Assembly (NCBI RefSeq): GCF_001431405.1
Contig: NZ_LDJL01000002.1
Location: 248,001 to 312,000 of the forward strand
Length of the DNA: 64,000 nucleotides
Direction: 5' to 3'
Source: Pseudoxanthomonas dokdonensis
GTDB taxonomy: Bacteria > Pseudomonadota > Gammaproteobacteria > Xanthomonadales > Xanthomonadaceae
Of this stretch, positions 1 to 64,000 are shown piece by piece. The translations under genes were made by a program, and so were the position numbers. Position 1 is the stretch's first letter; each line of letters opens with the position of its first letter. Below the pieces are notes generated by a model. That model was not told the DNA's origin. It did no database searches and saw only the letters and a list, made by a program, of their open reading frames with translations.

Positions 1-26
1 ATGCGTCGCCGCTGCAGCAGCGGCGC

Positions 27-57
27 AAAAAACGACGCCCGGCACAAGGTCCGGGCG
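27..57 (-). terminator. Rho-independent terminator of the PLP-enzyme gene
   Basis: Read on the minus strand, a perfect 7-bp GC stem (CGCCCGG with CCGGGCG, positions 36-42 and 51-57) with an 8-nt loop is followed by a spacer and a T run (27-32). It lies about 100 bp beyond the stop codon of the minus-strand gene at 156-1268. A second hairpin, GCCGCTG/CAGCGGC at 8-24, lies just beyond the T run. No gene is visible in 1-155. Confidence 0.75.
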
Positions 58-155
58 CGGTCGACAACAAGGGAGGAGAGAGGGACCTCGTTGCGGTGTC
101 CAGTATCCGCGGCGGTTATTACAGCCATGTGAAAGCGGTCATCCCAATGCCGCAA

Positions 156-1268
156 TCAGTCGAATCCGTTGCCGGCCACCGCCAGCCCGGACAGTACCTC
201 CTGGCCCTCGACCGCCTGCTCGATGAGCTGGTCGGCGGCGGCGATGTCGATGCCGCAGCGTTGGTACCAGTCATCCGAGTAATAGCTGTGCGCATAGCGA
301 TCACCGCCATCGCAGAGGATGGTGGCGATGGAACCGGCGTGGCCCAGCGCGCGCATGCTCTGCGCGGCCCGCAACACGCCGACGAAGTTGGTCCCGGTCG
401 AGCCACCGACACGCCGCCCCAGCCGCTTGCTGACATAGCGCATCGCCGCCAGGCTCAGCGCATCGGGCACCTTGAGCATGGTGTCGACGCAGCCGGGAAT
501 GAAACTGGCCTCGACCCGCGGCCGGCCGATGCCCTCGATGCGCGACCCCTGGGCCAGAGTCATCGTGCGATCGGCCTGGCCCTGCTTGCTGCCGCGATAG
601 AAATCGAAGAACACCGAGATCTCCGGATCCACGCACAGCACGCGGCTGTTGCAGCAGCGGTAGAGCACGTAGCGGCCCAGGGTCGCACTGGTGCCGCCGG
701 TGCCCGGGCTGCAGACAATCCAGGTCGGTATCGGATGCTGCTCCAGCGCCATCTGCTTGAACAGCGACTCGGCGATGTTGTTGTTGGCGCGCCAGTCGGT
801 GGCGCGCTCGGCGTAGGTGAACTGATCCATGAAGTGCCCGCCCAGCTCCAGCGCCAGTCGCTCGGACTCGGCATTGAGCTGGCTCGGGCAATCGACCAGA
901 TGGCAGCGCCCGCCCTGGAATTCAATCGCGGCAATCTTCTCCGGCGAGGTACCACGCGGAATCACCGCCACGAACGGCAACCCCAGCAAGCGCGCGAAGT
1001 AGGCTTCGGAGACCGCCGTCGAGCCGCTGGAGGCCTCGATCACCGGCGCGCCCTCGCGCAGCCAGCCACTGGTCAGCGCGTACAGGAACAGCGAGCGCGC
1101 CAGCCGGTGCTTGAGGCTGCCGGTCGGATGGCTGGACTCGTCCTTGAAGTAGATGGCGATGTCCGGATAACCGGGCAGCGCCATCGGAATCAAGTGGGTG
1201 TCGGCGCAGCGGTTGAAATCCGCTTCAATCTTCTGGATGGCGCCTACCACCCATTCGCGTTGCAACAT
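156..1268 (-). CDS. PLP-dependent cysteine synthase / cysteine desulfhydrase family protein
   Basis: A 370-residue cytosolic fold-type II PLP enzyme of the cysteine synthase/cystathionine beta-synthase superfamily. The PLP lysine is K53 in [10 protein letters not shown], followed by the substrate loop [15 protein letters not shown] and a glycine-rich phosphate-binding segment [15 protein letters not shown] near residue 195. Family members of this length include Cds1-like L-cysteine desulfhydrases, which release sulfide and pyruvate from cysteine, as well as true O-acetylserine sulfhydrylases; the sequence alone does not decide. The substrate loop EASSGST differs from the TSGNTG usual in CysK/CysM, which favours a Cds1-like activity. 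The ATG at 1268 is the natural start. The gene stands alone with its own terminator. A 420-codon open frame on the opposite strand is a codon-bias shadow. Confidence 0.85.
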
Positions 1269-1480
1269 GTGTACTCCAGGAAAACCGGGGCGTTCCGGCC
1301 CCCCGGGCAGGGGTCGAAACCGGTGGCTAGTTTAACGACTTATGCGTCACGACCTTGAACGACCCGCCGGCCATCCATGGCCCCGACCATCGGGAAATCT
1401 TTACATCCCGCATGCGGTCTTGGGGCAAGATTCAAGGGCGTTCATGGTTGCCGGGCATGTTCCGGCCACGGGAGGGGTTC

Positions 1481-1852
1481 GTGGAAGAGCTGTTCATCGC
1501 GATCAGTGAGTACGTTGCGTTGACCCTGGAGATCCTTTCGGTGCTCACCATCTTCGTCGGTGCCATCGATGCGGTCATCCGGTTGTCGCCCGCGCTGCGC
1601 GTGCGTCGCGGCAGCCATGGCGCGCGGCGGGCTGCCTGGCTCAGCTTGGCGAGGTGGTTGTTGCTGGGGCTGGAATTCATGCTGGCCGCTGACATCGTCC
1701 GCACCGTCATCTCCCCGGACTGGAACGACATCGGCCAGCTCGCCGCCATCGCGATCATCCGCACCTTCCTCAATTACTTCCTCGAGCGCGATCTCGATAC
1801 CGCGGAGAAGATGAGCGGCGAGGAGCAAGTCCCGGAACGCGACCTCACCTGA
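1481..1852 (+). CDS. DUF1622 family membrane protein
   Basis: A small inner-membrane protein with two or three hydrophobic helices (about residues 3-25, 50-70 and 82-102 from this start), matching DUF1622 by the block LGLEFMLAADIVRTVISPDW and the C-terminal IRTFLNYFLERDL. Function is unknown in the family. I chose the GTG at 1481 because GGGAGGGG lies 5-6 bases upstream and the resulting 123 residues fit the family; the frame is open upstream to 1355 (in-frame ATG at 1457), but the extra N-terminus is not conserved-looking. It is followed by marC and the FGE gene on the same strand. The 212-bp stretch 1269-1480 holds no other gene. Confidence 0.75.
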   Translation: MEELFIAISEYVALTLEILSVLTIFVGAIDAVIRLSPALRVRRGSHGARRAAWLSLARWLLLGLEFMLAADIVRTVISPDWNDIGQLAAIAIIRTFLNYFLERDLDTAEKMSGEEQVPERDLT

Positions 1853-1905
1853 CATGCGCGCCTGCGGGCAAGCCGGACCGATCTTGGACAACGGAGGATG
1901 CCGCC

Positions 1906-2585
1906 ATGCCCAGCAGCGAAATCGCCTTGGTCCTGGCCAGTGCCACTGCAATGGCGGCGGTGGCCGAATTGCCGTATCGACTCGGTTACGACAATGTCTT
2001 CCTCGTCTTTTTCATCACGCTCGGGCCGATCAAGGCGATCGGCGACTACTTCCTCGCCACCCAAGGGCTGACCCGGCGCGAAGTCCTCACACTGGGCCTG
2101 AAGGTATTCGGTCTCAGCACCATCACCATCCTTGTCGCCGGTTTGGCGGGCAGCATGATGCTGCACAAGTGGCACATCTCCACGTCGGTGATGCAACTGG
2201 TGGCCGGCATCATCTTCTTCGTCGTGGCCATCCGGCTGGTTTTCGCGCAGTACGCGGACCCGCGCAATGAGCTCGCCCCCGTTCCACCGGTGAAATCCTC
2301 GACCATGCACCTGGTTTTCCCGGCCACGGTGACGCCCTATGGACTGGCGGCGCTGATCACGATCATGGCCTTGAGCCAGGACAGCGTACGCTCGACCTGC
2401 CTGATGGGCCTGCGGTGGCCGTGATGGTGATCAACGTGTTGGCGTTGCTGTCCATCCGATTCATCATGAAATGGATAGGGCCGATACCGCTGAAGGTCCT
2501 CAGCGCCGTGCTGGGAATCCTGCAGGTCGCATTGGCGATGCAGCTCATCGTCGGTACGTTGGTCCAGATGGTCAGGCCAGGCTGA
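1906..2585 (+). pseudogene. MarC family (UPF0056) inner-membrane protein, frameshifted
   Basis: The first part (1906-2424, frame 1) encodes a typical MarC/UPF0056 multi-helix protein, including FITLGPIKAIGDYFLATQGLTRR near residue 40. The frame then ends at a TGA right after MALSQDSVRSTCLMGLRWP. The missing C-terminus continues in frame 3 from about 2415 to the TGA at 2583-2585: VAVMVINVLALLSIRFIMKW followed by a helix ending in VALAMQLIVGTLVQM. A one-base gain or two-base loss around 2400-2416 explains this. It is either a real inactivating mutation or a sequencing error. MarC proteins have no established transport substrate. Confidence 0.8.
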
Positions 2586-2676
2586 TGGCGCACCCTCCCG
2601 GTGGGCAACGCCCTGCACGAAGACGGCGACGCGGCATGCGTTACCGTAGCGACATCGAACATCTGCACGCGAGGCC

Positions 2677-3624
2677 TTGGGCTTGAACACGAACCAGCAC
2701 AGTGAACGCCATGCCGGCATGGTCAGGATCGAGGGAGGAACCTTCCTCATGGGATCGGACCACCACTATCCTGAAGAAGCACCCGCGCACAAGGTGTCCG
2801 TGGATGGGTTCTGGATCGACACCCATTGCGTGACCAACGACGACTTCGCCCGGTTTGTCGCCAGCACCGGTCATGTGACCCTGGCCGAACGGGCCGCAGA
2901 CCCGGCCGACTATCCCGGCGCGGATCCGGCCATGCTGGTCCCCGCCTCGGTCGTGTTCATCCCCACTGCCGGCCCGGTCGACCTGCGCAACTCCTTCAAC
3001 TGGTGGCATTACGTCGCCGGCGCCGACTGGCGGCACCCCCACGGGCCGGACAGCGCAATCGATGGCAAGGGCAACCATCCCGTCGTGCACGTTGCCTACG
3101 AGGACGCACTCGCCTACGCGGCGTGGTGTGGCAAACGCCTGCCCACCGAAGCCGAATGGGAGTTCGCCGCACGTGGCGGCCTGGACGGCGCCGAATTCTG
3201 CTGGGGCGAGGAACTGACGCCGGCCGGTCGATACATGGCCAATACCTGGCAGGGCGAATTCCCATGGCAGAACCTGCAGGAGGATGGCCATCTTTGGACG
3301 GCGCCGGTGGGTTCGTATCCGGCCAATGGCCATGGCCTGTTCGACATGGCCGGCAATGTCTGGGAATGGACCACCGACTGGTACCAGGAACACGGTGCCA
3401 TTGCCCAGCATGCCTGCTGCACGTTGGCCAATCCGCGCGGCGGTAGCGCCGAGGCAAGTACTGATCCCCGCGATCCGGCCGTGAAGATACCGCGCCGGGT
3501 CATGAAGGGTGGGTCACACTTGTGCGCACCCAATTACTGCCGCCGCTATCGGCCCGCGGCACGGATGGCGCAACCCGTCGATACCTCGACCTGCCACCTC
3601 GGGTTCCGCTGCGTCGCCGACTGA
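2677..3624 (+). CDS. Formylglycine-generating enzyme (SUMF1/FGE-sulfatase domain)
   Basis: An FGE-type protein that oxidises the active-site cysteine of sulfatases to formylglycine. The domain starts at MVRIEGGTFLMGSD (residue 15) and runs to the C-terminus, with KRLPTEAEWEFAARGG, GNVWEWTTDWY and the catalytic block GGSHLCAPNYCRRYRPAAR, whose two cysteines (C283 and C288 from this start) match the copper-binding pair of aerobic FGEs; the end is LGFRC. No signal peptide is visible, so it should act in the cytosol. The start is uncertain: TTG 2677, TTG 2683 (better spacing from GAGG) or ATG 2719 are all possible. The arylsulfatase at 4163-5707 on the other strand is the obvious client. Confidence 0.9.
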   Translation: MGLNTNQHSERHAGMVRIEGGTFLMGSDHHYPEEAPAHKVSVDGFWIDTHCVTNDDFARFVASTGHVTLAERAADPADYPGADPAMLVPASVVFIPTAGPVDLRNSFNWWHYVAGADWRHPHGPDSAIDGKGNHPVVHVAYEDALAYAAWCGKRLPTEAEWEFAARGGLDGAEFCWGEELTPAGRYMANTWQGEFPWQNLQEDGHLWTAPVGSYPANGHGLFDMAGNVWEWTTDWYQEHGAIAQHACCTLANPRGGSAEASTDPRDPAVKIPRRVMKGGSHLCAPNYCRRYRPAARMAQPVDTSTCHLGFRCVAD

Positions 3625-3644
3625 GGGATGTACGAAGCCGGGGT

Positions 3645-4073
3645 TCAGCCGCCCATCACCAGGCTCACGAAGGCAAAGACTCCCAATGCCGCGACCAGGG
3701 TGCATACCCACATCGCGAGGTTCCACTGCGAGGGAAGCCCCATCGCACGCAACGCATTGACCCGTCTCCAATGCTGCACCACGGCCAGGCACAACGCCCC
3801 CGTACCGATGATGATCATGCCGAGCCCGATCGTGTCGGAAGTCCAGGTCCGTTGCAGTATCCCGCTGACCGGGGCTCCTTTCTGGTCCTCCAGGAACTGG
3901 AAGAACTTGACCAGCGTGAAGCCGAAACTGATCATCGAGAACGAAGTCCGCAGCCAGGACATCAACGTCCTTTCAAACGAAAGGAAGCTGCGCTCAATGG
4001 CCAGCGCGGTACGCTGTTCAGAAAGCTCGGTGCCATAGTCAGGCCCCGGCGTCGTGTTTGCGGTGGTACTCAA
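3645..4073 (-). CDS. DUF202 (YidH-like) inner-membrane protein
   Basis: About 142 residues with the DUF202 signature LAIERSFLSFERTLMSWLRTS followed by three hydrophobic helices. The role of the family is unknown. The TTG at 4073 has GAGAGGGGG just upstream, whereas the longer alternative (GTG at 4130) has no ribosome binding site and adds a poorly membrane-like leader. It lies 89 bp downstream of the sulfatase on the same strand, so the two may be cotranscribed. It is convergent with the FGE gene, ending 20 bp from it. Confidence 0.8.
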   Translation of the reverse strand: MSTTANTTPGPDYGTELSEQRTALAIERSFLSFERTLMSWLRTSFSMISFGFTLVKFFQFLEDQKGAPVSGILQRTWTSDTIGLGMIIIGTGALCLAVVQHWRRVNALRAMGLPSQWNLAMWVCTLVAALGVFAFVSLVMGG

Positions 4074-4162
4074 GGCGCCCCCTCTCGTTGTCCAATGAAG
4101 GCATGCCGCGCGCGCCGTGGCCTTGGCCACGACGCACGGGATGGTCCTGCGGCACGACCGAT

Positions 4163-5707
4163 TCAGCCGCCGCTGGCTACCTCTTCCATCTTCTCCATCA
4201 CCTGGTCCAGGCTGAAGCTGGCCGACTTCTGGCGCGGGGGGAATTCCTTGAACGTTCCCAGGAACTCGGCCACCGCGGCCTGCGCCGGCACCAGCAGATA
4301 GATGCGCCGGAACATCCAGTCGTAATAGGTGTTGGATGTCTGTTGCCCACGTTCATACGGATCCATCCGCAGGTTGAAGATGTACGGCGTGCGCAAGACG
4401 ACGAACGGCTCCTGCCATATCTTCAGTGTCGTCTCCTGCCGCTGCTCCATGAACAGCATCTTCCAGTTGTCGTAGCGCAGGGCCGCCACGTCGCCGTCGT
4501 CGGTGAAATAGAGGAACGCCTTGCGCGGACTCTCTTTCACTTCGCCGGTCAAGTACGGAAGCAAGTTGTGCCCGTCGAGATGGACCTTGAAGGTCTTCTT
4601 GCCGATCTTCAGGCCCTTCTTCAACTTCGTCGCGATGTCCGGATCCCCTGCCAAGGCAAGGATCGTCGGGAACCAGTCCTGGTGACTGATGATGCCGTTG
4701 GATTCGGAACCGGCCTCGATGTGCCCCGGGTAGCGGACCATGCAAGGGACGCGGTAAGCGCCTTCCCAACTGGTGTTCTTCTCCGAGCGGAACGGAGTCA
4801 TGCCCGAATCCGGCCAGGTGTTCATGTGCGGGCCGTTGTCGGTGCTGTACTGCACGAAGGTATCGTCGGCGATGCCGAGTTCATCGATGAAATCGAGCAA
4901 CTGCCCGATGCACCAGTCGTGGTACATCATCGTGTCGTGGTACTCGGATTGCCAGCGACCGGACTTGCCTTTCCAGTCCGGATGCACGTGCGTCCAGGCA
5001 TGCATGTGGGTGGTGTTGAACCAGACGAAGAATGGCTCGCCGGCATCATGCGCGGCCTGGATGAATTTCTTGGCAGCGGCAAGGAATTCCTCGTCGCAGG
5101 ACTGCATGCGCTCCTTGGTCAAGGGCCCGGTATTTTCAATCTTCTGACCCCCCTTGCCGTCCGCCCAGCAATGCAGGACCCCACGCGGACCATACTTCTT
5201 CTTGAAGTCCGGGAAGTCCTTGGCATTGGGGTAGTCTTCTTCCTCCGGCTCCTCCTCGGCGTTGAGGTGGTACAAATTGCCGAAGAACTCGTCGAATCCA
5301 TGCATCGTCGGCAGGTGTTCGTCGCGGTCGCCCAAGTGGTTCTTGCCGAACTGGCCCGTGCGATACCCCAGTGGCTTGAGCGCCTCGGCGATGGTGATGT
5401 CCTCGGCCTTCAAGCCAAGTTCCGCCCCTGGAAGCCCGACCTTGGTCAGACCCGTGCGCAACCCGCATTGGCCGGTGATGAAAGAGGCTCGCCCGGCGGT
5501 ACAGCTCTGTTCGGCATAGGAGTCGGTGAAGATCATCCCCTCCTTGGCGATTCGATCAATGTTGGGCGTGCGGTAACCCATCAGGCCCTTGGTATAACAA
5601 CTCAGGTTGGCCTGGCCGATGTCGTCACCCCACATCACCAGGACATTGGGTTGCTTCGCTCCCTTTGTACTGCCTTTCGTTGCTTTCGCTGCTTTTGCCG
5701 TAGACAT
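4163..5707 (-). CDS. Arylsulfatase (type I, formylglycine-dependent)
   Basis: A 514-residue alkaline-phosphatase-fold sulfatase. N-terminal metal ligands are in NVLVMWGDDIGQANLS. The modified cysteine is C69 in SCTAGRASFITGQ, a CxAxR version of the usual CxPxR motif. Further ligands are in QYSTDNGPHMNTWPDSG and the nearby lysine-rich block TPFRSEKNTSWEGAYRVP. No signal peptide or lipobox is apparent, since the N-terminus is an Ala/Lys/Thr-rich stretch. ATG 5707 was chosen because GGAG lies 6 bases upstream; the frame is open to 5767. The substrate (sulfate ester of a phenol, sugar or lipid) cannot be read from the sequence. The maturing enzyme is encoded at 2677-3624. Confidence 0.9.
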   Translation of the reverse strand: MSTAKAAKATKGSTKGAKQPNVLVMWGDDIGQANLSCYTKGLMGYRTPNIDRIAKEGMIFTDSYAEQSCTAGRASFITGQCGLRTGLTKVGLPGAELGLKAEDITIAEALKPLGYRTGQFGKNHLGDRDEHLPTMHGFDEFFGNLYHLNAEEEPEEEDYPNAKDFPDFKKKYGPRGVLHCWADGKGGQKIENTGPLTKERMQSCDEEFLAAAKKFIQAAHDAGEPFFVWFNTTHMHAWTHVHPDWKGKSGRWQSEYHDTMMYHDWCIGQLLDFIDELGIADDTFVQYSTDNGPHMNTWPDSGMTPFRSEKNTSWEGAYRVPCMVRYPGHIEAGSESNGIISHQDWFPTILALAGDPDIATKLKKGLKIGKKTFKVHLDGHNLLPYLTGEVKESPRKAFLYFTDDGDVAALRYDNWKMLFMEQRQETTLKIWQEPFVVLRTPYIFNLRMDPYERGQQTSNTYYDWMFRRIYLLVPAQAAVAEFLGTFKEFPPRQKSASFSLDQVMEKMEEVASGG

Positions 5708-6174
5708 TGCCATCTCCAAGTCAATCGTCAGGGGGATCTGCCTCCGACGCTGTCCGCTGGCATTCATGGAACCGGGGAAACACCAAGCAAGGCAACTTCA
5801 GAGTTCCGGTTATGGGGGACTTTTCGAAAAGACGCCCACGCCCACGCTACGCCCCACGACATTAATATCGCGTACAAAAAAACCTCGCAAAATCGCGGAA
5901 TTACGCAGCTCACGCCGGCTGCCTTACGCGGGTAGGCGGCAATAGAAGGCTGCCAGCAGGTGCGCCGAAGACTCAGCCCCGCGCAAGATGCCCGGGAATC
6001 GGTTCACGTCGCGCGCGTCGGTGTGCATCCGCCACGGCATATGGCGGTCAACTCCCCGACATGGCGCCAGGGCAGACCCGCAAGGCGCAGGGTCCTTCTG
6101 AGGCGCTCAGTAAAACTGTATGCACAGGGCTACGCCGCAGCTGGTGCACCGACAGCGCCATTAACGCCCGGGCA
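5708..6174. other. 467-bp intergenic region between sulfatase and glmS
   Basis: No credible gene. The stretch 5840-5900 is more AT-rich than its surroundings and carries the promoter proposed below. The remainder up to glmS is GC-rich, without a clear terminator or repeat. Confidence 0.6.
5862..5890 (-). promoter_or_regulatory. Likely sigma-70 promoter of the sulfatase
   Basis: On the minus strand, TTGCGA (revcomp of 5885-5890) and TATTAA (revcomp of 5862-5867) are separated by exactly 17 bases, one of which is part of a run of seven T. It sits about 155 bp upstream of the sulfatase start in an otherwise GC-rich context. Confidence 0.5.
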
Positions 6175-8001
6175 TCACTCCACCGTCACGCTCTTGGCCA
6201 GGTTGCGCGGCTTGTCGACGTCGGTGCCGCGTGCCAGTGCGGTGTGGTAGGCCAGCAACTGCACCGGGATGGTGTGGATGATCGGGCTGAGCGCGCCGGC
6301 ATGGCGCGGCGTGCGGATCACGTGCACGCCTTCGGATTCGCTGAAGTTGCTGTCCTGGTCGGTGAACACGAACAGTTCACCGCCACGCGCACGCACTTCC
6401 TGCATGTTCGACTTGACCTTCTCCAGCAGCCTGTCATTGGGCGCGATCACCACCACCGGCATGTTGGCGTCCACCAGCGCCAGCGGGCCGTGCTTGAGCT
6501 CGCCAGCCGGATACGCCTCGGCATGGATATAGGAAATTTCTTTGAGCTTGAGCGCGCCTTCCAGGGCGATGGGGTAATGCAGGCCGCGGCCCAGGAACAG
6601 GGCATCGGACTTGGGCGCGAAACGCTCGGCCCACAGCGCAATCTGCGGCTCCAGGTTGAGCGCGTGCTGGACGCTGCCGGGCAGATAGCGCAGTTCTTCC
6701 AGATAGCCGGCTTCCTCGGCCTCGTCGAGCTTGCCGTGCAGCTTGGCCAGCACCACGCTGAGCTGGAACAGCACCGCCAGCTGGGTGGTGAAGGCCTTGG
6801 TCGAGGCAACGCCGATTTCGGCGCCGGCGCGGGTGTAGCAGACCAGTTCGCTGGCGCGCGGGATCGCGCTTTCAGGCACGTTGCAGATTGAGAGCGTGTG
6901 CCGATGGCCAAGCGACTTGGCGTATTTGAGCGCTTCCATCGTATCCAGGGTTTCGCCCGACTGCGACAGCGTCACCACCAGGTGATCCGGGTTGGCGTAA
7001 GCGGCGCGGTAGCGGTATTCGCTGGCGATTTCCACGCTGCATGGCAAGCCGGCGATAGCCTCGATCCAGTAACGCGCGGTCATGCCGGCGTAGTAGCTGG
7101 TGCCGCAGGCCAGGATCTGCACGCCGCTGATGCCCTTGAGGATTTCGCCGGCGTTGTCACCAAACAGTGCGGCATCGAAACCCACGTCCATGGCCGCTTC
7201 GATGGTGTCGCCCAGTGCGCGCGGCTGCTCGTGGATTTCCTTCTGCATGAAGTGGCGGTACGGACCCAGCTCCAGCGATGCCAGCGACACGTCCGACTGG
7301 TGCAGCTCGCGCTCCACCGGCTCATCGTTGCCATCGAAGATGCGCACGCCGTCGCGGCTCAATTCGGCGGTGTCGCCTTCTTCCAGGAACATCACTTGGC
7401 GGGTCGCCTGCAGGATTGCCGAGACGTCGGAGGCGACGAAATTCTCGCCCTCGCCAATGCCGATCAGCAGCGGGCAGCCCATCCGCGCCACCACCATCCG
7501 CTGCGGTTCGGCACGACTGACCACCGCCAGCGCGTAGGCACCGGTGAGTTCCTTGACCGTGCGTTGCAACGCCGCCAGCAGGTCAGCGCCCTGGGTCAGG
7601 TGATGGTGGATGAGGTGGGCGATGACTTCGGTGTCGGTCTGCGATTCGAACTGGTAGCCCAGCGCACGCAGGCGCTCGCGCTGCTCGTCGTGGTTTTCGA
7701 TGATGCCGTTGTGGACCAGCGCCACGCCCTGGCTGATGTGCGGGTGGGCGTTGGCTTCGGTCACCCCGCCGTGGGTCGCCCAGCGAGTGTGGCCGACACC
7801 GACCTGGGCGCTGAATGCCTCGCTTTGAGCGGCCGCTTCCATCTCGGCCACCCGGCCGGTACGGCGCACCCGGCGCACGTCGCGGCCGTCGATCACGGCG
7901 ATGCCGGCCGAATCGTAACCGCGGTATTCCAGGCGCTTGAGGCCTTCAATCAACAGGGGAACCACATCGCGATTGGCAATCGCACCCACAATGCCGCACA
8001 T
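6175..8001 (-). CDS. glmS: Glutamine--fructose-6-phosphate aminotransferase (isomerizing)
   Basis: A 608-residue GlmS, full family length. It makes glucosamine-6-phosphate from fructose-6-phosphate and glutamine, the first step of UDP-GlcNAc synthesis. The mature N-terminus CGIVGAI gives the Ntn glutaminase nucleophile Cys2, with GHTRWATHG downstream. Two SIS isomerase domains follow ([45 protein letters not shown]), and the end matches NLAKSVTVE of the family. The ATG at 8001 is fixed by the processed Met-Cys start. glmU, a later enzyme of the same pathway, lies 7.7 kb away. The upstream region is shared with the divergent export operon. Confidence 0.98.
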
Positions 8002-8037
8002 AAGCCACTCACTGTCCGTTGGGATGTCCTGCCGACC

Positions 8038-8043
8038 ATTGTA
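8038..8043 (-). promoter_or_regulatory. Possible -10 element of glmS
   Basis: TACAAT on the minus strand, 36 bp upstream of the glmS start. No convincing -35 is seen at 17-18 bp. If it is real, the TGTCCG palindromes at 8056-8108 overlap the upstream half of this promoter. Confidence 0.3.
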
Positions 8044-8055
8044 ATGACCGGCGAC

Positions 8056-8108
8056 GACAGCGGTGTCCGGGGGCAGTGTCCGCGGACACCCGGACAGCGG
8101 TGTCCGGG
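8056..8108. promoter_or_regulatory. Cluster of TGTCCG palindromes, candidate enhancer (UAS) for the NtrC-type regulator
   Basis: Three related inverted repeats occur in 53 bp: GACA-GCGG-TGTC at about 8056-8068, the perfect 12-mer TGTCCGCGGACA at 8077-8088, and CGGACA-GCGG-TGTCCG at 8091-8106. The GACAGCGGTGTCCGGG unit occurs twice (around 8056 and 8093). The cluster ends 35 bp before the -24 element of the sigma-54 promoter at 8142, a normal place for binding of an enhancer-binding protein. The matching regulator is encoded at 12946-14283 at the end of the same gene block. Confidence 0.7.
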
Positions 8109-8141
8109 CGGGCATGTCTTTGCAAATCAGCTAGTTATGGT

Positions 8142-8157
8142 TGGCACGCATCCTGCT
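8142..8157 (+). promoter_or_regulatory. Sigma-54 (RpoN) -24/-12 promoter of the export operon
   Basis: TTGGCACGCATCCTGCT: GG of the -24 element at 8143-8144 and GC of the -12 element at 8155-8156, exactly 10 bases apart. It matches consensus TGGCACG-N4-TTGCW at all but one position. Transcription should start near 8167, 20-30 bp before the first start codon at 8187/8196. It lies between the palindrome cluster and the adaptor gene. Confidence 0.8.
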
Positions 8158-8186
8158 TTGTTCAGCAGGACTTCCCACTTAAACGC

Positions 8187-9467
8187 ATGCCGCCAATGAT
8201 TCGGGACACCTCCGCGCAAGACCGTCCAGTGACCACCACCGCCCCCGCTCCGCGACTGCGCCGTTGGGCCCTGCCCGCCGGCGGGGCGCTGCTGGTGCTG
8301 TTGCTGATTGCGTTTGCCGCCCGCGGCTGGCTGGCCGGCAGCCAATCAATCGACAGCAGCCGCGTGCGCATCGCCGAGGTCACCCGCGGCGATCTGGTTC
8401 GCGACATCAGCGGCGAAGGCCGGGTGATTGCCGCCAACAGCCCGACCCTGTACGCGATCGCCAGCGGCGTGGTGACCCTGCACGTGGTGGCCGGCGACGT
8501 GGTCAAGAAAGGCCAGCCGCTGGCGGAAATCGACAGCCCGGAACTGCGCAGCAAGCTGGCCCAGGAACAGACCACGCTGGCCAGCATGGAGGCCGAGGCC
8601 AGCCGCGCCAACCTGGATGCCACGTTGACCCGCGCCCAGTCGCGCAAGCTGTTGGACCAGGCCAGGATTGAACAGATCGCCGCCGAGCGCGACCTGCAGC
8701 GTTACCAGACCGGATACGAGGGCGGCGCGGTGCCGCAGATCGATGTCGCCCGCGCCGAGGATGAAGTGAAGAAGGCCCAGATCGGCGTGGCCCAGGCAAA
8801 CCGTGATCTCAGCCTGCAGGGCCAGGGCGCCGGACTGGATGCGCGCAACAAGCGCCTGCTGGCCGATCGGCAGAAGGCGGTGGTGGCCGAGGTCCAGCGC
8901 CAAGTCGACCTGCTGACCATCCGCTCGCCCTTCGACGGCCAGGTCGGCCAGGTCCAGGTCCAGCAGCGCTCCAGCGTGGCGCTCAACGGCCCGGTGCTGA
9001 GCGTGGTCGATCTGTCGGTATTCGAAGTCGAAATAAAGGTGCCGGAGAGCTTTGCCCGCGACCTGGCCATCGGCATGCCGGCGCGCCTGACCAGCGGCAG
9101 CGGCGAACCCTATCCGGGCGAGGTCTCGGCGGTCTCCCCGGAAGTGGTCAACGGCGAAGTCGTCGCCCGCATCCGCTTCAGCGACAAGCAACCGCCCGGC
9201 CTGCGCCAGAACCAGCGACTGAGCGCGCGCGTGCTGCTCGATACCCGCAAGAACGTGCTGATGGTCGAGCGCGGTCCGTTCGTCGACCAGGGCGGCGGTC
9301 GCTACGCCTACGTCATGGATGGCAGCTCGGCGCGGCGCACCCCCATCGAGCTGGGCGCCAGCAGCCTGAGCCAGGTTGAAGTGCTCGGCGGCCTGAAAGA
9401 AGGCGACAAGGTCGTGGTCTCCGGCAGCGATCTGTTCAACGAAGAACCGCAAGTCACCCTGAACTGA
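8187..9467 (+). CDS. HlyD/MacA-type periplasmic adaptor of an ABC exporter
   Basis: About 426 residues (ATG 8187, or ATG 8196 for three residues fewer). A cytoplasmic N-terminus is followed by one membrane anchor (about residues 25-46, WALPAGGALLVLLLIAFAAR). Then come a lipoyl-like half motif (SGVVTLHVVAGDVVKKGQPL), a long coiled-coil hairpin rich in Ala/Glu/Gln (about residues 105-230), the second lipoyl half (LTIRSPFDGQVGQVQVQ) and beta-barrel and membrane-proximal domains ending in LKEGDKVVVSGSDLF. It should bridge the two permeases downstream to an outer-membrane channel; no channel gene is in the window. It is the first gene of the sigma-54 operon, 36 bp before the ATPase gene. Confidence 0.9.
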   Translation: MPPMIRDTSAQDRPVTTTAPAPRLRRWALPAGGALLVLLLIAFAARGWLAGSQSIDSSRVRIAEVTRGDLVRDISGEGRVIAANSPTLYAIASGVVTLHVVAGDVVKKGQPLAEIDSPELRSKLAQEQTTLASMEAEASRANLDATLTRAQSRKLLDQARIEQIAAERDLQRYQTGYEGGAVPQIDVARAEDEVKKAQIGVAQANRDLSLQGQGAGLDARNKRLLADRQKAVVAEVQRQVDLLTIRSPFDGQVGQVQVQQRSSVALNGPVLSVVDLSVFEVEIKVPESFARDLAIGMPARLTSGSGEPYPGEVSAVSPEVVNGEVVARIRFSDKQPPGLRQNQRLSARVLLDTRKNVLMVERGPFVDQGGGRYAYVMDGSSARRTPIELGASSLSQVEVLGGLKEGDKVVVSGSDLFNEEPQVTLN

Positions 9468-9503
9468 TTTCCATCTTTCCCATATCCGACGAAGGAGAAA
9501 ACC

Positions 9504-10232
9504 ATGCTTGAGATGCGCGCCGTTTCCAAGGTCTACCGTACCGAACAGGTGGAGACCCATGCCCTGCGGTCGCTGGACCTGCATGTCCGTGGTGGCGAGT
9601 TCGTCGCGGTCACCGGTCCCTCCGGCTCGGGCAAGACCACCTTCCTCAATATCGCCGGCCTGTTGGAGTCCTTCACCGGCGGCACCTACCTGCTCGATGG
9701 ACAGGATGTCAGTGGCTTGACCGACAACGCCCGCTCCAAGTTGCGCAACCAGAAAATCGGCTTCATCTTCCAGAGCTTCAACCTGATCCCGGACCTCAAC
9801 CTGTTCGATAACGCCGACGTGCCCCTGCGCTATCGCGGCATGCCCGCCGCCGAACGCCGGCAGCGCATCGAGAAGGCGCTCAGCGACGTCGGCCTGGGTT
9901 CGCGGATGAAGCACTACCCGGCCGAATTGTCCGGCGGCCAGCAGCAACGCGCGGCGATCGCGCGGGCGCTGGCCGGCAGCCCGAAATTGCTGCTGGCCGA
10001 CGAACCGACCGGCAACCTGGACAGCCAGATGGCACGCGGGGTGATGGAGCTGCTGGAAGAAATCAATGCCAACGGCACCACCATCGTCATGGTCACCCAC
10101 GACCCGGAGCTGGCCGCGCGCGCGCAACGCAACGTGCACATCGTCGACGGCGCCGCCACCGACCTGACCAGCGAACCGCGATTGATTTCCAGCGTTGGAC
10201 TGGATGTCGATCTGACCCCGGCCCAAGCCTGA
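9504..10232 (+). CDS. MacB/LolD-type ABC transporter ATPase
   Basis: A 242-residue nucleotide-binding protein with Walker A GPSGSGKTT (residues 38-46), Q-loop FQSFNLIPDLN, signature LSGGQQQRAAIARAL, Walker B LLLADEPTGNLDS and H-loop VMVTHD. This is the class that partners FtsX/MacB-fold permeases. AGGAG lies 8 bases before the ATG. The gene sits between the adaptor and two permease genes, 12 bp from the next start, so it should power that complex. Confidence 0.95.
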   Translation: MLEMRAVSKVYRTEQVETHALRSLDLHVRGGEFVAVTGPSGSGKTTFLNIAGLLESFTGGTYLLDGQDVSGLTDNARSKLRNQKIGFIFQSFNLIPDLNLFDNADVPLRYRGMPAAERRQRIEKALSDVGLGSRMKHYPAELSGGQQQRAAIARALAGSPKLLLADEPTGNLDSQMARGVMELLEEINANGTTIVMVTHDPELAARAQRNVHIVDGAATDLTSEPRLISSVGLDVDLTPAQA

Positions 10233-10244
10233 GGTAACGCCGCC

Positions 10245-11546
10245 ATGTTCAGCTATTACCTGCAACTTGCGTTGCGCAGTTTCCGCCGCAACAAGGTGCT
10301 GACCGCGTTGATGGTGCTGGCCATTGCCCTGGGCATCGGTGCCAGCATGACCACGCTGACCGTGTTCTACATCCTGTCCGGGGATCCGTTGCCCGGCAAG
10401 AGCCAGACCCTGTTCTATCCGCAGCTCGAGCCGCAATCGATGGATGGCTACACCGCCGGCGAGGAACCACCGGACCAGTTCACCCGTTTCGATGCCGAGA
10501 AAATGTTGCGCGAGAAGAAGGGCGATCGCCAGGCCTTGATGACCGGCGGGGGCGTGGCCATCGAACCTGACAAACAGGACCTGAGCCCGTTGGTGGTGGA
10601 TGCCCGCTACACCAGCGGTGACTTCTTCCAGATGTTCGAGGTGCCATTTGCTTTTGGCAACGGCTGGAGCGCTGGCGACGACGAGCATCATGCTCGAGTG
10701 GCCGTACTCTCCAAGGAACTCAACGACAAGTTGTTTGGCGGCGCCAACAGCGTGGGCAAGAGCGTGCGCATCGAACAGAATGAGTTCCGGGTGATCGGCG
10801 TACTGCAGGAGTGGCGTCCGACCCCGCGCTTCTACGACCTCAACATGGACCGTTATGGCGATGTCGAGCAGCTCTTCCTGCCTTTCAGTACCGCCATTGA
10901 CCTCAAGATGGGCCGCAATGGCTCGATGGATTGCTGGGGCGACAGTGGCGGCGAGGAAACCAGCCTCAACGCGCCCTGCACCTGGATACAGTACTGGGTC
11001 CAGTTGGATACACCGGAGAAAGCCAGCCAGTACCGGCAGTACCTGGTCAACTATTCCGACGAACAGCGCAAGGCCGGGCGCTACGAGCGTCCGACCAACG
11101 TGCGCCTGCGCAGCGTGATGGAGTGGCTGGACTACAAGCGCGTGGTGCCCAACGACATCAAGCTGCAGACCTGGCTGGCGTTTGGCTTCTTGCTGGTCTG
11201 TCTGGTCAACACGGTCGGCTTGCTGCTGGCCAAGTTCATGCGCCGGGGCGGTGAAATCGGCGTGCGCCGCGCACTCGGTGCGTCCAAGCGATCCATTTTT
11301 GCCCAGGCGCTGGTGGAAGCCGGCATGGTCGGCCTGGCCGGCGGCATCGTGGGCCTGGGTTTGGCGCTGCTGGGTCTGTGGGCAGTGCGACAACAACCGG
11401 CCAGCTATGCCGAACTGGCGCACCTGGATCCGATGATGCTGGCCACGACCTTCGCATTGGCCATTGTTGCCAGCTTGCTCGCCGGTCTGTTGCCCGCCTG
11501 GCGCGCCTGCCAGATCACGCCTGCCATCCAGCTCAAGTCGCAGTAA
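10245..11546 (+). CDS. MacB-like ABC permease (FtsX fold), first subunit
   Basis: A 433-residue permease: TM1 at about 20-42, a MacB-type periplasmic core domain (about 45-305), then three helices near 310-330, 360-385 and 398-420. The FtsX-type motif RRGGEIGVRRALGASKRSIFAQ precedes TM3. It lacks its own ATPase domain, so it must use the ATPase encoded just upstream. With the next gene it probably forms a heterodimer. The long opposite-strand frame covering this gene is a shadow. Confidence 0.9.
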   Translation: MFSYYLQLALRSFRRNKVLTALMVLAIALGIGASMTTLTVFYILSGDPLPGKSQTLFYPQLEPQSMDGYTAGEEPPDQFTRFDAEKMLREKKGDRQALMTGGGVAIEPDKQDLSPLVVDARYTSGDFFQMFEVPFAFGNGWSAGDDEHHARVAVLSKELNDKLFGGANSVGKSVRIEQNEFRVIGVLQEWRPTPRFYDLNMDRYGDVEQLFLPFSTAIDLKMGRNGSMDCWGDSGGEETSLNAPCTWIQYWVQLDTPEKASQYRQYLVNYSDEQRKAGRYERPTNVRLRSVMEWLDYKRVVPNDIKLQTWLAFGFLLVCLVNTVGLLLAKFMRRGGEIGVRRALGASKRSIFAQALVEAGMVGLAGGIVGLGLALLGLWAVRQQPASYAELAHLDPMMLATTFALAIVASLLAGLLPAWRACQITPAIQLKSQ

Positions 11547-11560
11547 TCGGGAGAACCCTC

Positions 11561-12787
11561 ATGGAAATCCGTCCCATCCTCTCAACGCTGCGCCGGCACA
11601 AAACCGCCGCCAGCCTCATCGTCATCGAGATCGCACTGAGCTGCGCGATCATCTGCAACGCGTTGTTCCTGATCGGCAGTCGCCTGGAACGAATGGAACG
11701 TCCCAGCGGCACGGCCGAGAATGAAATCGTTCGCATCCAGCTCACGGGCATAGGCACAGACAGCGACGCAGATGCCCTGACCCGCACCGACCTGGCCGAG
11801 CTGCGCGGAATCCCCGGGGTGAAGGCGGCAACGGTGTTGAACCAGGTACCGTTCGGCAACAGCTCCTGGAACAGCAGTGTCAATCTCAGCCAGGAGCAGA
11901 CGCATCCGACATTGCATGCCACCACCTACATGGCGGAGGAGCAGTTCATCGACACGCTGGGGTTGAAGCTGATTGCAGGACGCAACTTCACCGCCGACGA
12001 GTATGTCACCTGGGCCGCACTCAACCAGTCGGTAGGCGTGCCGGACATCCCCAGTGCGATCATCACTCGCAGCATGGCCGAGAAGCTGTTTCCCGGTGAG
12101 AGCGCGGTAGGCAAGGCGTTCTACAGTTGGGGCGACAACCCAATCAAGATTGTCGGCATTGTCGATACGCTGGTGCGCCCCAATGAACCGGGTGGTCCGC
12201 AGACCTATGGCTACAGCATGATCTTCCCGATCAGGGCGCCCTACACCCTGGGCGGCAACTATCTGCTGCGCACCAATGCCGACCGCCGCAACGATGTGAT
12301 GAAAGCCGCCGTCGCGGTACTCGAGAAGAACAGCCCCAATCGCATCATCCTGAAACAGGACACGCTTCAGGAGCTGCGCGCTGCCTTTTACCGACAGGAC
12401 AAGTCGATGGCGGTGCTGTTGGTAGCCGTCTGCGTGGCGCTGCTGGTGGTGACCGCGCTGGGCATCGTCGGCCTGGCCAGTTTCTGGGTCCAGCAGCGTA
12501 CCAAGCAGATTGGCGTGCGACGGGCGCTGGGCGCGACCCGTGGCCAGATCCTGCGCTACTTCCAGACCGAGAATTTCCTGCTGGCAACGCTGGGCATCAT
12601 CCTCGGCATGGCCCTGGCCTATGCGATCAACCAGTTGCTGATGGGCAAGTACGAGCTGCCGCGTCTGCCGCTGCACTATCTGCCCATTGGCGCGATCGCG
12701 CTGTGGCTGCTGGGTCAGCTGGCGGTGTTCGGCCCGGCGCGCAGGGCCGCGGCGGTGCCGCCAGCGGTGGCCACGCGCAGCGCATAA
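11561..12787 (+). CDS. MacB-like ABC permease (FtsX fold), second subunit
   Basis: A 408-residue paralogue of the preceding permease with the same plan: TM1 near residues 15-38, a periplasmic domain to about 280, and three C-terminal helices, with RTKQIGVRRALGATRGQILRYF before TM3. I chose the ATG at 11561 (GGGAGAA upstream, 14 bp after the previous stop); the frame is open further upstream, but that part overlaps the previous gene. Adaptor, ATPase and two distinct half-permeases together make a complete inner-membrane efflux unit. The cargo is unknown; MacB-type systems move peptides, lipids or drugs from the periplasm. Confidence 0.9.
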   Translation: MEIRPILSTLRRHKTAASLIVIEIALSCAIICNALFLIGSRLERMERPSGTAENEIVRIQLTGIGTDSDADALTRTDLAELRGIPGVKAATVLNQVPFGNSSWNSSVNLSQEQTHPTLHATTYMAEEQFIDTLGLKLIAGRNFTADEYVTWAALNQSVGVPDIPSAIITRSMAEKLFPGESAVGKAFYSWGDNPIKIVGIVDTLVRPNEPGGPQTYGYSMIFPIRAPYTLGGNYLLRTNADRRNDVMKAAVAVLEKNSPNRIILKQDTLQELRAAFYRQDKSMAVLLVAVCVALLVVTALGIVGLASFWVQQRTKQIGVRRALGATRGQILRYFQTENFLLATLGIILGMALAYAINQLLMGKYELPRLPLHYLPIGAIALWLLGQLAVFGPARRAAAVPPAVATRSA

Positions 12788-12797
12788 GCCATGAAAT

Positions 12798-12824
12798 GCC
12801 GGCGCCATGGCTAATGGCGTCGGC
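12798..12824 (+). terminator. Hairpin after the permease genes
   Basis: An 11-bp imperfect stem (GCCGGCGCCAT with ATGGCGTCGGC) lies 10 bp beyond the stop of the second permease. There is no T tract, so it may attenuate or protect the transporter mRNA rather than fully terminate. The regulator pair begins 120 bp later and may be partly uncoupled from the transporter genes. Confidence 0.4.
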
Positions 12825-12945
12825 GGATGGATAAGGTCCGGTCAGCGGCCAGACACATCCGGCCAGGCCGTGGCCGATGGCCGCCGGTGGTTGACGGCGG
12901 CCGCGTTCTCCGATTCCCTACCCTTCTCACCTTCGCCGCTCTGCC

Positions 12946-14279
<1,334 letters not shown>

Positions 14280-14283
<4 letters not shown>

Positions 14284-15608
14284 TCCGTCGCTCGCTCGCC
14301 GGTCGCTTGCTCTGGTGGTGCCTGCCGATGCTGGCGGCGGCGATCGCCGTGCCGTTGCTGCTGGACAGGTGGCTGGACTCGCCACTGCTGGTATTCGCCA
14401 TCTCTGCGATGCTGGTGCTGCCGCTGACAGCCTGGGTGATACGGCATGCCTTGCAGCCGGTGAACTCGCTGTTCCGGGCGCTGTCCGGCAGCGTCAACAG
14501 CTATCGCGACGGCGAATACAACACCAGCATCCACTGGCGCGGCAGCGACGAACTGGCTGATCTGATCCATTCGCACGGCGAACTGGCGCAGGTGCTGCGC
14601 CAGCAGCGCCAGAATCTGGTCCAGCGCGAACTACTGCTCGATACCATGGTCCAGCACACGCCGGTGGCCATGGTGCTGCTGGCGCCGGGAGTGGATCAGC
14701 TGCGGCGGGTGGTGTTTGCCAACGTCGCCGCGCGCAAGCTGCTGCATGGCGGCTGGAAGCTGGAAGGACAGGACTTCGACCAGTTGCTGCTGCAGGCACC
14801 GGCGGAAATGCGGGAAGCCATGGGCCGCGGCGGCGACAGCCTGTTCGCGGTCACCCAGGAGGATGATCACGATGAGGAGCAGGTTTACCACCTTGCCCGT
14901 CGCCATTTCCGTCTCAATGGCAAGCCGCATGAATTGCTGTTGCTGCGTCTGCTGACCAGCGAGCTGCGTCGCCAGGAAGTCAGCACCTGGAAGAAAGTCA
15001 TTCGCGTCATCAGCCACGAACTCAACAATTCGCTGGCGCCGGTGGCATCGCTGGCGCACTCCGGCGCCGAGCTGGTGCGCCGTGGCGACAGCCGCCGGCT
15101 GGAAGAAATCTTTGCCACCATCGAAGAGCGCGCCCGCCATCTGGAAGGCTTCATCCGCGGCTACGCCCGTTTTGCCAAGTTGCCGCAGCCACAGCTGCAG
15201 ACGGTCAACTGGGCGGTTTTCCTGGCCGGGCTGGCGCGGCATATTCCATTCCGGCTGACCCTGCACGACCAGGACCTGAGCAGCCGCATCGACCAGACCC
15301 AGTTGGAACAGGCGCTGCTCAACCTGCTTAAGAACGCACACGAGGCCAGCGAGCGCGATGATGATGTGGAAATCCACGTGCTGCCGCTGCCGGAATGGAT
15401 CCGCATCGAGGTGCTTGATCGCGGCAGTGGCATGAACGATGCGGTGCTGCAGAATGCGCTGGTGCCGTTCTATTCGACCAAACGCAACGGCACCGGCCTG
15501 GGCCTGGCGCTGACCCGCGAAATCGTCGAAGCCCACGGCGGTCGCCTGTCATTGCACAACCGCCAGGGCGGCGGCTTGTGCGTGGCGATTCAATTGCCAA
15601 GTAATTGA
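14280..15608 (+). CDS. Membrane sensor histidine kinase (NtrY-like), partner of the NtrC regulator
   Basis: 442 residues. Two close membrane helices (about 8-28 and 34-55) leave almost no periplasmic loop, so the signal is probably sensed in or at the membrane. A linker and PAS-like region (about 118-225) is followed by the H-box VISHELNNSLAPVASL with H246, then an HATPase domain with N-box LEQALLNLLKNAHEAS, G1 LDRGSGM and G2 NGTGLGLAL. The start is the ATG at 14280, overlapping the regulator stop. The HELNNSLAP form of the H-box is typical of kinases paired with NtrC-type regulators. With no sensor domain outside the membrane, cell-envelope state or the exporter itself are candidate inputs (inference). 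Confidence 0.93.
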
Positions 15609-15641
15609 GACGACAGGACTACCTTGACCTGCCGCGTGCCT

Positions 15642-15729
15642 GTAGAGCGGAGCTTGCTCCGCTGGAAAATGCAACGCCCGGAAGATCATGTACGTTATGC
15701 GATTAGAAGCGGAGCAAGCTCCGCTCTAC
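15642..15729. repeat. Inverted pair of GTAG-type (SMAG-like) REP palindromes
   Basis: Unit 1 is GTAGAGCGGAGCTTGCTCCG plus CT at 15642-15663; unit 2 is its inverse ending in CTCTAC at 15708-15729. Each folds into a hairpin (AGCGGAGC-AAGCTCCGCT), and the pair can also form one long stem-loop over 44 bp of spacer. The pair sits in the 125-bp gap between the convergent kinase and glmU genes, 4 bp from the glmU stop, where it can serve as a bidirectional terminator. The same unit recurs at 23475-23560. GTAG-headed REPs of this kind are described in Stenotrophomonas maltophilia. Confidence 0.85.
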
Positions 15730-15733
15730 GGGG

Positions 15734-17098
15734 CTATTTCTTCTGCGGGCGATGCCAGCCTTCGATGACGTCCTGACGGGCACGGGCGACGGTCAGTTTG
15801 CCGGCCGGCGCGTTCTTGGTGATGACGGATCCGGCGGCGATGGTGGCCTCCTTGCCCAAGGTCACCGGTGCCACCAGCGCCGAGTTTGAGCCGACGAATA
15901 CGCCATCCTCGATGACGGTACCGAACTTGTTGACCCCGTCGTAGTTGCAGGTGATGGTGCCAGCGCCGATGTTGACCGCGCTGCCGATGTCGGCATCACC
16001 CAGATAGCTCAGGTGGTTGGCCTTGCTGCCGACCCCCATCGTGGTCTTCTTGATCTCGACGAAATTGCCGACGTGCACGCCATCGGCCAGCACCGTGCCC
16101 GGACGCAGCCGCGCGAACGGCCCGATGGTGGCCGCGCCTTCGCTGCGCACGCCTTCCAGATCGCAATGCGCGCGCACCCGCGTGCCGGGCCCCAGGCGTA
16201 CGTCCTTGAGCCGGGTGAAAGGACCGACGTGCACGCCATCGGCCAGTTCCACATCGCCTTCAATCACCACGTTGGCATCGATTTCGACATCCTGGCCGAC
16301 GCGGATGCGTCCACGCAGATCGAAGCGCGATGGGTCCAGCAGGCGCGCGCCCTGCAGGCACAGCTCGCGCGCCGCGCGCAGCTGGTAGGCGCGTTCGAGC
16401 TGTGACAGCTGCCAGGGATCATTGGCCCCTTCGGCTTCGATCGGGTCTTCGACCCGGACCATCTCGGCCGGCGTGTACTCGCTGGCGGCGGACGCAAACA
16501 CATCGGTCAGGTAGTACTCGCCCTGCGCGTTCTCGTTGGACAACTGCGACAACCAGCCCTTCAGCGCGGTGGCGTCGGCGGCGATGATGCCGGTGTTGAC
16601 GGTGCGGATGCGGCGCTGCTCCTCGTTGGCGTCTTTCTGCTCGATAATCGCGGCCACATGGCCCTCGGCATCGCGCAGCACCCGGCCGTAGCCATTGGGG
16701 TCCTCCGGCTCTGCCACCAGCACCGCCAGCCGCCCTTCGCTTTTCAGCAGGCGGCGCAGGGTATCGGCACGACTGAGAGGCACGTCACCGTAGAGCACCA
16801 GTACGCGCGCTTCATCCGGCACCTGCGGCATTGCCTGTGCGACCGCATGGCCGGTACCCAGTTGCCGGCTCTGTTCAGCCCACTGCAGGTCACCTTGCGC
16901 GGCAAACGCCGCCTGCACCTGCTCGCCGCCATGCCCGTACACCACGTGGATGGCCGCCGGCGCCAGCTCGCGCGCGACGGCGATGACATGGCCCAGCATC
17001 GGCTGGCCGGCAATCGGCTGCAGCACCTTGGGCAAAGCGGATTTCATCCGCTTGCCTTCACCGGCGGCGAGAATGATGACGTGGAGTGGACTGGTCAT
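15734..17098 (-). CDS. glmU: Bifunctional GlcNAc-1-P uridylyltransferase / GlcN-1-P acetyltransferase
   Basis: 454 residues, standard GlmU length. The N-terminal pyrophosphorylase domain begins [22 protein letters not shown] and has VLYGDVPL and YGRVLRD; from about residue 250 comes the left-handed beta-helix acetyltransferase with hexapeptide repeats and [26 protein letters not shown]. It makes UDP-GlcNAc for peptidoglycan and LPS. ATG 17098 has AAGGAG 6 bases upstream; the longer open frame to 17299 overlaps the divergent gene. It lies next to the atp cluster, with a glycosylation module between. Confidence 0.98.
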
Positions 17099-17156
17099 GA
17101 GGGCTCCTTGCATGCAGCTGGTAGGATATTTGAAATAACGTCTGAAACGGCAATCC

Positions 17157-19172
17157 ATGGACAAACCTAATGCATTGACGTCACTGTCGATGGCGCTGCT
17201 GTGGTCGGGCGTACTGGCAACGCTGGTCGGCCTGGGGCTATACCACGCTTCGCTGCAATGGCATTCCGGTCGCATGCTGGAAATGCTGGTGATAGGCATA
17301 TTGTTCGCGGGCGCGGGGATGCTGGCCGTGCGCTTGCTTCACTGGCAAGCCGCCACCTGCGTGGCCTTGCTCTTCCTTGTCGTACTTGTGCTTTTTTCTG
17401 GCTTGCCCGCTGCAGGGGCGTGCCTGCTGTTCGCACTGGCTGCTATCGCCCTGGGCGTACGCCTGGTCGCCGACGAAAACCCGGCGCTGCAGGGCCTGCT
17501 GGGCTGTGCGGTGATCGTCGCCGTGCTGGGCTGGAGCTTGCCGCTACCCATCCATCACCCCTGGGTCTATGCCGGCGCCTGCCTGTTGCTGATAGCCAGC
17601 AACATCACCGGACTGCGCCGCAGCCTGGGCGCGGTACCGCGGCAGTGGACGGCGGTGGTCAGCCCACATCCGCGACTGGCGCTGTTCGCAGTGCTGCTGC
17701 TTGGCCTGGCCAGCACCGCTTGCTGGTTGCCAACGGCCCAGTACGACGACCTGGCTTATCACCTGAGCCTGCCCTGGCAGCTGCAGGACAACGCCGTGTA
17801 CCGGCTCGACCCGACTTACCAGGTGTGGGCGCTGGCACCGTGGGCAGCGGATGTGGTCCAGGCCATCCCGCAGGTCATCGCTCGCGCCGAAGCCCGCGGT
17901 GCGGTCAACCTGTTGTGGCTGCTGGCCACAGTTGCGGGTATCTGGCGGCTGGCGGCGCAACTGCAGCTGCCGTTTGCCGGGCGGTGGTTGTCGGTGGCGA
18001 TGTTTGCCAGTATTCCGCTGACCGGGGCGCTGCTGGCCGGCATGCAGACCGAACTGCCGACCGTAGCTGCATTGACCTGGCTGAGCGCCTGGGTGCTGGC
18101 ACCCAGGCACGGTGGGTTGCGCTGGTGGCTGGTCCTGACGCTGCTGGCCGGCCTGCTGATGGCATTCAAGCTGCTGGCCGGCGTGATGGCAGCAGTACTG
18201 GTGCTGGTCGCCCTGCTCCGCCACCGCTGGCCCTCGCCGGCGGGCATCTTGGCGATATTGCTGATTGGCGTGCTGGTGGCAGGGTCCAGCTATCTGTATG
18301 CCTACCAGGTTTCGGGCAATCCGGTATTGCCGCTGTTCAACCAGATTTTCCATTCGCCTTATTTCGGCCAGACCGCGTTTATCGATGCGCGCTGGCTGGC
18401 CGGCTTCAATCCACGGCTGCCGTGGGACATGACATTTTTCACTGGGCGTTACGTGGAGGCCCATGACGGTGCCGCCGGCTTCATGATGGTGGCGCTGGCC
18501 GGTGCCTGGGTGCTGGGACTGTTCGCCAGGCAGACGTGGCTGCTGGCCCTGATCGCCACATGCCTGCTGGCGCTGCCACTGAGCCAGCTGCAGTATCTGC
18601 GCTATGCCTACCCGGGCCTGGTACTGCTTTGCCCTGTGATGGTGGCGATGGCAGGCAACATCGATCGCCGCCGCGGTGCCGGCCTGGTCATCGCGGTATG
18701 CCTGTTGAATTTCGCTTTCCTGGCCAATGGCCACTGGATGCTGCGCAACGGCGGGGTCAAGCTGGCGATCCTGAACGCCGGCAACGATGAGCCGTTCCTG
18801 AAAAAGTACGCACCCGAGCGGCTGTTGGCCGCGCAAATCCGCCAGCGCGGCACAGGCGAGGACAACATCCTGCTGCTGCATCCACAGCGGCCGTTCTTTG
18901 CCGAGTTTGGCGACCGCGGCCGCTCGGTTGCCTGGTACTCGCCAAGCCTGCAGGCTGCCGGTGAACGCGCCAATGCCGATGCCAGCGGCGATGGCTGGGT
19001 GCGATTGCTGCGCCAGCAGCGCATCAGCGGGGTCATCCTGGTACCGGCATTGCTGCAGCCAGGCCAGACCGCGGCCTTGAAGACGCTTGACGCGGTGCCG
19101 GCGGCCAGCATCGGCGATGCGCAGTGGTGGCGCTTGCCAGCCGCGCAGTCACCGATGGAAAGCATGCGATGA
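17157..19172 (+). CDS. Polytopic GT-C-type glycosyltransferase-like membrane protein
   Basis: 671 residues with about 12-13 hydrophobic helices between residues 10 and 510 and a soluble C-terminal part (about 530-671). The sequence [14 protein letters not shown] (near residue 197), after TM helices, resembles the acidic first periplasmic loop of GT-C enzymes that use polyprenyl-phosphate sugars. I do not recognise a specific family. It overlaps gtrA by 4 bp and is followed by a GtrB-like transferase, so it most likely transfers a sugar flipped by that pair onto an envelope acceptor. Start ATG 17157 is 58 bp from the divergent glmU start. Confidence 0.7.
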
Positions 19173-19549
19173 CCCTTGTGCGTCAAGGCACGCTGTTCGT
19201 GCTGATGGGGCTGGTCCAGCTAGCGCTGGATACGCTGGTGACCGTATTGCTGAGCCGGGCGGGAATGCCGTTGGCCGCCGCCAATGTGGCCGGCCGGGTC
19301 AGCGGCGCCGCGTTGGGCTTCTGGTTGAATGGCCGGGTGACCTTCGCTCGTGCCGACAGCGTGCTGGGTCGCCGCCAGGCGCTGCGCTTCCTGATCGTGT
19401 GGTTGGCGCTGACGCTGGTAAGTACCGCGTTGGTGGCCGGCATCGGCCAGCATGCGACACTGCGTACCGCCTGGCTGGCCAAGCCGGTCGTTGAAGTGAT
19501 GCTGGCCGGCATCAGTTTCTTCATTTCACGTCACTGGATTTATCGCTGA
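19169..19549 (+). CDS. GtrA-family membrane protein (putative polyprenyl-phosphate sugar flippase)
   Basis: 126 residues, four hydrophobic helices, with the family block FWLNGRVTFARADSVLGRRQ between TM2 and TM3 and an end at FFISRHWIYR. GtrA proteins are thought to flip undecaprenyl-phosphate-linked sugars. The ATG at 19169 overlaps the previous stop (ATGA), implying coupled translation; the next gene starts 3 bp after its stop. Confidence 0.85.
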   Translation: MTLVRQGTLFVLMGLVQLALDTLVTVLLSRAGMPLAAANVAGRVSGAALGFWLNGRVTFARADSVLGRRQALRFLIVWLALTLVSTALVAGIGQHATLRTAWLAKPVVEVMLAGISFFISRHWIYR

Positions 19550-19552
19550 ACG

Positions 19553-20542
19553 ATGCCGATGACCGACTCCTCCGCCATCGCCGTGGTCATCCCTTGTTAC
19601 CGGGTCCGCGACCAGATACTGCCATTACTGGCCAGCATCGGCCCGGAGGTAGGCTGGATATACGTGGTCGATGATGCTTGCCCGCAACAAAGTGGCGAGC
19701 ACGTGCGCCGACACTGTCAGGATCCGCGCGTGCAGGTCATCACCCACGCGCAGAACAAGGGCGTCGGCGGCGCGGTCGTCAGCGGCTACCGCGCCGCCCA
19801 GGCCAGCGCCGCCAAGGTGGTGGTCAAGCTCGATGGCGACGGCCAGATGGATCCGCTGGACATTCCACGCGTATGTGGATCACTGCTGGCCGGCCATGCC
19901 GACTATGCCAAGGGCAATCGCTTCCACCGCATCGGCTTCGTCCGTGGCATGCCCTGGGTCAGGCTGCTGGGCAATGCGGTGCTGACGCTGTTGACCAAGC
20001 TGTCCAGTGGTTATTGGCAGATAGCCGACCCGACCAACGGCTACACCGCCCTGCGCCGGGAACTGATCGAAGAGCTGGAACTGGAACGGGTGGCGTACCG
20101 GTACTTTTTCGAAACCGATCTGCTGTATTACCTCAACCAGGCCCGCGCGCGCGTCATCGACGTTCCAATGCGTGCGCGCTACCAGGACGAGCCAAGCAGC
20201 CTGCGCCCGCACAAGGTCGCCCTGCCATTCCTGGCCGGGCACGCGCGCAATACCCTGCGGCGGATCGCCTACTCGTATTTCCTGCGCGGATTCTCGTTGG
20301 CAAGCCTGCAACTGCTCGCCGGCACGCTGCTGCTGATGCTGGGTGGCGCCTTCGGCATCCAGCAATGGCACCTGTCGCTGCAAACCGGCGTGCCGGCTAC
20401 CGCCGGCACGGTGATGTTGGCCGCGTTGCCGATCATCGTCGGCATCCAGATGCTGTTCTCGTGGCTCAACTTCGACGTCGCCAATGAACCGGCCCATCCC
20501 GTGCACCCCTTGTTGCGGCAACGGCAGTCGGCAAGCGGCTGA
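19553..20542 (+). CDS. Family 2 glycosyltransferase, GtrB/dolichol-phosphate-mannose synthase-like
   Basis: 329 residues. The N-terminal GT-A domain has AVVIPCYRVRDQILPLL, VVDDACPQ, NKGVGGAVVSGYRAA and the DxD-type KLDGDGQMDP; a DPTNGYTALRR acceptor block follows. Two C-terminal helices are at about 245-268 and 280-305. This is the layout of GtrB enzymes that load a sugar onto polyprenyl phosphate at the inner face of the membrane. The first codons are ATGCCGATG, so ATG 19553 or ATG 19559 could be used. It is the last gene of the three-gene unit before a strong terminator. Confidence 0.88.
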   Translation: MPMTDSSAIAVVIPCYRVRDQILPLLASIGPEVGWIYVVDDACPQQSGEHVRRHCQDPRVQVITHAQNKGVGGAVVSGYRAAQASAAKVVVKLDGDGQMDPLDIPRVCGSLLAGHADYAKGNRFHRIGFVRGMPWVRLLGNAVLTLLTKLSSGYWQIADPTNGYTALRRELIEELELERVAYRYFFETDLLYYLNQARARVIDVPMRARYQDEPSSLRPHKVALPFLAGHARNTLRRIAYSYFLRGFSLASLQLLAGTLLLMLGGAFGIQQWHLSLQTGVPATAGTVMLAALPIIVGIQMLFSWLNFDVANEPAHPVHPLLRQRQSASG

Positions 20543-20551
20543 GCAAAAAAA

Positions 20552-20575
20552 AACACCAGCCAATGCTGGTGTTTT
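20552..20575. terminator. Bidirectional terminator between glycosyltransferase and atpC
   Basis: A 9-bp stem (AACACCAGC with GCTGGTGTT, loop CAAT) is flanked by nine A on one side and five T on the other, so it works in both directions for the convergent operons. Confidence 0.92.
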
Positions 20576-20599
20576 TCGTTTGAAGCAAGTGGCGGGCGA

Positions 20600-21022
20600 T
20601 CAGTGCTTGAGGTTCTTGCGCAGGCGCTCCAGCGCGCTGAGCTGGGCGATGCTCATGGCCAACTGGGCCTGGGCATCTTCGGCACTCATCTTTTCGTCCT
20701 GGTGGGTCAGCACCCGCTGGGCTTCTTCCATGGCTGCACGCACGGCGGCTTCATCGATATCCTGCGCGCGCACGGCGGTATCGGCCAGCACGGTGACCAC
20801 CTGCGGCTGCACTTCCAGGATGCCGCCGGAGATGGCGAAATCCAGCTGCTCGCCGTTGGCCAGCGTCACCACCACCTTGCCTGGCTTCAGGCGGGTAATC
20901 AGCGGTGCGTGCTTGGGCGCAATGCCCAGCTCGCCCAGCTCACCGGTGGCCACCACCAACGTGGCTTCGCCGTGGAAGATTTCCTGCTCGGCACTGACGA
21001 TGTCGCAACGGATGGTACTCAT
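20600..21022 (-). CDS. atpC: ATP synthase F1 epsilon subunit
   Basis: 140 residues. Starts [20 protein letters not shown], with [19 protein letters not shown] of the N-terminal beta-sandwich and a C-terminal helical pair ([19 protein letters not shown]...). ATG 21022 was chosen over the longer open frame because it has AAAGAGA upstream and the family N-terminus. Last gene of the atp operon, 118 bp after atpD. Confidence 0.97.
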
Positions 21023-21140
21023 GGAATTCTCTTTGCCGTAGGGCGGGCCCGGGCCCACCATGGGGAACTTCGTGCTGCTCAGGCGGGACATCGCCCGCCT
21101 GGGCCAATCCTCTCCCGGTCACGGGAAAGGACTCAGTGCA

Positions 21141-22559
<1,419 letters not shown>

Positions 22560-22599
22560 CTATGTAAATTCTGTTGGGGCGCCAACATCAGCGCGCGCG

Positions 22600-23463
22600 T
22601 CAAACCGCCGCTGCGCCGCTGACGATTTCCGAGATTTCCTGGGTAATCGCTGCCTGGCGGGCTTTGTTGTAAACCAGTTGCAAGGTATCGATGAGCTTGC
22701 TGGCGTTGTCGCTGGCCGCCTTCATCGCGACCATGCGCGCGGCGTGCTCGGAAGCGGTGTTTTCCAGCAATGCCTGGTACACCAGCGACTCCACGTAGCG
22801 CGTGATCACGTGATCCAGCACGGTCTGCGGGTCCGGCTCGTACAGGTAGTCCCAATCGTGGCGGGCGACCTGGGTCTCGGCGGCCGGCAACGGCAGCAGC
22901 TGGTCGAAAGCGGCGCGCTGGGTCATGGTGTTGACGAAATCGTTGTACACCAGATACACGCGGTCGACCTTGCCCTCGGTATAGGCGTCCAGCATCACCT
23001 TGATCACGCCAATCAGCTGGTCCAGCTTCGGCGCATCACCCAGGTGGGAAACGCTGCCGAGCATGTTGACCTTGATCCGGCGGAAGAAGACCGAGGCCTT
23101 CTGGCCGATGGTGACCACGTCGACCTCGGCGCCCTTGTCCTGCCACTGGCGCACGTCGCCCAGCAGCTTGCGGAACAGGTTGTTGTTGAGGCCGCCGGCC
23201 AGGCCACGGTCCGAGGAAATGATGATGTAGCCGACCCGCTTGATCTCGGACCGCTCGACCATGAACGGGTGCTGGTAATCGGTGTTGGCCTGGGCCAGGT
23301 GACCGATGACCTGCCGCATCGCCCGCGCGTACGGCCGCGAGGTCTTCATGCGGTCCTGTGCCTTGCGGATTTTTGAAGCCGAGACCATTTCCAGCGCGCG
23401 CGTCACCTTGCGGGTGTTCTGCACGCTCTTGATCTTGGTTTTGATTTCACGACCGCCAGCCAT
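22600..23463 (-). CDS. atpG: ATP synthase F1 gamma subunit
   Basis: 287 residues forming the central stalk. Begins [20 protein letters not shown] and ends with the coiled C-terminal helix [20 protein letters not shown], both diagnostic. It follows atpA after a 111-bp gap filled by three GTAG-type palindromes, the longest of the large gaps in this operon. Confidence 0.99.
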
Positions 23464-23474
23464 TTTCTCTTCCC

Positions 23475-23560
23475 GTAGAGCGGAGCAAGCCCCGCTTGGT
23501 TTTCCCGTAGAGCGGAGCTTGCTCCGCTGCTGTTTGCCGCAAGGCGGAGCAAGCTCCGCC
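23475..23560. repeat. Three GTAG-type REP palindromes inside the atp operon
   Basis: Unit a is GTAGAGCGGAGCAAGCCCCG plus CT (23475-23496, one mismatch in the stem). Unit b is GTAGAGCGGAGCTTGCTCCG plus CT (23507-23528), identical to the copy at 15642. Unit c is the stem-only GGCGGAGCAAGCTCCGCC (23543-23560) in the opposite arm order. They fill the atpA-atpG gap, so any transcript has up to three hairpins between the alpha and gamma reading frames. Confidence 0.88.
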
Positions 23561-23574
23561 CTGCGCTTGTTGCC

Positions 23575-25122
<1,548 letters not shown>

Positions 25123-25195
25123 TTTGATTTCCTGTTAGGCAGGCCGTGGCCCACCATCATGTTCGGCTGGCCGGGGCCTGCCTTCGTGTTGTCGT

Positions 25196-25720
25196 TTAAT
25201 CCGCCAGAGCAGTCTGCAGACGGGCCAACTTGCCTTTCAGCGAGCCATCGATGACCACGTCGCCGGCGTCGATGATGGCGCCGCCGATCAGTGATTCATC
25301 GACCGCGGTGTCCAGTTCGACGTCATGGCCGAAACGCTTCTTCAGCGCAGCCCTGATGCTCTCCAGCTCCGCCGCCGGCAGCGCGGTGGCCGAGGTCACC
25401 CGTGCCTTGACCACATGCTCGGCCTCGGCGCGCAGTTGCTCGTACAGCGCCGCGATTTCCGGCAATGCCTGCAGGCGGTTGGCGTCGGCCAGCATGGTCA
25501 GGAAACGGCTGACCGTCTCGCTGGCATCGGCCGGGGCCAACAGGCTGACGGCATCGGTGCCGGCCAGTTGCGGGTTGGGCAGCAGCGCTGCCACCCGCGG
25601 GTCCGCCGCCACGTGCGCGGCAAAGCCCAGCGCTTGCGACCAGGCGGCGAGGTTGCCTTCTTCGCGCGCAACCGCGAAAGCGGCGCGGGCGTAGGGGCGT
25701 GCGACGGTAAGGGCCTGCAT
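25196..25720 (-). CDS. atpH: ATP synthase F1 delta subunit
   Basis: 174 residues. N-terminal helical domain starting LTVARPYARAAFAVAREEG, C-terminal ESLIGGAIIDAGDVVIDGSLKGKL. It is part of the peripheral stalk and starts 3 bp after the atpF stop. Confidence 0.97.
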   Translation of the reverse strand: MQALTVARPYARAAFAVAREEGNLAAWSQALGFAAHVAADPRVAALLPNPQLAGTDAVSLLAPADASETVSRFLTMLADANRLQALPEIAALYEQLRAEAEHVVKARVTSATALPAAELESIRAALKKRFGHDVELDTAVDESLIGGAIIDAGDVVIDGSLKGKLARLQTALAD

Positions 25721-25723
25721 CGA

Positions 25724-26194
25724 TCAGATCTCCGCGGCGAGTTCGTCGAGCAGCGCCTTGTGGGCGTTGGCGTCGATTTCGCGCTTCAACAGTTTTTCGG
25801 CACCGCTCACCGCCAGCACCGACACCTGCTTGCGCAGATCTTCGCGGGCACGCGTGGCAGCGGCGTCGATTTCAGCCTGGGCCAGTTCTTTCTGGCGGTT
25901 GGCTTCGGCAATGGCCTCGTTCTTGGCGGCATCGACGATCTGGTTGGCACGGGCGTGCGCCTGATCGATGATTTCATTGGCCTTGGTACGGGCTTCTTTC
26001 AGTGCCTCGTTGACCTTTTCATGGGCCTGCGCCAAGTCCTTCTGGCTGCGATCGGCAGCGGCCAGGCCTTCGGCAATTTTCTTTTGGCGTTCTTCCAGGG
26101 CCGCATTGAGCGGCGGCCAAATGAACTTCATCGTGAACCAGACCAGGATCGCGAAAGAGAGCATCTGACCGAAGATAGTCATGTTGAGATTCAT
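25724..26194 (-). CDS. atpF: ATP synthase Fo subunit b
   Basis: 156 residues. One N-terminal membrane helix (about 5-25, [20 protein letters not shown]), then a long charged Ala-rich coiled coil to the end. Length and layout are those of the E. coli type homodimeric b subunit; no second b' gene is present. Confidence 0.98.
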
Positions 26195-26284
26195 GACGGG
26201 TCCTCGACGGTATTCATGATTGGCCGGTCACCCGGCCAAAGGCCCATGGCCGCATTCATCCGAATGCGGCCACTGAGTTGCTTA

Positions 26285-26581
<297 letters not shown>

Positions 26582-26645
26582 TTATTGATTGAAGGTAAGG
26601 GTGAAGCGGAAAACGGGGTTGGAAGCGTGTTGCGAAAATCCTGGA

Positions 26646-27849
<1,204 letters not shown>

Positions 27850-27910
27850 TTGAAAGTCCTACGGATTTGGCGGGTTACAAGGCCCAAGGAGCGCCTCGCC
27901 GAGCCGCAAA

Positions 27911-27940
27911 ATTATAGCAGTCGGTTGTTTGAGGGAACAA
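27911..27940 (-). promoter_or_regulatory. Main promoter of the atp operon
   Basis: On the minus strand, TTGTTC (revcomp of 27935-27940) and a perfect TATAAT (revcomp of 27911-27916) are 18 bp apart, about 60 bp upstream of atpI. The region is the most AT-rich near the operon head. Confidence 0.75.
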
Positions 27941-27945
27941 CCGGC

Positions 27946-28136
27946 AAAGGTATGTGAACCGGGGCCGCTGGGCACAAGGCAGCGGATTGTCGTCAGGACA
28001 AGGGCTTAGCTGATTTCGGGGCGCGCGCCTGTTCATCAAATTTTGCGCGCAGCACCGGAACTTTGCGCAAAACCGCCGGTCTGTGACTTACGGTCTGCCT
28101 CAACATTCCTCGTCCGAAGCTCCGTCGCAGACCCCA
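27946..28136. other. Gene-free stretch before a + strand terminator, possible small RNA
   Basis: No protein gene fits on the + strand between the atp promoter and the outer-membrane gene at 28302, yet a strong + strand terminator follows at 28137. Two TTTGCGC-containing segments (near 28042 and 28062) and GTCTGC/GCAGAC arms (about 28094 and 28126) could fold. I could not find a good promoter, so the small-RNA reading is tentative. Confidence 0.3.
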
Positions 28137-28173
28137 GAAGCCCCGCGGCCCGACGCCCGGGGCTTCGTCTTTT
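28137..28173 (+). terminator. Rho-independent terminator upstream of the outer-membrane gene
   Basis: A 9-bp stem, GAAGCCCCG (28137-28145) with CGGGGCTTC (28158-28166), then GTCTTTT. No reading frame precedes it on the + strand. Confidence 0.8.
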
Positions 28174-28301
28174 GGTGACTTGATACACAAAAGTGATGTC
28201 GCGGCGCAGCACGTCCAGCATCGGTTCAGCAGCTTCACCCGCTTTCCACGATTCAGCTTCGACGCTAGGTGGGTCATCCCCCATCTTTGGAGCGTTACCG
28301 C

Positions 28302-29111
28302 ATGTACCGATTGACCTGCCTGTCGCTGGCCATGAGCGCCAGCCTGATGGCCTTTGCCCTGCCCGCCGCGGCGGCCGACAACAATGACCGCTTCACCCTG
28401 CGCCTGGGCGCGATGAACGTCGATGCCGATGGCGTGCTGAGCGGCGCCACCCAGGTGCTGGGCGAGGATATCGGGTTTTCCGAGGACTTTGATTTTGGCA
28501 GCAAGGAAGTGGTGCCGCGGGTCGATGGCGTATTTCGCTTCGGCAACCGCAACCGGCTGATTTTCGATTACTTCCAGTATGACAAGGACCAGCGCGCGAC
28601 CCTGGGCCAGGACCTGTCGTACGACGACATCACCCTGCCGGCCGGCAGCTTTGCCAAGGGCAAGGTCAAGTTCCAGCTGGCCAGCCTGATGTATGACTAC
28701 TCGGTGGTCGACACCCCGACCTTCACCATGGGCCTGCAGATTGGTGCCGAGTGGGCCAAGCTGGAAGGCAACCTGTATGCCGAAGCCGGCGAGTACAGCT
28801 ACGAAACCAGCAACAGCGAAGACGGTTACGCGCCTGTGGTCGGCCTGCGCCTGACCGCCACCCCGAACGAGCATTGGCTGTTCAATGTGCAGGGCCAGTA
28901 CCTGGACGCCGACTGGGGCGACTTTGGCGACTACGAAGGCAGCATCAGCCGAGCCAACGCCATCGCCGAATACCGCTTTACCGACAATTTCGGCGTCTTC
29001 GCCGGCTACGACTGGTTCAAACTGGATGTCGAACGCAGCGGCAGCGACGGCCTGCTGGGACTTGATCAGCGTTTCAAGGGGCCGGTCGCCGGGGTGACCT
29101 TCGCTTTTTGA
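28302..29111 (+). CDS. Outer-membrane beta-barrel protein
   Basis: 269 residues. Signal peptide MYRLTCLSLAMSASLMAFAL...AAAA cleaved near residue 24, then alternating amphipathic strands (RFTLRLGAMNV, RLIFDYFQYDKD, FQLASLMYDYSV, FTMGLQIGAEWA, APVVGLRLTATP, WLFNVQGQYLDADWG, ANAIAEYRF, FGVFAGYDWFKLDV) ending in terminal phenylalanine VAGVTFAF. This is an 8-10-strand barrel of unknown role, in the OmpA/OmpW-like size class. Start ATG 28302 has TTGGAG upstream. Monocistronic. Confidence 0.8.
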   Translation: MYRLTCLSLAMSASLMAFALPAAAADNNDRFTLRLGAMNVDADGVLSGATQVLGEDIGFSEDFDFGSKEVVPRVDGVFRFGNRNRLIFDYFQYDKDQRATLGQDLSYDDITLPAGSFAKGKVKFQLASLMYDYSVVDTPTFTMGLQIGAEWAKLEGNLYAEAGEYSYETSNSEDGYAPVVGLRLTATPNEHWLFNVQGQYLDADWGDFGDYEGSISRANAIAEYRFTDNFGVFAGYDWFKLDVERSGSDGLLGLDQRFKGPVAGVTFAF

Positions 29112-29232
29112 TCGCGATGGCGCGGTGCCTGCTTGGCGCCGCGCCCCTGTCGACTGCCAGGTCGGTCACAGCCGTGGCCAGCGGGCAGCGGACGCAATAG
29201 CTGCTGCCTATCGAACCCAGCGGCACAATTCA

Positions 29233-29261
29233 TTGGATTTGGCCGTGCGTCGCCCCATAAT
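29233..29261 (+). promoter_or_regulatory. Promoter of the DUF2061 gene
   Basis: TTGGAT (29233-29238) and CATAAT (29256-29261) are separated by 17 bp. The -10 overlaps the Fur-like palindrome. Confidence 0.6.
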
Positions 29262-29277
29262 GAGATTGATTCTCATT
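29259..29277. promoter_or_regulatory. Fur-box-like operator
   Basis: A 19-bp perfect inverted repeat, AATGAGA-TTGAT-TCTCATT, very close to the AATGAGAATnATTCTCATT sites known for Fur in Xanthomonas-type bacteria. It covers the -10 and start region and ends 13 bp before the ATG at 29291, so binding would block transcription. Confidence 0.75.
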
Positions 29278-29290
29278 TGGAACGTGTGTC

Positions 29291-29524
29291 ATGACCAAGA
29301 CCCTGAGCTTCGCCGGCCTGCATTTCAGCGTGGCATTCCTGCTGGGCTGGCTGTTCACCGGCAGCGTGCTGGTCGGTGGCGCCTTGGCGCTGGTGGAGCC
29401 GGCCTGCAATACCGTGGTGTTCCACTTCCATGAAAAAGTGTGGAAGCGGATCGAAGCTAGGCGCGCCCAGCGCGCTGGCGACCAAGCCCTGTTGCCTTCC
29501 TCGCCGCCGGCCATGGCCGGCTGA
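29291..29524 (+). CDS. DUF2061 family small membrane protein
   Basis: 77 residues, one or two helices (about 8-45, FSVAFLLGWLFTGSVLVGGALALV), then the family tail EPACNTVVFHFHEKVWKRIEARR. The function of DUF2061 is not established. The Fur-like operator 13 bp upstream points to iron-regulated expression. Confidence 0.85.
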   Translation: MTKTLSFAGLHFSVAFLLGWLFTGSVLVGGALALVEPACNTVVFHFHEKVWKRIEARRAQRAGDQALLPSSPPAMAG

Positions 29525-29587
29525 TCCTGCTCAGCAGCGCTAGTCAGCCACGCTACTCGCTTGGCCCTGGGTCGGCGCGGGCGCGGC

Positions 29588-30259
29588 TTACATCTGCTTG
29601 AGCACGCACGCGTAGGTCGCCGACGGCATCATCCCCATCGCCGCGCGGCGCTGGTCCAGCTCGGCCAGCGGCGCTTGCACCGGTTTCATCTTCATCTGCG
29701 CGCCAACGCCTTCGTACTGGCTGCCGTAACGCTGCGGCTTGCCTTGCGCCACCAGCACCCGGTCGGTCAGCAAGGCCAGCTGCTCCTTGCTGATGGCCGC
29801 ATCCTCGCGTGCGACCAGCACCGCCAGCATCCTTGACTGCAGCTCAGGGTCGGCGTCGGCATGCTGCAGCAGCAACCAGGCCGCTGCAGCGCCGTCAGCA
29901 CCGACCTGGCTGCTGTCGGGGAAGCCCTGGCGATCGATTATCTGCCGCAGGCGCTGCAGATTGTGCTGGTCCACCTGCTGCCACTGCTGCGTCTGTTCCG
30001 GCGTTAACGCGGTACCCGCCGGCATCGCCGCGCGCACCCGCTGGTCCTCGGCCCCCATCTGCAGCAGTTCCTCGCGCAGGGCCGACTGGCTGGGCGTGGC
30101 CACGGTAGCCGGCGGTCGCATCTGGGCATTCTTCCCAGCCAGCCATTGCGCGCCACCGGGGCAGGCCGCCAGTAGTTGGCTGATGTCGTTGTCCGTGTCC
30201 TGTGCATGCGCCAGGCAAGGCAGCAGCAATATCGACAGGCAAGTGGCCCAGGTGCGCAT
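29588..30259 (-). CDS. Exported DUF6624-like protein
   Basis: 223 residues. Signal peptide MRTWATCLSILLLPCLAHAQ (cleavage after HA-Q). The middle carries the DUF6624 pattern: EELLQMGAEDQRVRAAM, DQHNLQRLRQIIDRQGFP, VGADGAAAAWLLLQHADADP. Probably periplasmic; no enzymatic motif is known. It stands alone, facing lpdA across a terminator. Confidence 0.75.
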   Translation of the reverse strand: MRTWATCLSILLLPCLAHAQDTDNDISQLLAACPGGAQWLAGKNAQMRPPATVATPSQSALREELLQMGAEDQRVRAAMPAGTALTPEQTQQWQQVDQHNLQRLRQIIDRQGFPDSSQVGADGAAAAWLLLQHADADPELQSRMLAVLVAREDAAISKEQLALLTDRVLVAQGKPQRYGSQYEGVGAQMKMKPVQAPLAELDQRRAAMGMMPSATYACVLKQM

Positions 30260-30299
30260 TGGATCATTCCTTGATGGCAGGCCCTGACTGTAACAAAAG

Positions 30300-30324
30300 A
30301 AAAGCCCCGGCCAGCGGGGCTTTT
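30300..30324. terminator. Terminator of the aceF-mscS-lpdA unit
   Basis: A 9-bp stem, AAAAGCCCC with GGGGCTTTT, 7-nt loop, lying 21 bp after the lpdA stop on the minus strand; the stem itself supplies the T run. Confidence 0.85.
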
Positions 30325-30345
30325 CATCGCCGCGTCGAGCCGGGC

Positions 30346-32157
30346 TTATTTCTTTTTTGGAATGTACAGATCGGTGATGGTGCCATCGTGGATCTCGGCC
30401 GACATCGCCACCGACTCGCTCAAGGTCGGATGGGCATGGATGGTGTGGCCGATGTCCTCGGCCTCGGCACCCATCTCGATGGCCAGGCCAATCTCGGCCA
30501 GCAGTTCACCAGCGTGCACGCCGACAATCGCGCCGCCGATGATGCGGTGGGTGGCTTCGTCGAAGATCAGCTTGGTGAAGCCTTCGGTGCGACCGACGCC
30601 GATCGCGCGACCGCTGGCCGCCCACGGGAACTTGGCCACGCCGACCTTCAGGCCCTTGGCCTTGGCTTCGGTTTCGGTCACCCCGACCCAGGCGATTTCC
30701 GGATTGGTGTAGGCCACCGACGGAATTACCCGCGCCACCCACTCCTTCTTCTCGCCAAAGGCGACTTCGGCGGCCAGTTTGCCCTCGTGGGTGGCCTTGT
30801 GCGCCAGCATCGGCTGGCCGACCAGATCACCGATGGCGAAGATATGCGGCACGTTGGTGCGCATCTGGTTGGTGACCGGGATGAAGCCGCGTTCGCTGAC
30901 CTGCACGCCGGCCTTTTCCGCATCCAGCTTGGCCCCGTTCGGCGAGCGGCCGACCGCCACCAGTACCCGGTCGTAGGTGCCGCTTTCCAGTTCCGGCTTC
31001 TGGCCCTCGCTGGCGCTTTCGAAACTGACGGTGATGCCTTTCTTGTCGGCCTTGACTCCGGCGGCCTTGGTCTTCAGATGAACCTGCACGCCCTGCTTCT
31101 TGAGCCGGTCGGCCAGCGGCTTGACCAGATCCTTGTCGGCACCGGGCATCAACTGGTCCATGAATTCGACAACCGTGACCTGGCTGCCCAGGCCGCTGTA
31201 GACGGTCGCCATTTCCAGGCCGATGATGCCGCCGCCGACCACCAGCATCGACTTCGGCACTTCAGCCAGTTCCAGCGCGTCGGTGGAGTCCATCACCCGC
31301 GGGTCGTCCCACGGGAAGTTCGGCAGTTTCACCGCCTGCGAGCCGGCGGCGATGATGCAGTGCTGGAAACGCAGCAACTGGGTACCGCCATCGGCGATGC
31401 TGATTTCCAGCTCGTTGGGCGAGACGAAACGGGCCACGCCGGTGACGGTGCGTACCTTGCGCTGCTTGGCCATGCCGGACAGGCCCTTGGTCAGCTGGCC
31501 GACTACTTTCTGCTTGTACTCGCGCAGCTTGTCCAGGTTGATTTTCGGCTTGCCGAAATCAACGCCGAAATCAGCCGCGTGGGCGGCTTCATCGATTACC
31601 GCAGCCGAATGCAGCAGCGCCTTGGACGGAATGCAGCCGACATTGAGGCAGACACCGCCCAGCGATTCGTAGCGTTCGATCAGCACCGTGTCCATGCCCA
31701 GATCAGCCGAACGGAACGCGGCGGTATAGCCGCCCGGGCCGGCGCCGATGACCACCATCTGGCATTCGATGTCGGCTGCTTTGCCGCTGGCCATCGCCGG
31801 CTTGGGCGCGGCCGGTTCGGCCGGTGCGCGCGGCGAGGGCGCCACCGGCGGCTTGGCGGCCGGGGCTTCGGCCTTGGCCGGCGCGGCCGGCTTGGACTCG
31901 GCTGCCGCGGGGGCGCCTTCGGCTTCCAGGATGGCCACCACGCTGCCTTCGGACAAGGTGTCGCCGAGCTTGACCTTCAGCTCCTTGACCACGCCGGCGG
32001 CCGAGGACGGCACTTCCAGCGTGGCCTTGTCCGATTCCAGGGTGACCAGGCCCTGGTCCTTGGCCACGGTGTCACCCACCGCCACCAGGATCTCGATCAC
32101 CGGCACGTCGGTGTAATCACCGATGTCGGGTACTTTCACTTCCACCGTATTGGCCAT
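30346..32157 (-). CDS. lpdA: Dihydrolipoamide dehydrogenase with N-terminal lipoyl domain (PDH E3)
   Basis: 603 residues from ATG 32157 (ATG 32160 is adjacent). An N-terminal lipoyl domain carries the lipoylated lysine in ESDKATLEV (about K44). An Ala/Pro-rich linker (about 85-125) is followed by FAD-dependent E3: [17 protein letters not shown], redox disulfide [20 protein letters not shown] site [20 protein letters not shown] and C-terminal His-Glu in HAHPTLSE. It reoxidises the lipoyl groups of pyruvate dehydrogenase. The fused lipoyl domain is found in Neisseria, Xanthomonas and relatives. The start overlaps the MscS stop, so translation is coupled. Confidence 0.97.
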
Positions 32158-33269
32158 CATTGTTCTCCAGGGTCCGAGGGGGCGGCCTTGTCGGCCTCGG
32201 CGTCTTCGCGAATCGCGCGGTGGACATCATCCACCGCGTCATTGCGCGCAGGCGCCTGCTTGTTGTGCGGGTTTGAATCAGCATCGCTCGCGGCGGCGTC
32301 CAGCTTCAGCGCACGCAACGCGGCCTTGCCGTCGAGCCCGAACAGGCTGCGCACATGCAGGTCCTGCTGCGGGAACGGAATCTCGATATCGTACTTCTGC
32401 AGCGCGCTGTGCAGCGCCCAGTTGTAAGCGGCCTTGACTGCCGAGGGACGCTTGGTGGCATCGGCGGTCAGCCATACCACCAGTTCGAAGTTCAGGCTGC
32501 TGTCGCCGAATTCGGTCAGCCACACCTGCGGCTTGCGCTTGCCGTCCAGGGCCAGCGTGAAAGGCACTTCGGCGGCCGCTTCCAGCGCGGCCTGCTTGAC
32601 CACTTCCTTGTCGGTGCCATAGGCCACGCCAAAAGGAATGCGCTGGCGGCGCGAGACTTCGCGGTGGGTCCAGTTGACCACCCGGCCGCTGACGAATTCG
32701 GAATTTGGGACCAGGATGTCGATGTTGTCGTTGGTGACGATGGCCGTGGCGCGGATATGGATGTCGCGCACCTCGCCATGCACGCCGGATTCGAGCTCGA
32801 CGAAATCGCCGACCTTCAGCGACTTGTCGAACAGCAGGATCAGCCCGGACACGAAGTTGCTGAAAATCGACTGCAGGCCAAAGCCCAGGCCCACGCCCAG
32901 GCCGCCGGCCAGCAGGCCCAGCTTGCCCACCGGCACCCCGGCCACTTCCAGCGCCAACCAGGCGCCCAGCGCGAACAGCACGTACTGGATGACCCGCGAC
33001 AAGGTGTACAGCGAGGCCTTGTTGGTCTGCGGATGACGATTGGCGTAGCGCCCCAGCAAGGCCTTCAGCAGCCACACCAGCACCCAGGTGACGACCAGCA
33101 CCAGAATCGCGGCAATCAGCTCGCCCACGGTCAGGCCCAGGCCGGAGACGTTGAACAGCTCGCGATTGAGCAGGCTGGCCAGATCCTCGCGCCCCGTGCG
33201 TACCGCGCGGTTGGCGATGCTGCCGGCAGTTTCACCGCCGGCAGCGGCAGCCATCCAGTGCATGTTCAT
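32157..33269 (-). CDS. MscS-family mechanosensitive channel
   Basis: 370 residues. Helices at about 50-70, 90-108 and 112-140, the last being the pore helix with the Gly/Ala pattern [29 protein letters not shown]. Then a beta domain ([38 protein letters not shown]) and an alpha/beta C-terminal domain, with an acidic low-complexity tail. It gates on membrane tension to release solutes. Its stop (TGA) is interlaced with the ATGATG of lpdA, and it lies 73 bp after aceF; an ion channel inside a PDH operon is unexpected. Confidence 0.93.
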
Positions 33270-33342
33270 CCGATGACATCCATGTAGTGCGCCCGTCGTC
33301 CCAGCCGGGAACGCCGGGCGCGGGTCAAGCCGACGCGCTCGA

Positions 33343-34785
33343 TCACAGCAGGACGCGACGCATGTCCGCCATGACCTGCGCCAGGTAGGCGGTGAAGCGG
33401 GCCGCGGCAGCGCCGTCGATCACACGGTGGTCGTAGCTCAGCGACAACGGCAACATCAGCCGCGGCTGGAACTGCTTGCCGTCCCAGACCGGCTGCATCG
33501 ACGACTTCGATACGCCAAGGATGGCCACTTCCGGGGCATTGACGATCGGCGTGAACGAGGTGCCGCCAATGCCGCCGAGCGAGGAAATGGAGAAGCAGCC
33601 ACCGGACATGTCGGCCGGGCCCAGCTTGCCGTCACGGGCCTTCTTCGACAGCTCGCCCATCTCGCGGGCGATGTCCAGCAGGCCCTTCTTGTCGGTGTCG
33701 CGGATGACCGGCACCACCAGCCCGTTCGGAGTGTCAGCGGCAAAGCCGATGTTGTAGTACTTCTTCAGGGTCAGGTTTTCCGCCGCCGCATCCAGCGATG
33801 CATTGAACTCGGGGAATTTCTTCAGCGCCGCGGTGCTGGCCTTGATCAGGAACGCCAGCATGGTCAGCTTGACCCCGGCCTTTTCGTTTTCCTTGTTCAA
33901 CGCCACCCGCAGGGCTTCCAGCTCGGTGATGTCGGCGCTGTCATGCTGGGTGACGTGCGGAATCATCGCCCAGTTGCGGGCCAGGTTGGCACCGGAAATC
34001 TTCTTGATCCGCGACAGCGGCTGCACTTCGGTCTCGCCGAACTTGCTGAAATCCACCTTCGGCCAGGCCAGCAGGTTGAGACCGCCGCCGGACACGGCCG
34101 GGGCCGTCGCCGAAGAACCGGCGCCGCCGGCCAGCGCGGCCTTGACGTAGCGCTGCACGTCTTCCTTGCTGATCCGGCCACCGCGTTCACTGCCCTTGAC
34201 CTGGTTCAGGTCAACGCCCAGCTCGCGGGCGAACACGCGTACCGACGGACTGGCGTAGGCGACCTTGTCCGGCATCACCCGATCGGCATTGAACTCGACC
34301 GGCGGGCTGTGCGGCGGCGCGGCTTCCGGGTCGATGCCCGGCTTGTCATCGAGCGTGCGCGAGGCCGGCGCCACCGGCGCGGCCTGTTCCTGATCGATGT
34401 CGCGCTGGGCCAGCTTGTCGGGCTTTTCCGACACGTCGACCGGCGGCACCTTGGCGCCGGTCTCGGCGGTCGGGGTTTCCTGCTTGGCGGCCGGCGCCGG
34501 CGCCGCGGCCGGTTGTGCGGCCGGCTTGGCTGCTTCGCCGCCTTCGCTGGTTTCAATCAGCGCGACCACGCCCCCCTCGGACAGCTCATCACCCAGCTTG
34601 ACCTTGAGTTCCTTGATGACGCCGGCAAAGGGCGCAGGCACTTCCAGCGTCGCCTTGTCCGATTCCAGCGTAACCAGGCCCTGGTCCTTGCTGACCGTAT
34701 CGCCGACCGCGACCAACACTTCGATCACCGGGACATCACTGTAGTCACCAATGTCGGGAACCCGTGCTTCCTTGATTTCGGCCAT
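33343..34785 (-). CDS. aceF: Dihydrolipoamide acetyltransferase (PDH E2)
   Basis: 480 residues from ATG 34785 (GGAG upstream). One lipoyl domain (K44 in ESDKATLEV), an Ala/Pro linker, a peripheral-subunit-binding domain YASPSVRVFARELGVDLNQV at about 190-230, and the catalytic core ending with SYDHRVIDGAAAARF (His/Asp pair). It forms the acetyl-transferring core of pyruvate dehydrogenase. No aceE (E1) is adjacent upstream, so E1 must be encoded elsewhere. Confidence 0.97.
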   Translation of the reverse strand: MAEIKEARVPDIGDYSDVPVIEVLVAVGDTVSKDQGLVTLESDKATLEVPAPFAGVIKELKVKLGDELSEGGVVALIETSEGGEAAKPAAQPAAAPAPAAKQETPTAETGAKVPPVDVSEKPDKLAQRDIDQEQAAPVAPASRTLDDKPGIDPEAAPPHSPPVEFNADRVMPDKVAYASPSVRVFARELGVDLNQVKGSERGGRISKEDVQRYVKAALAGGAGSSATAPAVSGGGLNLLAWPKVDFSKFGETEVQPLSRIKKISGANLARNWAMIPHVTQHDSADITELEALRVALNKENEKAGVKLTMLAFLIKASTAALKKFPEFNASLDAAAENLTLKKYYNIGFAADTPNGLVVPVIRDTDKKGLLDIAREMGELSKKARDGKLGPADMSGGCFSISSLGGIGGTSFTPIVNAPEVAILGVSKSSMQPVWDGKQFQPRLMLPLSLSYDHRVIDGAAAARFTAYLAQVMADMRRVLL

Positions 34786-34939
34786 GGGGGGCAACTCCAG
34801 CAATTCAAAAAATAGAGGAACCCCTATTGTGGCCAGTCACGCGCCGTGCGCCAACCTTTGCCGCGATATTTTTGGCTGAATGTCACTTGTCGCCGGGACA
34901 AAGCGCGCGCAACGGCCCGGATCGCGTGCCAGCGCCGTT

Positions 34940-35713
34940 TCAGTGCTTGCCGCTGGTATCGCTTTGGTCCGGTGAATGACGCAGCAACTCCAGCGCGCGA
35001 CCATCGGGCAATCGATACGCCAGCGCATTGTCCAGCCGATCCAGGGCCAGCATCGAATCGCAGAGCTTCTGCGCACGACCTTCCAGCGCCTTGGTCCGGG
35101 GCGCCAGCCGCGCCTCGATTTCCTGGTCCAGATTCTGCATCCGCTCGAGACGTTCGCTGTCGCCGCTCAACGCCGCTGCCAGCGCACCGCCGACTATGTC
35201 ACCGGTCAGTGTCGGCAGGACCTCGGCCACGGTCTGGCCGATGCTCTCGCCCAGCGCCTTCTCGCTGAAATGGGTGGGGCTGATGTCGCGCGCCATCCGC
35301 GTATTCATCTGCACGCGCGCCTGCTCCAGCTTCTTGCGGGTCGATGCCGGATCATTACCCAGTCCGGCGGCAACCTCGCCCAACGCACTGAAGGCGATAT
35401 CGACCGCGTCAGCCGCCACCTCGGCGGCCAACGGCATGGTCTGCCGGAAACCTTCTTCGAACTGGCGCAGGCGCTCGCTGTCGCCAGCGTCCAGCGACAC
35501 CCACTGGTCATCGACGAAAAGTTTTCCCTGGCGCATGACCAGCGCCTTGGGGCTGGCGTCATCACGGGTGAAGATCAGGCTGCGCTCGTTGAGGGTGACG
35601 TCGTAATCGCTTTCGACATCGCAATGGACTTCGGCTGCACCCACGCTCGGCGCCAGCGCGCAAAGCGCCAACGCGAGCAGGGATATCGACCACAGGTTGC
35701 TTGACCGCGCCAT
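34940..35713 (-). CDS. DUF2884 (YggN-like) exported protein
   Basis: 257 residues. Signal peptide MARSSNLWSISLLALALCAL...GAAE; the DUF2884 core follows with HCDVESDYDVTLNERSLIF and DDQWVSLDAGDSERLRQFE, then a helical C-terminal half. Periplasmic, function unknown. Start ATG 35713 is set by the signal peptide; a longer open frame upstream is not used. Confidence 0.85.
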   Translation of the reverse strand: MARSSNLWSISLLALALCALAPSVGAAEVHCDVESDYDVTLNERSLIFTRDDASPKALVMRQGKLFVDDQWVSLDAGDSERLRQFEEGFRQTMPLAAEVAADAVDIAFSALGEVAAGLGNDPASTRKKLEQARVQMNTRMARDISPTHFSEKALGESIGQTVAEVLPTLTGDIVGGALAAALSGDSERLERMQNLDQEIEARLAPRTKALEGRAQKLCDSMLALDRLDNALAYRLPDGRALELLRHSPDQSDTSGKH

Positions 35714-35784
35714 GCTGCTGCTCCCGACAAAGAATGGCTCAATCATGCCACGCACGCCGTTGCCCGCCCCCTGCCGCAAGCCGG

Positions 35785-35800
35785 CATGACCTTGGTCATG
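35785..35800. repeat. 16-bp palindrome CATGACCTTGGTCATG
   Basis: A perfect 7+2+7 inverted repeat in the 113-bp gap between the DUF2884 gene and the DNA glycosylase gene. It has no T tract; it may be a weak terminator stem or a binding site for the DUF2884 gene, whose start is 72 bp away. Confidence 0.3.
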
Positions 35801-35826
35801 TCGGCCGCGCCGAGGGGTGACCGTGA

Positions 35827-36351
35827 TCAAGGCCGAAGATACGGCGCCAACGCCTGCCATGCCTGCAGCAGCCGGGTCTGGCTGAAGGAGGCGTTGGCCG
35901 GGCTGGTCGATGGCAGCGTCAGGTACTGCAGCGCCGGATGATCGATCACCACGCGCTCGGCAAGATGCCGGCGGAAGGCCTGCGCGGCCTTGTTGCCATT
36001 GAATGCCAGCAACCGCAGCGACGGTTGCGATGCCAGCAACGATGGCAATGGGTTGGCAACTTCGCTGGCGGGAATGATTGCGGTGTCCAGACTGCCTTGG
36101 CGCTCGCATTGCCCAATCACATCCCACAGACCGACGCCGGCGGCGTGCAACTCGGTAACCCGTTGCCGATACGGCAGACCGGCATCGAATCCACATAGCG
36201 CGCCCATGACCGGCCAGAACCGGTTGCGCGGATGCGCGTAATACTGCTGCTCGGCCAGCGACTGCGCCCCCGGCATCGAGCCCAGTACCAGCACCCGGCA
36301 CTGGGCCGGCAGCTGCGGACCCATTCCGCGCAGCAGCGGCGATGGATTCAT
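35827..36351 (-). CDS. Hypoxanthine-DNA glycosylase (UDG superfamily family 6)
   Basis: 174 residues. The UDG-fold motif 1, LVLGSMPGAQSLAEQQYYAH, followed by PRNRFWP, and motif 2, LPSTSPANAS, match the HDG family, which removes hypoxanthine (deaminated adenine) from DNA. The N-terminus MNPSPLLRGMGPQL fits the family. It overlaps the upstream YdcZ-like gene by 4 bp (ATGA). Confidence 0.9.
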   Translation of the reverse strand: MNPSPLLRGMGPQLPAQCRVLVLGSMPGAQSLAEQQYYAHPRNRFWPVMGALCGFDAGLPYRQRVTELHAAGVGLWDVIGQCERQGSLDTAIIPASEVANPLPSLLASQPSLRLLAFNGNKAAQAFRRHLAERVVIDHPALQYLTLPSTSPANASFSQTRLLQAWQALAPYLRP

Positions 36352-36803
36352 GCAGACGGGCCCTGCCAAGGCCGCACCACCAGCAACGCACCGCCAATCA
36401 CAAGCAACGCGCCGAGCACGCGTGTCGCGTCGATGGGCTGCCGCGGATGCAGCACACCGTAATGATCCAGCAGCAGTGACCCCACCAGCTGGCCGAAAAC
36501 CACCAAGCAGATGAGCGGTGCCGCACCCATCCGCGGAATCAACAATGTGGCCGCGGCGACGTACACGGCGCCAATGACGCCTCCAATCCAAGCCCACCAC
36601 GGCACCTTGGCCAGTGCCTGCGGATCGAACGAGGGCCTGGAGGCCAGCCACCAGCCAACCAGTACCAAGGTGCCAACCAGGAACGACATCATCGCGGCGA
36701 ACACAGGGCCAAATGTCTGTCGCCCCAGACTGGCATTGATCAGTGCCTGCAGCGGCAACATCATGCCGATCACAATCGCCAGCATCAGTCCACCTGCATT
36801 CAT
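36348..36803 (-). CDS. DMT-superfamily YdcZ/DUF606 membrane protein
   Basis: 151 residues, five hydrophobic helices, with the DUF606 signatures LPLQALINASLGRQTFGPVFAA and LICLVVFGQLVGSLLLDHYG. ATG 36803 gives the family start. Family members are small transporters of unknown cargo. Translationally coupled to the DNA glycosylase gene. Confidence 0.87.
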   Translation of the reverse strand: MNAGGLMLAIVIGMMLPLQALINASLGRQTFGPVFAAMMSFLVGTLVLVGWWLASRPSFDPQALAKVPWWAWIGGVIGAVYVAAATLLIPRMGAAPLICLVVFGQLVGSLLLDHYGVLHPRQPIDATRVLGALLVIGGALLVVRPWQGPSA

Positions 36804-36921
36804 TGCGTCAATCCCGGGTTGGCCAAACCGGACCATACGGCAAATCCCGCCGGGTGCACATCCAGCCGGTGCCGGGTAATGGCAGCAGACCAATGCGCCC
36901 TCCGTCGTGGGATGGCCGGGG

Positions 36922-38160
36922 TCAGATCGCGATCGGGCGCAGCGATTGCCGGCGCAACAATGGAATCGTCAGCAGCAGCAGAGCAATCGGCAGCAGCGAC
37001 AGATAGAACGCGGTCTGGCCACCGAAGCGGGCGAACACCTGGCCGGTGATGAACGATCCGGTGGTCCCGCCCAGTGCCGAGAACACCACGATCAAACCGG
37101 TCATCGCCGCTTGCCGCGGCTTCGGCAAGGCGCTCAGTACCACCGAGTTGATCGCCGGGTAGATCGGCGCCATGAACAAGCCAGTCAACGGCAGCACATA
37201 CGCCACCGGCGGTGCGTGCTGCCAGCCATCCCGGGCCGGCGGAACGGTCTGCGCCGCCCACGGCAGGACCACGATGATCAGCGCCGCCGTCGCCAGCAGG
37301 CACAGGATCAGCAACCAGTGCCACGGCACGAACCGCAGCAGCACGCCCGCGCCCAGCCGGCCAAGCGCGGTGGTGGCCGCGAACAGGCTGGCCAGCTGCA
37401 CGCTGGTGACCGTGGACAGGTGCAGGATTTCCTTGTTGAAGGTCGGCAACCAGGTGTTGATGCCCTGTTCGATCAGCACGTAGACGAACGCCGAGACGAT
37501 GAACACCAGCACCAGCGGCAGCGACAGCAGCTTGAACATGTCGAGGAACGACTGGCCCACGCCGTGGCTGTCGCGGGCCCCGGATTCGTCCAGCGTGCTC
37601 ATCGACAACAGCACGATGACCGCCACCGACAGCGCCGCCAGCAGCCAGTACACCGACAGCCATATCGGGTCCTGCGGGCTCTGCTGCAGATCAATGAAGG
37701 CGCCGAACAACCACGGACCGATCAGCACGCCGACCATGAAACAGCCTTCGACCACGTTGGTCAGGCTGGCATGCGCGGCCCGGTCGGCGGTCAGCAATCC
37801 GATGCTCGAATACACCGCCACCTTGACCAGCGCGAAGGCAACGCCGGTGGTCGCCAGCATCACCTTGACCATCCAGTAGGCATCCAGCAGCGGCATCGCC
37901 GCGCTGGCAACCGCCACCAGCGCCAGGCCCAGGATCATGCCGCGCCGGTAGCCCAGCCGCGGCAGCCACGAGGCGACCAGGAACGACACCAGCGCAATCG
38001 GCAGGTCCTTGAACGCATCCAGCACGCTGGTGGCCTGCTTGCTGGCGCCGAAGGCCACCTGTGATTGCAGGATCAAGGTGCCGACGCTGTTGAGCAGCAT
38101 GGCGAAGATCATGTAGGCCAGGATCATTCCCAGGATCATCCTGGCGCGGTGGTGCTTCAT
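36922..38160 (-). CDS. MFS sugar permease
   Basis: 412 residues, 12 predicted helices. The first half contains the MFS A-loop SWLPRLGYRRGMILGLAL; a central loop after helix 6 ends at about residue 200. ATG 38160 was chosen because GAAGGAG lies 7 bases upstream. It follows the TonB receptor (81 bp) and the phosphorylase gene in the same direction, so it is the likely inner-membrane importer of the disaccharide handled by the GH65 enzyme (inference). Confidence 0.85.
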   Translation of the reverse strand: MKHHRARMILGMILAYMIFAMLLNSVGTLILQSQVAFGASKQATSVLDAFKDLPIALVSFLVASWLPRLGYRRGMILGLALVAVASAAMPLLDAYWMVKVMLATTGVAFALVKVAVYSSIGLLTADRAAHASLTNVVEGCFMVGVLIGPWLFGAFIDLQQSPQDPIWLSVYWLLAALSVAVIVLLSMSTLDESGARDSHGVGQSFLDMFKLLSLPLVLVFIVSAFVYVLIEQGINTWLPTFNKEILHLSTVTSVQLASLFAATTALGRLGAGVLLRFVPWHWLLILCLLATAALIIVVLPWAAQTVPPARDGWQHAPPVAYVLPLTGLFMAPIYPAINSVVLSALPKPRQAAMTGLIVVFSALGGTTGSFITGQVFARFGGQTAFYLSLLPIALLLLTIPLLRRQSLRPIAI

Positions 38161-38241
38161 TGCCACTCCTTCATTGCCAGCGGTTGCGGCCGCCGCCATT
38201 GCCAGGTGGAAACCACGCCGGCAACGGCGGTGCCGGTTCCA

Positions 38242-40650
38242 TTACCACTTGTAAGCGGCGGACACCAGATAGGACGGACCCTCGATTGGCCGGCCCATGA
38301 ACACGCCGCTGGCATCGGTGGCATTGCCGATGACGCGGGCGTTGCCTTCGGTCAGGCCGATTTCATCGCTGACATTGCGGCCGCTGAGGGTGAACTCCCA
38401 GTGGTCGCCGACATGCGCGCTGGCACCGATGTCCCAGGTCTGGTACGACGGCAGCACCTGGCCGTTGGCCGGATCCGAATAGCGATCACCGACATAGGTG
38501 TAGGTGGTGAAGATTTTCAGGTCGCCCCAGGCCATCGGCCAGTAGTAGCTTGGTGTCAGCCTGCCGCGGATCTCCGGCTGCCGCACCACTTCATTGCCGC
38601 TGTAGTCGGCGGTCAGGCTGCCAAACTCATCGTAGTTGGCCTTCAACCAGGTCACGTTCCAGGCCAGCTCGAAACCGCCGGCCGGGCGTACCGCGCCTTC
38701 GAACTCGACGCCGTAGGCAGACGAATCACCGACCAGCACGATATTGCTGCCGTCGGCCGCGAATGCCTGGAACGGCAGGCCGCTGAATTCGTTGTAGAAC
38801 GCCGTCAGGTACATGTCGTAGCTGTCGCCGCCACCTTTCAGCCCCAGCTCGTACTGGTCAACCTCCTGGGTGCCGGTGACGTTGTCGCGCAGATTATCGA
38901 ACGAGGGCATCTTGAAGCCGGAGTTGGCACGCGCGAACAAGCTGTAGTCTTCATTGAGGGTGAAGTTGGCGCCGACCGTCCATGACACGTCGTTGTCGGT
39001 CTGGTCGATGCCGCGTGGCGTGGTCGCGACCGAGGTGTTGTTGTCGTACAGGGTGTCGGGATTGCCATCCAGATCGACGGTTACCGGATCCAGCACCAGC
39101 CCATCGACCTGCTGGGTTTCGTAGCGGACGCCGGCATCCAGGCGCAGGCGGTCGTTGACTGTCCACTCATCGGAAGCGAACAGCGCGATATTGGTCCCGG
39201 TGTAGTCGCCGCGCAGGCCGAAGTTGGTGGTGGCGACCAGGCCATCACGACTGGCGGTCTGTCCATTGGCCAGATCGATGTCGACCCGGCGCGCGTTGTT
39301 CTCGGCGGTCAGCAACAGGTTGTTGCCCAGGTGCCAGTTGTCGTGCGACTCATAGCGTGCGTAGTAGCTGCCGACGGTGAAGGTGTTGTTGTCGGTCAGA
39401 TCCAGGCTCAGGCGGAAATCGTTGGTGAACGACTTGATCTTCTTCTCGACCACCCACCAGCCGGCGGCCAGCACCTGCTGGTCGGGCGACACCGCGCCAT
39501 CACCATTGCTGAAATAGCCACTGCCGGCGACCCCACCGTAGTTGTCCTCGATGTAGGACGACAGCGTTTGCGGGTTGCCGCCGGTGAACAGTGCATAGGT
39601 CGGCGCCTCGCCGTCGAGGAAGTTGAAGCGGTCACTGACTGTCCAGTTGTCTCCATACAGATCCAGCGAGCCACCGAACACCGACACTTCCACGCCACGG
39701 CCATTGCCCAGGTCACGGCCGATCATTTCCCCATCCGGGCCGATCGGCAGCGAGATGCGGCGGAAGTCATTGCTCAGCAGCGTGCCGGTAGTCGCATCCA
39801 GTCCGGGAAAATCACTGATGTCCTTGCCGTTGTTACGCGAGGTCAGCGGGATCGCGGTGTAGAACACGTTGTCGTCAGCGGTGTGCCGCGCATACAGGCT
39901 GAATTCGCCTTCGGCCCAGCGCTTGCTGAGGGTGGCGCTGAGCTGGCCACCCTTGTCGGACGGGAAGCCCGCGTCACGGACGCCGTCGGTTTCGCGATAG
40001 AAGCCGCCAACGCTGTAGTACCAGCCGGAATCGGCCTTCAACGGGCCACCGCTGTAAACATCCACGCGTTGCAGGTTGTCACTGCCCAGGGTCAGGCGCA
40101 CGCTGCCTTCGGGGATGTCATCGCCTTTCTTCTGGATGAAGTTGACGGTTACCCCGGGCTGGCCGTTGGAGAAAATCGGACTGGTACCACCGCGCAAGGC
40201 CTCGACCCGTTGCACGGTGTCATCGATGCGGAACAAGGTGCTGTTTTCCAGGAATGAAAGCGTTGAAGGTGGATAGATTGGCGAGCCATCCAGCTGCAGC
40301 GTGAAGAACGGCGCATCGCCTTCGGACGGCATGCCGCGCACGAACACGTTGGCACCGGTGCTGCCACCACTGGGCTCGACCCAGACCCCGGGCACGATTT
40401 TCAACAGATCGGCGGTACTGGTCGGCGCGGCTTCCTGGATCTGCTCCGGGGTGGCGGTACTGATCGAGAAACTGGCATCACGCTTGCGCAGGCCCTTGAA
40501 CTTGGCCGTGCCACTGACCACCACCGCATCCAGGGTGGTCGCCTCCTGTTCGCCGGTGGTCGGGGTCGCCTCCTGGGCCTGGACCAGTGGCGCCAGCGCG
40601 GTGGCGACGGCCACGGATAACGCGTATCGAATCAGTTTGGTTGTTTTCAT
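38242..40650 (-). CDS. TonB-dependent outer-membrane receptor
   Basis: 802 residues. Signal peptide ends at about VQAQEA; TonB box-like TTLDAVVVSG at about 38-47; plug domain with PGVWVEPSGGSTGANVFVRG and VEALRGGTSPIFSNGQPGVTV; then a 22-strand barrel ending SYLVSAAYKW. GGAGGG precedes the ATG by 6 bases. Linked to a GH65 phosphorylase and MFS permease rather than to siderophore genes and without a Fur-like site, it should import an oligosaccharide. Confidence 0.92.
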   Translation of the reverse strand: MKTTKLIRYALSVAVATALAPLVQAQEATPTTGEQEATTLDAVVVSGTAKFKGLRKRDASFSISTATPEQIQEAAPTSTADLLKIVPGVWVEPSGGSTGANVFVRGMPSEGDAPFFTLQLDGSPIYPPSTLSFLENSTLFRIDDTVQRVEALRGGTSPIFSNGQPGVTVNFIQKKGDDIPEGSVRLTLGSDNLQRVDVYSGGPLKADSGWYYSVGGFYRETDGVRDAGFPSDKGGQLSATLSKRWAEGEFSLYARHTADDNVFYTAIPLTSRNNGKDISDFPGLDATTGTLLSNDFRRISLPIGPDGEMIGRDLGNGRGVEVSVFGGSLDLYGDNWTVSDRFNFLDGEAPTYALFTGGNPQTLSSYIEDNYGGVAGSGYFSNGDGAVSPDQQVLAAGWWVVEKKIKSFTNDFRLSLDLTDNNTFTVGSYYARYESHDNWHLGNNLLLTAENNARRVDIDLANGQTASRDGLVATTNFGLRGDYTGTNIALFASDEWTVNDRLRLDAGVRYETQQVDGLVLDPVTVDLDGNPDTLYDNNTSVATTPRGIDQTDNDVSWTVGANFTLNEDYSLFARANSGFKMPSFDNLRDNVTGTQEVDQYELGLKGGGDSYDMYLTAFYNEFSGLPFQAFAADGSNIVLVGDSSAYGVEFEGAVRPAGGFELAWNVTWLKANYDEFGSLTADYSGNEVVRQPEIRGRLTPSYYWPMAWGDLKIFTTYTYVGDRYSDPANGQVLPSYQTWDIGASAHVGDHWEFTLSGRNVSDEIGLTEGNARVIGNATDASGVFMGRPIEGPSYLVSAAYKW

Positions 40651-40724
40651 GGTGTTCCCTCCACTCTCTCTTTTTTATTCACAGGTTGGTACCGCAGCGC
40701 GCGCGTCCCTCCGGCCGCGCGGGC

Positions 40725-43700
40725 TCAAAACGCAATCAACTGGTGGATGTCGAAGTCGGCGATGGTTGCCAGCACGCGATCGGCGTCGACCAGTTGCGCC
40801 GGCTCGCCGATGCCGATCGCGGCCATGCCAGCACGCTTGATCGCCTGGATGCCGGCGACCGCGTCTTCCACGCCGATGCAGGCCTCTGCCGGCACCGCCA
40901 GCGCCTGCGCCGCGGCCAGGAAAATATCCGGCGCTGGCTTGGGGAAGGCGACGGCGGCCGGATCGGCGACGTGGTCGAAGGCCGCCGCAATGCCCAGCCG
41001 TTGCAGCAACAGCGGTGCGTTGCGACTGGCCGAGGCCAGGCCGATGCGGATGCCGGCCTGGCGCAGATCACGCAGCAGCTTGGCCACGCCGGGAAACAGA
41101 TCGTCAGGGCCAAACTGGCTGATGGCACTGACGTAATACTGGTTCTTGCGCGCGGCCAGCTGCTGCTTCTCGGCCGTGCTGTACTGGCGCTGGCTGCGTT
41201 CGAGGATGATCTCCAGCGAGGACATCCGGTCGACGCCCTTGAGACGCTCGTTGATCTGATGATCAAACGGCACGCCGATCTCGTCGGCCAGCCGCTTCCA
41301 GGCCTGGTAATGGGTATGCGCGGTATCGGTCAGCACGCCGTCCAGATCAAAGATGACCGCCTGGCACCGGCGTGGAAAAACGCTGCCAGACGCGTCTGGC
41401 GGGTGGTCGCCAGCATGGGCTGCGCGATGGGTCCTGCCCGGCTTCAGCAGCACCAGCTGACCGTGGTGATGGATCGCCAGCGCGTCACCGTCGAGCACGG
41501 TATAGAACGCTGCGTCCGCTTCCACCCGCAGCCGCAGGCGGCGACCGCGCCAGCCCAGGGTGAACGCATAAGCCGGCCACGCAGCGGGCAGGCTCGGGGC
41601 GAAGGTCAGTTCGCCATCGCGTACCCGCATGCCGGCAAAGCCCTGTACCAGCCCCAGCCAGCTGCCGGCCATCGCCGCCATGTGCACGCCGTGGCCGGTG
41701 TTGCGATGCAGATCGTCCAGATCAACGCGCAGGCTTTCATTGAAATAGTGCCATGCCTTGTCGGCGTGCCCGACCTCGCCTGCCAGGATCCCGAACACGC
41801 ACGCCGACAGGGTCGAGTCGTGGGTGGTCACGGCCTCGTAATAGTCGAAGCTGCGGCGTTTGCAGTCGCCATCGAAATCATCGCCGGCCAGCACCAGCGC
41901 CATCACCGCATCAGCCTGTTTGCAGATCTGGTAGCGGTACAGGGTCAGCGGGTGGTAATCCAGCAACAGCGGCCGATGCTCACCCGGTTGCGGCGGGAAC
42001 GGCCAGTGCGGTTTGTCGAGAAAGCCATCGTCCTGGGCGACGATGCCATGGCGCTCGTCATGCGGCAGGTACATATTGGCGGCCGCCAGCGCCCAGCCCG
42101 CGACTTCGTCGGCATCCAGGTGCAGGCGCGTGGCAAGTTCGGCCGCCGCCTGCGGCGCTTTCCGCTGCAGCAGTTCCCAGATCTGCACCGCGCGCCGCAG
42201 GTGTTGCTGCGCCATCCGGTTGGTGTAGAAATTGTTGTCGACCATCGCCGTGTATTCGTCCGGCCCGGTCACTTCGTGGATGCAGAAGGCACCGTTGCGG
42301 CGCGGATTGAAGTGGCCGACCTGCGGCCAGATGCGCGCGGTTTCGAACAGGATCTCGGCACCGGCCTGGCAGATGAAATCGATGTCGCCGGTGGCATCCC
42401 AGTACAGGCCGACCCCATAGGCGACCGCGGCATTGATGTGATAAGCCGCCGACCCGCTGGGGTAATGGGCCGAGCACTCACCGCCGGCAATCGTGCGCCA
42501 TGCATACAGCGCGCCCGAGCGATGGTTCATTTCGCGGGCATGCGCACGCGCCGCGTCCAGCGTGGCATGCCGGTACTGCAGCATGCTTCGCGCTACCTCC
42601 GGTGCGGTAAAGACCATGACCGGCAGCACGAAGGCTTCGGTATCCCAGAAGCAGTGGCCTTCATAGCCCTCGCCGGTCAGGCCCTTGGCGGCGGTGCCGG
42701 TATGACCGTCGTGGCCGGCGGACTGCAACAGGTGGAACAGGTTGAAACGCAGGGCCTGCTCGGTACGCGGATCGCCTTCGATGTCGATGTCGGCCCGCGC
42801 CCAGAAACGGTCCAGGGACTGCGCCTGCGATGCCGCCATGCCATCGAAACCCTGCGGCATCGCCGCGTCGAGCGCCTCATCCAGGCCCGATGGCTGCGCG
42901 CCTCTGGCAGCCGCGTACGCCACCAGTTTCTCCAGCCACAGCGCCTGGCCAGGCTGCAACTGGCCGCGGTAGCGCTGGCTGACGCATTGCGCTTCCACCA
43001 CCGCGGTGTCAAACGCCAACCCGTCGGCAACGCGATGACGTTGCTGACAGGCGACGCTGATGCCGCTGTGATGGGTACGCTGCAGCAGCGAGGCGGCGAG
43101 CGCATCGGCTTGTCCGGCAACCGTGGCCAGGCCACGCACCGAATGCACGCCAATCCTGGGATCATCGCCCTGCCCGGCCAGTTGCCGCTGGCCATCGATC
43201 ATCGACACCAGGCTCATCGGACCGCTGTAATCGAGCGACTGCACGCGGTAGCGGATGGCCAGCAGCGACGGTGGTTGGTCGCCGGCGCCAGCTTGTCCGG
43301 TAAACGGCAGCACGCGTTCGGCGTCGACCAGCAAGCTTTGACCGCTGGCGGTGCGCAGTTGCATCCGCCGGCGCAACACGCCGCTGCGAAAATCCAGCAC
43401 CCGCTCGAAATACTGGCAATCGGCGCTGGACAGCTCCAGGCATTCGCCGCCCAGCCAGATCTGGATGCGGGTCGCCTCGGCCACCGGTACCCGGGTGTCG
43501 GTGCTGCGGGCAAAGCCGGGCAGTTTCTCGTGGTAGTGAATCGGATGCTGTTCGTATACCGAGGCCATGAAACTGCCGCCGCTGTCGGCCCCTGCTTCCT
43601 CCAATCCACCACGCACGCCCAACTGGCCATTGGCCAGTGCGAACAGGGTTCCATCGCGCGCCCGGTTCCGCTCCAGCTCCGCGCAGCCTTGCTGCGACAG

Positions 43701-43757
43701 CTGCCAAGGATCGAGGGATTGCGGCGATTGATTGGCGGCCCACGAATCGCCTGCCAT
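40725..43757 (-). CDS. GH65 disaccharide phosphorylase fused to beta-phosphoglucomutase
   Basis: 1010 residues in one frame. Residues 1-785 are a GH65 inverting alpha-glucoside phosphorylase: N-terminal beta-sandwich (FALANGQLGVRGG), (alpha/alpha)6 barrel with GYEGHCFWDTEAFVLP, acid motif HEVTGPDEYTAMVDNN (E501 in GPDEY), KQADAVMAL and phosphate-side HDSTLSACVFGILAGEVG. Residues 798-1010 are a HAD beta-phosphoglucomutase with nucleophile D804 and D806 in VIFDLDGVLTDT, ASASRNA and FPKPAPDIF. The fusion would turn a disaccharide plus phosphate into beta-glucose-1-phosphate and directly into glucose-6-phosphate. Substrate (maltose, kojibiose, nigerose or trehalose) is not decidable from sequence. 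Confidence 0.95.
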   Translation of the reverse strand: MAGDSWAANQSPQSLDPWQLSQQGCAELERNRARDGTLFALANGQLGVRGGLEEAGADSGGSFMASVYEQHPIHYHEKLPGFARSTDTRVPVAEATRIQIWLGGECLELSSADCQYFERVLDFRSGVLRRRMQLRTASGQSLLVDAERVLPFTGQAGAGDQPPSLLAIRYRVQSLDYSGPMSLVSMIDGQRQLAGQGDDPRIGVHSVRGLATVAGQADALAASLLQRTHHSGISVACQQRHRVADGLAFDTAVVEAQCVSQRYRGQLQPGQALWLEKLVAYAAARGAQPSGLDEALDAAMPQGFDGMAASQAQSLDRFWARADIDIEGDPRTEQALRFNLFHLLQSAGHDGHTGTAAKGLTGEGYEGHCFWDTEAFVLPVMVFTAPEVARSMLQYRHATLDAARAHAREMNHRSGALYAWRTIAGGECSAHYPSGSAAYHINAAVAYGVGLYWDATGDIDFICQAGAEILFETARIWPQVGHFNPRRNGAFCIHEVTGPDEYTAMVDNNFYTNRMAQQHLRRAVQIWELLQRKAPQAAAELATRLHLDADEVAGWALAAANMYLPHDERHGIVAQDDGFLDKPHWPFPPQPGEHRPLLLDYHPLTLYRYQICKQADAVMALVLAGDDFDGDCKRRSFDYYEAVTTHDSTLSACVFGILAGEVGHADKAWHYFNESLRVDLDDLHRNTGHGVHMAAMAGSWLGLVQGFAGMRVRDGELTFAPSLPAAWPAYAFTLGWRGRRLRLRVEADAAFYTVLDGDALAIHHHGQLVLLKPGRTHRAAHAGDHPPDASGSVFPRRCQAVIFDLDGVLTDTAHTHYQAWKRLADEIGVPFDHQINERLKGVDRMSSLEIILERSQRQYSTAEKQQLAARKNQYYVSAISQFGPDDLFPGVAKLLRDLRQAGIRIGLASASRNAPLLLQRLGIAAAFDHVADPAAVAFPKPAPDIFLAAAQALAVPAEACIGVEDAVAGIQAIKRAGMAAIGIGEPAQLVDADRVLATIADFDIHQLIAF

Positions 43758-43815
43758 GACTCCACACCTTCTGAAAGACCCGCCCGATTCGGCGTGGTGG
43801 GCACGCTATGGCGTC

Positions 43816-43847
43816 AATGTTATCGATGTCAAGACATCGATAACATT
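43816..43847. promoter_or_regulatory. Palindromic LacI-type operator over the phosphorylase promoter
   Basis: Two perfect 15-bp arms (AATGTTATCGATGTC and its complement) around a 2-bp centre. Each arm contains the CG-centred ATCGAT typical of LacI-family half-operators, so two regulator dimers could bind side by side. On the minus strand a perfect -35 TTGACA (revcomp of 43827-43832) spans the centre, about 70 bp from the GH65 start codon. The LacI-type gene lies just upstream. Confidence 0.85.
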
Positions 43848-43952
43848 TGTGCTGGCAAACACGATCGCAGCGCGCCCATGTCGGCATTGCACAGGCCAGA
43901 CTGATGCGAGAATTGAGTAAAAAGTTATTTATTTACAGTAGCTTGCAATTCA

Positions 43953-43967
43953 CTGACGTCGCGTCAG
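43953..43967. promoter_or_regulatory. Inverted repeat CTGACG-TCG-CGTCAG in the lacI-phosphorylase gap
   Basis: A 6+3+6 palindrome, 72 bp after the lacI-type stop on the minus strand and flanked by an AT-rich block (43921-43940). It could be a terminator stem for the regulator gene or a second regulatory site. No T tract is visible. Confidence 0.35.
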
Positions 43968-44038
43968 CAATCCCGGCGGCAGGCCAGCGAAGCCGCCTTG
44001 CCCATCGCATTGCAACAATCCACAGCGCGGCTGCGGGC

Positions 44039-45073
44039 TCAGGTCGAGCGCACTACCAGATGGGTCGGCAGCGTCGCCGACTGCACGGACTGGCCATCGA
44101 TCAAATCGCAGATCTTGCGTGCCAGCAGCACGCCGGCCTCGGTGAAGTTCTGGTGCACCGAGCTCAACGGTGGCACGTACGTCGCCCCCAGCGGGGTGTC
44201 GTCATAGCCGACCACGGTGACGTCTTCCGGCACCCGGCGATGGTTTTCAATCAGCGCACGGATCGCGCCGATCGCCAGCAGGTCGCTGGCGGCGAACAGC
44301 GCGTCGGTCTGCGGCTGGGTCTGCAGCAATTGGCGCACGACCGCGGCGCCGGCGCTGACGGTGAAATTGTCGATTGCCGGCGTCAGCGCGGTGATGCCGC
44401 GCGACTGCAATACGCTGTTGAAGCCTTCCAGCCGCTCGGCGAATTCACCATGCGCCGGATCACCGAGAAACACCGGTCGTTGCCGGCCCAGGGCCAGGAA
44501 GCGCTCGGCCACCAGTGCACCGCCGCGGAAATTGTCGCTGCCGACCACCACCTGTGACTGGTGCCGGCTGACCGCGCCCCACACCACCAGCGGCCGGCCC
44601 CAGCGCTGCACGCTGTGCATGGCATCTTCATGCGCGCCCTGGCCGAGCAGGATCACGCCATCGGCGGCCTGCACGTTGGGCAGGGTCTCGCCAGCCAGCG
44701 AGGTCAGCAACACGCTGTAGCCGGCCGACGTCAGCTGCTGGGTGATTCCCCCCAGCAGGTCCAGCGGATACGGCCCCGACATCTGCCGCTCCGGGGTCGG
44801 TTTCATCTCGACCACCACCGCCACGGTCATGCTCCGCCGCAGCCGCAGGTTGCGGGCACTGGCGTTGAATGCATAGCCGTACTGCCTGGCGACCTCGCGG
44901 ATCCGCGCGCGGGTTTCCGGATTGACCAGCGGACTGTCGCGCAGCGCCCGAGAGACGGTGATCGCCGACACCCCGGCGACCCGGGCCAGGTCGGCCATGG
45001 TCGGGTTGTTCCCCAGGCTGTCCTTGTCGACCGGAGTAGCGGGGGCGTCTGATGCACGGCGGGGGGGCTTCAT
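44039..45073 (-). CDS. LacI-family transcriptional regulator of the disaccharide locus
   Basis: About 344 residues from ATG 45073 (GTG 45109 also possible). After a basic, unstructured N-terminus the LacI helix-turn-helix is MADLARVAGVSAITVSRALR, with hinge helix NASARNLRLRR, then a periplasmic-binding-protein-like ligand domain (GITQQLTSAGYSVLLTS, LLAIGAIRAL, VVGYDDTPLGATYVPPLSSV). It is transcribed in the same direction as, and immediately upstream of, the phosphorylase gene and its operator, so it is the expected repressor or activator. Confidence 0.92.
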   Translation of the reverse strand: MKPPRRASDAPATPVDKDSLGNNPTMADLARVAGVSAITVSRALRDSPLVNPETRARIREVARQYGYAFNASARNLRLRRSMTVAVVVEMKPTPERQMSGPYPLDLLGGITQQLTSAGYSVLLTSLAGETLPNVQAADGVILLGQGAHEDAMHSVQRWGRPLVVWGAVSRHQSQVVVGSDNFRGGALVAERFLALGRQRPVFLGDPAHGEFAERLEGFNSVLQSRGITALTPAIDNFTVSAGAAVVRQLLQTQPQTDALFAASDLLAIGAIRALIENHRRVPEDVTVVGYDDTPLGATYVPPLSSVHQNFTEAGVLLARKICDLIDGQSVQSATLPTHLVVRST

Positions 45074-45443
45074 CGGTTCAGTTTCGCATGAGCCATCGCC
45101 GGACGACACAGGCCAACAAGCCTTGAATCACATTAACGGCGTGCCGAAGACGTCCAGGGCGCCCACCGACGATGAACGAAGTGGCCTCATTTTCGATTTC
45201 CTTCAGCCTGCATGCAGATCGTTGGCGCCCACCGGACGCACATTCGTCGCCTGCATGTTCAGATTTTGTGCGTTGCCGCACGGGTTTGTCGAAGGCCGGT
45301 GAAATCCGATGACGATTGCTGAAGCCCGGACCTCACGTTTGCTCGAAATTCATTTCGCAGGGCGGGTTTCATTCATCTGTTAATCCGTACTGTGCGCTCG
45401 CCCCTGAAGGGGTTTCTATAAAAACATATGTGAAGGAGTCCCC
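45074..45443. other. 370-bp region between lacI-type gene and ompW
   Basis: No gene. It holds the divergent promoters. On the ompW side there is a small hairpin CCCCTGAAGGGG (45401-45412) followed by TATAAA (45417-45422) without a good -35, then GAAGGAG. Confidence 0.5.
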
Positions 45444-46097
45444 ATGAATTCGATCAATCGTCTGAGCCTGGCTCTGGTTGCGTCACTTGCGTTTGCCCCC
45501 GCCGCCTTCGCGTCCGATGCGTTCAGCTGGAATGACGGCAGCGTGCAGAAGCGTTTCGCCGTGGTCGGTGGTTACGCCGTGCAGGACAACTCGTCCGACG
45601 CGCTGAAGGAACTGAACAACGCCGACCTCGGCGGTGGCTCCGCTGCCACCCTGAGCTTCAGCTGGTACATCACCCCGGCCATCGCGCTGGAATTGTGGGG
45701 CACCGACAAGTTCGAAAATGGCGTGCGCACCCGTGACGCCGGCCACGTCGGCAACATCGACAGCCAGCCGGTCGCCCTGAGCGGCCAGTACCACTTCCGT
45801 GCACCGGACGCGACCATCCGTCCGTTCGTTGGCCTGGGCTACTACCAGACCAACTACAGCGGCGGCGGCAACCTGGACTACAGCGCCGACGGTGAAGGTG
45901 GCCATCTGGGCCTGGAAGACGGCAAGGGTGCGATCGGCACCGTCGGTGTCGACTTCAACATCAACCCGAACTGGTTTGTCCGCGCCGATGCGCGTTACAT
46001 GGACTCCAACGCCGACATCACCCTCAACGGCGAAAGCATCGGTGATACCGATCTGAACCCGTGGACCGTGGGCGTGGGCATCGGCGGTCGCTTCTAA
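45444..46097 (+). CDS. OmpW-family outer-membrane protein
   Basis: 217 residues. Signal peptide MNSINRLSLALVASLAFAPAAFAS; OmpW barrel with TLSFSWYITPAIALELWGTD, PVALSGQYHF, IRPFVGLGYYQTNYSGGG, WFVRADARYMD and terminal GVGIGGRF. OmpW-type eight-strand barrels form narrow hydrophobic channels. Strong GAAGGAG 5 bases before the ATG, which suggests high expression. Monocistronic. Confidence 0.92.
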   Translation: MNSINRLSLALVASLAFAPAAFASDAFSWNDGSVQKRFAVVGGYAVQDNSSDALKELNNADLGGGSAATLSFSWYITPAIALELWGTDKFENGVRTRDAGHVGNIDSQPVALSGQYHFRAPDATIRPFVGLGYYQTNYSGGGNLDYSADGEGGHLGLEDGKGAIGTVGVDFNINPNWFVRADARYMDSNADITLNGESIGDTDLNPWTVGVGIGGRF

Positions 46098-46151
46098 GCA
46101 ACCGTCCCCGCCATACCCAGCAGCAAAGCCGGTCCGCCGGCGATGCTGCGA

Positions 46152-46179
46152 CATTACGGGCTCTTCGGAGCCCGTAATG
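46152..46179. terminator. Long hairpin between ompW and the EamA gene
   Basis: A 12-bp perfect stem, CATTACGGGCTC with GAGCCCGTAATG, capped by the stable tetraloop TTCG. It lies 54 bp after ompW and 69 bp from the convergent EamA stop. No long T run, but the stem is strong enough to end or protect transcripts from both sides. Confidence 0.65.
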
Positions 46180-46248
46180 CTGTCTGGACCCAGTCGAGGT
46201 CCGCAGCCGTGCAGCCGGCGTCTGCTGACGCGGACCGCTGCGATGGCG

Positions 46249-47130
46249 TCAGGGGTGCTCGGCCTCGACGTGCACGCGCTCGCGCCGCAACAGATAGAAG
46301 CCACTGGCGACGATGATGCCGGCACCGACCCAGGTCAGGGCATCGGGCAATACCTGCCACAGCAATACGTCCAGCAACACGCCCCAGAGCAATGCCGAAT
46401 ACTCCAACGGTGCGATCAGCGAGGCTTCGCCGCGCCGGAACGCCTCGGTCAGTGCGACCTGGGCCAGCGAACCGGCCACCCCGACCAGGCCGATGATCCA
46501 GATGTCGCTGCCACGCAACGGCTGCCAATCGGCATAGGCCAGTGCACTGGCCCCGAGCGACAACAACACCATGAACCACAACACCATCGCCTGGTTGCTG
46601 TCATGGCGGGCCAGCACCCGTACGCTGATGGCGCCGCAGGCGTAGCACACCGCCGCCAGCAGGATCGCCAGCCCGCCCAGGGTCGCCATCCCCTGTCCGC
46701 TCGGGCGCAGGATCACCAGCACCCCACACAGGCCCAGGCCGATCGCCCACCAGCGCGCCGGTCCGACCCGCTCGTGCAACAGCGGCCCGGCCATCGCCGT
46801 GACCAGCAACGGCGCCACGAAGGTAATCGCGTAGGCGGTCGACAGCGGCAATTCGCGCAAGCCGTAGACAAAGCCGGCCATCATCGCCACCCCCAGCGCG
46901 CCGCGCAGCAGGTGCAGGCGCCAACGCACCCGCCACAGGCTGGCCAACGGCACGCTGGCCAGCGCCCAGATCACGATGAACGGCAGCGACGACAGCCCGC
47001 GCAAGGCCGCCACCTGCATCACCGGATAATGCGGCGCCAGCAGCTTCAGACCGGCATCCATCAACGCGAACAGCAGCACCGCCAGCAACATCAGCAGCAT
47101 CGGTGAGGCGGGCGTCGGCAGTCGGGTCAT
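46249..47130 (-). CDS. EamA/DMT-family exporter
   Basis: 293 residues, ten hydrophobic helices in two EamA repeats (about 10-135 and 150-285), with QVAALRGLSSLPF and LPLSTAYAITFVAPLLVTAM, and the second repeat's EAFRRGEASLIAPLEYSALLWG. ATG 47130 begins MTRLPTPASP; an upstream ATG at 47160 adds only polar residues. Cargo unknown; relatives export metabolites or amino acids. Confidence 0.85.
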   Translation of the reverse strand: MTRLPTPASPMLLMLLAVLLFALMDAGLKLLAPHYPVMQVAALRGLSSLPFIVIWALASVPLASLWRVRWRLHLLRGALGVAMMAGFVYGLRELPLSTAYAITFVAPLLVTAMAGPLLHERVGPARWWAIGLGLCGVLVILRPSGQGMATLGGLAILLAAVCYACGAISVRVLARHDSNQAMVLWFMVLLSLGASALAYADWQPLRGSDIWIIGLVGVAGSLAQVALTEAFRRGEASLIAPLEYSALLWGVLLDVLLWQVLPDALTWVGAGIIVASGFYLLRRERVHVEAEHP

Positions 47131-47205
47131 CGCGGTATTGTCAGGCCACGGCGCGACCATCGCCAGTCGCGCTAAAATCGCAGGGCATCCCCAAGGAAAA
47201 CAGCT

Positions 47206-47688
47206 ATGCCCTCTTTTGACGTGGTCTCCGAAGTCAACCAGCACGAGCTCACCAACGCGGTCGACCAGGCCAACCGCGAGCTGTCCACCCGTTTTGATTT
47301 CAAGGGCGTCGACGCCAAGTTCGTGCTCGAGGAGCAGGTCATCCTGAAGACCGCGCCCAGCGACTTCCAGCTCAAGCAGATGGACGACATCCTGCGCGCG
47401 CGCCTGATCGCCCGCGGCATCGATATCCGCTGCCTGGAGTTTGGCGATATCGAGACCAACCTGGCCGGCGCCCGTCAGAAGGTCACCGTCAAGCAGGGCA
47501 TCGAGCAGAAGCTGGCCAAGAAGATCGTGGCCAGCATCAAGGAAGCCAAGCTCAAGGTCGAAAGCCAGATCAACGGCGACAAGCTGCGCGTCACCGGCAA
47601 GAAGCGCGATGACCTGCAGGACGTGATCGCGCTGCTGAAGAAAGGCGACTACGAGTTGCCGCTGCAGTTCGACAATTTCCGCGATTGA
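47206..47688 (+). CDS. yajQ: YajQ nucleotide-binding protein, cyclic-di-GMP effector family
   Basis: 160 residues with the conserved start MPSFDVVSEVNQHELTNAVDQ and FDFKGVDAKF, LRVTGKKRDDLQDVIALLKK. YajQ homologues of Xanthomonas and Stenotrophomonas bind cyclic di-GMP and act with a LysR-type regulator on virulence and biofilm genes. A possible -10 (TAAAAT) lies at 47172-47177. The DUF1415 gene starts 2 bp after the stop. Confidence 0.95.
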   Translation: MPSFDVVSEVNQHELTNAVDQANRELSTRFDFKGVDAKFVLEEQVILKTAPSDFQLKQMDDILRARLIARGIDIRCLEFGDIETNLAGARQKVTVKQGIEQKLAKKIVASIKEAKLKVESQINGDKLRVTGKKRDDLQDVIALLKKGDYELPLQFDNFRD

Positions 47689-47690
47689 CC

Positions 47691-48272
47691 ATGGACGCTG
47701 CCTCCACGCCAGAGCAGGACGCGCTGATCACCACCGATCCGGCCGCCGTCGAGGCAGCCACCCGGCGCTGGCTGGAACGTGCCGTGATCGGGCTCAATCT
47801 GTGCCCGTTCGCCAAGGCCGTCTACGTCAAACAACAGGTGCGGATGGTGGTCAGCGACGCCAGCACGCCCGAGGCCCTGCTTGAGCAGTTGGCCGAGGAA
47901 TTGCTGTTGCTGCGCGATACGCCGGTCGAACAGGTCGACACCACGCTGCTGGTCCATCCGCAGGTGCTGACCGATTTCCTCGACTACAACGATTTCCTCG
48001 ACAACGCCGATGCCGCGGTCGAAGCGCTGGGCCTGCAGGGCATCATCCAGGTCGCCAGCTTTCATCCGGATTACCAGTTCGCCGGCACCGCGGCCGAGGA
48101 CATCGGCAACTACAGCAACCGCTCGCCATTCCCGACCCTGCACCTGCTACGCGAGGAAAGCATCGATCGCGCGGTCGAGGTATTCCCGGATCCGGACGTG
48201 ATTGTCGAGCGCAACCTGCAGACCCTGGACCAGTTGGGCGTGGCTGGCTGGCGCAAGCTGATGGCCGACTGA
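47691..48272 (+). CDS. DUF1415 family protein
   Basis: 193 residues, cytosolic. Hallmarks: WLERAVIGLNLCPFAKAVYV, TTLLVHPQVLTDFLDYNDFL, ASFHPDYQFAGT and SPFPTLHLLREESIDRAV. The role is unknown; conserved Cys and His in LCPFA and SFHP suggest metal or redox chemistry (inference). Operon with yajQ. Ends 15 bp from the convergent rsuA stop. Confidence 0.9.
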   Translation: MDAASTPEQDALITTDPAAVEAATRRWLERAVIGLNLCPFAKAVYVKQQVRMVVSDASTPEALLEQLAEELLLLRDTPVEQVDTTLLVHPQVLTDFLDYNDFLDNADAAVEALGLQGIIQVASFHPDYQFAGTAAEDIGNYSNRSPFPTLHLLREESIDRAVEVFPDPDVIVERNLQTLDQLGVAGWRKLMAD

Positions 48273-48287
48273 GGCGCCGGGCCGGCG

Positions 48288-48995
48288 TCAGGCGCTGACG
48301 TTGAACAACTGCTGCAGATCCGCGGCGTCCAGTATCCGCCACTGGCCAGCGGGCAGATCGCCCAGGCCGAGGCCACCGACCGCACTACGATGCAACGCCT
48401 GGACATGGTTGCCGACGGCGGCAAACATCCGCCGAACCTGGTGATAGCGGCCTTCGGTCAAGGTCAGCCTGGCCTGCGACGGCGAGATGACTTGCATTGC
48501 CGCCGGCGCCAGCGGCGTGGTTTCCGACTCCAGCATCAGCTCGCCGCTGGCAAACACATCCACTTCCTCGCCACGCAACGGCTGCGCCAGCTGCGCTTCG
48601 TAGACTTTGGCCAGTTTCGATTTCGGCGATACGATCCGGTGCAGCAGGCCGCCATCATCGGTCATCAGCAGCAGGCCACTGGTGTCGCGATCCAGTCGCC
48701 CGACCGGCGACAGCAGGGGCGAGCGCAGGCGGAAGCGAGCCGGCAGCAGGTCGTAGATGATCCGGCCAGGATCCTTGGTCGAACAGGTATAGCCAACCGG
48801 TTTGTGCAGCATGATGATCAGGCCCGGCGCCGGGTCCAGCGGCTGGCCATCGACACGGATGTTGTCGTGCTCGACCGGATCGTCGGCGTACAGCACCTCG
48901 CCAGCGGCGTCGGTGACGCGCCCTTCGCGGAACATCAGCGCCACCTGCTTGCGACTGCCATAACCCAGATTGGCAATGTGCTTGACGATCTTCAT
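48288..48995 (-). CDS. rsuA: 16S rRNA pseudouridine(516) synthase
   Basis: 235 residues. N-terminal S4 RNA-binding domain (MKIVKHIANLGYGSRKQVALMF), then the synthase core with catalytic aspartate in VGRLDRDTSGLLLMTDDG, KVYEAQL and EGRYHQVRRMFAAVGNHV. The size and GRLDRDTSG match RsuA rather than the longer RluB/RluE. It overlaps rsmC by 4 bp, so two small-subunit rRNA-modifying enzymes are cotranscribed. Confidence 0.9.
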   Translation of the reverse strand: MKIVKHIANLGYGSRKQVALMFREGRVTDAAGEVLYADDPVEHDNIRVDGQPLDPAPGLIIMLHKPVGYTCSTKDPGRIIYDLLPARFRLRSPLLSPVGRLDRDTSGLLLMTDDGGLLHRIVSPKSKLAKVYEAQLAQPLRGEEVDVFASGELMLESETTPLAPAAMQVISPSQARLTLTEGRYHQVRRMFAAVGNHVQALHRSAVGGLGLGDLPAGQWRILDAADLQQLFNVSA

Positions 48996-50059
48996 GCGCG
49001 GGCGGCACGACCGCGCGACGGCGCAGCCTTGATCGCTTCGATGACCTTGAAGCCATCGCGTTCGCCGACCACCCGTACCTGGCCAAAGCCTTCGTTCAAG
49101 GTCTGCTCGTACGGCAGATGGCGGTTGGCGACCAGCCACAAATGGCCGCCCGGCTTCAGCGCCTCGGCGGCGACGGCGATGAAACGGCGGCCGATGTCCG
49201 GGCGATCTTCGCGCGCCGGCGTGTGGAACGGCGGATTGCTGACGATGAAGTCATAGCGCCGGGACAGGCCGGCGGTCACGTCGTGCCAGAGGAACTCCAG
49301 CGTCGTACCGGCCGCCAGCGGCTGCAGATTGGCCTGCGCCAGTTGCAGCGCCCGCGCCTCGGCTTCGTAGACATCAAGCGCACTGATCCGGCCCGCATAG
49401 CGCTGCAGCAATTGCGCCGACAGATAGCCATAACCGGCACCCAGATCCGCGCCGACACCGGCCAGCACCGGCGGCAGATGCCCGGCCAGCAGTTGCGACG
49501 CCGGGTCGATCCGGTTCCATGCAAACACACCGGGGCGACTGACAAAGCTCCCGCCCAGGATCGGCCGTGGCGCATCCAGTGCCTGCCATTGCCGCTGCAG
49601 CCCGGCATCGGCCGGGCCATCCAGCGGCGCGGTCCAGAACACCCGGCAGTGGTATTTGCTCAGTACACCGGCCAGGCCGGCCAGTTGCCTGAGATCGGAT
49701 TCACCGGATTTGGCCCCCTCGTTGTTGGCCATGCTGGCCACGATCCGTCCGCCCGGCGCCAGCAGCGACAGTGCCCGCGCGAACAACGCACGCGCCTCCT
49801 CGCGCTGGCGCGGCGGCAGCAACAGGATCAGCGGATAGCGGCGGCCATCTTCGGCGGCATCGGTCACTACCTCCAGTCTTGCCTGTTCCAGGGCCTGCGC
49901 AAACGGCTTGAAGCTTTGCTCGCAGACCACTCCACGGGACGCGAATGGACGCAGTGCAGCGCCATCACGCGCGCGCAGAAACAACACCGGCGCTGGCGGC
50001 CACGGCAACTGGCCGCTGGTGAACGGCAGGAACAACGCGTCTAGCGCGGGATCGGACAT
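48992..50059 (-). CDS. rsmC: 16S rRNA (guanine-1207-N2)-methyltransferase family protein
   Basis: 355 residues. A degenerate N-terminal methyltransferase-like half (1-165) is followed by a catalytic half with SAM site DLGAGYGYLSAQLL, DVYEAEARALQLAQAN and the amino-methyltransferase motif VSNPPFH. The duplicated architecture and NPPFH fit RsmC, acting on 16S rRNA G1207; RlmG is the nearest alternative. Start ATG 50059 gives MSDPALDALFLPF. Confidence 0.88.
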   Translation of the reverse strand: MSDPALDALFLPFTSGQLPWPPAPVLFLRARDGAALRPFASRGVVCEQSFKPFAQALEQARLEVVTDAAEDGRRYPLILLLPPRQREEARALFARALSLLAPGGRIVASMANNEGAKSGESDLRQLAGLAGVLSKYHCRVFWTAPLDGPADAGLQRQWQALDAPRPILGGSFVSRPGVFAWNRIDPASQLLAGHLPPVLAGVGADLGAGYGYLSAQLLQRYAGRISALDVYEAEARALQLAQANLQPLAAGTTLEFLWHDVTAGLSRRYDFIVSNPPFHTPAREDRPDIGRRFIAVAAEALKPGGHLWLVANRHLPYEQTLNEGFGQVRVVGERDGFKVIEAIKAAPSRGRAARA

Positions 50060-50415
50060 GGGACTCACGGGAGAATAATCACAATTGTAGATCTTACCCG
50101 CTTGGGCGGGTCGCCGCGGCGGCGAAGGCGTCCCGATAGCCTCCGAGCCGCGGCCGGAGGCGCTTTCCCGCGTATCGCCAGCGACGGACCACACGCTTGC
50201 CTCTGACGTTATCTGATTAACATTGATAATCGACGGCAGGGTCACCCGCATATTCTGTGCTACGGTAAAAAATCATCTGCGCCGGCTCGCCCGCTGTATA
50301 TGCGCGGGCATTGACCCCGTTGCCGTAAATGATCACTCCCTGCCCCGCAGGCAATATCACCCTCGTCCGGCGCGATTGATTGATCGCGCTTGGATGTCGT
50401 CCAGGAGGCTGTTTT
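50060..50415. other. 356-bp intergenic region before the MscS-related gene
   Basis: No gene. The part 50205-50290 is AT-rich, with an inverted GATTA/TAATC pair (about 50215-50231), and probably carries the promoter for the gene at 50416; no clean -35/-10 pair was found. Confidence 0.4.
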
Positions 50416-51954
50416 ATGGATGTATATTCGCTCTCCCAACAACTCCAGCAAAGCATCGGCACGTATCTGCCGATGGTGCTGGGTGCGGTTGGCATATTCG
50501 TCGTCGGTCTGCTGCTGGCACTGTTTACCCGCGGCATGATCCGCAAGGCGATGACCGCCAGCGGCATTGAACAGCGTATCCACCGGCAGACCGAAAGCCA
50601 TCTGCCCCTGGTGAAGATCGCGTCGCTCATCGGCTACTGGTTCGTTCTGATCCTGACCTTGATAGGGGTCTTCAGCGTGCTCCGTTTCGATGCGCTGAGT
50701 GGGCCGTTCTCCAATCTGGTCGGCGAAGTCATGCTGTACCTGCCGCGGATTCTGCTGGCGGCCGGCATCGCTCTGGTCGCCTGGCTGGTGGCGGTGGCCG
50801 CGCGACTGGCGATCAACCGGATCATGCAGATGACCCAGTGGGACGAGAAGCTGTCCAACAGCGCCGGCGTCAAGCCGATCGCTTCGGTCCTCGGCCATGT
50901 CATCTACTGGCTGGTGCTGTTGCTGTTCCTGCCGGCGGTGGTCACCGCGTTGAATATCGAAGGCATCATGATGCCGTTGACGGCCATGACCCAGCAGCTG
51001 CTGGAAGCGCTGCCGCAGGTCTTTGCCGCGCTGCTGATTGGCGGCACCGGTTGGCTGGTGGCCAAGGTGGTGCGTGGTCTGGTCACCCAACTGCTGGCCA
51101 GCACCGGCGTTGACAGTCTCGGTGCCAAGGCGGGCATGGGAGAGCCGGGTTCCAAGGATGGCGGCAAGCTCTCCGAGCTCGGTGGCACCCTGGCATTCGT
51201 GCTGGTCATCGTGCCGGCGTTGATCGCCGCGCTGGACGCGCTGGGCATCAATGCCATTTCGGCACCGGCCACGCAGATGCTGGGCATCTTCATGGACGCG
51301 ATCCCGCACGTGCTGGCGGCCGCGGCAATCCTTATTGTGGCCTGGTATGTCGGTCGCTTCGCCGCTGGCCTGGTTACCCGCCTGCTGTCCAACCTCGGCT
51401 TTGACGGCGTCCCGGCGCGACTGGGCCTGGGCCATGTATTCGAACAGGATGCCAACAAGACCCTGACCGGTAACGCGGCCAGCGCGGACGGCGCTGCATC
51501 GCGTGGCCTGTCCGCGTTCGTCGGCCACCTGTCGCTGTTCTTCGTCATGCTCTTCGCCGCGGTCGAAGCTGCACACCAGCTGGGCTTCACCGGTGCCCGC
51601 GAACTACTGGAAACCTTCATCGCCTTCGGTGCCGACCTGCTGCTGGGTGCGGTGATCCTGGTGGTTGGTTACTGGCTGGCCGATGTCACCGCCAGCGCCA
51701 TCCAGCGCGCCAACCCGAACAAGGGCATCGGCCTGTCGCGCATCGCCCGCGTCGCCATCCTTGGCCTGGTGCTGGCGATGGGCCTGCGCGCGATGGGCAT
51801 CGCCGATGACATCGTCAACCTCGCCTTCGGCCTGATTCTCGGCGCCGTCGCCATCGCCATCGCCCTGGCCTTCGGCCTCGGTGGTCGTGATGCAGCCGGC
51901 AAGATTGCCGAACGCTGGGCCCGTGATTATCTGCAGAAGAAAGACCAGCCGTAA
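50416..51954 (+). CDS. Multi-helix MscS-related membrane protein (conserved TM-helix repeats)
   Basis: 512 residues with about ten membrane helices in repeated pairs, each repeat having a helix, a VAWxVGRFAAGLVTRLLSNLG-like segment and a GL/FD turn (about 20-45, 110-140, 205-230, 290-325 and 420-445). This matches proteins with PF05552-type conserved TM helices related to MscS pore helices; the beta-domain of true MscS is absent, so channel activity is uncertain. CAGGAGG precedes ATG 50416. A terminator follows at 51979. Confidence 0.85.
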   Translation: MDVYSLSQQLQQSIGTYLPMVLGAVGIFVVGLLLALFTRGMIRKAMTASGIEQRIHRQTESHLPLVKIASLIGYWFVLILTLIGVFSVLRFDALSGPFSNLVGEVMLYLPRILLAAGIALVAWLVAVAARLAINRIMQMTQWDEKLSNSAGVKPIASVLGHVIYWLVLLLFLPAVVTALNIEGIMMPLTAMTQQLLEALPQVFAALLIGGTGWLVAKVVRGLVTQLLASTGVDSLGAKAGMGEPGSKDGGKLSELGGTLAFVLVIVPALIAALDALGINAISAPATQMLGIFMDAIPHVLAAAAILIVAWYVGRFAAGLVTRLLSNLGFDGVPARLGLGHVFEQDANKTLTGNAASADGAASRGLSAFVGHLSLFFVMLFAAVEAAHQLGFTGARELLETFIAFGADLLLGAVILVVGYWLADVTASAIQRANPNKGIGLSRIARVAILGLVLAMGLRAMGIADDIVNLAFGLILGAVAIAIALAFGLGGRDAAGKIAERWARDYLQKKDQP

Positions 51955-51978
51955 TCCAGTTGCTGGGCGCACACCAAC

Positions 51979-52004
51979 AGAGCCGCCTCCGGGCGGCTCT
52001 TTTT
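51979..52004 (+). terminator. Rho-independent terminator
   Basis: A 9-bp stem, AGAGCCGCC with GGCGGCTCT, loop TCCG, ending in seven T counting the stem. It directly follows the gene at 50416-51954. Confidence 0.93.
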
Positions 52005-52156
52005 CTGCGCCTTTTGTTGTCCGATTGTTGTTCGACTTCGGGATGAAGCCAGTGTCATCGCGTCCTGATTGCGTCCACTGAGGTGTGTAGCATGTGGAAG
52101 TGGAACGCTCGCCGGCATCGGCCAGGATTGGCAAGCGCAGGAAATCAGCCGAGCTG

Positions 52157-52531
52157 CTATTGCGGCTGGCGTTCTTGCAGTTCAATCTGGGTCGCTTCAA
52201 GCTGCGCCTGTGCGGCATGCAAACTGGCGTAGGTCTGCTTCAACAGTAGCAGCCCCCCGGCCAACAGCAATATCAGCAGCAGCGCGGTGCCGGCCACCAC
52301 TTGCCAGGCCAACAGCACTTTCGGCCGCAAGGCCACTTCGGTGCGCTGTTGTTGCTGCTGGAACATGACCTGCATGGCTTGCTGCAGGCGGGCATGCTCT
52401 TCTTCGCCATGGCGGCGCCACACCGCCTGCGATTGCTCGACTTGCTGTTCCAACCGTGCCAGCAGCTTCTCAAATGCGGCGGTAGCCATGGCGGTCTGTT
52501 GCAGCCGGTCAGGTTGATTGCGCGGTTCCAT
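52157..52531 (-). CDS. Small Gln-rich coiled-coil membrane protein of the effector cassette
   Basis: 124 residues. A charged, Gln-rich helix (about 15-68, probable coiled coil) leads into one membrane helix (72-97, VLLAWQVVAGTALLLILLLA) and a short Ala/Gln helix (100-124). I do not recognise a family. ATG 52531 starts 35 bp after the lipase stop on the same strand, so it belongs to the same transcript. It could be a second immunity or anchoring factor, or an unrelated passenger. Confidence 0.65.
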   Translation of the reverse strand: MEPRNQPDRLQQTAMATAAFEKLLARLEQQVEQSQAVWRRHGEEEHARLQQAMQVMFQQQQQRTEVALRPKVLLAWQVVAGTALLLILLLAGGLLLLKQTYASLHAAQAQLEATQIELQERQPQ

Positions 52532-52565
52532 CCTGCTTCTCTCCTGTTGATTCATAACTGTTGGC

Positions 52566-54284
52566 TCAACGCGACAGGCCGCGAGCCGTACTGATCTGTT
52601 GTTGTTCCAGCTCAAGCTGCTGTTGCGCTTGAATCTGCTGCTGGACTTCCTGCTCACGCTGCTGGAAGCTTTCCTGCAGTGGCCGCATGCCGGCAACTAT
52701 CGGGTCCACCTCGATCAGATGGGTCAGCATGTCCCGGTGCGGGTGGCTGCGGCTTATCTGCAGATGGCCGTTGTCACGCAGTTGGATATCGTCGATCGCC
52801 GGCATGCCCTTCCGGGTCGCTTCCAATGCAATCACCCCGGCCACCCGCTGCATGTCGGCCAGATCGGTATAGACGGTGGGCTGCGGCCCCAGCTGTTGCA
52901 GTTTCGTCATCGCCTGCGCGAACAAAGGCGCGTCACGACTGGCTAATTGCTGTTGCTGCCCTGCCATTTCCCGCCGGCTGTCGGCCATCCATTGCTGGCC
53001 GGGCTCGGAGTCGAACAGCGCTATCGATGACTCGCGCATGCCGGCTTCGTCACCGGCCATCAACGCGCGCAGGTAGCGGTCGGTCAGCGCATCGGCCTGC
53101 TGTTGCGCGGCTGAAACCGGCACCATCTCTTCCACCGCCGATGCCACCGCATCGGGCATCGGGGGCGGTTTCTGGCCGGCTGTCGGCGTCATCGTCCGCC
53201 ATTCAAACTGCTGGGCCAACGCCAGGTCCACCGGTTCGCCTCCACGGCAGAGGTCGACCACCTTGCAGTTGGCCAGCTCCTGCTGCAGGTCGCGCTCGCC
53301 ATCACGGTCCAGGCGCGCTCCCCAGACAGCGGTGGCGCCTTCGACCTGGTAAATCGTGTACTGGCCAGGATCGGCCGGCAATGGCCGCGGCTGGAACAAT
53401 GGTCGATCGCTCAATGCATTGAGGTAGTCGCTCATACGGTTGAACGCCAGCGACTCCAGGCCCGCCTGTGCGTTGCCGCCGCCGATATTGGAATGGCCGC
53501 CAGCGAGCGGTGCGCCCAGGAAGCGCTGGTCCGGGGTAAGTTGCGCCTCCATGATGGTCTGGTGCGCGAAGAACATGCGCTGCTCGTGGTCTGCCAGCAG
53601 CGACAAGCCGGACACCACCGACGACGGCCGGCGCGCATCATAATTGGCCGGCAGATTGGTCGCCACCGGGTCGAACAAGCCAAATGCCTGCGCCACCTGG
53701 CCCGGCTCCAGCAACGGCGGATGCGGGCTGACCACGGTGATATTGCCGAGTGCGTCGCGACCGAAGCTCAAGCCATCCGGATCAGCGATGCCGTATTCAT
53801 CGACCAGCCGGGCAAAGCCAGGCACCAGTACCGCGCCTCGGCTGTAGCCGACTTCGACAACGCTGACTTTGGCCTCTTTGTCCAGTCGCTGCCACTCAGC
53901 CGTTTGATCTGCCAGTTGCCGGTACATCGCCTCGATTTTTTCGTCCCAGCTATAGGCAAAGGCTTTGTCGGTCAGCCGGACAAGCGGATTGCGCTGGGTG
54001 CCAATGCCCGCTATGTAATGACTGCTGACACGACTACGGGGATCCAGCTCCAGCTGGTCGGCCTGGACGGATAGATGCCCGATATTGGTTGGCAATTGCT
54101 TTGGATTGTTGACATCCTGGCCGGTGCCATCGAACAGGGCGAAGAACAGGTATTCGTGCGGATGGTCGTGGCGTTGCAGTAACGGCACAAGAAGATGACG
54201 CTGCTGCCGGCGCAGTTGTTCGTACAGCTCCAGATCGTCGGTTCCCGCTTGGCGATGGCTGCCGCCTGAAAACACGTCTCCCAT
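52566..54284 (-). CDS. Tle1/DUF2235-type lipase effector with XVIPCD-like C-terminus
   Basis: 572 residues, no signal peptide. The N-terminal alpha/beta-hydrolase region (about 45-300) has the DUF2235 opening FFALFDGTGQDV, nucleophile elbow VGYSRGA with S148, acid candidate D205 in LFDPVATNLP and histidine H264 in GGHSNIGGG, the triad layout of Tle1 phospholipases. A linker (about 365-440) leads to residues 450-572, with LFAQAMTKLQQLGPQ, ALEATRKGMPAIDDIQL, PLQESFQQ and a Gln-rich end; this resembles the XVIPCD signal of Xanthomonadales type IV secretion effectors (X-Tfes). Likely role: kills competing bacteria by lipid hydrolysis. No virB/virD4 genes are in the window. Confidence 0.78.
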   Translation of the reverse strand: MGDVFSGGSHRQAGTDDLELYEQLRRQQRHLLVPLLQRHDHPHEYLFFALFDGTGQDVNNPKQLPTNIGHLSVQADQLELDPRSRVSSHYIAGIGTQRNPLVRLTDKAFAYSWDEKIEAMYRQLADQTAEWQRLDKEAKVSVVEVGYSRGAVLVPGFARLVDEYGIADPDGLSFGRDALGNITVVSPHPPLLEPGQVAQAFGLFDPVATNLPANYDARRPSSVVSGLSLLADHEQRMFFAHQTIMEAQLTPDQRFLGAPLAGGHSNIGGGNAQAGLESLAFNRMSDYLNALSDRPLFQPRPLPADPGQYTIYQVEGATAVWGARLDRDGERDLQQELANCKVVDLCRGGEPVDLALAQQFEWRTMTPTAGQKPPPMPDAVASAVEEMVPVSAAQQQADALTDRYLRALMAGDEAGMRESSIALFDSEPGQQWMADSRREMAGQQQQLASRDAPLFAQAMTKLQQLGPQPTVYTDLADMQRVAGVIALEATRKGMPAIDDIQLRDNGHLQISRSHPHRDMLTHLIEVDPIVAGMRPLQESFQQREQEVQQQIQAQQQLELEQQQISTARGLSR

Positions 54285-54299
54285 GATTCGCCTCCTTGC

Positions 54300-54932
54300 T
54301 CAGTAGGTGTACGTCTTGACCAGAATCAGGTCATAGCGACGATCGTGGCGCAACTGACCGGCTATTGGAACCTGTTTCTTCAACGGAATTCGTTGTCGCA
54401 TATACACACGGATAGTGTGGTCATTTACTTCAAGAAGAATGTTGGCTACTGAGCCGATTTTCCCCTCCGGTTGGTCCGCAACTTCCTCTCGCGGTACATT
54501 GTGCCGGACCATCTGGTCACGGAAGATCTCGCCGATATCAATCTCGGCCTGGTGCCATTGGCCGTCTTTGGTCTGCCATTTGACTTCCGCAGGCGGCGGA
54601 AAATTGTCGAATATCTGACTACCATTCCAATTGTCCAGATAGCCCGCGCCATACTTGGAGGAAGGCGGTGCAGCATCGTGATTGCCGCGCTCCATGCCGC
54701 CATACCAGACACTGCAGCTCAAGGTGTCATAGCAACGCACGCCAAAGTTATGCCGCTCGAACCGCAGCGGCCATTCCACCGGCTGGTAGTTCATCTGTGC
54801 CTTGATGGCGGCCTGTTGTGGGCTCATGACGGGCTCCTGCTCGGCTGGTGCGGCGGCGTGGGTGGGTGATTGGGTGCAGGCCGCCAGACCCAGGCTGGCG
54901 GCGATGGCGAAAAGATTCCATTTCATGTTCAT
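54300..54932 (-). CDS. Lipoprotein, probable immunity protein to the lipase effector
   Basis: 210 residues. Lipoprotein signal MNMKWNLFAIAASLGLAAC with lipobox LAAC (C19). The mature part begins with an Ala/Pro/Gln-rich stretch, then NYQPVEWPLRFERHNFGVRC and the Gly/Asn-rich GGMERGNHDAAPPSSKYGAG and DNWNGSQIFDNFPPPAEVKW; it may be DUF3304-like, a group often next to Tle lipases (moderate confidence). It lies 15 bp upstream of the effector, the usual place of X-Tfi immunity genes. The gene is visibly poorer in G+C than its neighbours, a sign of transfer. ATG 54932 has AAGGA upstream. Confidence 0.72.
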   Translation of the reverse strand: MNMKWNLFAIAASLGLAACTQSPTHAAAPAEQEPVMSPQQAAIKAQMNYQPVEWPLRFERHNFGVRCYDTLSCSVWYGGMERGNHDAAPPSSKYGAGYLDNWNGSQIFDNFPPPAEVKWQTKDGQWHQAEIDIGEIFRDQMVRHNVPREEVADQPEGKIGSVANILLEVNDHTIRVYMRQRIPLKKQVPIAGQLRHDRRYDLILVKTYTY

Positions 54933-55046
54933 GCATTTCCTTGTGCGACCGTCCAAGGGCTTTCCTGTCTAGTCTGTCGAGTGCCCATCTGCCAGCCCGG
55001 CCGCTATTGCCGGTCAGGCAGACATCGGCGTGGCCTGGCGCCAATT

Positions 55047-55067
55047 CCGTGTTCCGTGTTCCGTGTT
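55047..55067. repeat. Three tandem copies of CCGTGTT
   Basis: Perfect 7-bp unit repeated three times, about 115 bp upstream of the lipoprotein-lipase operon start. Such short arrays can change copy number by slippage. The rest of 54933-55189 (257 bp) shows no gene. Confidence 0.8.
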
Positions 55068-55189
55068 CGAGCCTAGCAAACGCTCGACAGCGAAACCAAT
55101 CCGGCAATATCTGTGACTTCCTGCTGGAACCTTGTCCGCAATCGCAGCCAAACGATGTCGTCCATTCGGTAATGCTTGAAGGAACTGCG

Positions 55190-57694
55190 TCAGCCCTGCA
55201 GCTCGCGCAGGGTGACCGCGGGCGGGGCGTCCAGCACTTTGCGGGTGGCAAACAGGCCGGCCAGCAGCGCGGCCAGCATGCCGAGCAAGGCGCCGGTGAT
55301 CGCCATCTGCCAGTTCAGTCGCCACGGCAGATCGAACACCTGGCTGGCGATGACCGCGGCCAGCGTCGAGGCGGCAATGGCAGCCACTACGCCGGCAATC
55401 AGGCCGATGGTGGCGAACTCCGAGGCCTGTGCCAGGCGTAGTTGCCGGCGGCTGCCACCGAGTACCCGCATCACCGCGCCTTCCAGCAGGCGTTCGTCCT
55501 GGCTGGCACTGACCGCTGCCAGCAGCACCAGGATTCCCGCTGCCAGCGAAAACCAGAACACCACCTGCACCACCGTCGACACCTGATCGGCGGTGCTGCG
55601 CACCTGCTTGAGCACGGCGTCGACATCGATCACCGAAACATTCGGGAACGCTTCCACCAGCGCGCGGGTGAAGCCGCGGTTGCTGGCCGGCACGCTGACC
55701 GCGGTGATGTAGCTGGCAGGCAGATCCTGCAACGCGCCGGGCGACGCCAGCACGAAGAAGTTGGGCCGGAAACTTTCCCAATCGACCTTGCGCAGGCTGC
55801 TTATGCGACCGCTCAGGGTTTGCCCGGCCACATCGAAGGCCACGGTGTCGCCAATCTTCCAGCCCAGTGATTCGGCAAAGCCTTGTTCAACCGAGAACTC
55901 GGTCCCTGCCAGTGGACGGCTGCCCCAGAATTGACCAGCGGTGACCACGTTGTCCTCGCGCAGCTCGCTGGCGGTGGACAGATTGAATTCGCGATCGGCA
56001 CGCCGCTGAGCACGCTGATCGTCGGCCTCAGCATAATCCTGGCCGCTGACCAGTTTGCCGTTGTGCTGTTGCAGGCGGCCACGGACCATCGGGTACAACG
56101 TCGGTGCGGCCAGGCCTTGTTGCTGGATCAATCTGGCAACCGGCTGCATCTGCTCCGGCTGCACGTTGATGATGAAACGATTCGGCGCCTCGGCAGCCAG
56201 CGCCAATTGCCAGCGGTCCAGCAAATCGGTGCGGACGAAGGTCAACAGCAACAGCGCCATCAGGCCCAGGCCAAGCGCCGAGATCTGGGCGATGCTGGTC
56301 GCGGCACGGCGGCTGACATTGGCCAGACCGTAACGCAGGCTGCCACGCAGTTGGCTACGCAGGCGCCGCACGCTGTAAATCAGCAGCCACGCCAGTAACG
56401 CCAGCACCAGCAAGGTGGCGGCAATGCCCAGCAGCATCGCGGTCGCCAGCACCGGCGATCCCGCCTTCCACCACAGCAGCGCGGCCAGGCCCATCAATCC
56501 GGCCAACGCGACCAGCCATGCCGAAGGCTCGGTCGGATCCAGATCCCGGCGCAGCACCCGTAGTGCCGGCACCCGGCGCAGGGCCAGCACCGGCGGTGCG
56601 GCAAATGCCAGCAACACCACCATGCCGACGCCATAACCCTGCAGCGCGGGCCACAGGCTGGCCGGTGGAATATCCAGTTGCATCGATTGCGCCAGCCACC
56701 GGCCGACACCCCATTGCAGGCCGAAGGCGAGCAGCACGCCAACACTGCAGGCCATCAAACCCAGCAATATCAATTCGCCGACATGGATGATCACCAGCGT
56801 GCGCTGGCTGGCGCCCAGGCAACGCATCACCGCGCTGGCCGACAGATGCCGCTCGCTATGGCGGCGCGCGGCCATCGCCACCGCAACCCCGGCCAGAATC
56901 ACCGATACCAGCGCTGCCAGGCCGAGGAAGCGACCGGCGCGGTCCAGTGCCGAGCGGATTTCCGGTCGTGCATCCTGGATGGTTTCCAGCCGTTGTCCGC
57001 GTGCCAGCAGCGGCTTGCTGGTGGTCACGAATGACTGCACCGCGGCTGCATCGCCAGCTACCACCAGCCGGTATCGCAGCCGACTGCCTTCCTGGACCAG
57101 ACCGGTGCCGGGCAGATCGGCCAGATTGATGAACAGCTTGGGCGCGACATTGAGGTAGTCCAGTGCCGCATCCGGCTCCTGTACCACCAGTGCGGTCAAG
57201 CGGAATTCCTGATTGCCGAGTCCGATCACATCACCCAACTTGGCGCCGAGAGTGTCGGCCCCGGCCTGGCTCAGCCACGCTTGGCCGGGTGCGGGAATGG
57301 CGTCGGCATCGTGATCGCCGGACTGGCCGGCGTCGATGATGCGAAAGCGGCCACGCAGCGGGAAGCCCTGATCCAGCGCACGCACATCGCCGAGCTTGAG
57401 GTCGCCACTGGCGCGGATCATGCTGGGGAACTCGACGGTTTCGGTGCGTTGCAGGCCAGCCGCCTGCGCGGCCCGGCGCAGATCATCGGCAATCGGCGCG
57501 TCGCCTCGGATGACCACGTCGCCACCGAGCAGGCGATTGGCCTCGATGGTCAGCGCGCGCTCCGCGCGGTCGGTGACGAAACCCACCGCGGTCACCGCCA
57601 CTACCGCCAACACCAGCGCGGCGAACAGGATGCGTACATCGCCTGCGGCCAGGTCACGACGCAGCTGGCGCCAGGCCAGCATTAGCGCCTTCAT
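55190..57694 (-). CDS. ybbP: YbbP-like ABC transporter permease (FtsX/MacB fold, duplicated)
   Basis: 834 residues with about ten helices: one N-terminal, three near 255-400, two near 405-450, one near 480 and three C-terminal (715-825), separated by two MacB-type periplasmic domains. The motifs RHLSASAVMRCLGASQRTLV and LLEGAVMRVLGGSRRQLRLA precede the third helix of each half. The ybbP-ybbA-tesA arrangement is conserved in proteobacteria; the substrate is unknown, a lipid or lipoprotein-related cargo being suspected. Overlaps the ATPase gene by 4 bp. Confidence 0.92.
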   Translation of the reverse strand: MKALMLAWRQLRRDLAAGDVRILFAALVLAVVAVTAVGFVTDRAERALTIEANRLLGGDVVIRGDAPIADDLRRAAQAAGLQRTETVEFPSMIRASGDLKLGDVRALDQGFPLRGRFRIIDAGQSGDHDADAIPAPGQAWLSQAGADTLGAKLGDVIGLGNQEFRLTALVVQEPDAALDYLNVAPKLFINLADLPGTGLVQEGSRLRYRLVVAGDAAAVQSFVTTSKPLLARGQRLETIQDARPEIRSALDRAGRFLGLAALVSVILAGVAVAMAARRHSERHLSASAVMRCLGASQRTLVIIHVGELILLGLMACSVGVLLAFGLQWGVGRWLAQSMQLDIPPASLWPALQGYGVGMVVLLAFAAPPVLALRRVPALRVLRRDLDPTEPSAWLVALAGLMGLAALLWWKAGSPVLATAMLLGIAATLLVLALLAWLLIYSVRRLRSQLRGSLRYGLANVSRRAATSIAQISALGLGLMALLLLTFVRTDLLDRWQLALAAEAPNRFIINVQPEQMQPVARLIQQQGLAAPTLYPMVRGRLQQHNGKLVSGQDYAEADDQRAQRRADREFNLSTASELREDNVVTAGQFWGSRPLAGTEFSVEQGFAESLGWKIGDTVAFDVAGQTLSGRISSLRKVDWESFRPNFFVLASPGALQDLPASYITAVSVPASNRGFTRALVEAFPNVSVIDVDAVLKQVRSTADQVSTVVQVVFWFSLAAGILVLLAAVSASQDERLLEGAVMRVLGGSRRQLRLAQASEFATIGLIAGVVAAIAASTLAAVIASQVFDLPWRLNWQMAITGALLGMLAALLAGLFATRKVLDAPPAVTLRELQG

Positions 57695-58413
57695 GCCGGC
57701 ACCAGCCGGCCACTATCCAGGCGCAGGGTCTGGCCGCAGCGCGCGGCCAGGTGATCATCATGGGTCACCAGCACCAAGGTGGTGCCGGCCTGGGCGTTGA
57801 GCGCGAACAACAACTCGATGATGCCCTGGCCGGTAGCGGTGTCCAGGTTTCCGGTTGGCTCATCGGCGAACAGCAGCGCCGGGCGGGTGACGAATGCACG
57901 CGCCAGCGCCACCCGCTGCTGTTCACCGCCGGAGAGCTGGCGTGGATAGTGGCCCAGTCGCTGCGACAGGCCGACATCATCGAGGATCCGGCGGGCCGCG
58001 CTTTCGACCTCGGCATCGCCGCGCAATTCCAGCGGCAGCATGACGTTTTCCAACGCGGTCAGCGAGGGCAGCAACTGGAAACTCTGGAACACGAAACCGA
58101 CTTTCTCCCCACGCAGGCGGGCGCGACCATCTTCGTCCAATGCCGACAACGCGTGGCCATCCAGCAGCACCTCGCCACCGCTGGGCAGATCCAGCCCGGC
58201 CAACAACGACAGCAGCGTGCTCTTGCCGGATCCGGACGCACCGACAATGGCCACCGTCGCGCCGGCGGCAATCTCGAAGCTCACGTCCTGCAGCAGGGTC
58301 AACTTGCCATCCGGCAGCGCTACCTGCTTGCCCAGGCCGGTGACCGAAAGCGCCGGCGCAGCGGGCGGGGTGGCAACGCCGGCTTCAGCGCGCAGGGGGG
58401 AAGAATCGGCCAT
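57691..58413 (-). CDS. ybbA: YbbA-like ABC transporter ATPase
   Basis: 240 residues. Walker A VGASGSGKSTLLSL, Q-loop FQSFQLLPSLTAL, signature LSGGEQQRVALARAF, Walker B LLFADEPTGNLDT, H-loop LVLVTHDDHLA. Partner of the permease downstream. Divergent from the tesA-like gene with only 33 bp between the start codons, so both promoters lie at least partly inside the coding sequences or overlap. Confidence 0.95.
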   Translation of the reverse strand: MADSSPLRAEAGVATPPAAPALSVTGLGKQVALPDGKLTLLQDVSFEIAAGATVAIVGASGSGKSTLLSLLAGLDLPSGGEVLLDGHALSALDEDGRARLRGEKVGFVFQSFQLLPSLTALENVMLPLELRGDAEVESAARRILDDVGLSQRLGHYPRQLSGGEQQRVALARAFVTRPALLFADEPTGNLDTATGQGIIELLFALNAQAGTTLVLVTHDDHLAARCGQTLRLDSGRLVPA

Positions 58414-58446
58414 GATGGTCCTTGGTCTGAGGGTTCGGAGACAGCT

Positions 58447-59133
58447 ATGAAATCAGGTTATGCGGGCAAACGCCGACCGCTTCAATGTGCCATGGGTTGG
58501 TGGGCGCTGCCGCTGATGCTGCTGGTCGCGCTGTGGCTGCCATCGCTGGCAAGCGCGCAACAGCCGGCCGCAGAGGCGGGCAACACGCACACGGTACTGG
58601 TGATGGGCGACTCGCTGTCGGCCGCCTATGGCCTGTCGGTCAAGCAAGGCTGGGTCGCGCTGACCGCCGATCGCATCCAGCAGCAACAGCCGGGCTGGAA
58701 ACTGGTCAATGCCAGCATCAGCGGCGAAACCACCGCTGGTGGCGCCTCACGGCTGGCTGGCGAGCTGCAACGCCACCAACCGGCGGTCGTGGTCATCGAA
58801 CTGGGCGCCAACGACGGTCTGCGCGGATTGTCGCTGAAGCAGACCCGCGACAACCTGGAACGGATGGTGAAGGCGGCGCAGGCAGCAAAGGCCAAGGTGC
58901 TGCTGATCGGCATGCGCATCCCGCCCAACTATGGCCCCGACTATACCCGTGGCTTCGAGGCCAACTACCGGGATCTGGCAGGCCAGTACCAGACCGCGCT
59001 GGTGCCATTCCTGCTCGAGCCAATCGCCAGCGACCGTGCGGCATTCCAGGCCGACAATCTGCATCCGGTCGCCGCCGCCCAGCCGCAGCTGCGCGATCAC
59101 GTCTGGCCGGCACTGCAGCCGCTGCTGGATTGA
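58447..59133 (+). CDS. tesA: SGNH-family arylesterase / thioesterase I-protease I-lysophospholipase L1
   Basis: 228 residues. A long basic N-region and hydrophobic core (17-37) form a signal peptide ending SLASAQQ. GDSLS with S56 is block I, ELGANDGL carries the block III Asn, and DNLHPVAAAQ near the end gives the catalytic Asp and His. Periplasmic hydrolase of acyl esters and thioesters. Divergent from ybbAP as in many proteobacteria. Confidence 0.93.
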   Translation: MKSGYAGKRRPLQCAMGWWALPLMLLVALWLPSLASAQQPAAEAGNTHTVLVMGDSLSAAYGLSVKQGWVALTADRIQQQQPGWKLVNASISGETTAGGASRLAGELQRHQPAVVVIELGANDGLRGLSLKQTRDNLERMVKAAQAAKAKVLLIGMRIPPNYGPDYTRGFEANYRDLAGQYQTALVPFLLEPIASDRAAFQADNLHPVAAAQPQLRDHVWPALQPLLD

Positions 59134-59346
59134 GGTCAGCGGCAACGTGTGGTCAGCCATCAATCCCTGCGATGAGCGCCCGATCGGGCTCGCCAGTCCC
59201 CCTCTCGCCGCACCCGGCGAGGCGACCGGCGAGTCGATTTAGGAATTTTCCTACAGCACAGAGCGGCACCGACTGAATGTGAATCCTGGTCCGGGACGGC
59301 ATCCTTGCCTGGTGCCCGGACGGGCCGCATCACAAGGGGCAAGGAC

Positions 59347-59556
59347 ATGCAACGGCTGTTATTCACCATCACCGCCAACGATCAAGGCTGGCAGTTGTAC
59401 GAAGGGATCTATGGAAGTTCGTGGTTCGCCCAGTTCGGCGAAGCACGCGACAAGGCCAAGCTGCTGGCTGTGACCCTGCACGAGCATCATGGCATCCCCA
59501 CCGCAGTCATCATGGACACCGGCCGTGAGTCGGTGGAGCTGAGCCGCCACGGTTGA
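59347..59556 (+). CDS. Small hypothetical protein (DUF2188-like size and layout)
   Basis: 69 residues, MQRLLFTITANDQGWQLYEG then a helix (FGEARDKAKLLAVTLHEHHG) and two strands. It has the beta-alpha-beta size of DUF2188 proteins, but I cannot confirm family. AAGGAC lies 4 bases before ATG 59347. In 59134-59346 the only structure is a 7-bp stem CTCGCCG/CGGCGAG (59204-59221). Confidence 0.6.
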   Translation: MQRLLFTITANDQGWQLYEGIYGSSWFAQFGEARDKAKLLAVTLHEHHGIPTAVIMDTGRESVELSRHG

Positions 59557-59579
59557 GGCCGCGGCGACCCGCCAGCGCC

Positions 59580-60248
59580 TCAGGGCGAGGCTGGCGCGGC
59601 AATCCCGGACAACTGCCGCAGCGCCTGTTCGAACAACGCTACCGGCTGCCCGCCCTGGATCAGGTGGCGCTCATTGAAGATCACCGAGGGCACCGCGGTA
59701 ATACCGTGCTGTTGATAGAACAGTTCTTCCGCACGCACCTGCTCGGCGTAGTCGTCCGACTGCAGGATCTTGCGGGCGCCTTCGCCATCCAGGCCCACCG
59801 CGTTGGCGCAATCGACCAGTACCTCTTCCGATGACACGTCGCGGCCGTCAGTGAAGTAGGCCTGCAGCAGCGCCAGTTTGAGGTCACGCTGCTGCGACAG
59901 TCCCTGCTGTTCGGCCCAGGCCAGCAAGCGGTGCGCATCGAAGGTGTTATGGATGCGACGGCGCTTGTCCATGTTGAAGGTGAACCCCAATGCCTGCCCG
60001 CGCTCGCGGATGGCCTGGCCGTTGTCGGCGGCCTGCTCGGCGGTGATGCCGTACTTGCGGGTCAGGTGCTCGATCGCGTCCTCGCCCTCGGCGGGCATGT
60101 CCGGGTTGAGCTCGAACGGATGGAAGCGCAACTCCACCTGCAACTCGCCGCCGATGTTGGCCATCGCCTGTTCCAGCGACTTCAGCCCGACCGCGCACCA
60201 GGGGCAGGCGACATCGGAGACGAAATCTATCTTGACTGGCTGCGACAT
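59580..60248 (-). CDS. FrnE-like DsbA-family oxidoreductase
   Basis: 222 residues, cytosolic (no signal peptide). CPWC active site at residues 15-18 (DVACPWCAVG), helical insertion with FNMDKRRRIHNTFDAHRLLA, and the thioredoxin-fold cis-Pro segment GITAVPSVIFNERHLIQGGQ. FrnE-type proteins are disulfide isomerases or glutathione-linked oxidoreductases in stress responses. Confidence 0.93.
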   Translation of the reverse strand: MSQPVKIDFVSDVACPWCAVGLKSLEQAMANIGGELQVELRFHPFELNPDMPAEGEDAIEHLTRKYGITAEQAADNGQAIRERGQALGFTFNMDKRRRIHNTFDAHRLLAWAEQQGLSQQRDLKLALLQAYFTDGRDVSSEEVLVDCANAVGLDGEGARKILQSDDYAEQVRAEELFYQQHGITAVPSVIFNERHLIQGGQPVALFEQALRQLSGIAAPASP

Positions 60249-60359
60249 GCGGACCTCTGCGTTGACGCCGCCCGCGGGCGGCAAACCCTATCAATGCGGG
60301 CGCGACGCGGAATCGCAAGGGTGGCGGCCACAGCCAAACCACCCTTGCCGCCAATCGGG

Positions 60360-62348
<1,989 letters not shown>

Positions 62349-62434
62349 TGGATCGTTCCTTTGATGAGGACGGCGCCAGGGGCGCCATCGGATGACAAGA
62401 AAATGATGATGGGATGCTGCAGGAAAACCTGCTG

Positions 62435-63643
62435 TCAGAAATAGAACCCGACGTTGACATTGAGCCGCGAACGCCAGCGATCCGACGCTGGCTCCTCGAT
62501 GCCGATGCCCGAACCACCCACGAACCACATGTTACGCCCGGCAATCCAGTCGACATAGGTGAACATGGGGCCCTTGGCAAAGCTGCAGCCGGTGACGTTC
62601 TGGTAGGAATCGCCCAGATCCGGCGTGCGATCGACAGGCCGGGTCATGCTGAAGTTGTTGTAGCAGGTCATGCCGTCGAACCAACCGCTGCGCGGCACCG
62701 CATAGGCGACATTGAATGTCGGCACGTCGGCTTCGGCGGCGATCTCGAACGGAAACAGGAATGCCGACATCGCGATGCGCGAGCCCGGCACGTCGTAGCG
62801 GTAACGCGCCCACTGCAGTTGCACCGTGGCCGGCCCCTGCTTCCATTGGCCGTGCAATGCCGCCCCGTACTGGCCGTAGTCGCGTCCGCTGTCGCGGTTC
62901 TGCACATGGCCGGCGTAGGCCGACGCACCCCAGGTCAGGCCACCGCCGTCGCTGGCATGTTCGTAGCGCAGGTTGACCCGGCGCCGCTCGCGATACGGCA
63001 GTTGTTCGGTCTGCGCCACGTCAAACGAATAGCGGTCATAACGTTTTCCGGTGCCGTACTCGTCGCCGGCAAAGTAGGCCGCGTGCAGCTGGTGCGGCCC
63101 TGATTTACGCTGCCAGACGATGCCGGCGTCGTAGTCATCCTCGATGCCCAGGTAGTAACCGGAGCCGAACCAGAAACTCTGCGACGCATACGGCAGCAGG
63201 CCGAACGGCACCTGGACCACGCCGGCTCGGATATCCGAATCCTCGCCCAGCTTGACCCCCGCATAGGCGTGATGGACGGCGTCGAAATCCTGGTACCAGC
63301 GATATTCCAGCGAATAGAACGCTCGGCCGACATGGCCGCTGGAATTGAAGCGCACCAGTTCCAGATCGAAATCGCCGTCGCCGGCGGTCGGGCCATAGTC
63401 GAGCCAGCTGTAGTTGAAACGCACTGCCCCGCCTACATCAAAATCGTAATCCTGCTCCGCCTGCGCGGTTGGAGCCGTCGCGCACAGCAGGGAAAAAGCA
63501 CCTGCCAACCACCAATACCTGGACAAAAAAACACCACTAACATTAAACGGACAACAACACCCATTGTGGTGTGGATGATCCAGATAAGCAAAAACAAGCG
63601 GGATTTCCGCACAATCGCATGCAACATCATGACGCGTGATCAT
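62435..63643 (-). CDS. Outer-membrane porin-like protein
   Basis: About 402 residues from ATG 63643, which has CGGAG 7 bases upstream but gives a 60-residue leader before the expected signal peptide (WWLAGAFSLLCATAPTAQAEQ). A TTG at 63526 would give a normal signal peptide but has no good ribosome site. The mature part is a beta-barrel: DFDVGGAVRFNYSW, FDLELVRFNSSGHVGRAFYS, KLGEDSDIRAGVVQVPFG, ending LNVNVGFYF. Related to phosphate-selective-type porins by strand pattern only. Next to the BCCT transporter it may serve quaternary-amine uptake (inference). Confidence 0.75.
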   Translation of the reverse strand: MITRHDVACDCAEIPLVFAYLDHPHHNGCCCPFNVSGVFLSRYWWLAGAFSLLCATAPTAQAEQDYDFDVGGAVRFNYSWLDYGPTAGDGDFDLELVRFNSSGHVGRAFYSLEYRWYQDFDAVHHAYAGVKLGEDSDIRAGVVQVPFGLLPYASQSFWFGSGYYLGIEDDYDAGIVWQRKSGPHQLHAAYFAGDEYGTGKRYDRYSFDVAQTEQLPYRERRRVNLRYEHASDGGGLTWGASAYAGHVQNRDSGRDYGQYGAALHGQWKQGPATVQLQWARYRYDVPGSRIAMSAFLFPFEIAAEADVPTFNVAYAVPRSGWFDGMTCYNNFSMTRPVDRTPDLGDSYQNVTGCSFAKGPMFTYVDWIAGRNMWFVGGSGIGIEEPASDRWRSRLNVNVGFYF

Positions 63644-63830
63644 GGTTGTCTCCGTGTAGCGACGCGGACTCGAAACAACTGCGGCGACTGCGTTTGCGAT
63701 ACTGCCGGTGGCAGCTGCCGGGATTGGCATGAACCGTCGGACAATCCGATTGCCCATGTCACCCGGTTAACCATTGCCTGCGCTGGATCGGCGGCGCAGA
63801 ATGTTAATCATCTCCCATATGGAGTATCAC

Positions 63831-64000
63831 ATGAAACGTCTGTTGCTTGTTTCACTTGTCCTGCTCGGCTGCCTGGCATCGGTCGGTGCCATTGCCAAAG
63901 TAGTCAAGGTCACCGATCCCTCGCTGCCACGGGCATTGCCGCAGACCCAGCCGGTCAGCGTGCAATGGAACGATCCGTCCGAGTTTGGCGAGATGCGCTA
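63831..64000 (+). CDS. DUF3016-like exported protein, cut by window end
   Basis: 56 residues visible and open at the window end. Signal peptide MKRLLLVSLVLLGCLASVGA, then VTDPSLPRALPQTQPVSVQWNDPSEFGEMR, which fits the DUF3016 beginning. ATG 63831 follows GGAG (spacing 6). Divergent from the porin gene; the 187-bp gap holds both promoters. Confidence 0.75.
   Translation, partial: MKRLLLVSLVLLGCLASVGAIAKVVKVTDPSLPRALPQTQPVSVQWNDPSEFGEMR

Follow-up and report, generated by a model that had tools for sequence, protein, structure and literature searches.

Beta-glucose-1-phosphate is a dead-end intermediate that requires a beta-phosphoglucomutase (beta-PGM), rather than a notably unstable compound. 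In Escherichia coli, ycjT-ycjU encode a kojibiose phosphorylase and a beta-PGM, controlled by the LacI-type YcjW, according to the available text of PMC6599011. In existing in vitro cascades a phosphorylase is supplemented with a beta-PGM, an example for maltose being given in the accessible part of PMC10521662. For GH65 specificity, the available portion of PMC8537180 gives fingerprints that read TRIGPP for the trehalose phosphorylase of Thermobispora bispora, EEAPxx for kojibiose phosphorylase, KV[MF]NES for maltose phosphorylase and DQGQDE for trehalose-6-phosphate phosphorylase, together with “SAY” in loop 3 of the Thermoanaerobacter brockii trehalose phosphorylase. The phosphate site of GH65 phosphorylases comprises a Lys, a His and two Ser in the accessible text of PMC8626586. 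No GH65-beta-PGM fusion was found by title or abstract opening in the literature searched, which is weak evidence of absence given that subscription journals lay mostly outside it, and none is mentioned in the available parts of PMC8537180, PMC3899277, PMC6599011, PMC8950772, PMC10969515, PMC7178133, PMC8626586 or PMC3916237; the words “fused” and “fusion” are absent from PMC8950772 and PMC10969515.

Here we describe such a fusion in the window, that is, the whole 64,000-nucleotide stretch of Pseudoxanthomonas dokdonensis DNA that was analysed. The order of the operon is LacI regulator, fusion, TonB-dependent receptor and MFS permease (Table 1), and we consider it quite probable that this is a LacI-controlled trehalose scavenging operon with a phosphorylase-PGM fusion.

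Table 1. Features of the fusion gene and its operon, in window coordinates.
Feature	Position	Strand	Remarks
LacI-family regulator	44039..45109	-	Pfam LacI and Peripla_BP_3; start codon provisional
Tandem palindromic operator-like site TGTTATCGATGTCTTGACATCGATAACA	43818..43845	-	One place in window, none expected by chance
GH65 alpha-glucoside phosphorylase (predicted trehalose phosphorylase) + beta-phosphoglucomutase, one chain	40725..43757	-	1010 aa
GH65 N-terminal domain, residues 32-283	42909..43664	-	Pfam PF03636 (Glyco_hydro_65N)
GH65 catalytic barrel (65m), residues 337-700	41658..42749	-	Pfam PF03632, E 3.7e-116
GH65 C-terminal domain (65C), residues 710-770	41448..41630	-	Pfam PF03633
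Linker, residues 784-792	41382..41408	-	Low model confidence
Beta-phosphoglucomutase domain, residues 799-984	40806..41363	-	NCBIfam TIGR01990, above cut-off
TonB-dependent receptor, predicted outer-membrane uptake	38242..40650	-	Pfam TonB_dep_Rec_b-barrel and Plug
MFS permease, predicted inner-membrane uptake	36922..38199	-	Pfam MFS_1

The preliminary description of this DNA had placed a GH65 phosphorylase and a beta-PGM in one 1010-residue protein, and this is borne out by a single intact minus-strand frame that runs from an ATG at 43757 to a stop at 40725 with no internal stops. The GH65 phosphorylase is complete over residues 32-770, with all three GH65 Pfam domains, and is followed by a Pfam HAD hydrolase match (residues 799-977) and by the TIGR01990 equivalog, whose score of 255.7 bits clears the cut-off (189.4). 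GC content by codon position in this frame is 0.71/0.47/0.80. A longer open frame lies antisense on the plus strand (40587-43904, 1105 aa) but looks like the usual GC-rich shadow, and it was rejected as a real gene, the stretch 40725-43757 having no Pfam match on that strand at E 0.01.

The fusion is real and common among relatives. It reads through as one frame with no internal stop in 44 of the 299 sampled genomes of the order and 21 of the 198 genomes of the family, the window's own being counted in both, and the fused form occurs in 32 loci, MAGs among them. A copy in Niveispirillum is carried on a plasmid. These counts supply the survey of the fusion's spread that had been proposed, and they bear directly on whether the join is a frameshift error of sequencing or assembly, a frameshift correction that separates the two parts having been named as a refutation. 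Several split relatives show an ATGA overlap of the two genes, so that a single indel could join them; however, the same junction is kept in one frame across the 44 order genomes and the 32 loci, MAGs included, and a frameshift is therefore excluded. The two activities do usually sit on separate neighbouring genes, as had been stated, with 21 adjacent pairs among 69 loci. Nine split junctions were read, and each has a candidate PGM start either at the GH65 stop itself or 16 bases ahead of it, which makes fusion a small step. In a quick tree (LG+G4, SH-aLRT only, with long-branch warnings), rooted on CsKP and LbMP stretches, the fused state takes four changes, at least three of them forced; this tree excludes 27 loci (L001-L027), three that are cut by contig ends (L051, L069, L084) and four with GH65 below 200 bits (L093-L096).

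Judged by their residues, both active sites are intact, in agreement with the preliminary description. The GPDEY block occupies residues 498-502 and sets E501 at the general-acid position, and K358, S648, T649 and H692 are the equivalents of the GH65 phosphate site, with Thr in place of the second Ser. Since these residues stand at the published phosphate-site positions, the GH65 half is predicted to be a phosphorylase, and they rule out its reading as a hydrolase. The beta-PGM half contains the catalytic residues D804, D806, K940, E964 and D965. Our alignment has 25 fused rows, made up of the window and 24 of the 32 fused loci, besides 7 GH65-only and 21 stop-to-stop rows. No fused row departs from E501, K358, S648, H692, D804, D806, K940, E964 or D965, and 24 of the 25 have Thr at position 649. 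The general acid Glu, found in 25/25 fused rows, accounts for 43 of 44 letters over all rows, a count that, unlike those of the fused rows, includes letters brought in from outside genes by the stop-to-stop rows. An AlphaFold2 model of the fusion has a mean pLDDT of 91.3; its GH65 half matches solved GH65 enzymes (Z 44.4 to 6w0p and 41.1 to 1h54), and its C-terminal half matches the beta-PGM 8q1d (Z 31.7).

The preliminary description left the sugar open among several candidates, a list that the published fingerprints would narrow to trehalose. At CsKP positions 64/392/394/402/416/585 the window protein has T88, R421, I423, A430, P433 and P603, that is, T-R-I-A-P-P, in agreement with the trehalose phosphorylase fingerprint except for A at 402, where the T. 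bispora motif has G and the SAY loop of T. brockii also has A; loop 3 reads S-A-H here as against SAY in T. brockii. Among the fused rows, T, R, I, P and P are invariant and A occurs in 24 of 25. Two of these six positions, 64 and 416, hinge on loop alignment. MAFFT places R, I, A and P585, whereas T64 was assigned via the maltose phosphorylase row and P416 by eye within the loop: in the MAFFT column of CsKP 64 the window has E, and T88 faces a CsKP gap but is paired with the maltose phosphorylase Lys, matching the published motif, and at 416 there is a gap, with P433 paired to another CsKP residue, so that P416 was set beside the T417 equivalent by eye. At position 585 of maltose phosphorylase our alignment has W, compared with the S printed in the available text of PMC8537180.

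The fingerprint thus predicts trehalose rather than maltose, kojibiose or trehalose-6-phosphate. It is doubtful that the GH65 half mainly uses another alpha-glucoside, such as kojibiose, nigerose, maltose or a glucosylated trehalose (e.g., selaginose), which would follow the same route to glucose-6-phosphate. The window loop, W-R-T-I ... S-A-H ... P, shows neither the W-E-T of kojibiose phosphorylase, whose EEAPxx is also absent (R at 392, I at 394, A at 402), nor the H-N-E loop and KV[MF]NES fingerprint of maltose phosphorylase; DQGQDE of trehalose-6-phosphate phosphorylase is likewise absent, and nigerose is ruled out less firmly than kojibiose or maltose. Fingerprints nonetheless predict specificity without proving it, and five of the six Rhodanobacter loci (L044, L045, L046, L049, L050) contain more GH65 frames downstream of the MFS gene. 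The three such frames that were scanned, in L044 and L046, have a W-E-A ... T-P loop, and their highest-scoring NCBIfam profile, although short of its cut-off, is the one for kojibiose hydrolase; this is a hint that at least two Rhodanobacter operons deal with a larger glucoside containing an alpha-1,2 linkage. The genome of the window, in contrast, encodes exactly one GH65, and it also encodes a glucokinase. A genome search found no GH37 trehalase and, among the trehalose-making routes covered (OtsA, TreS and TreY), no OtsA, with the TreS and TreY models touching one GH13 frame below cut-off; trehalose is therefore probably external.

The preliminary description had also linked the fusion to a TonB receptor and an MFS permease; both follow it in the window, and relatives of the LacI regulator, TonB receptor and MFS permease flank 31 of the 32 fused loci (flanks up to 8 kb). 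A profile search found no substrate-specific signature in the receptor or the permease, whose only NCBIfam match, to TsgA, is below cut-off, and their transport roles are putative. The tandem palindrome ahead of the fusion gene, which includes a TTGACA hexamer within its second half, is common to Gamma- and Alphaproteobacteria, and the LacI protein would repress at this site. A sigma-70 and terminator scan of 36500-45500 placed no promoter on the palindrome, and its site count did not exceed that of shuffled sequence. In the trehalose scavenging operon that we propose, external trehalose would enter through the TonB-dependent receptor and then the MFS permease. With trehalose as the substrate indicated by the fingerprint, the GH65 half would split trehalose with phosphate, inverting the configuration at C1 and yielding glucose and beta-glucose-1-phosphate. 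By analogy with its family, the beta-PGM half would turn the latter into glucose-6-phosphate via a phospho-aspartate (D804) and glucose-1,6-bisphosphate, and the free glucose would pass to the separate glucokinase. If the activity is as predicted, phosphorolysis would save one ATP per disaccharide, transport costs aside.

As for what the fusion brings, its most likely effect is to hold the two activities at a 1:1 ratio; a kinetic benefit may follow, and local retention of beta-glucose-1-phosphate is possible. The stronger claim made earlier, that the “unstable” intermediate is channelled between the two sites unreleased, would add to the trehalose operon rather than replace it, and our results do not favour it. 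The covalent tether speaks for it, as does how strongly the fused form is conserved, in 44 of the 45 order genomes with a match; but the linker varies in sequence and length and has a pLDDT below 50, and GH65 and PGM form separate chains in Luteimonas, Sphingomonas colocasiae and others, including similar operons (L053, L056, L074), which makes such a channel improbable. A broader picture, which we offer as speculation, is that a bifunctional trehalose phosphorylase/beta-PGM keeps beta-glucose-1-phosphate, along with the glucose-1,6-bisphosphate it requires, close by on a single particle and arose repeatedly, in different groups of bacteria, from paired genes that overlap or stand in phase, with the same LacI-operator module in proteobacteria and with secreted kojibiase-like GH65 enzymes trimming alpha-1,2-glucosylated trehalose before uptake in Rhodanobacter.

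The fusion is a useful variation on known chemistry, not a new type of system. It points to a ready-made single polypeptide that would carry trehalose through to glucose-6-phosphate and might serve in vitro cascades, and it helps in annotating how Lysobacterales and some sphingomonads use trehalose. Its fused, overlapping and in-phase split forms, with related regulators alongside, constitute a natural set for asking what fusion buys.

Among known systems, the GH65 inverting trehalose phosphorylases (EC 2.4.1.64; T. bispora TbGP and T. brockii TreP) are alike in family, general acid and phosphate site, and TbGP, likened through the motif in the accessible part of PMC8537180, has TRIGPP against TRIAPP here; the window protein differs in the beta-PGM on its C terminus, a module that this part of the source does not mention for TbGP or TreP. 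Lactococcus lactis PgmB (1lvh) is 48% identical to the PGM half in a structure alignment, and the equivalents of its D8, D10, R49, K76, S114, S116, K145, E169 and D170 are retained, whereas its K117 corresponds to R at position 912 and the beta-PGM here sits inside a larger chain. Actinobacterial PGM-GH65 pairs (L061, L070) have overlapping frames with the PGM-like gene first, the reverse of the window order. Mycobacterial OtsB1 (Rv2006) also carries HAD and GH65 modules on one chain, but with the HAD module first, opposite to the window fusion, and with an added trehalose-phosphatase module. The E. coli ycj system has a transporter of another type than that of the window operon. As far as the available text on ycjT-ycjU goes, that system shares the two-step logic and the LacI-type local control, but its sugar is kojibiose and its two activities lie on separate genes, whereas in the window they are fused.

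The fused gene is a single open frame of 1010 residues with no internal stops, in which a predicted GH65 trehalose phosphorylase is joined to a C-terminal β-phosphoglucomutase (β-PGM). An antisense frame is longer (1105 aa), and its stretch over the fused-gene coordinates is without any Pfam family match. NCBIfam identifies the HAD part as β-PGM, with a score of 255.7 bits (cut-off 189.4). By sequence, the GH65 part comes closest to the solved kojibiose phosphorylase 3wiq and maltose phosphorylase 1h54, and the PGM part to Lactococcus β-PGM 1lvh. The AlphaFold2 model, given 53 aligned sequences as input, has a mean pLDDT of 91.3 and a pTM of 0.80, with values below 50 at residues 1-7 and 784-792, the latter between the two enzymes. 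In structural comparisons of this model, the GH65 part matched 6w0p over 739 residues (Z 44.4, rmsd 2.7), and the PGM part matched 8q1d over 214 residues (Z 31.7, rmsd 1.4).

Features of the fusion operon and of a separate gene group in the window
Feature	Position	Strand or frame	Remark
LacI-family regulator gene		same strand as fusion	first in order
Operator-like site TGTTATCGATGTCTTGACATCGATAACA	43818-43845	minus	between LacI gene and fusion
Fused gene	43757 to 40725	minus	second in order
GH65 domains (three)	residues 32-283, 337-700, 710-770	minus frame	Pfam
HAD domain	residues 799-977	minus frame	Pfam
TonB-dependent receptor gene		same strand as fusion	third in order
MFS permease gene		same strand as fusion	fourth in order
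Antisense frame	40587-43904	plus	
Dihydrolipoyl dehydrogenase gene	30346-32160		N-terminal lipoyl domain
E2 gene	33343-34803		

Both parts look active, given that their catalytic and phosphate-site residues are kept. In the PGM part, D804, D806, T812, H816, R844, K871, S909, S911, K940, E964 and D965 align with functional residues of L. lactis PGM. Position 912 departs from K117 of L. lactis in carrying R; among the 25 fused rows of the alignment (the window and 24 of the 32 fused loci), 22 have R there and three have K. In the GH65 part, the general-acid position is E501, within GPDEY, and K358, S648, T649 and H692 align with the phosphate-site Lys, Ser, Ser and His described in PMC8626586. 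E501, K358, S648 and H692 are invariant in the 25 rows; residue 649 is T in 24 of them, and the remaining row has S. The alignment thus agrees with the preliminary description, which had considered both active sites intact.

PMC8537180 lists six specificity-determining positions (64, 392, 394, 402, 416 and 585, in the numbering of CsKP, the Caldicellulosiruptor kojibiose phosphorylase) and checks fingerprint predictions by assay: a TRIGPP enzyme produced trehalose, an EEAPWS enzyme acted as a kojibiose phosphorylase, and a DQGQDE enzyme produced trehalose-6-phosphate. The maltose phosphorylase fingerprint is printed there as KV[MF]NES. The fused protein carries R421, I423, A430 and P603 at 392, 394, 402 and 585, although the 585 column may be off by one, since maltose phosphorylase shows W there in our alignment and S in print. 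Position 64 adjoins a gap in CsKP, and its MAFFT column holds E in the window; T88, however, is aligned with the Lys required there by the published motif, within GKVVNA of maltose phosphorylase, and 64 was therefore read as T. At 416, MAFFT leaves a gap and pairs P433 with a different CsKP residue; because S434 stands opposite T417 in the PDB alignment, P433 was assigned to 416 by eye. The resulting fingerprint, TRIAPP (alignment-dependent at 64 and 416), differs from TRIGPP by A in place of G; five of its six letters (T, R, I, P, P) never vary among the fused rows, and A occurs in 24 of 25. In the loop that reads S-A-Y in trehalose phosphorylase of T. brockii (PMC8537180), the window has S-A-H. 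The closeness to TRIGPP and its conservation narrow the external α-disaccharide of the preliminary description to what is most likely trehalose.

The genome (3.55 Mb, 99.97% complete) holds one GH65 gene and a glucokinase. Searches of it for GH37 trehalase and OtsA found none, and TreS/TreY models gave only sub-cut-off matches, to a GH13 frame and, more weakly, to one other place, so that the organism seems to consume trehalose instead of making it. Elsewhere in the window, an MscS-type channel gene lies between the dihydrolipoyl dehydrogenase and E2 genes.

Relatives of the LacI, TonB receptor and MFS genes (blastp, 1e-15 over half of the query, in the fetched flanks) all accompany 31 of the 32 fused loci, the exception being a spirochaete locus (L091) with the LacI-type gene only; the LacI gene runs in the opposite direction in six Rhodanobacter loci. 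Downstream of the MFS gene, five of these Rhodanobacter loci carry further GH65 frames, adjoining it in L044, L046 and L050 and about 1 kb on in L045 and L049; the fetched stretch of L047 has none. Three such frames (L044 14947-18943, L046 14750-17323) fit the kojibiose hydrolase model best, with scores under its cut-off; by eye, their translations contain a W-E-A ... T-P loop as well as stretches resembling signal peptides. These three proteins thus look secreted, and they may trim α-1,2-glucosides, perhaps selaginose, to trehalose; this suggests α-1,2-glucosylated trehalose as the outer substrate in Rhodanobacter.

The operator-like site comprises two overlapping palindromic sites at a spacing of 14 bp and includes a TTGACA hexamer; it occurs once in the window against zero in 100 shuffles; a sigma-70 scan reported no promoter there. 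Of 36 upstream regions compared with a 16-base consensus drawn from Rhodanobacter and L052, 34 scored 12 to 16 of 16; these include the window, the alphaproteobacterial fused loci L052 and L057, and Niveispirillum. The other two, both Luteimonas, scored 11 with one half-site kept, and Sphingomonas colocasiae (L056) has the site without tandem spacing. Among 200 plain shuffles per region the score was reached in none for 33 regions, in one for L048 and in two for each Luteimonas, a lenient control because the consensus was picked from these same regions. Across the genome there are nine places with the looser half-site, and only the one at the fusion operon has the form TGTTATCGATGTCA, so the regulator looks local. 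The tandem palindrome is found in both Gamma- and Alphaproteobacteria, alongside its LacI regulator and the fused gene.

How widespread the fusion is, a question raised by the preliminary description, was surveyed in overlapping samples with the window's own peptides as starting queries, which favours close relatives. Matches were found in 24 of 198 family genomes (21 fused, two split, one distant lone GH65), 45 of 299 order genomes (44 fused, one split) and 14 of 398 phylum genomes (three fused, one in phase with a stop between, seven separate neighbours, three GH65 only). Occurrence within the genus is patchy: five genomes match, the window's own included, and at least four do not. Of the 69 fetched loci, 32 are fused and 21 are split pairs lying side by side; in two a PGM-like gene comes first, seven have no PGM next to them, contig ends truncate three, and four are distant. 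A 1-Mb plasmid of Niveispirillum cyanobacteriorum carries a fused copy (L120, 6848-9892) with LacI, receptor and MFS relatives near.

Fusion is a small mutational step, as candidate PGM starts sit at or close to GH65 stops. In each of the nine split junctions read, the GH65 stop has a candidate PGM start codon on it or shortly ahead of it: five overlap as ATGA (L053, L056, L058, L060, L080), L074 as GTGA, and in Lachnospiraceae L063, L065 and L071 the candidate ATG lies 16 bases ahead of the stop. L102, the in-phase phylum-sample case (G768), has TAA and one codon ahead of the PGM ATG; LacI and MFS relatives lie alongside it. The order is reversed in actinobacterial L061 (7974-11188) and L070 (7977-11206), where a PGM-like open frame overlaps the GH65 frame start. 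A quick tree was built from 63 GH65 sequences and two outgroups; it carries long-branch warnings and does not distinguish gain from loss. On it the fused state requires four changes, of which starred branches force at least three; split Luteimonas groups within a starred set of 32 (30 rows fused), and L091 forms a separate case. The linker is not the same in Lysobacteraceae, where it is often FPR, as in Rhodanobacter; this fits, without proving, more than one fusion event.

Fusion must yield equal amounts of both activities. The channelling of β-glucose-1-phosphate put forward in the preliminary description is unproven, as the linker is variable and modelled at low confidence, and split forms occur in similar operons. 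Nothing in the analysis bears out the instability that the preliminary description ascribes to this intermediate. No report of the fused form was found in the literature searched, and 27 of 30 plasmid records listed are annotated as two separate genes; being visible in many public genomes, the fusion is unremarked in the searchable literature rather than unseen. Phosphorylase and β-PGM genes as neighbours beneath a LacI-type regulator are already known, E. coli ycjT-ycjU with YcjW being one example (PMC6599011), and we rate the fused form as a variant of this known pairing.
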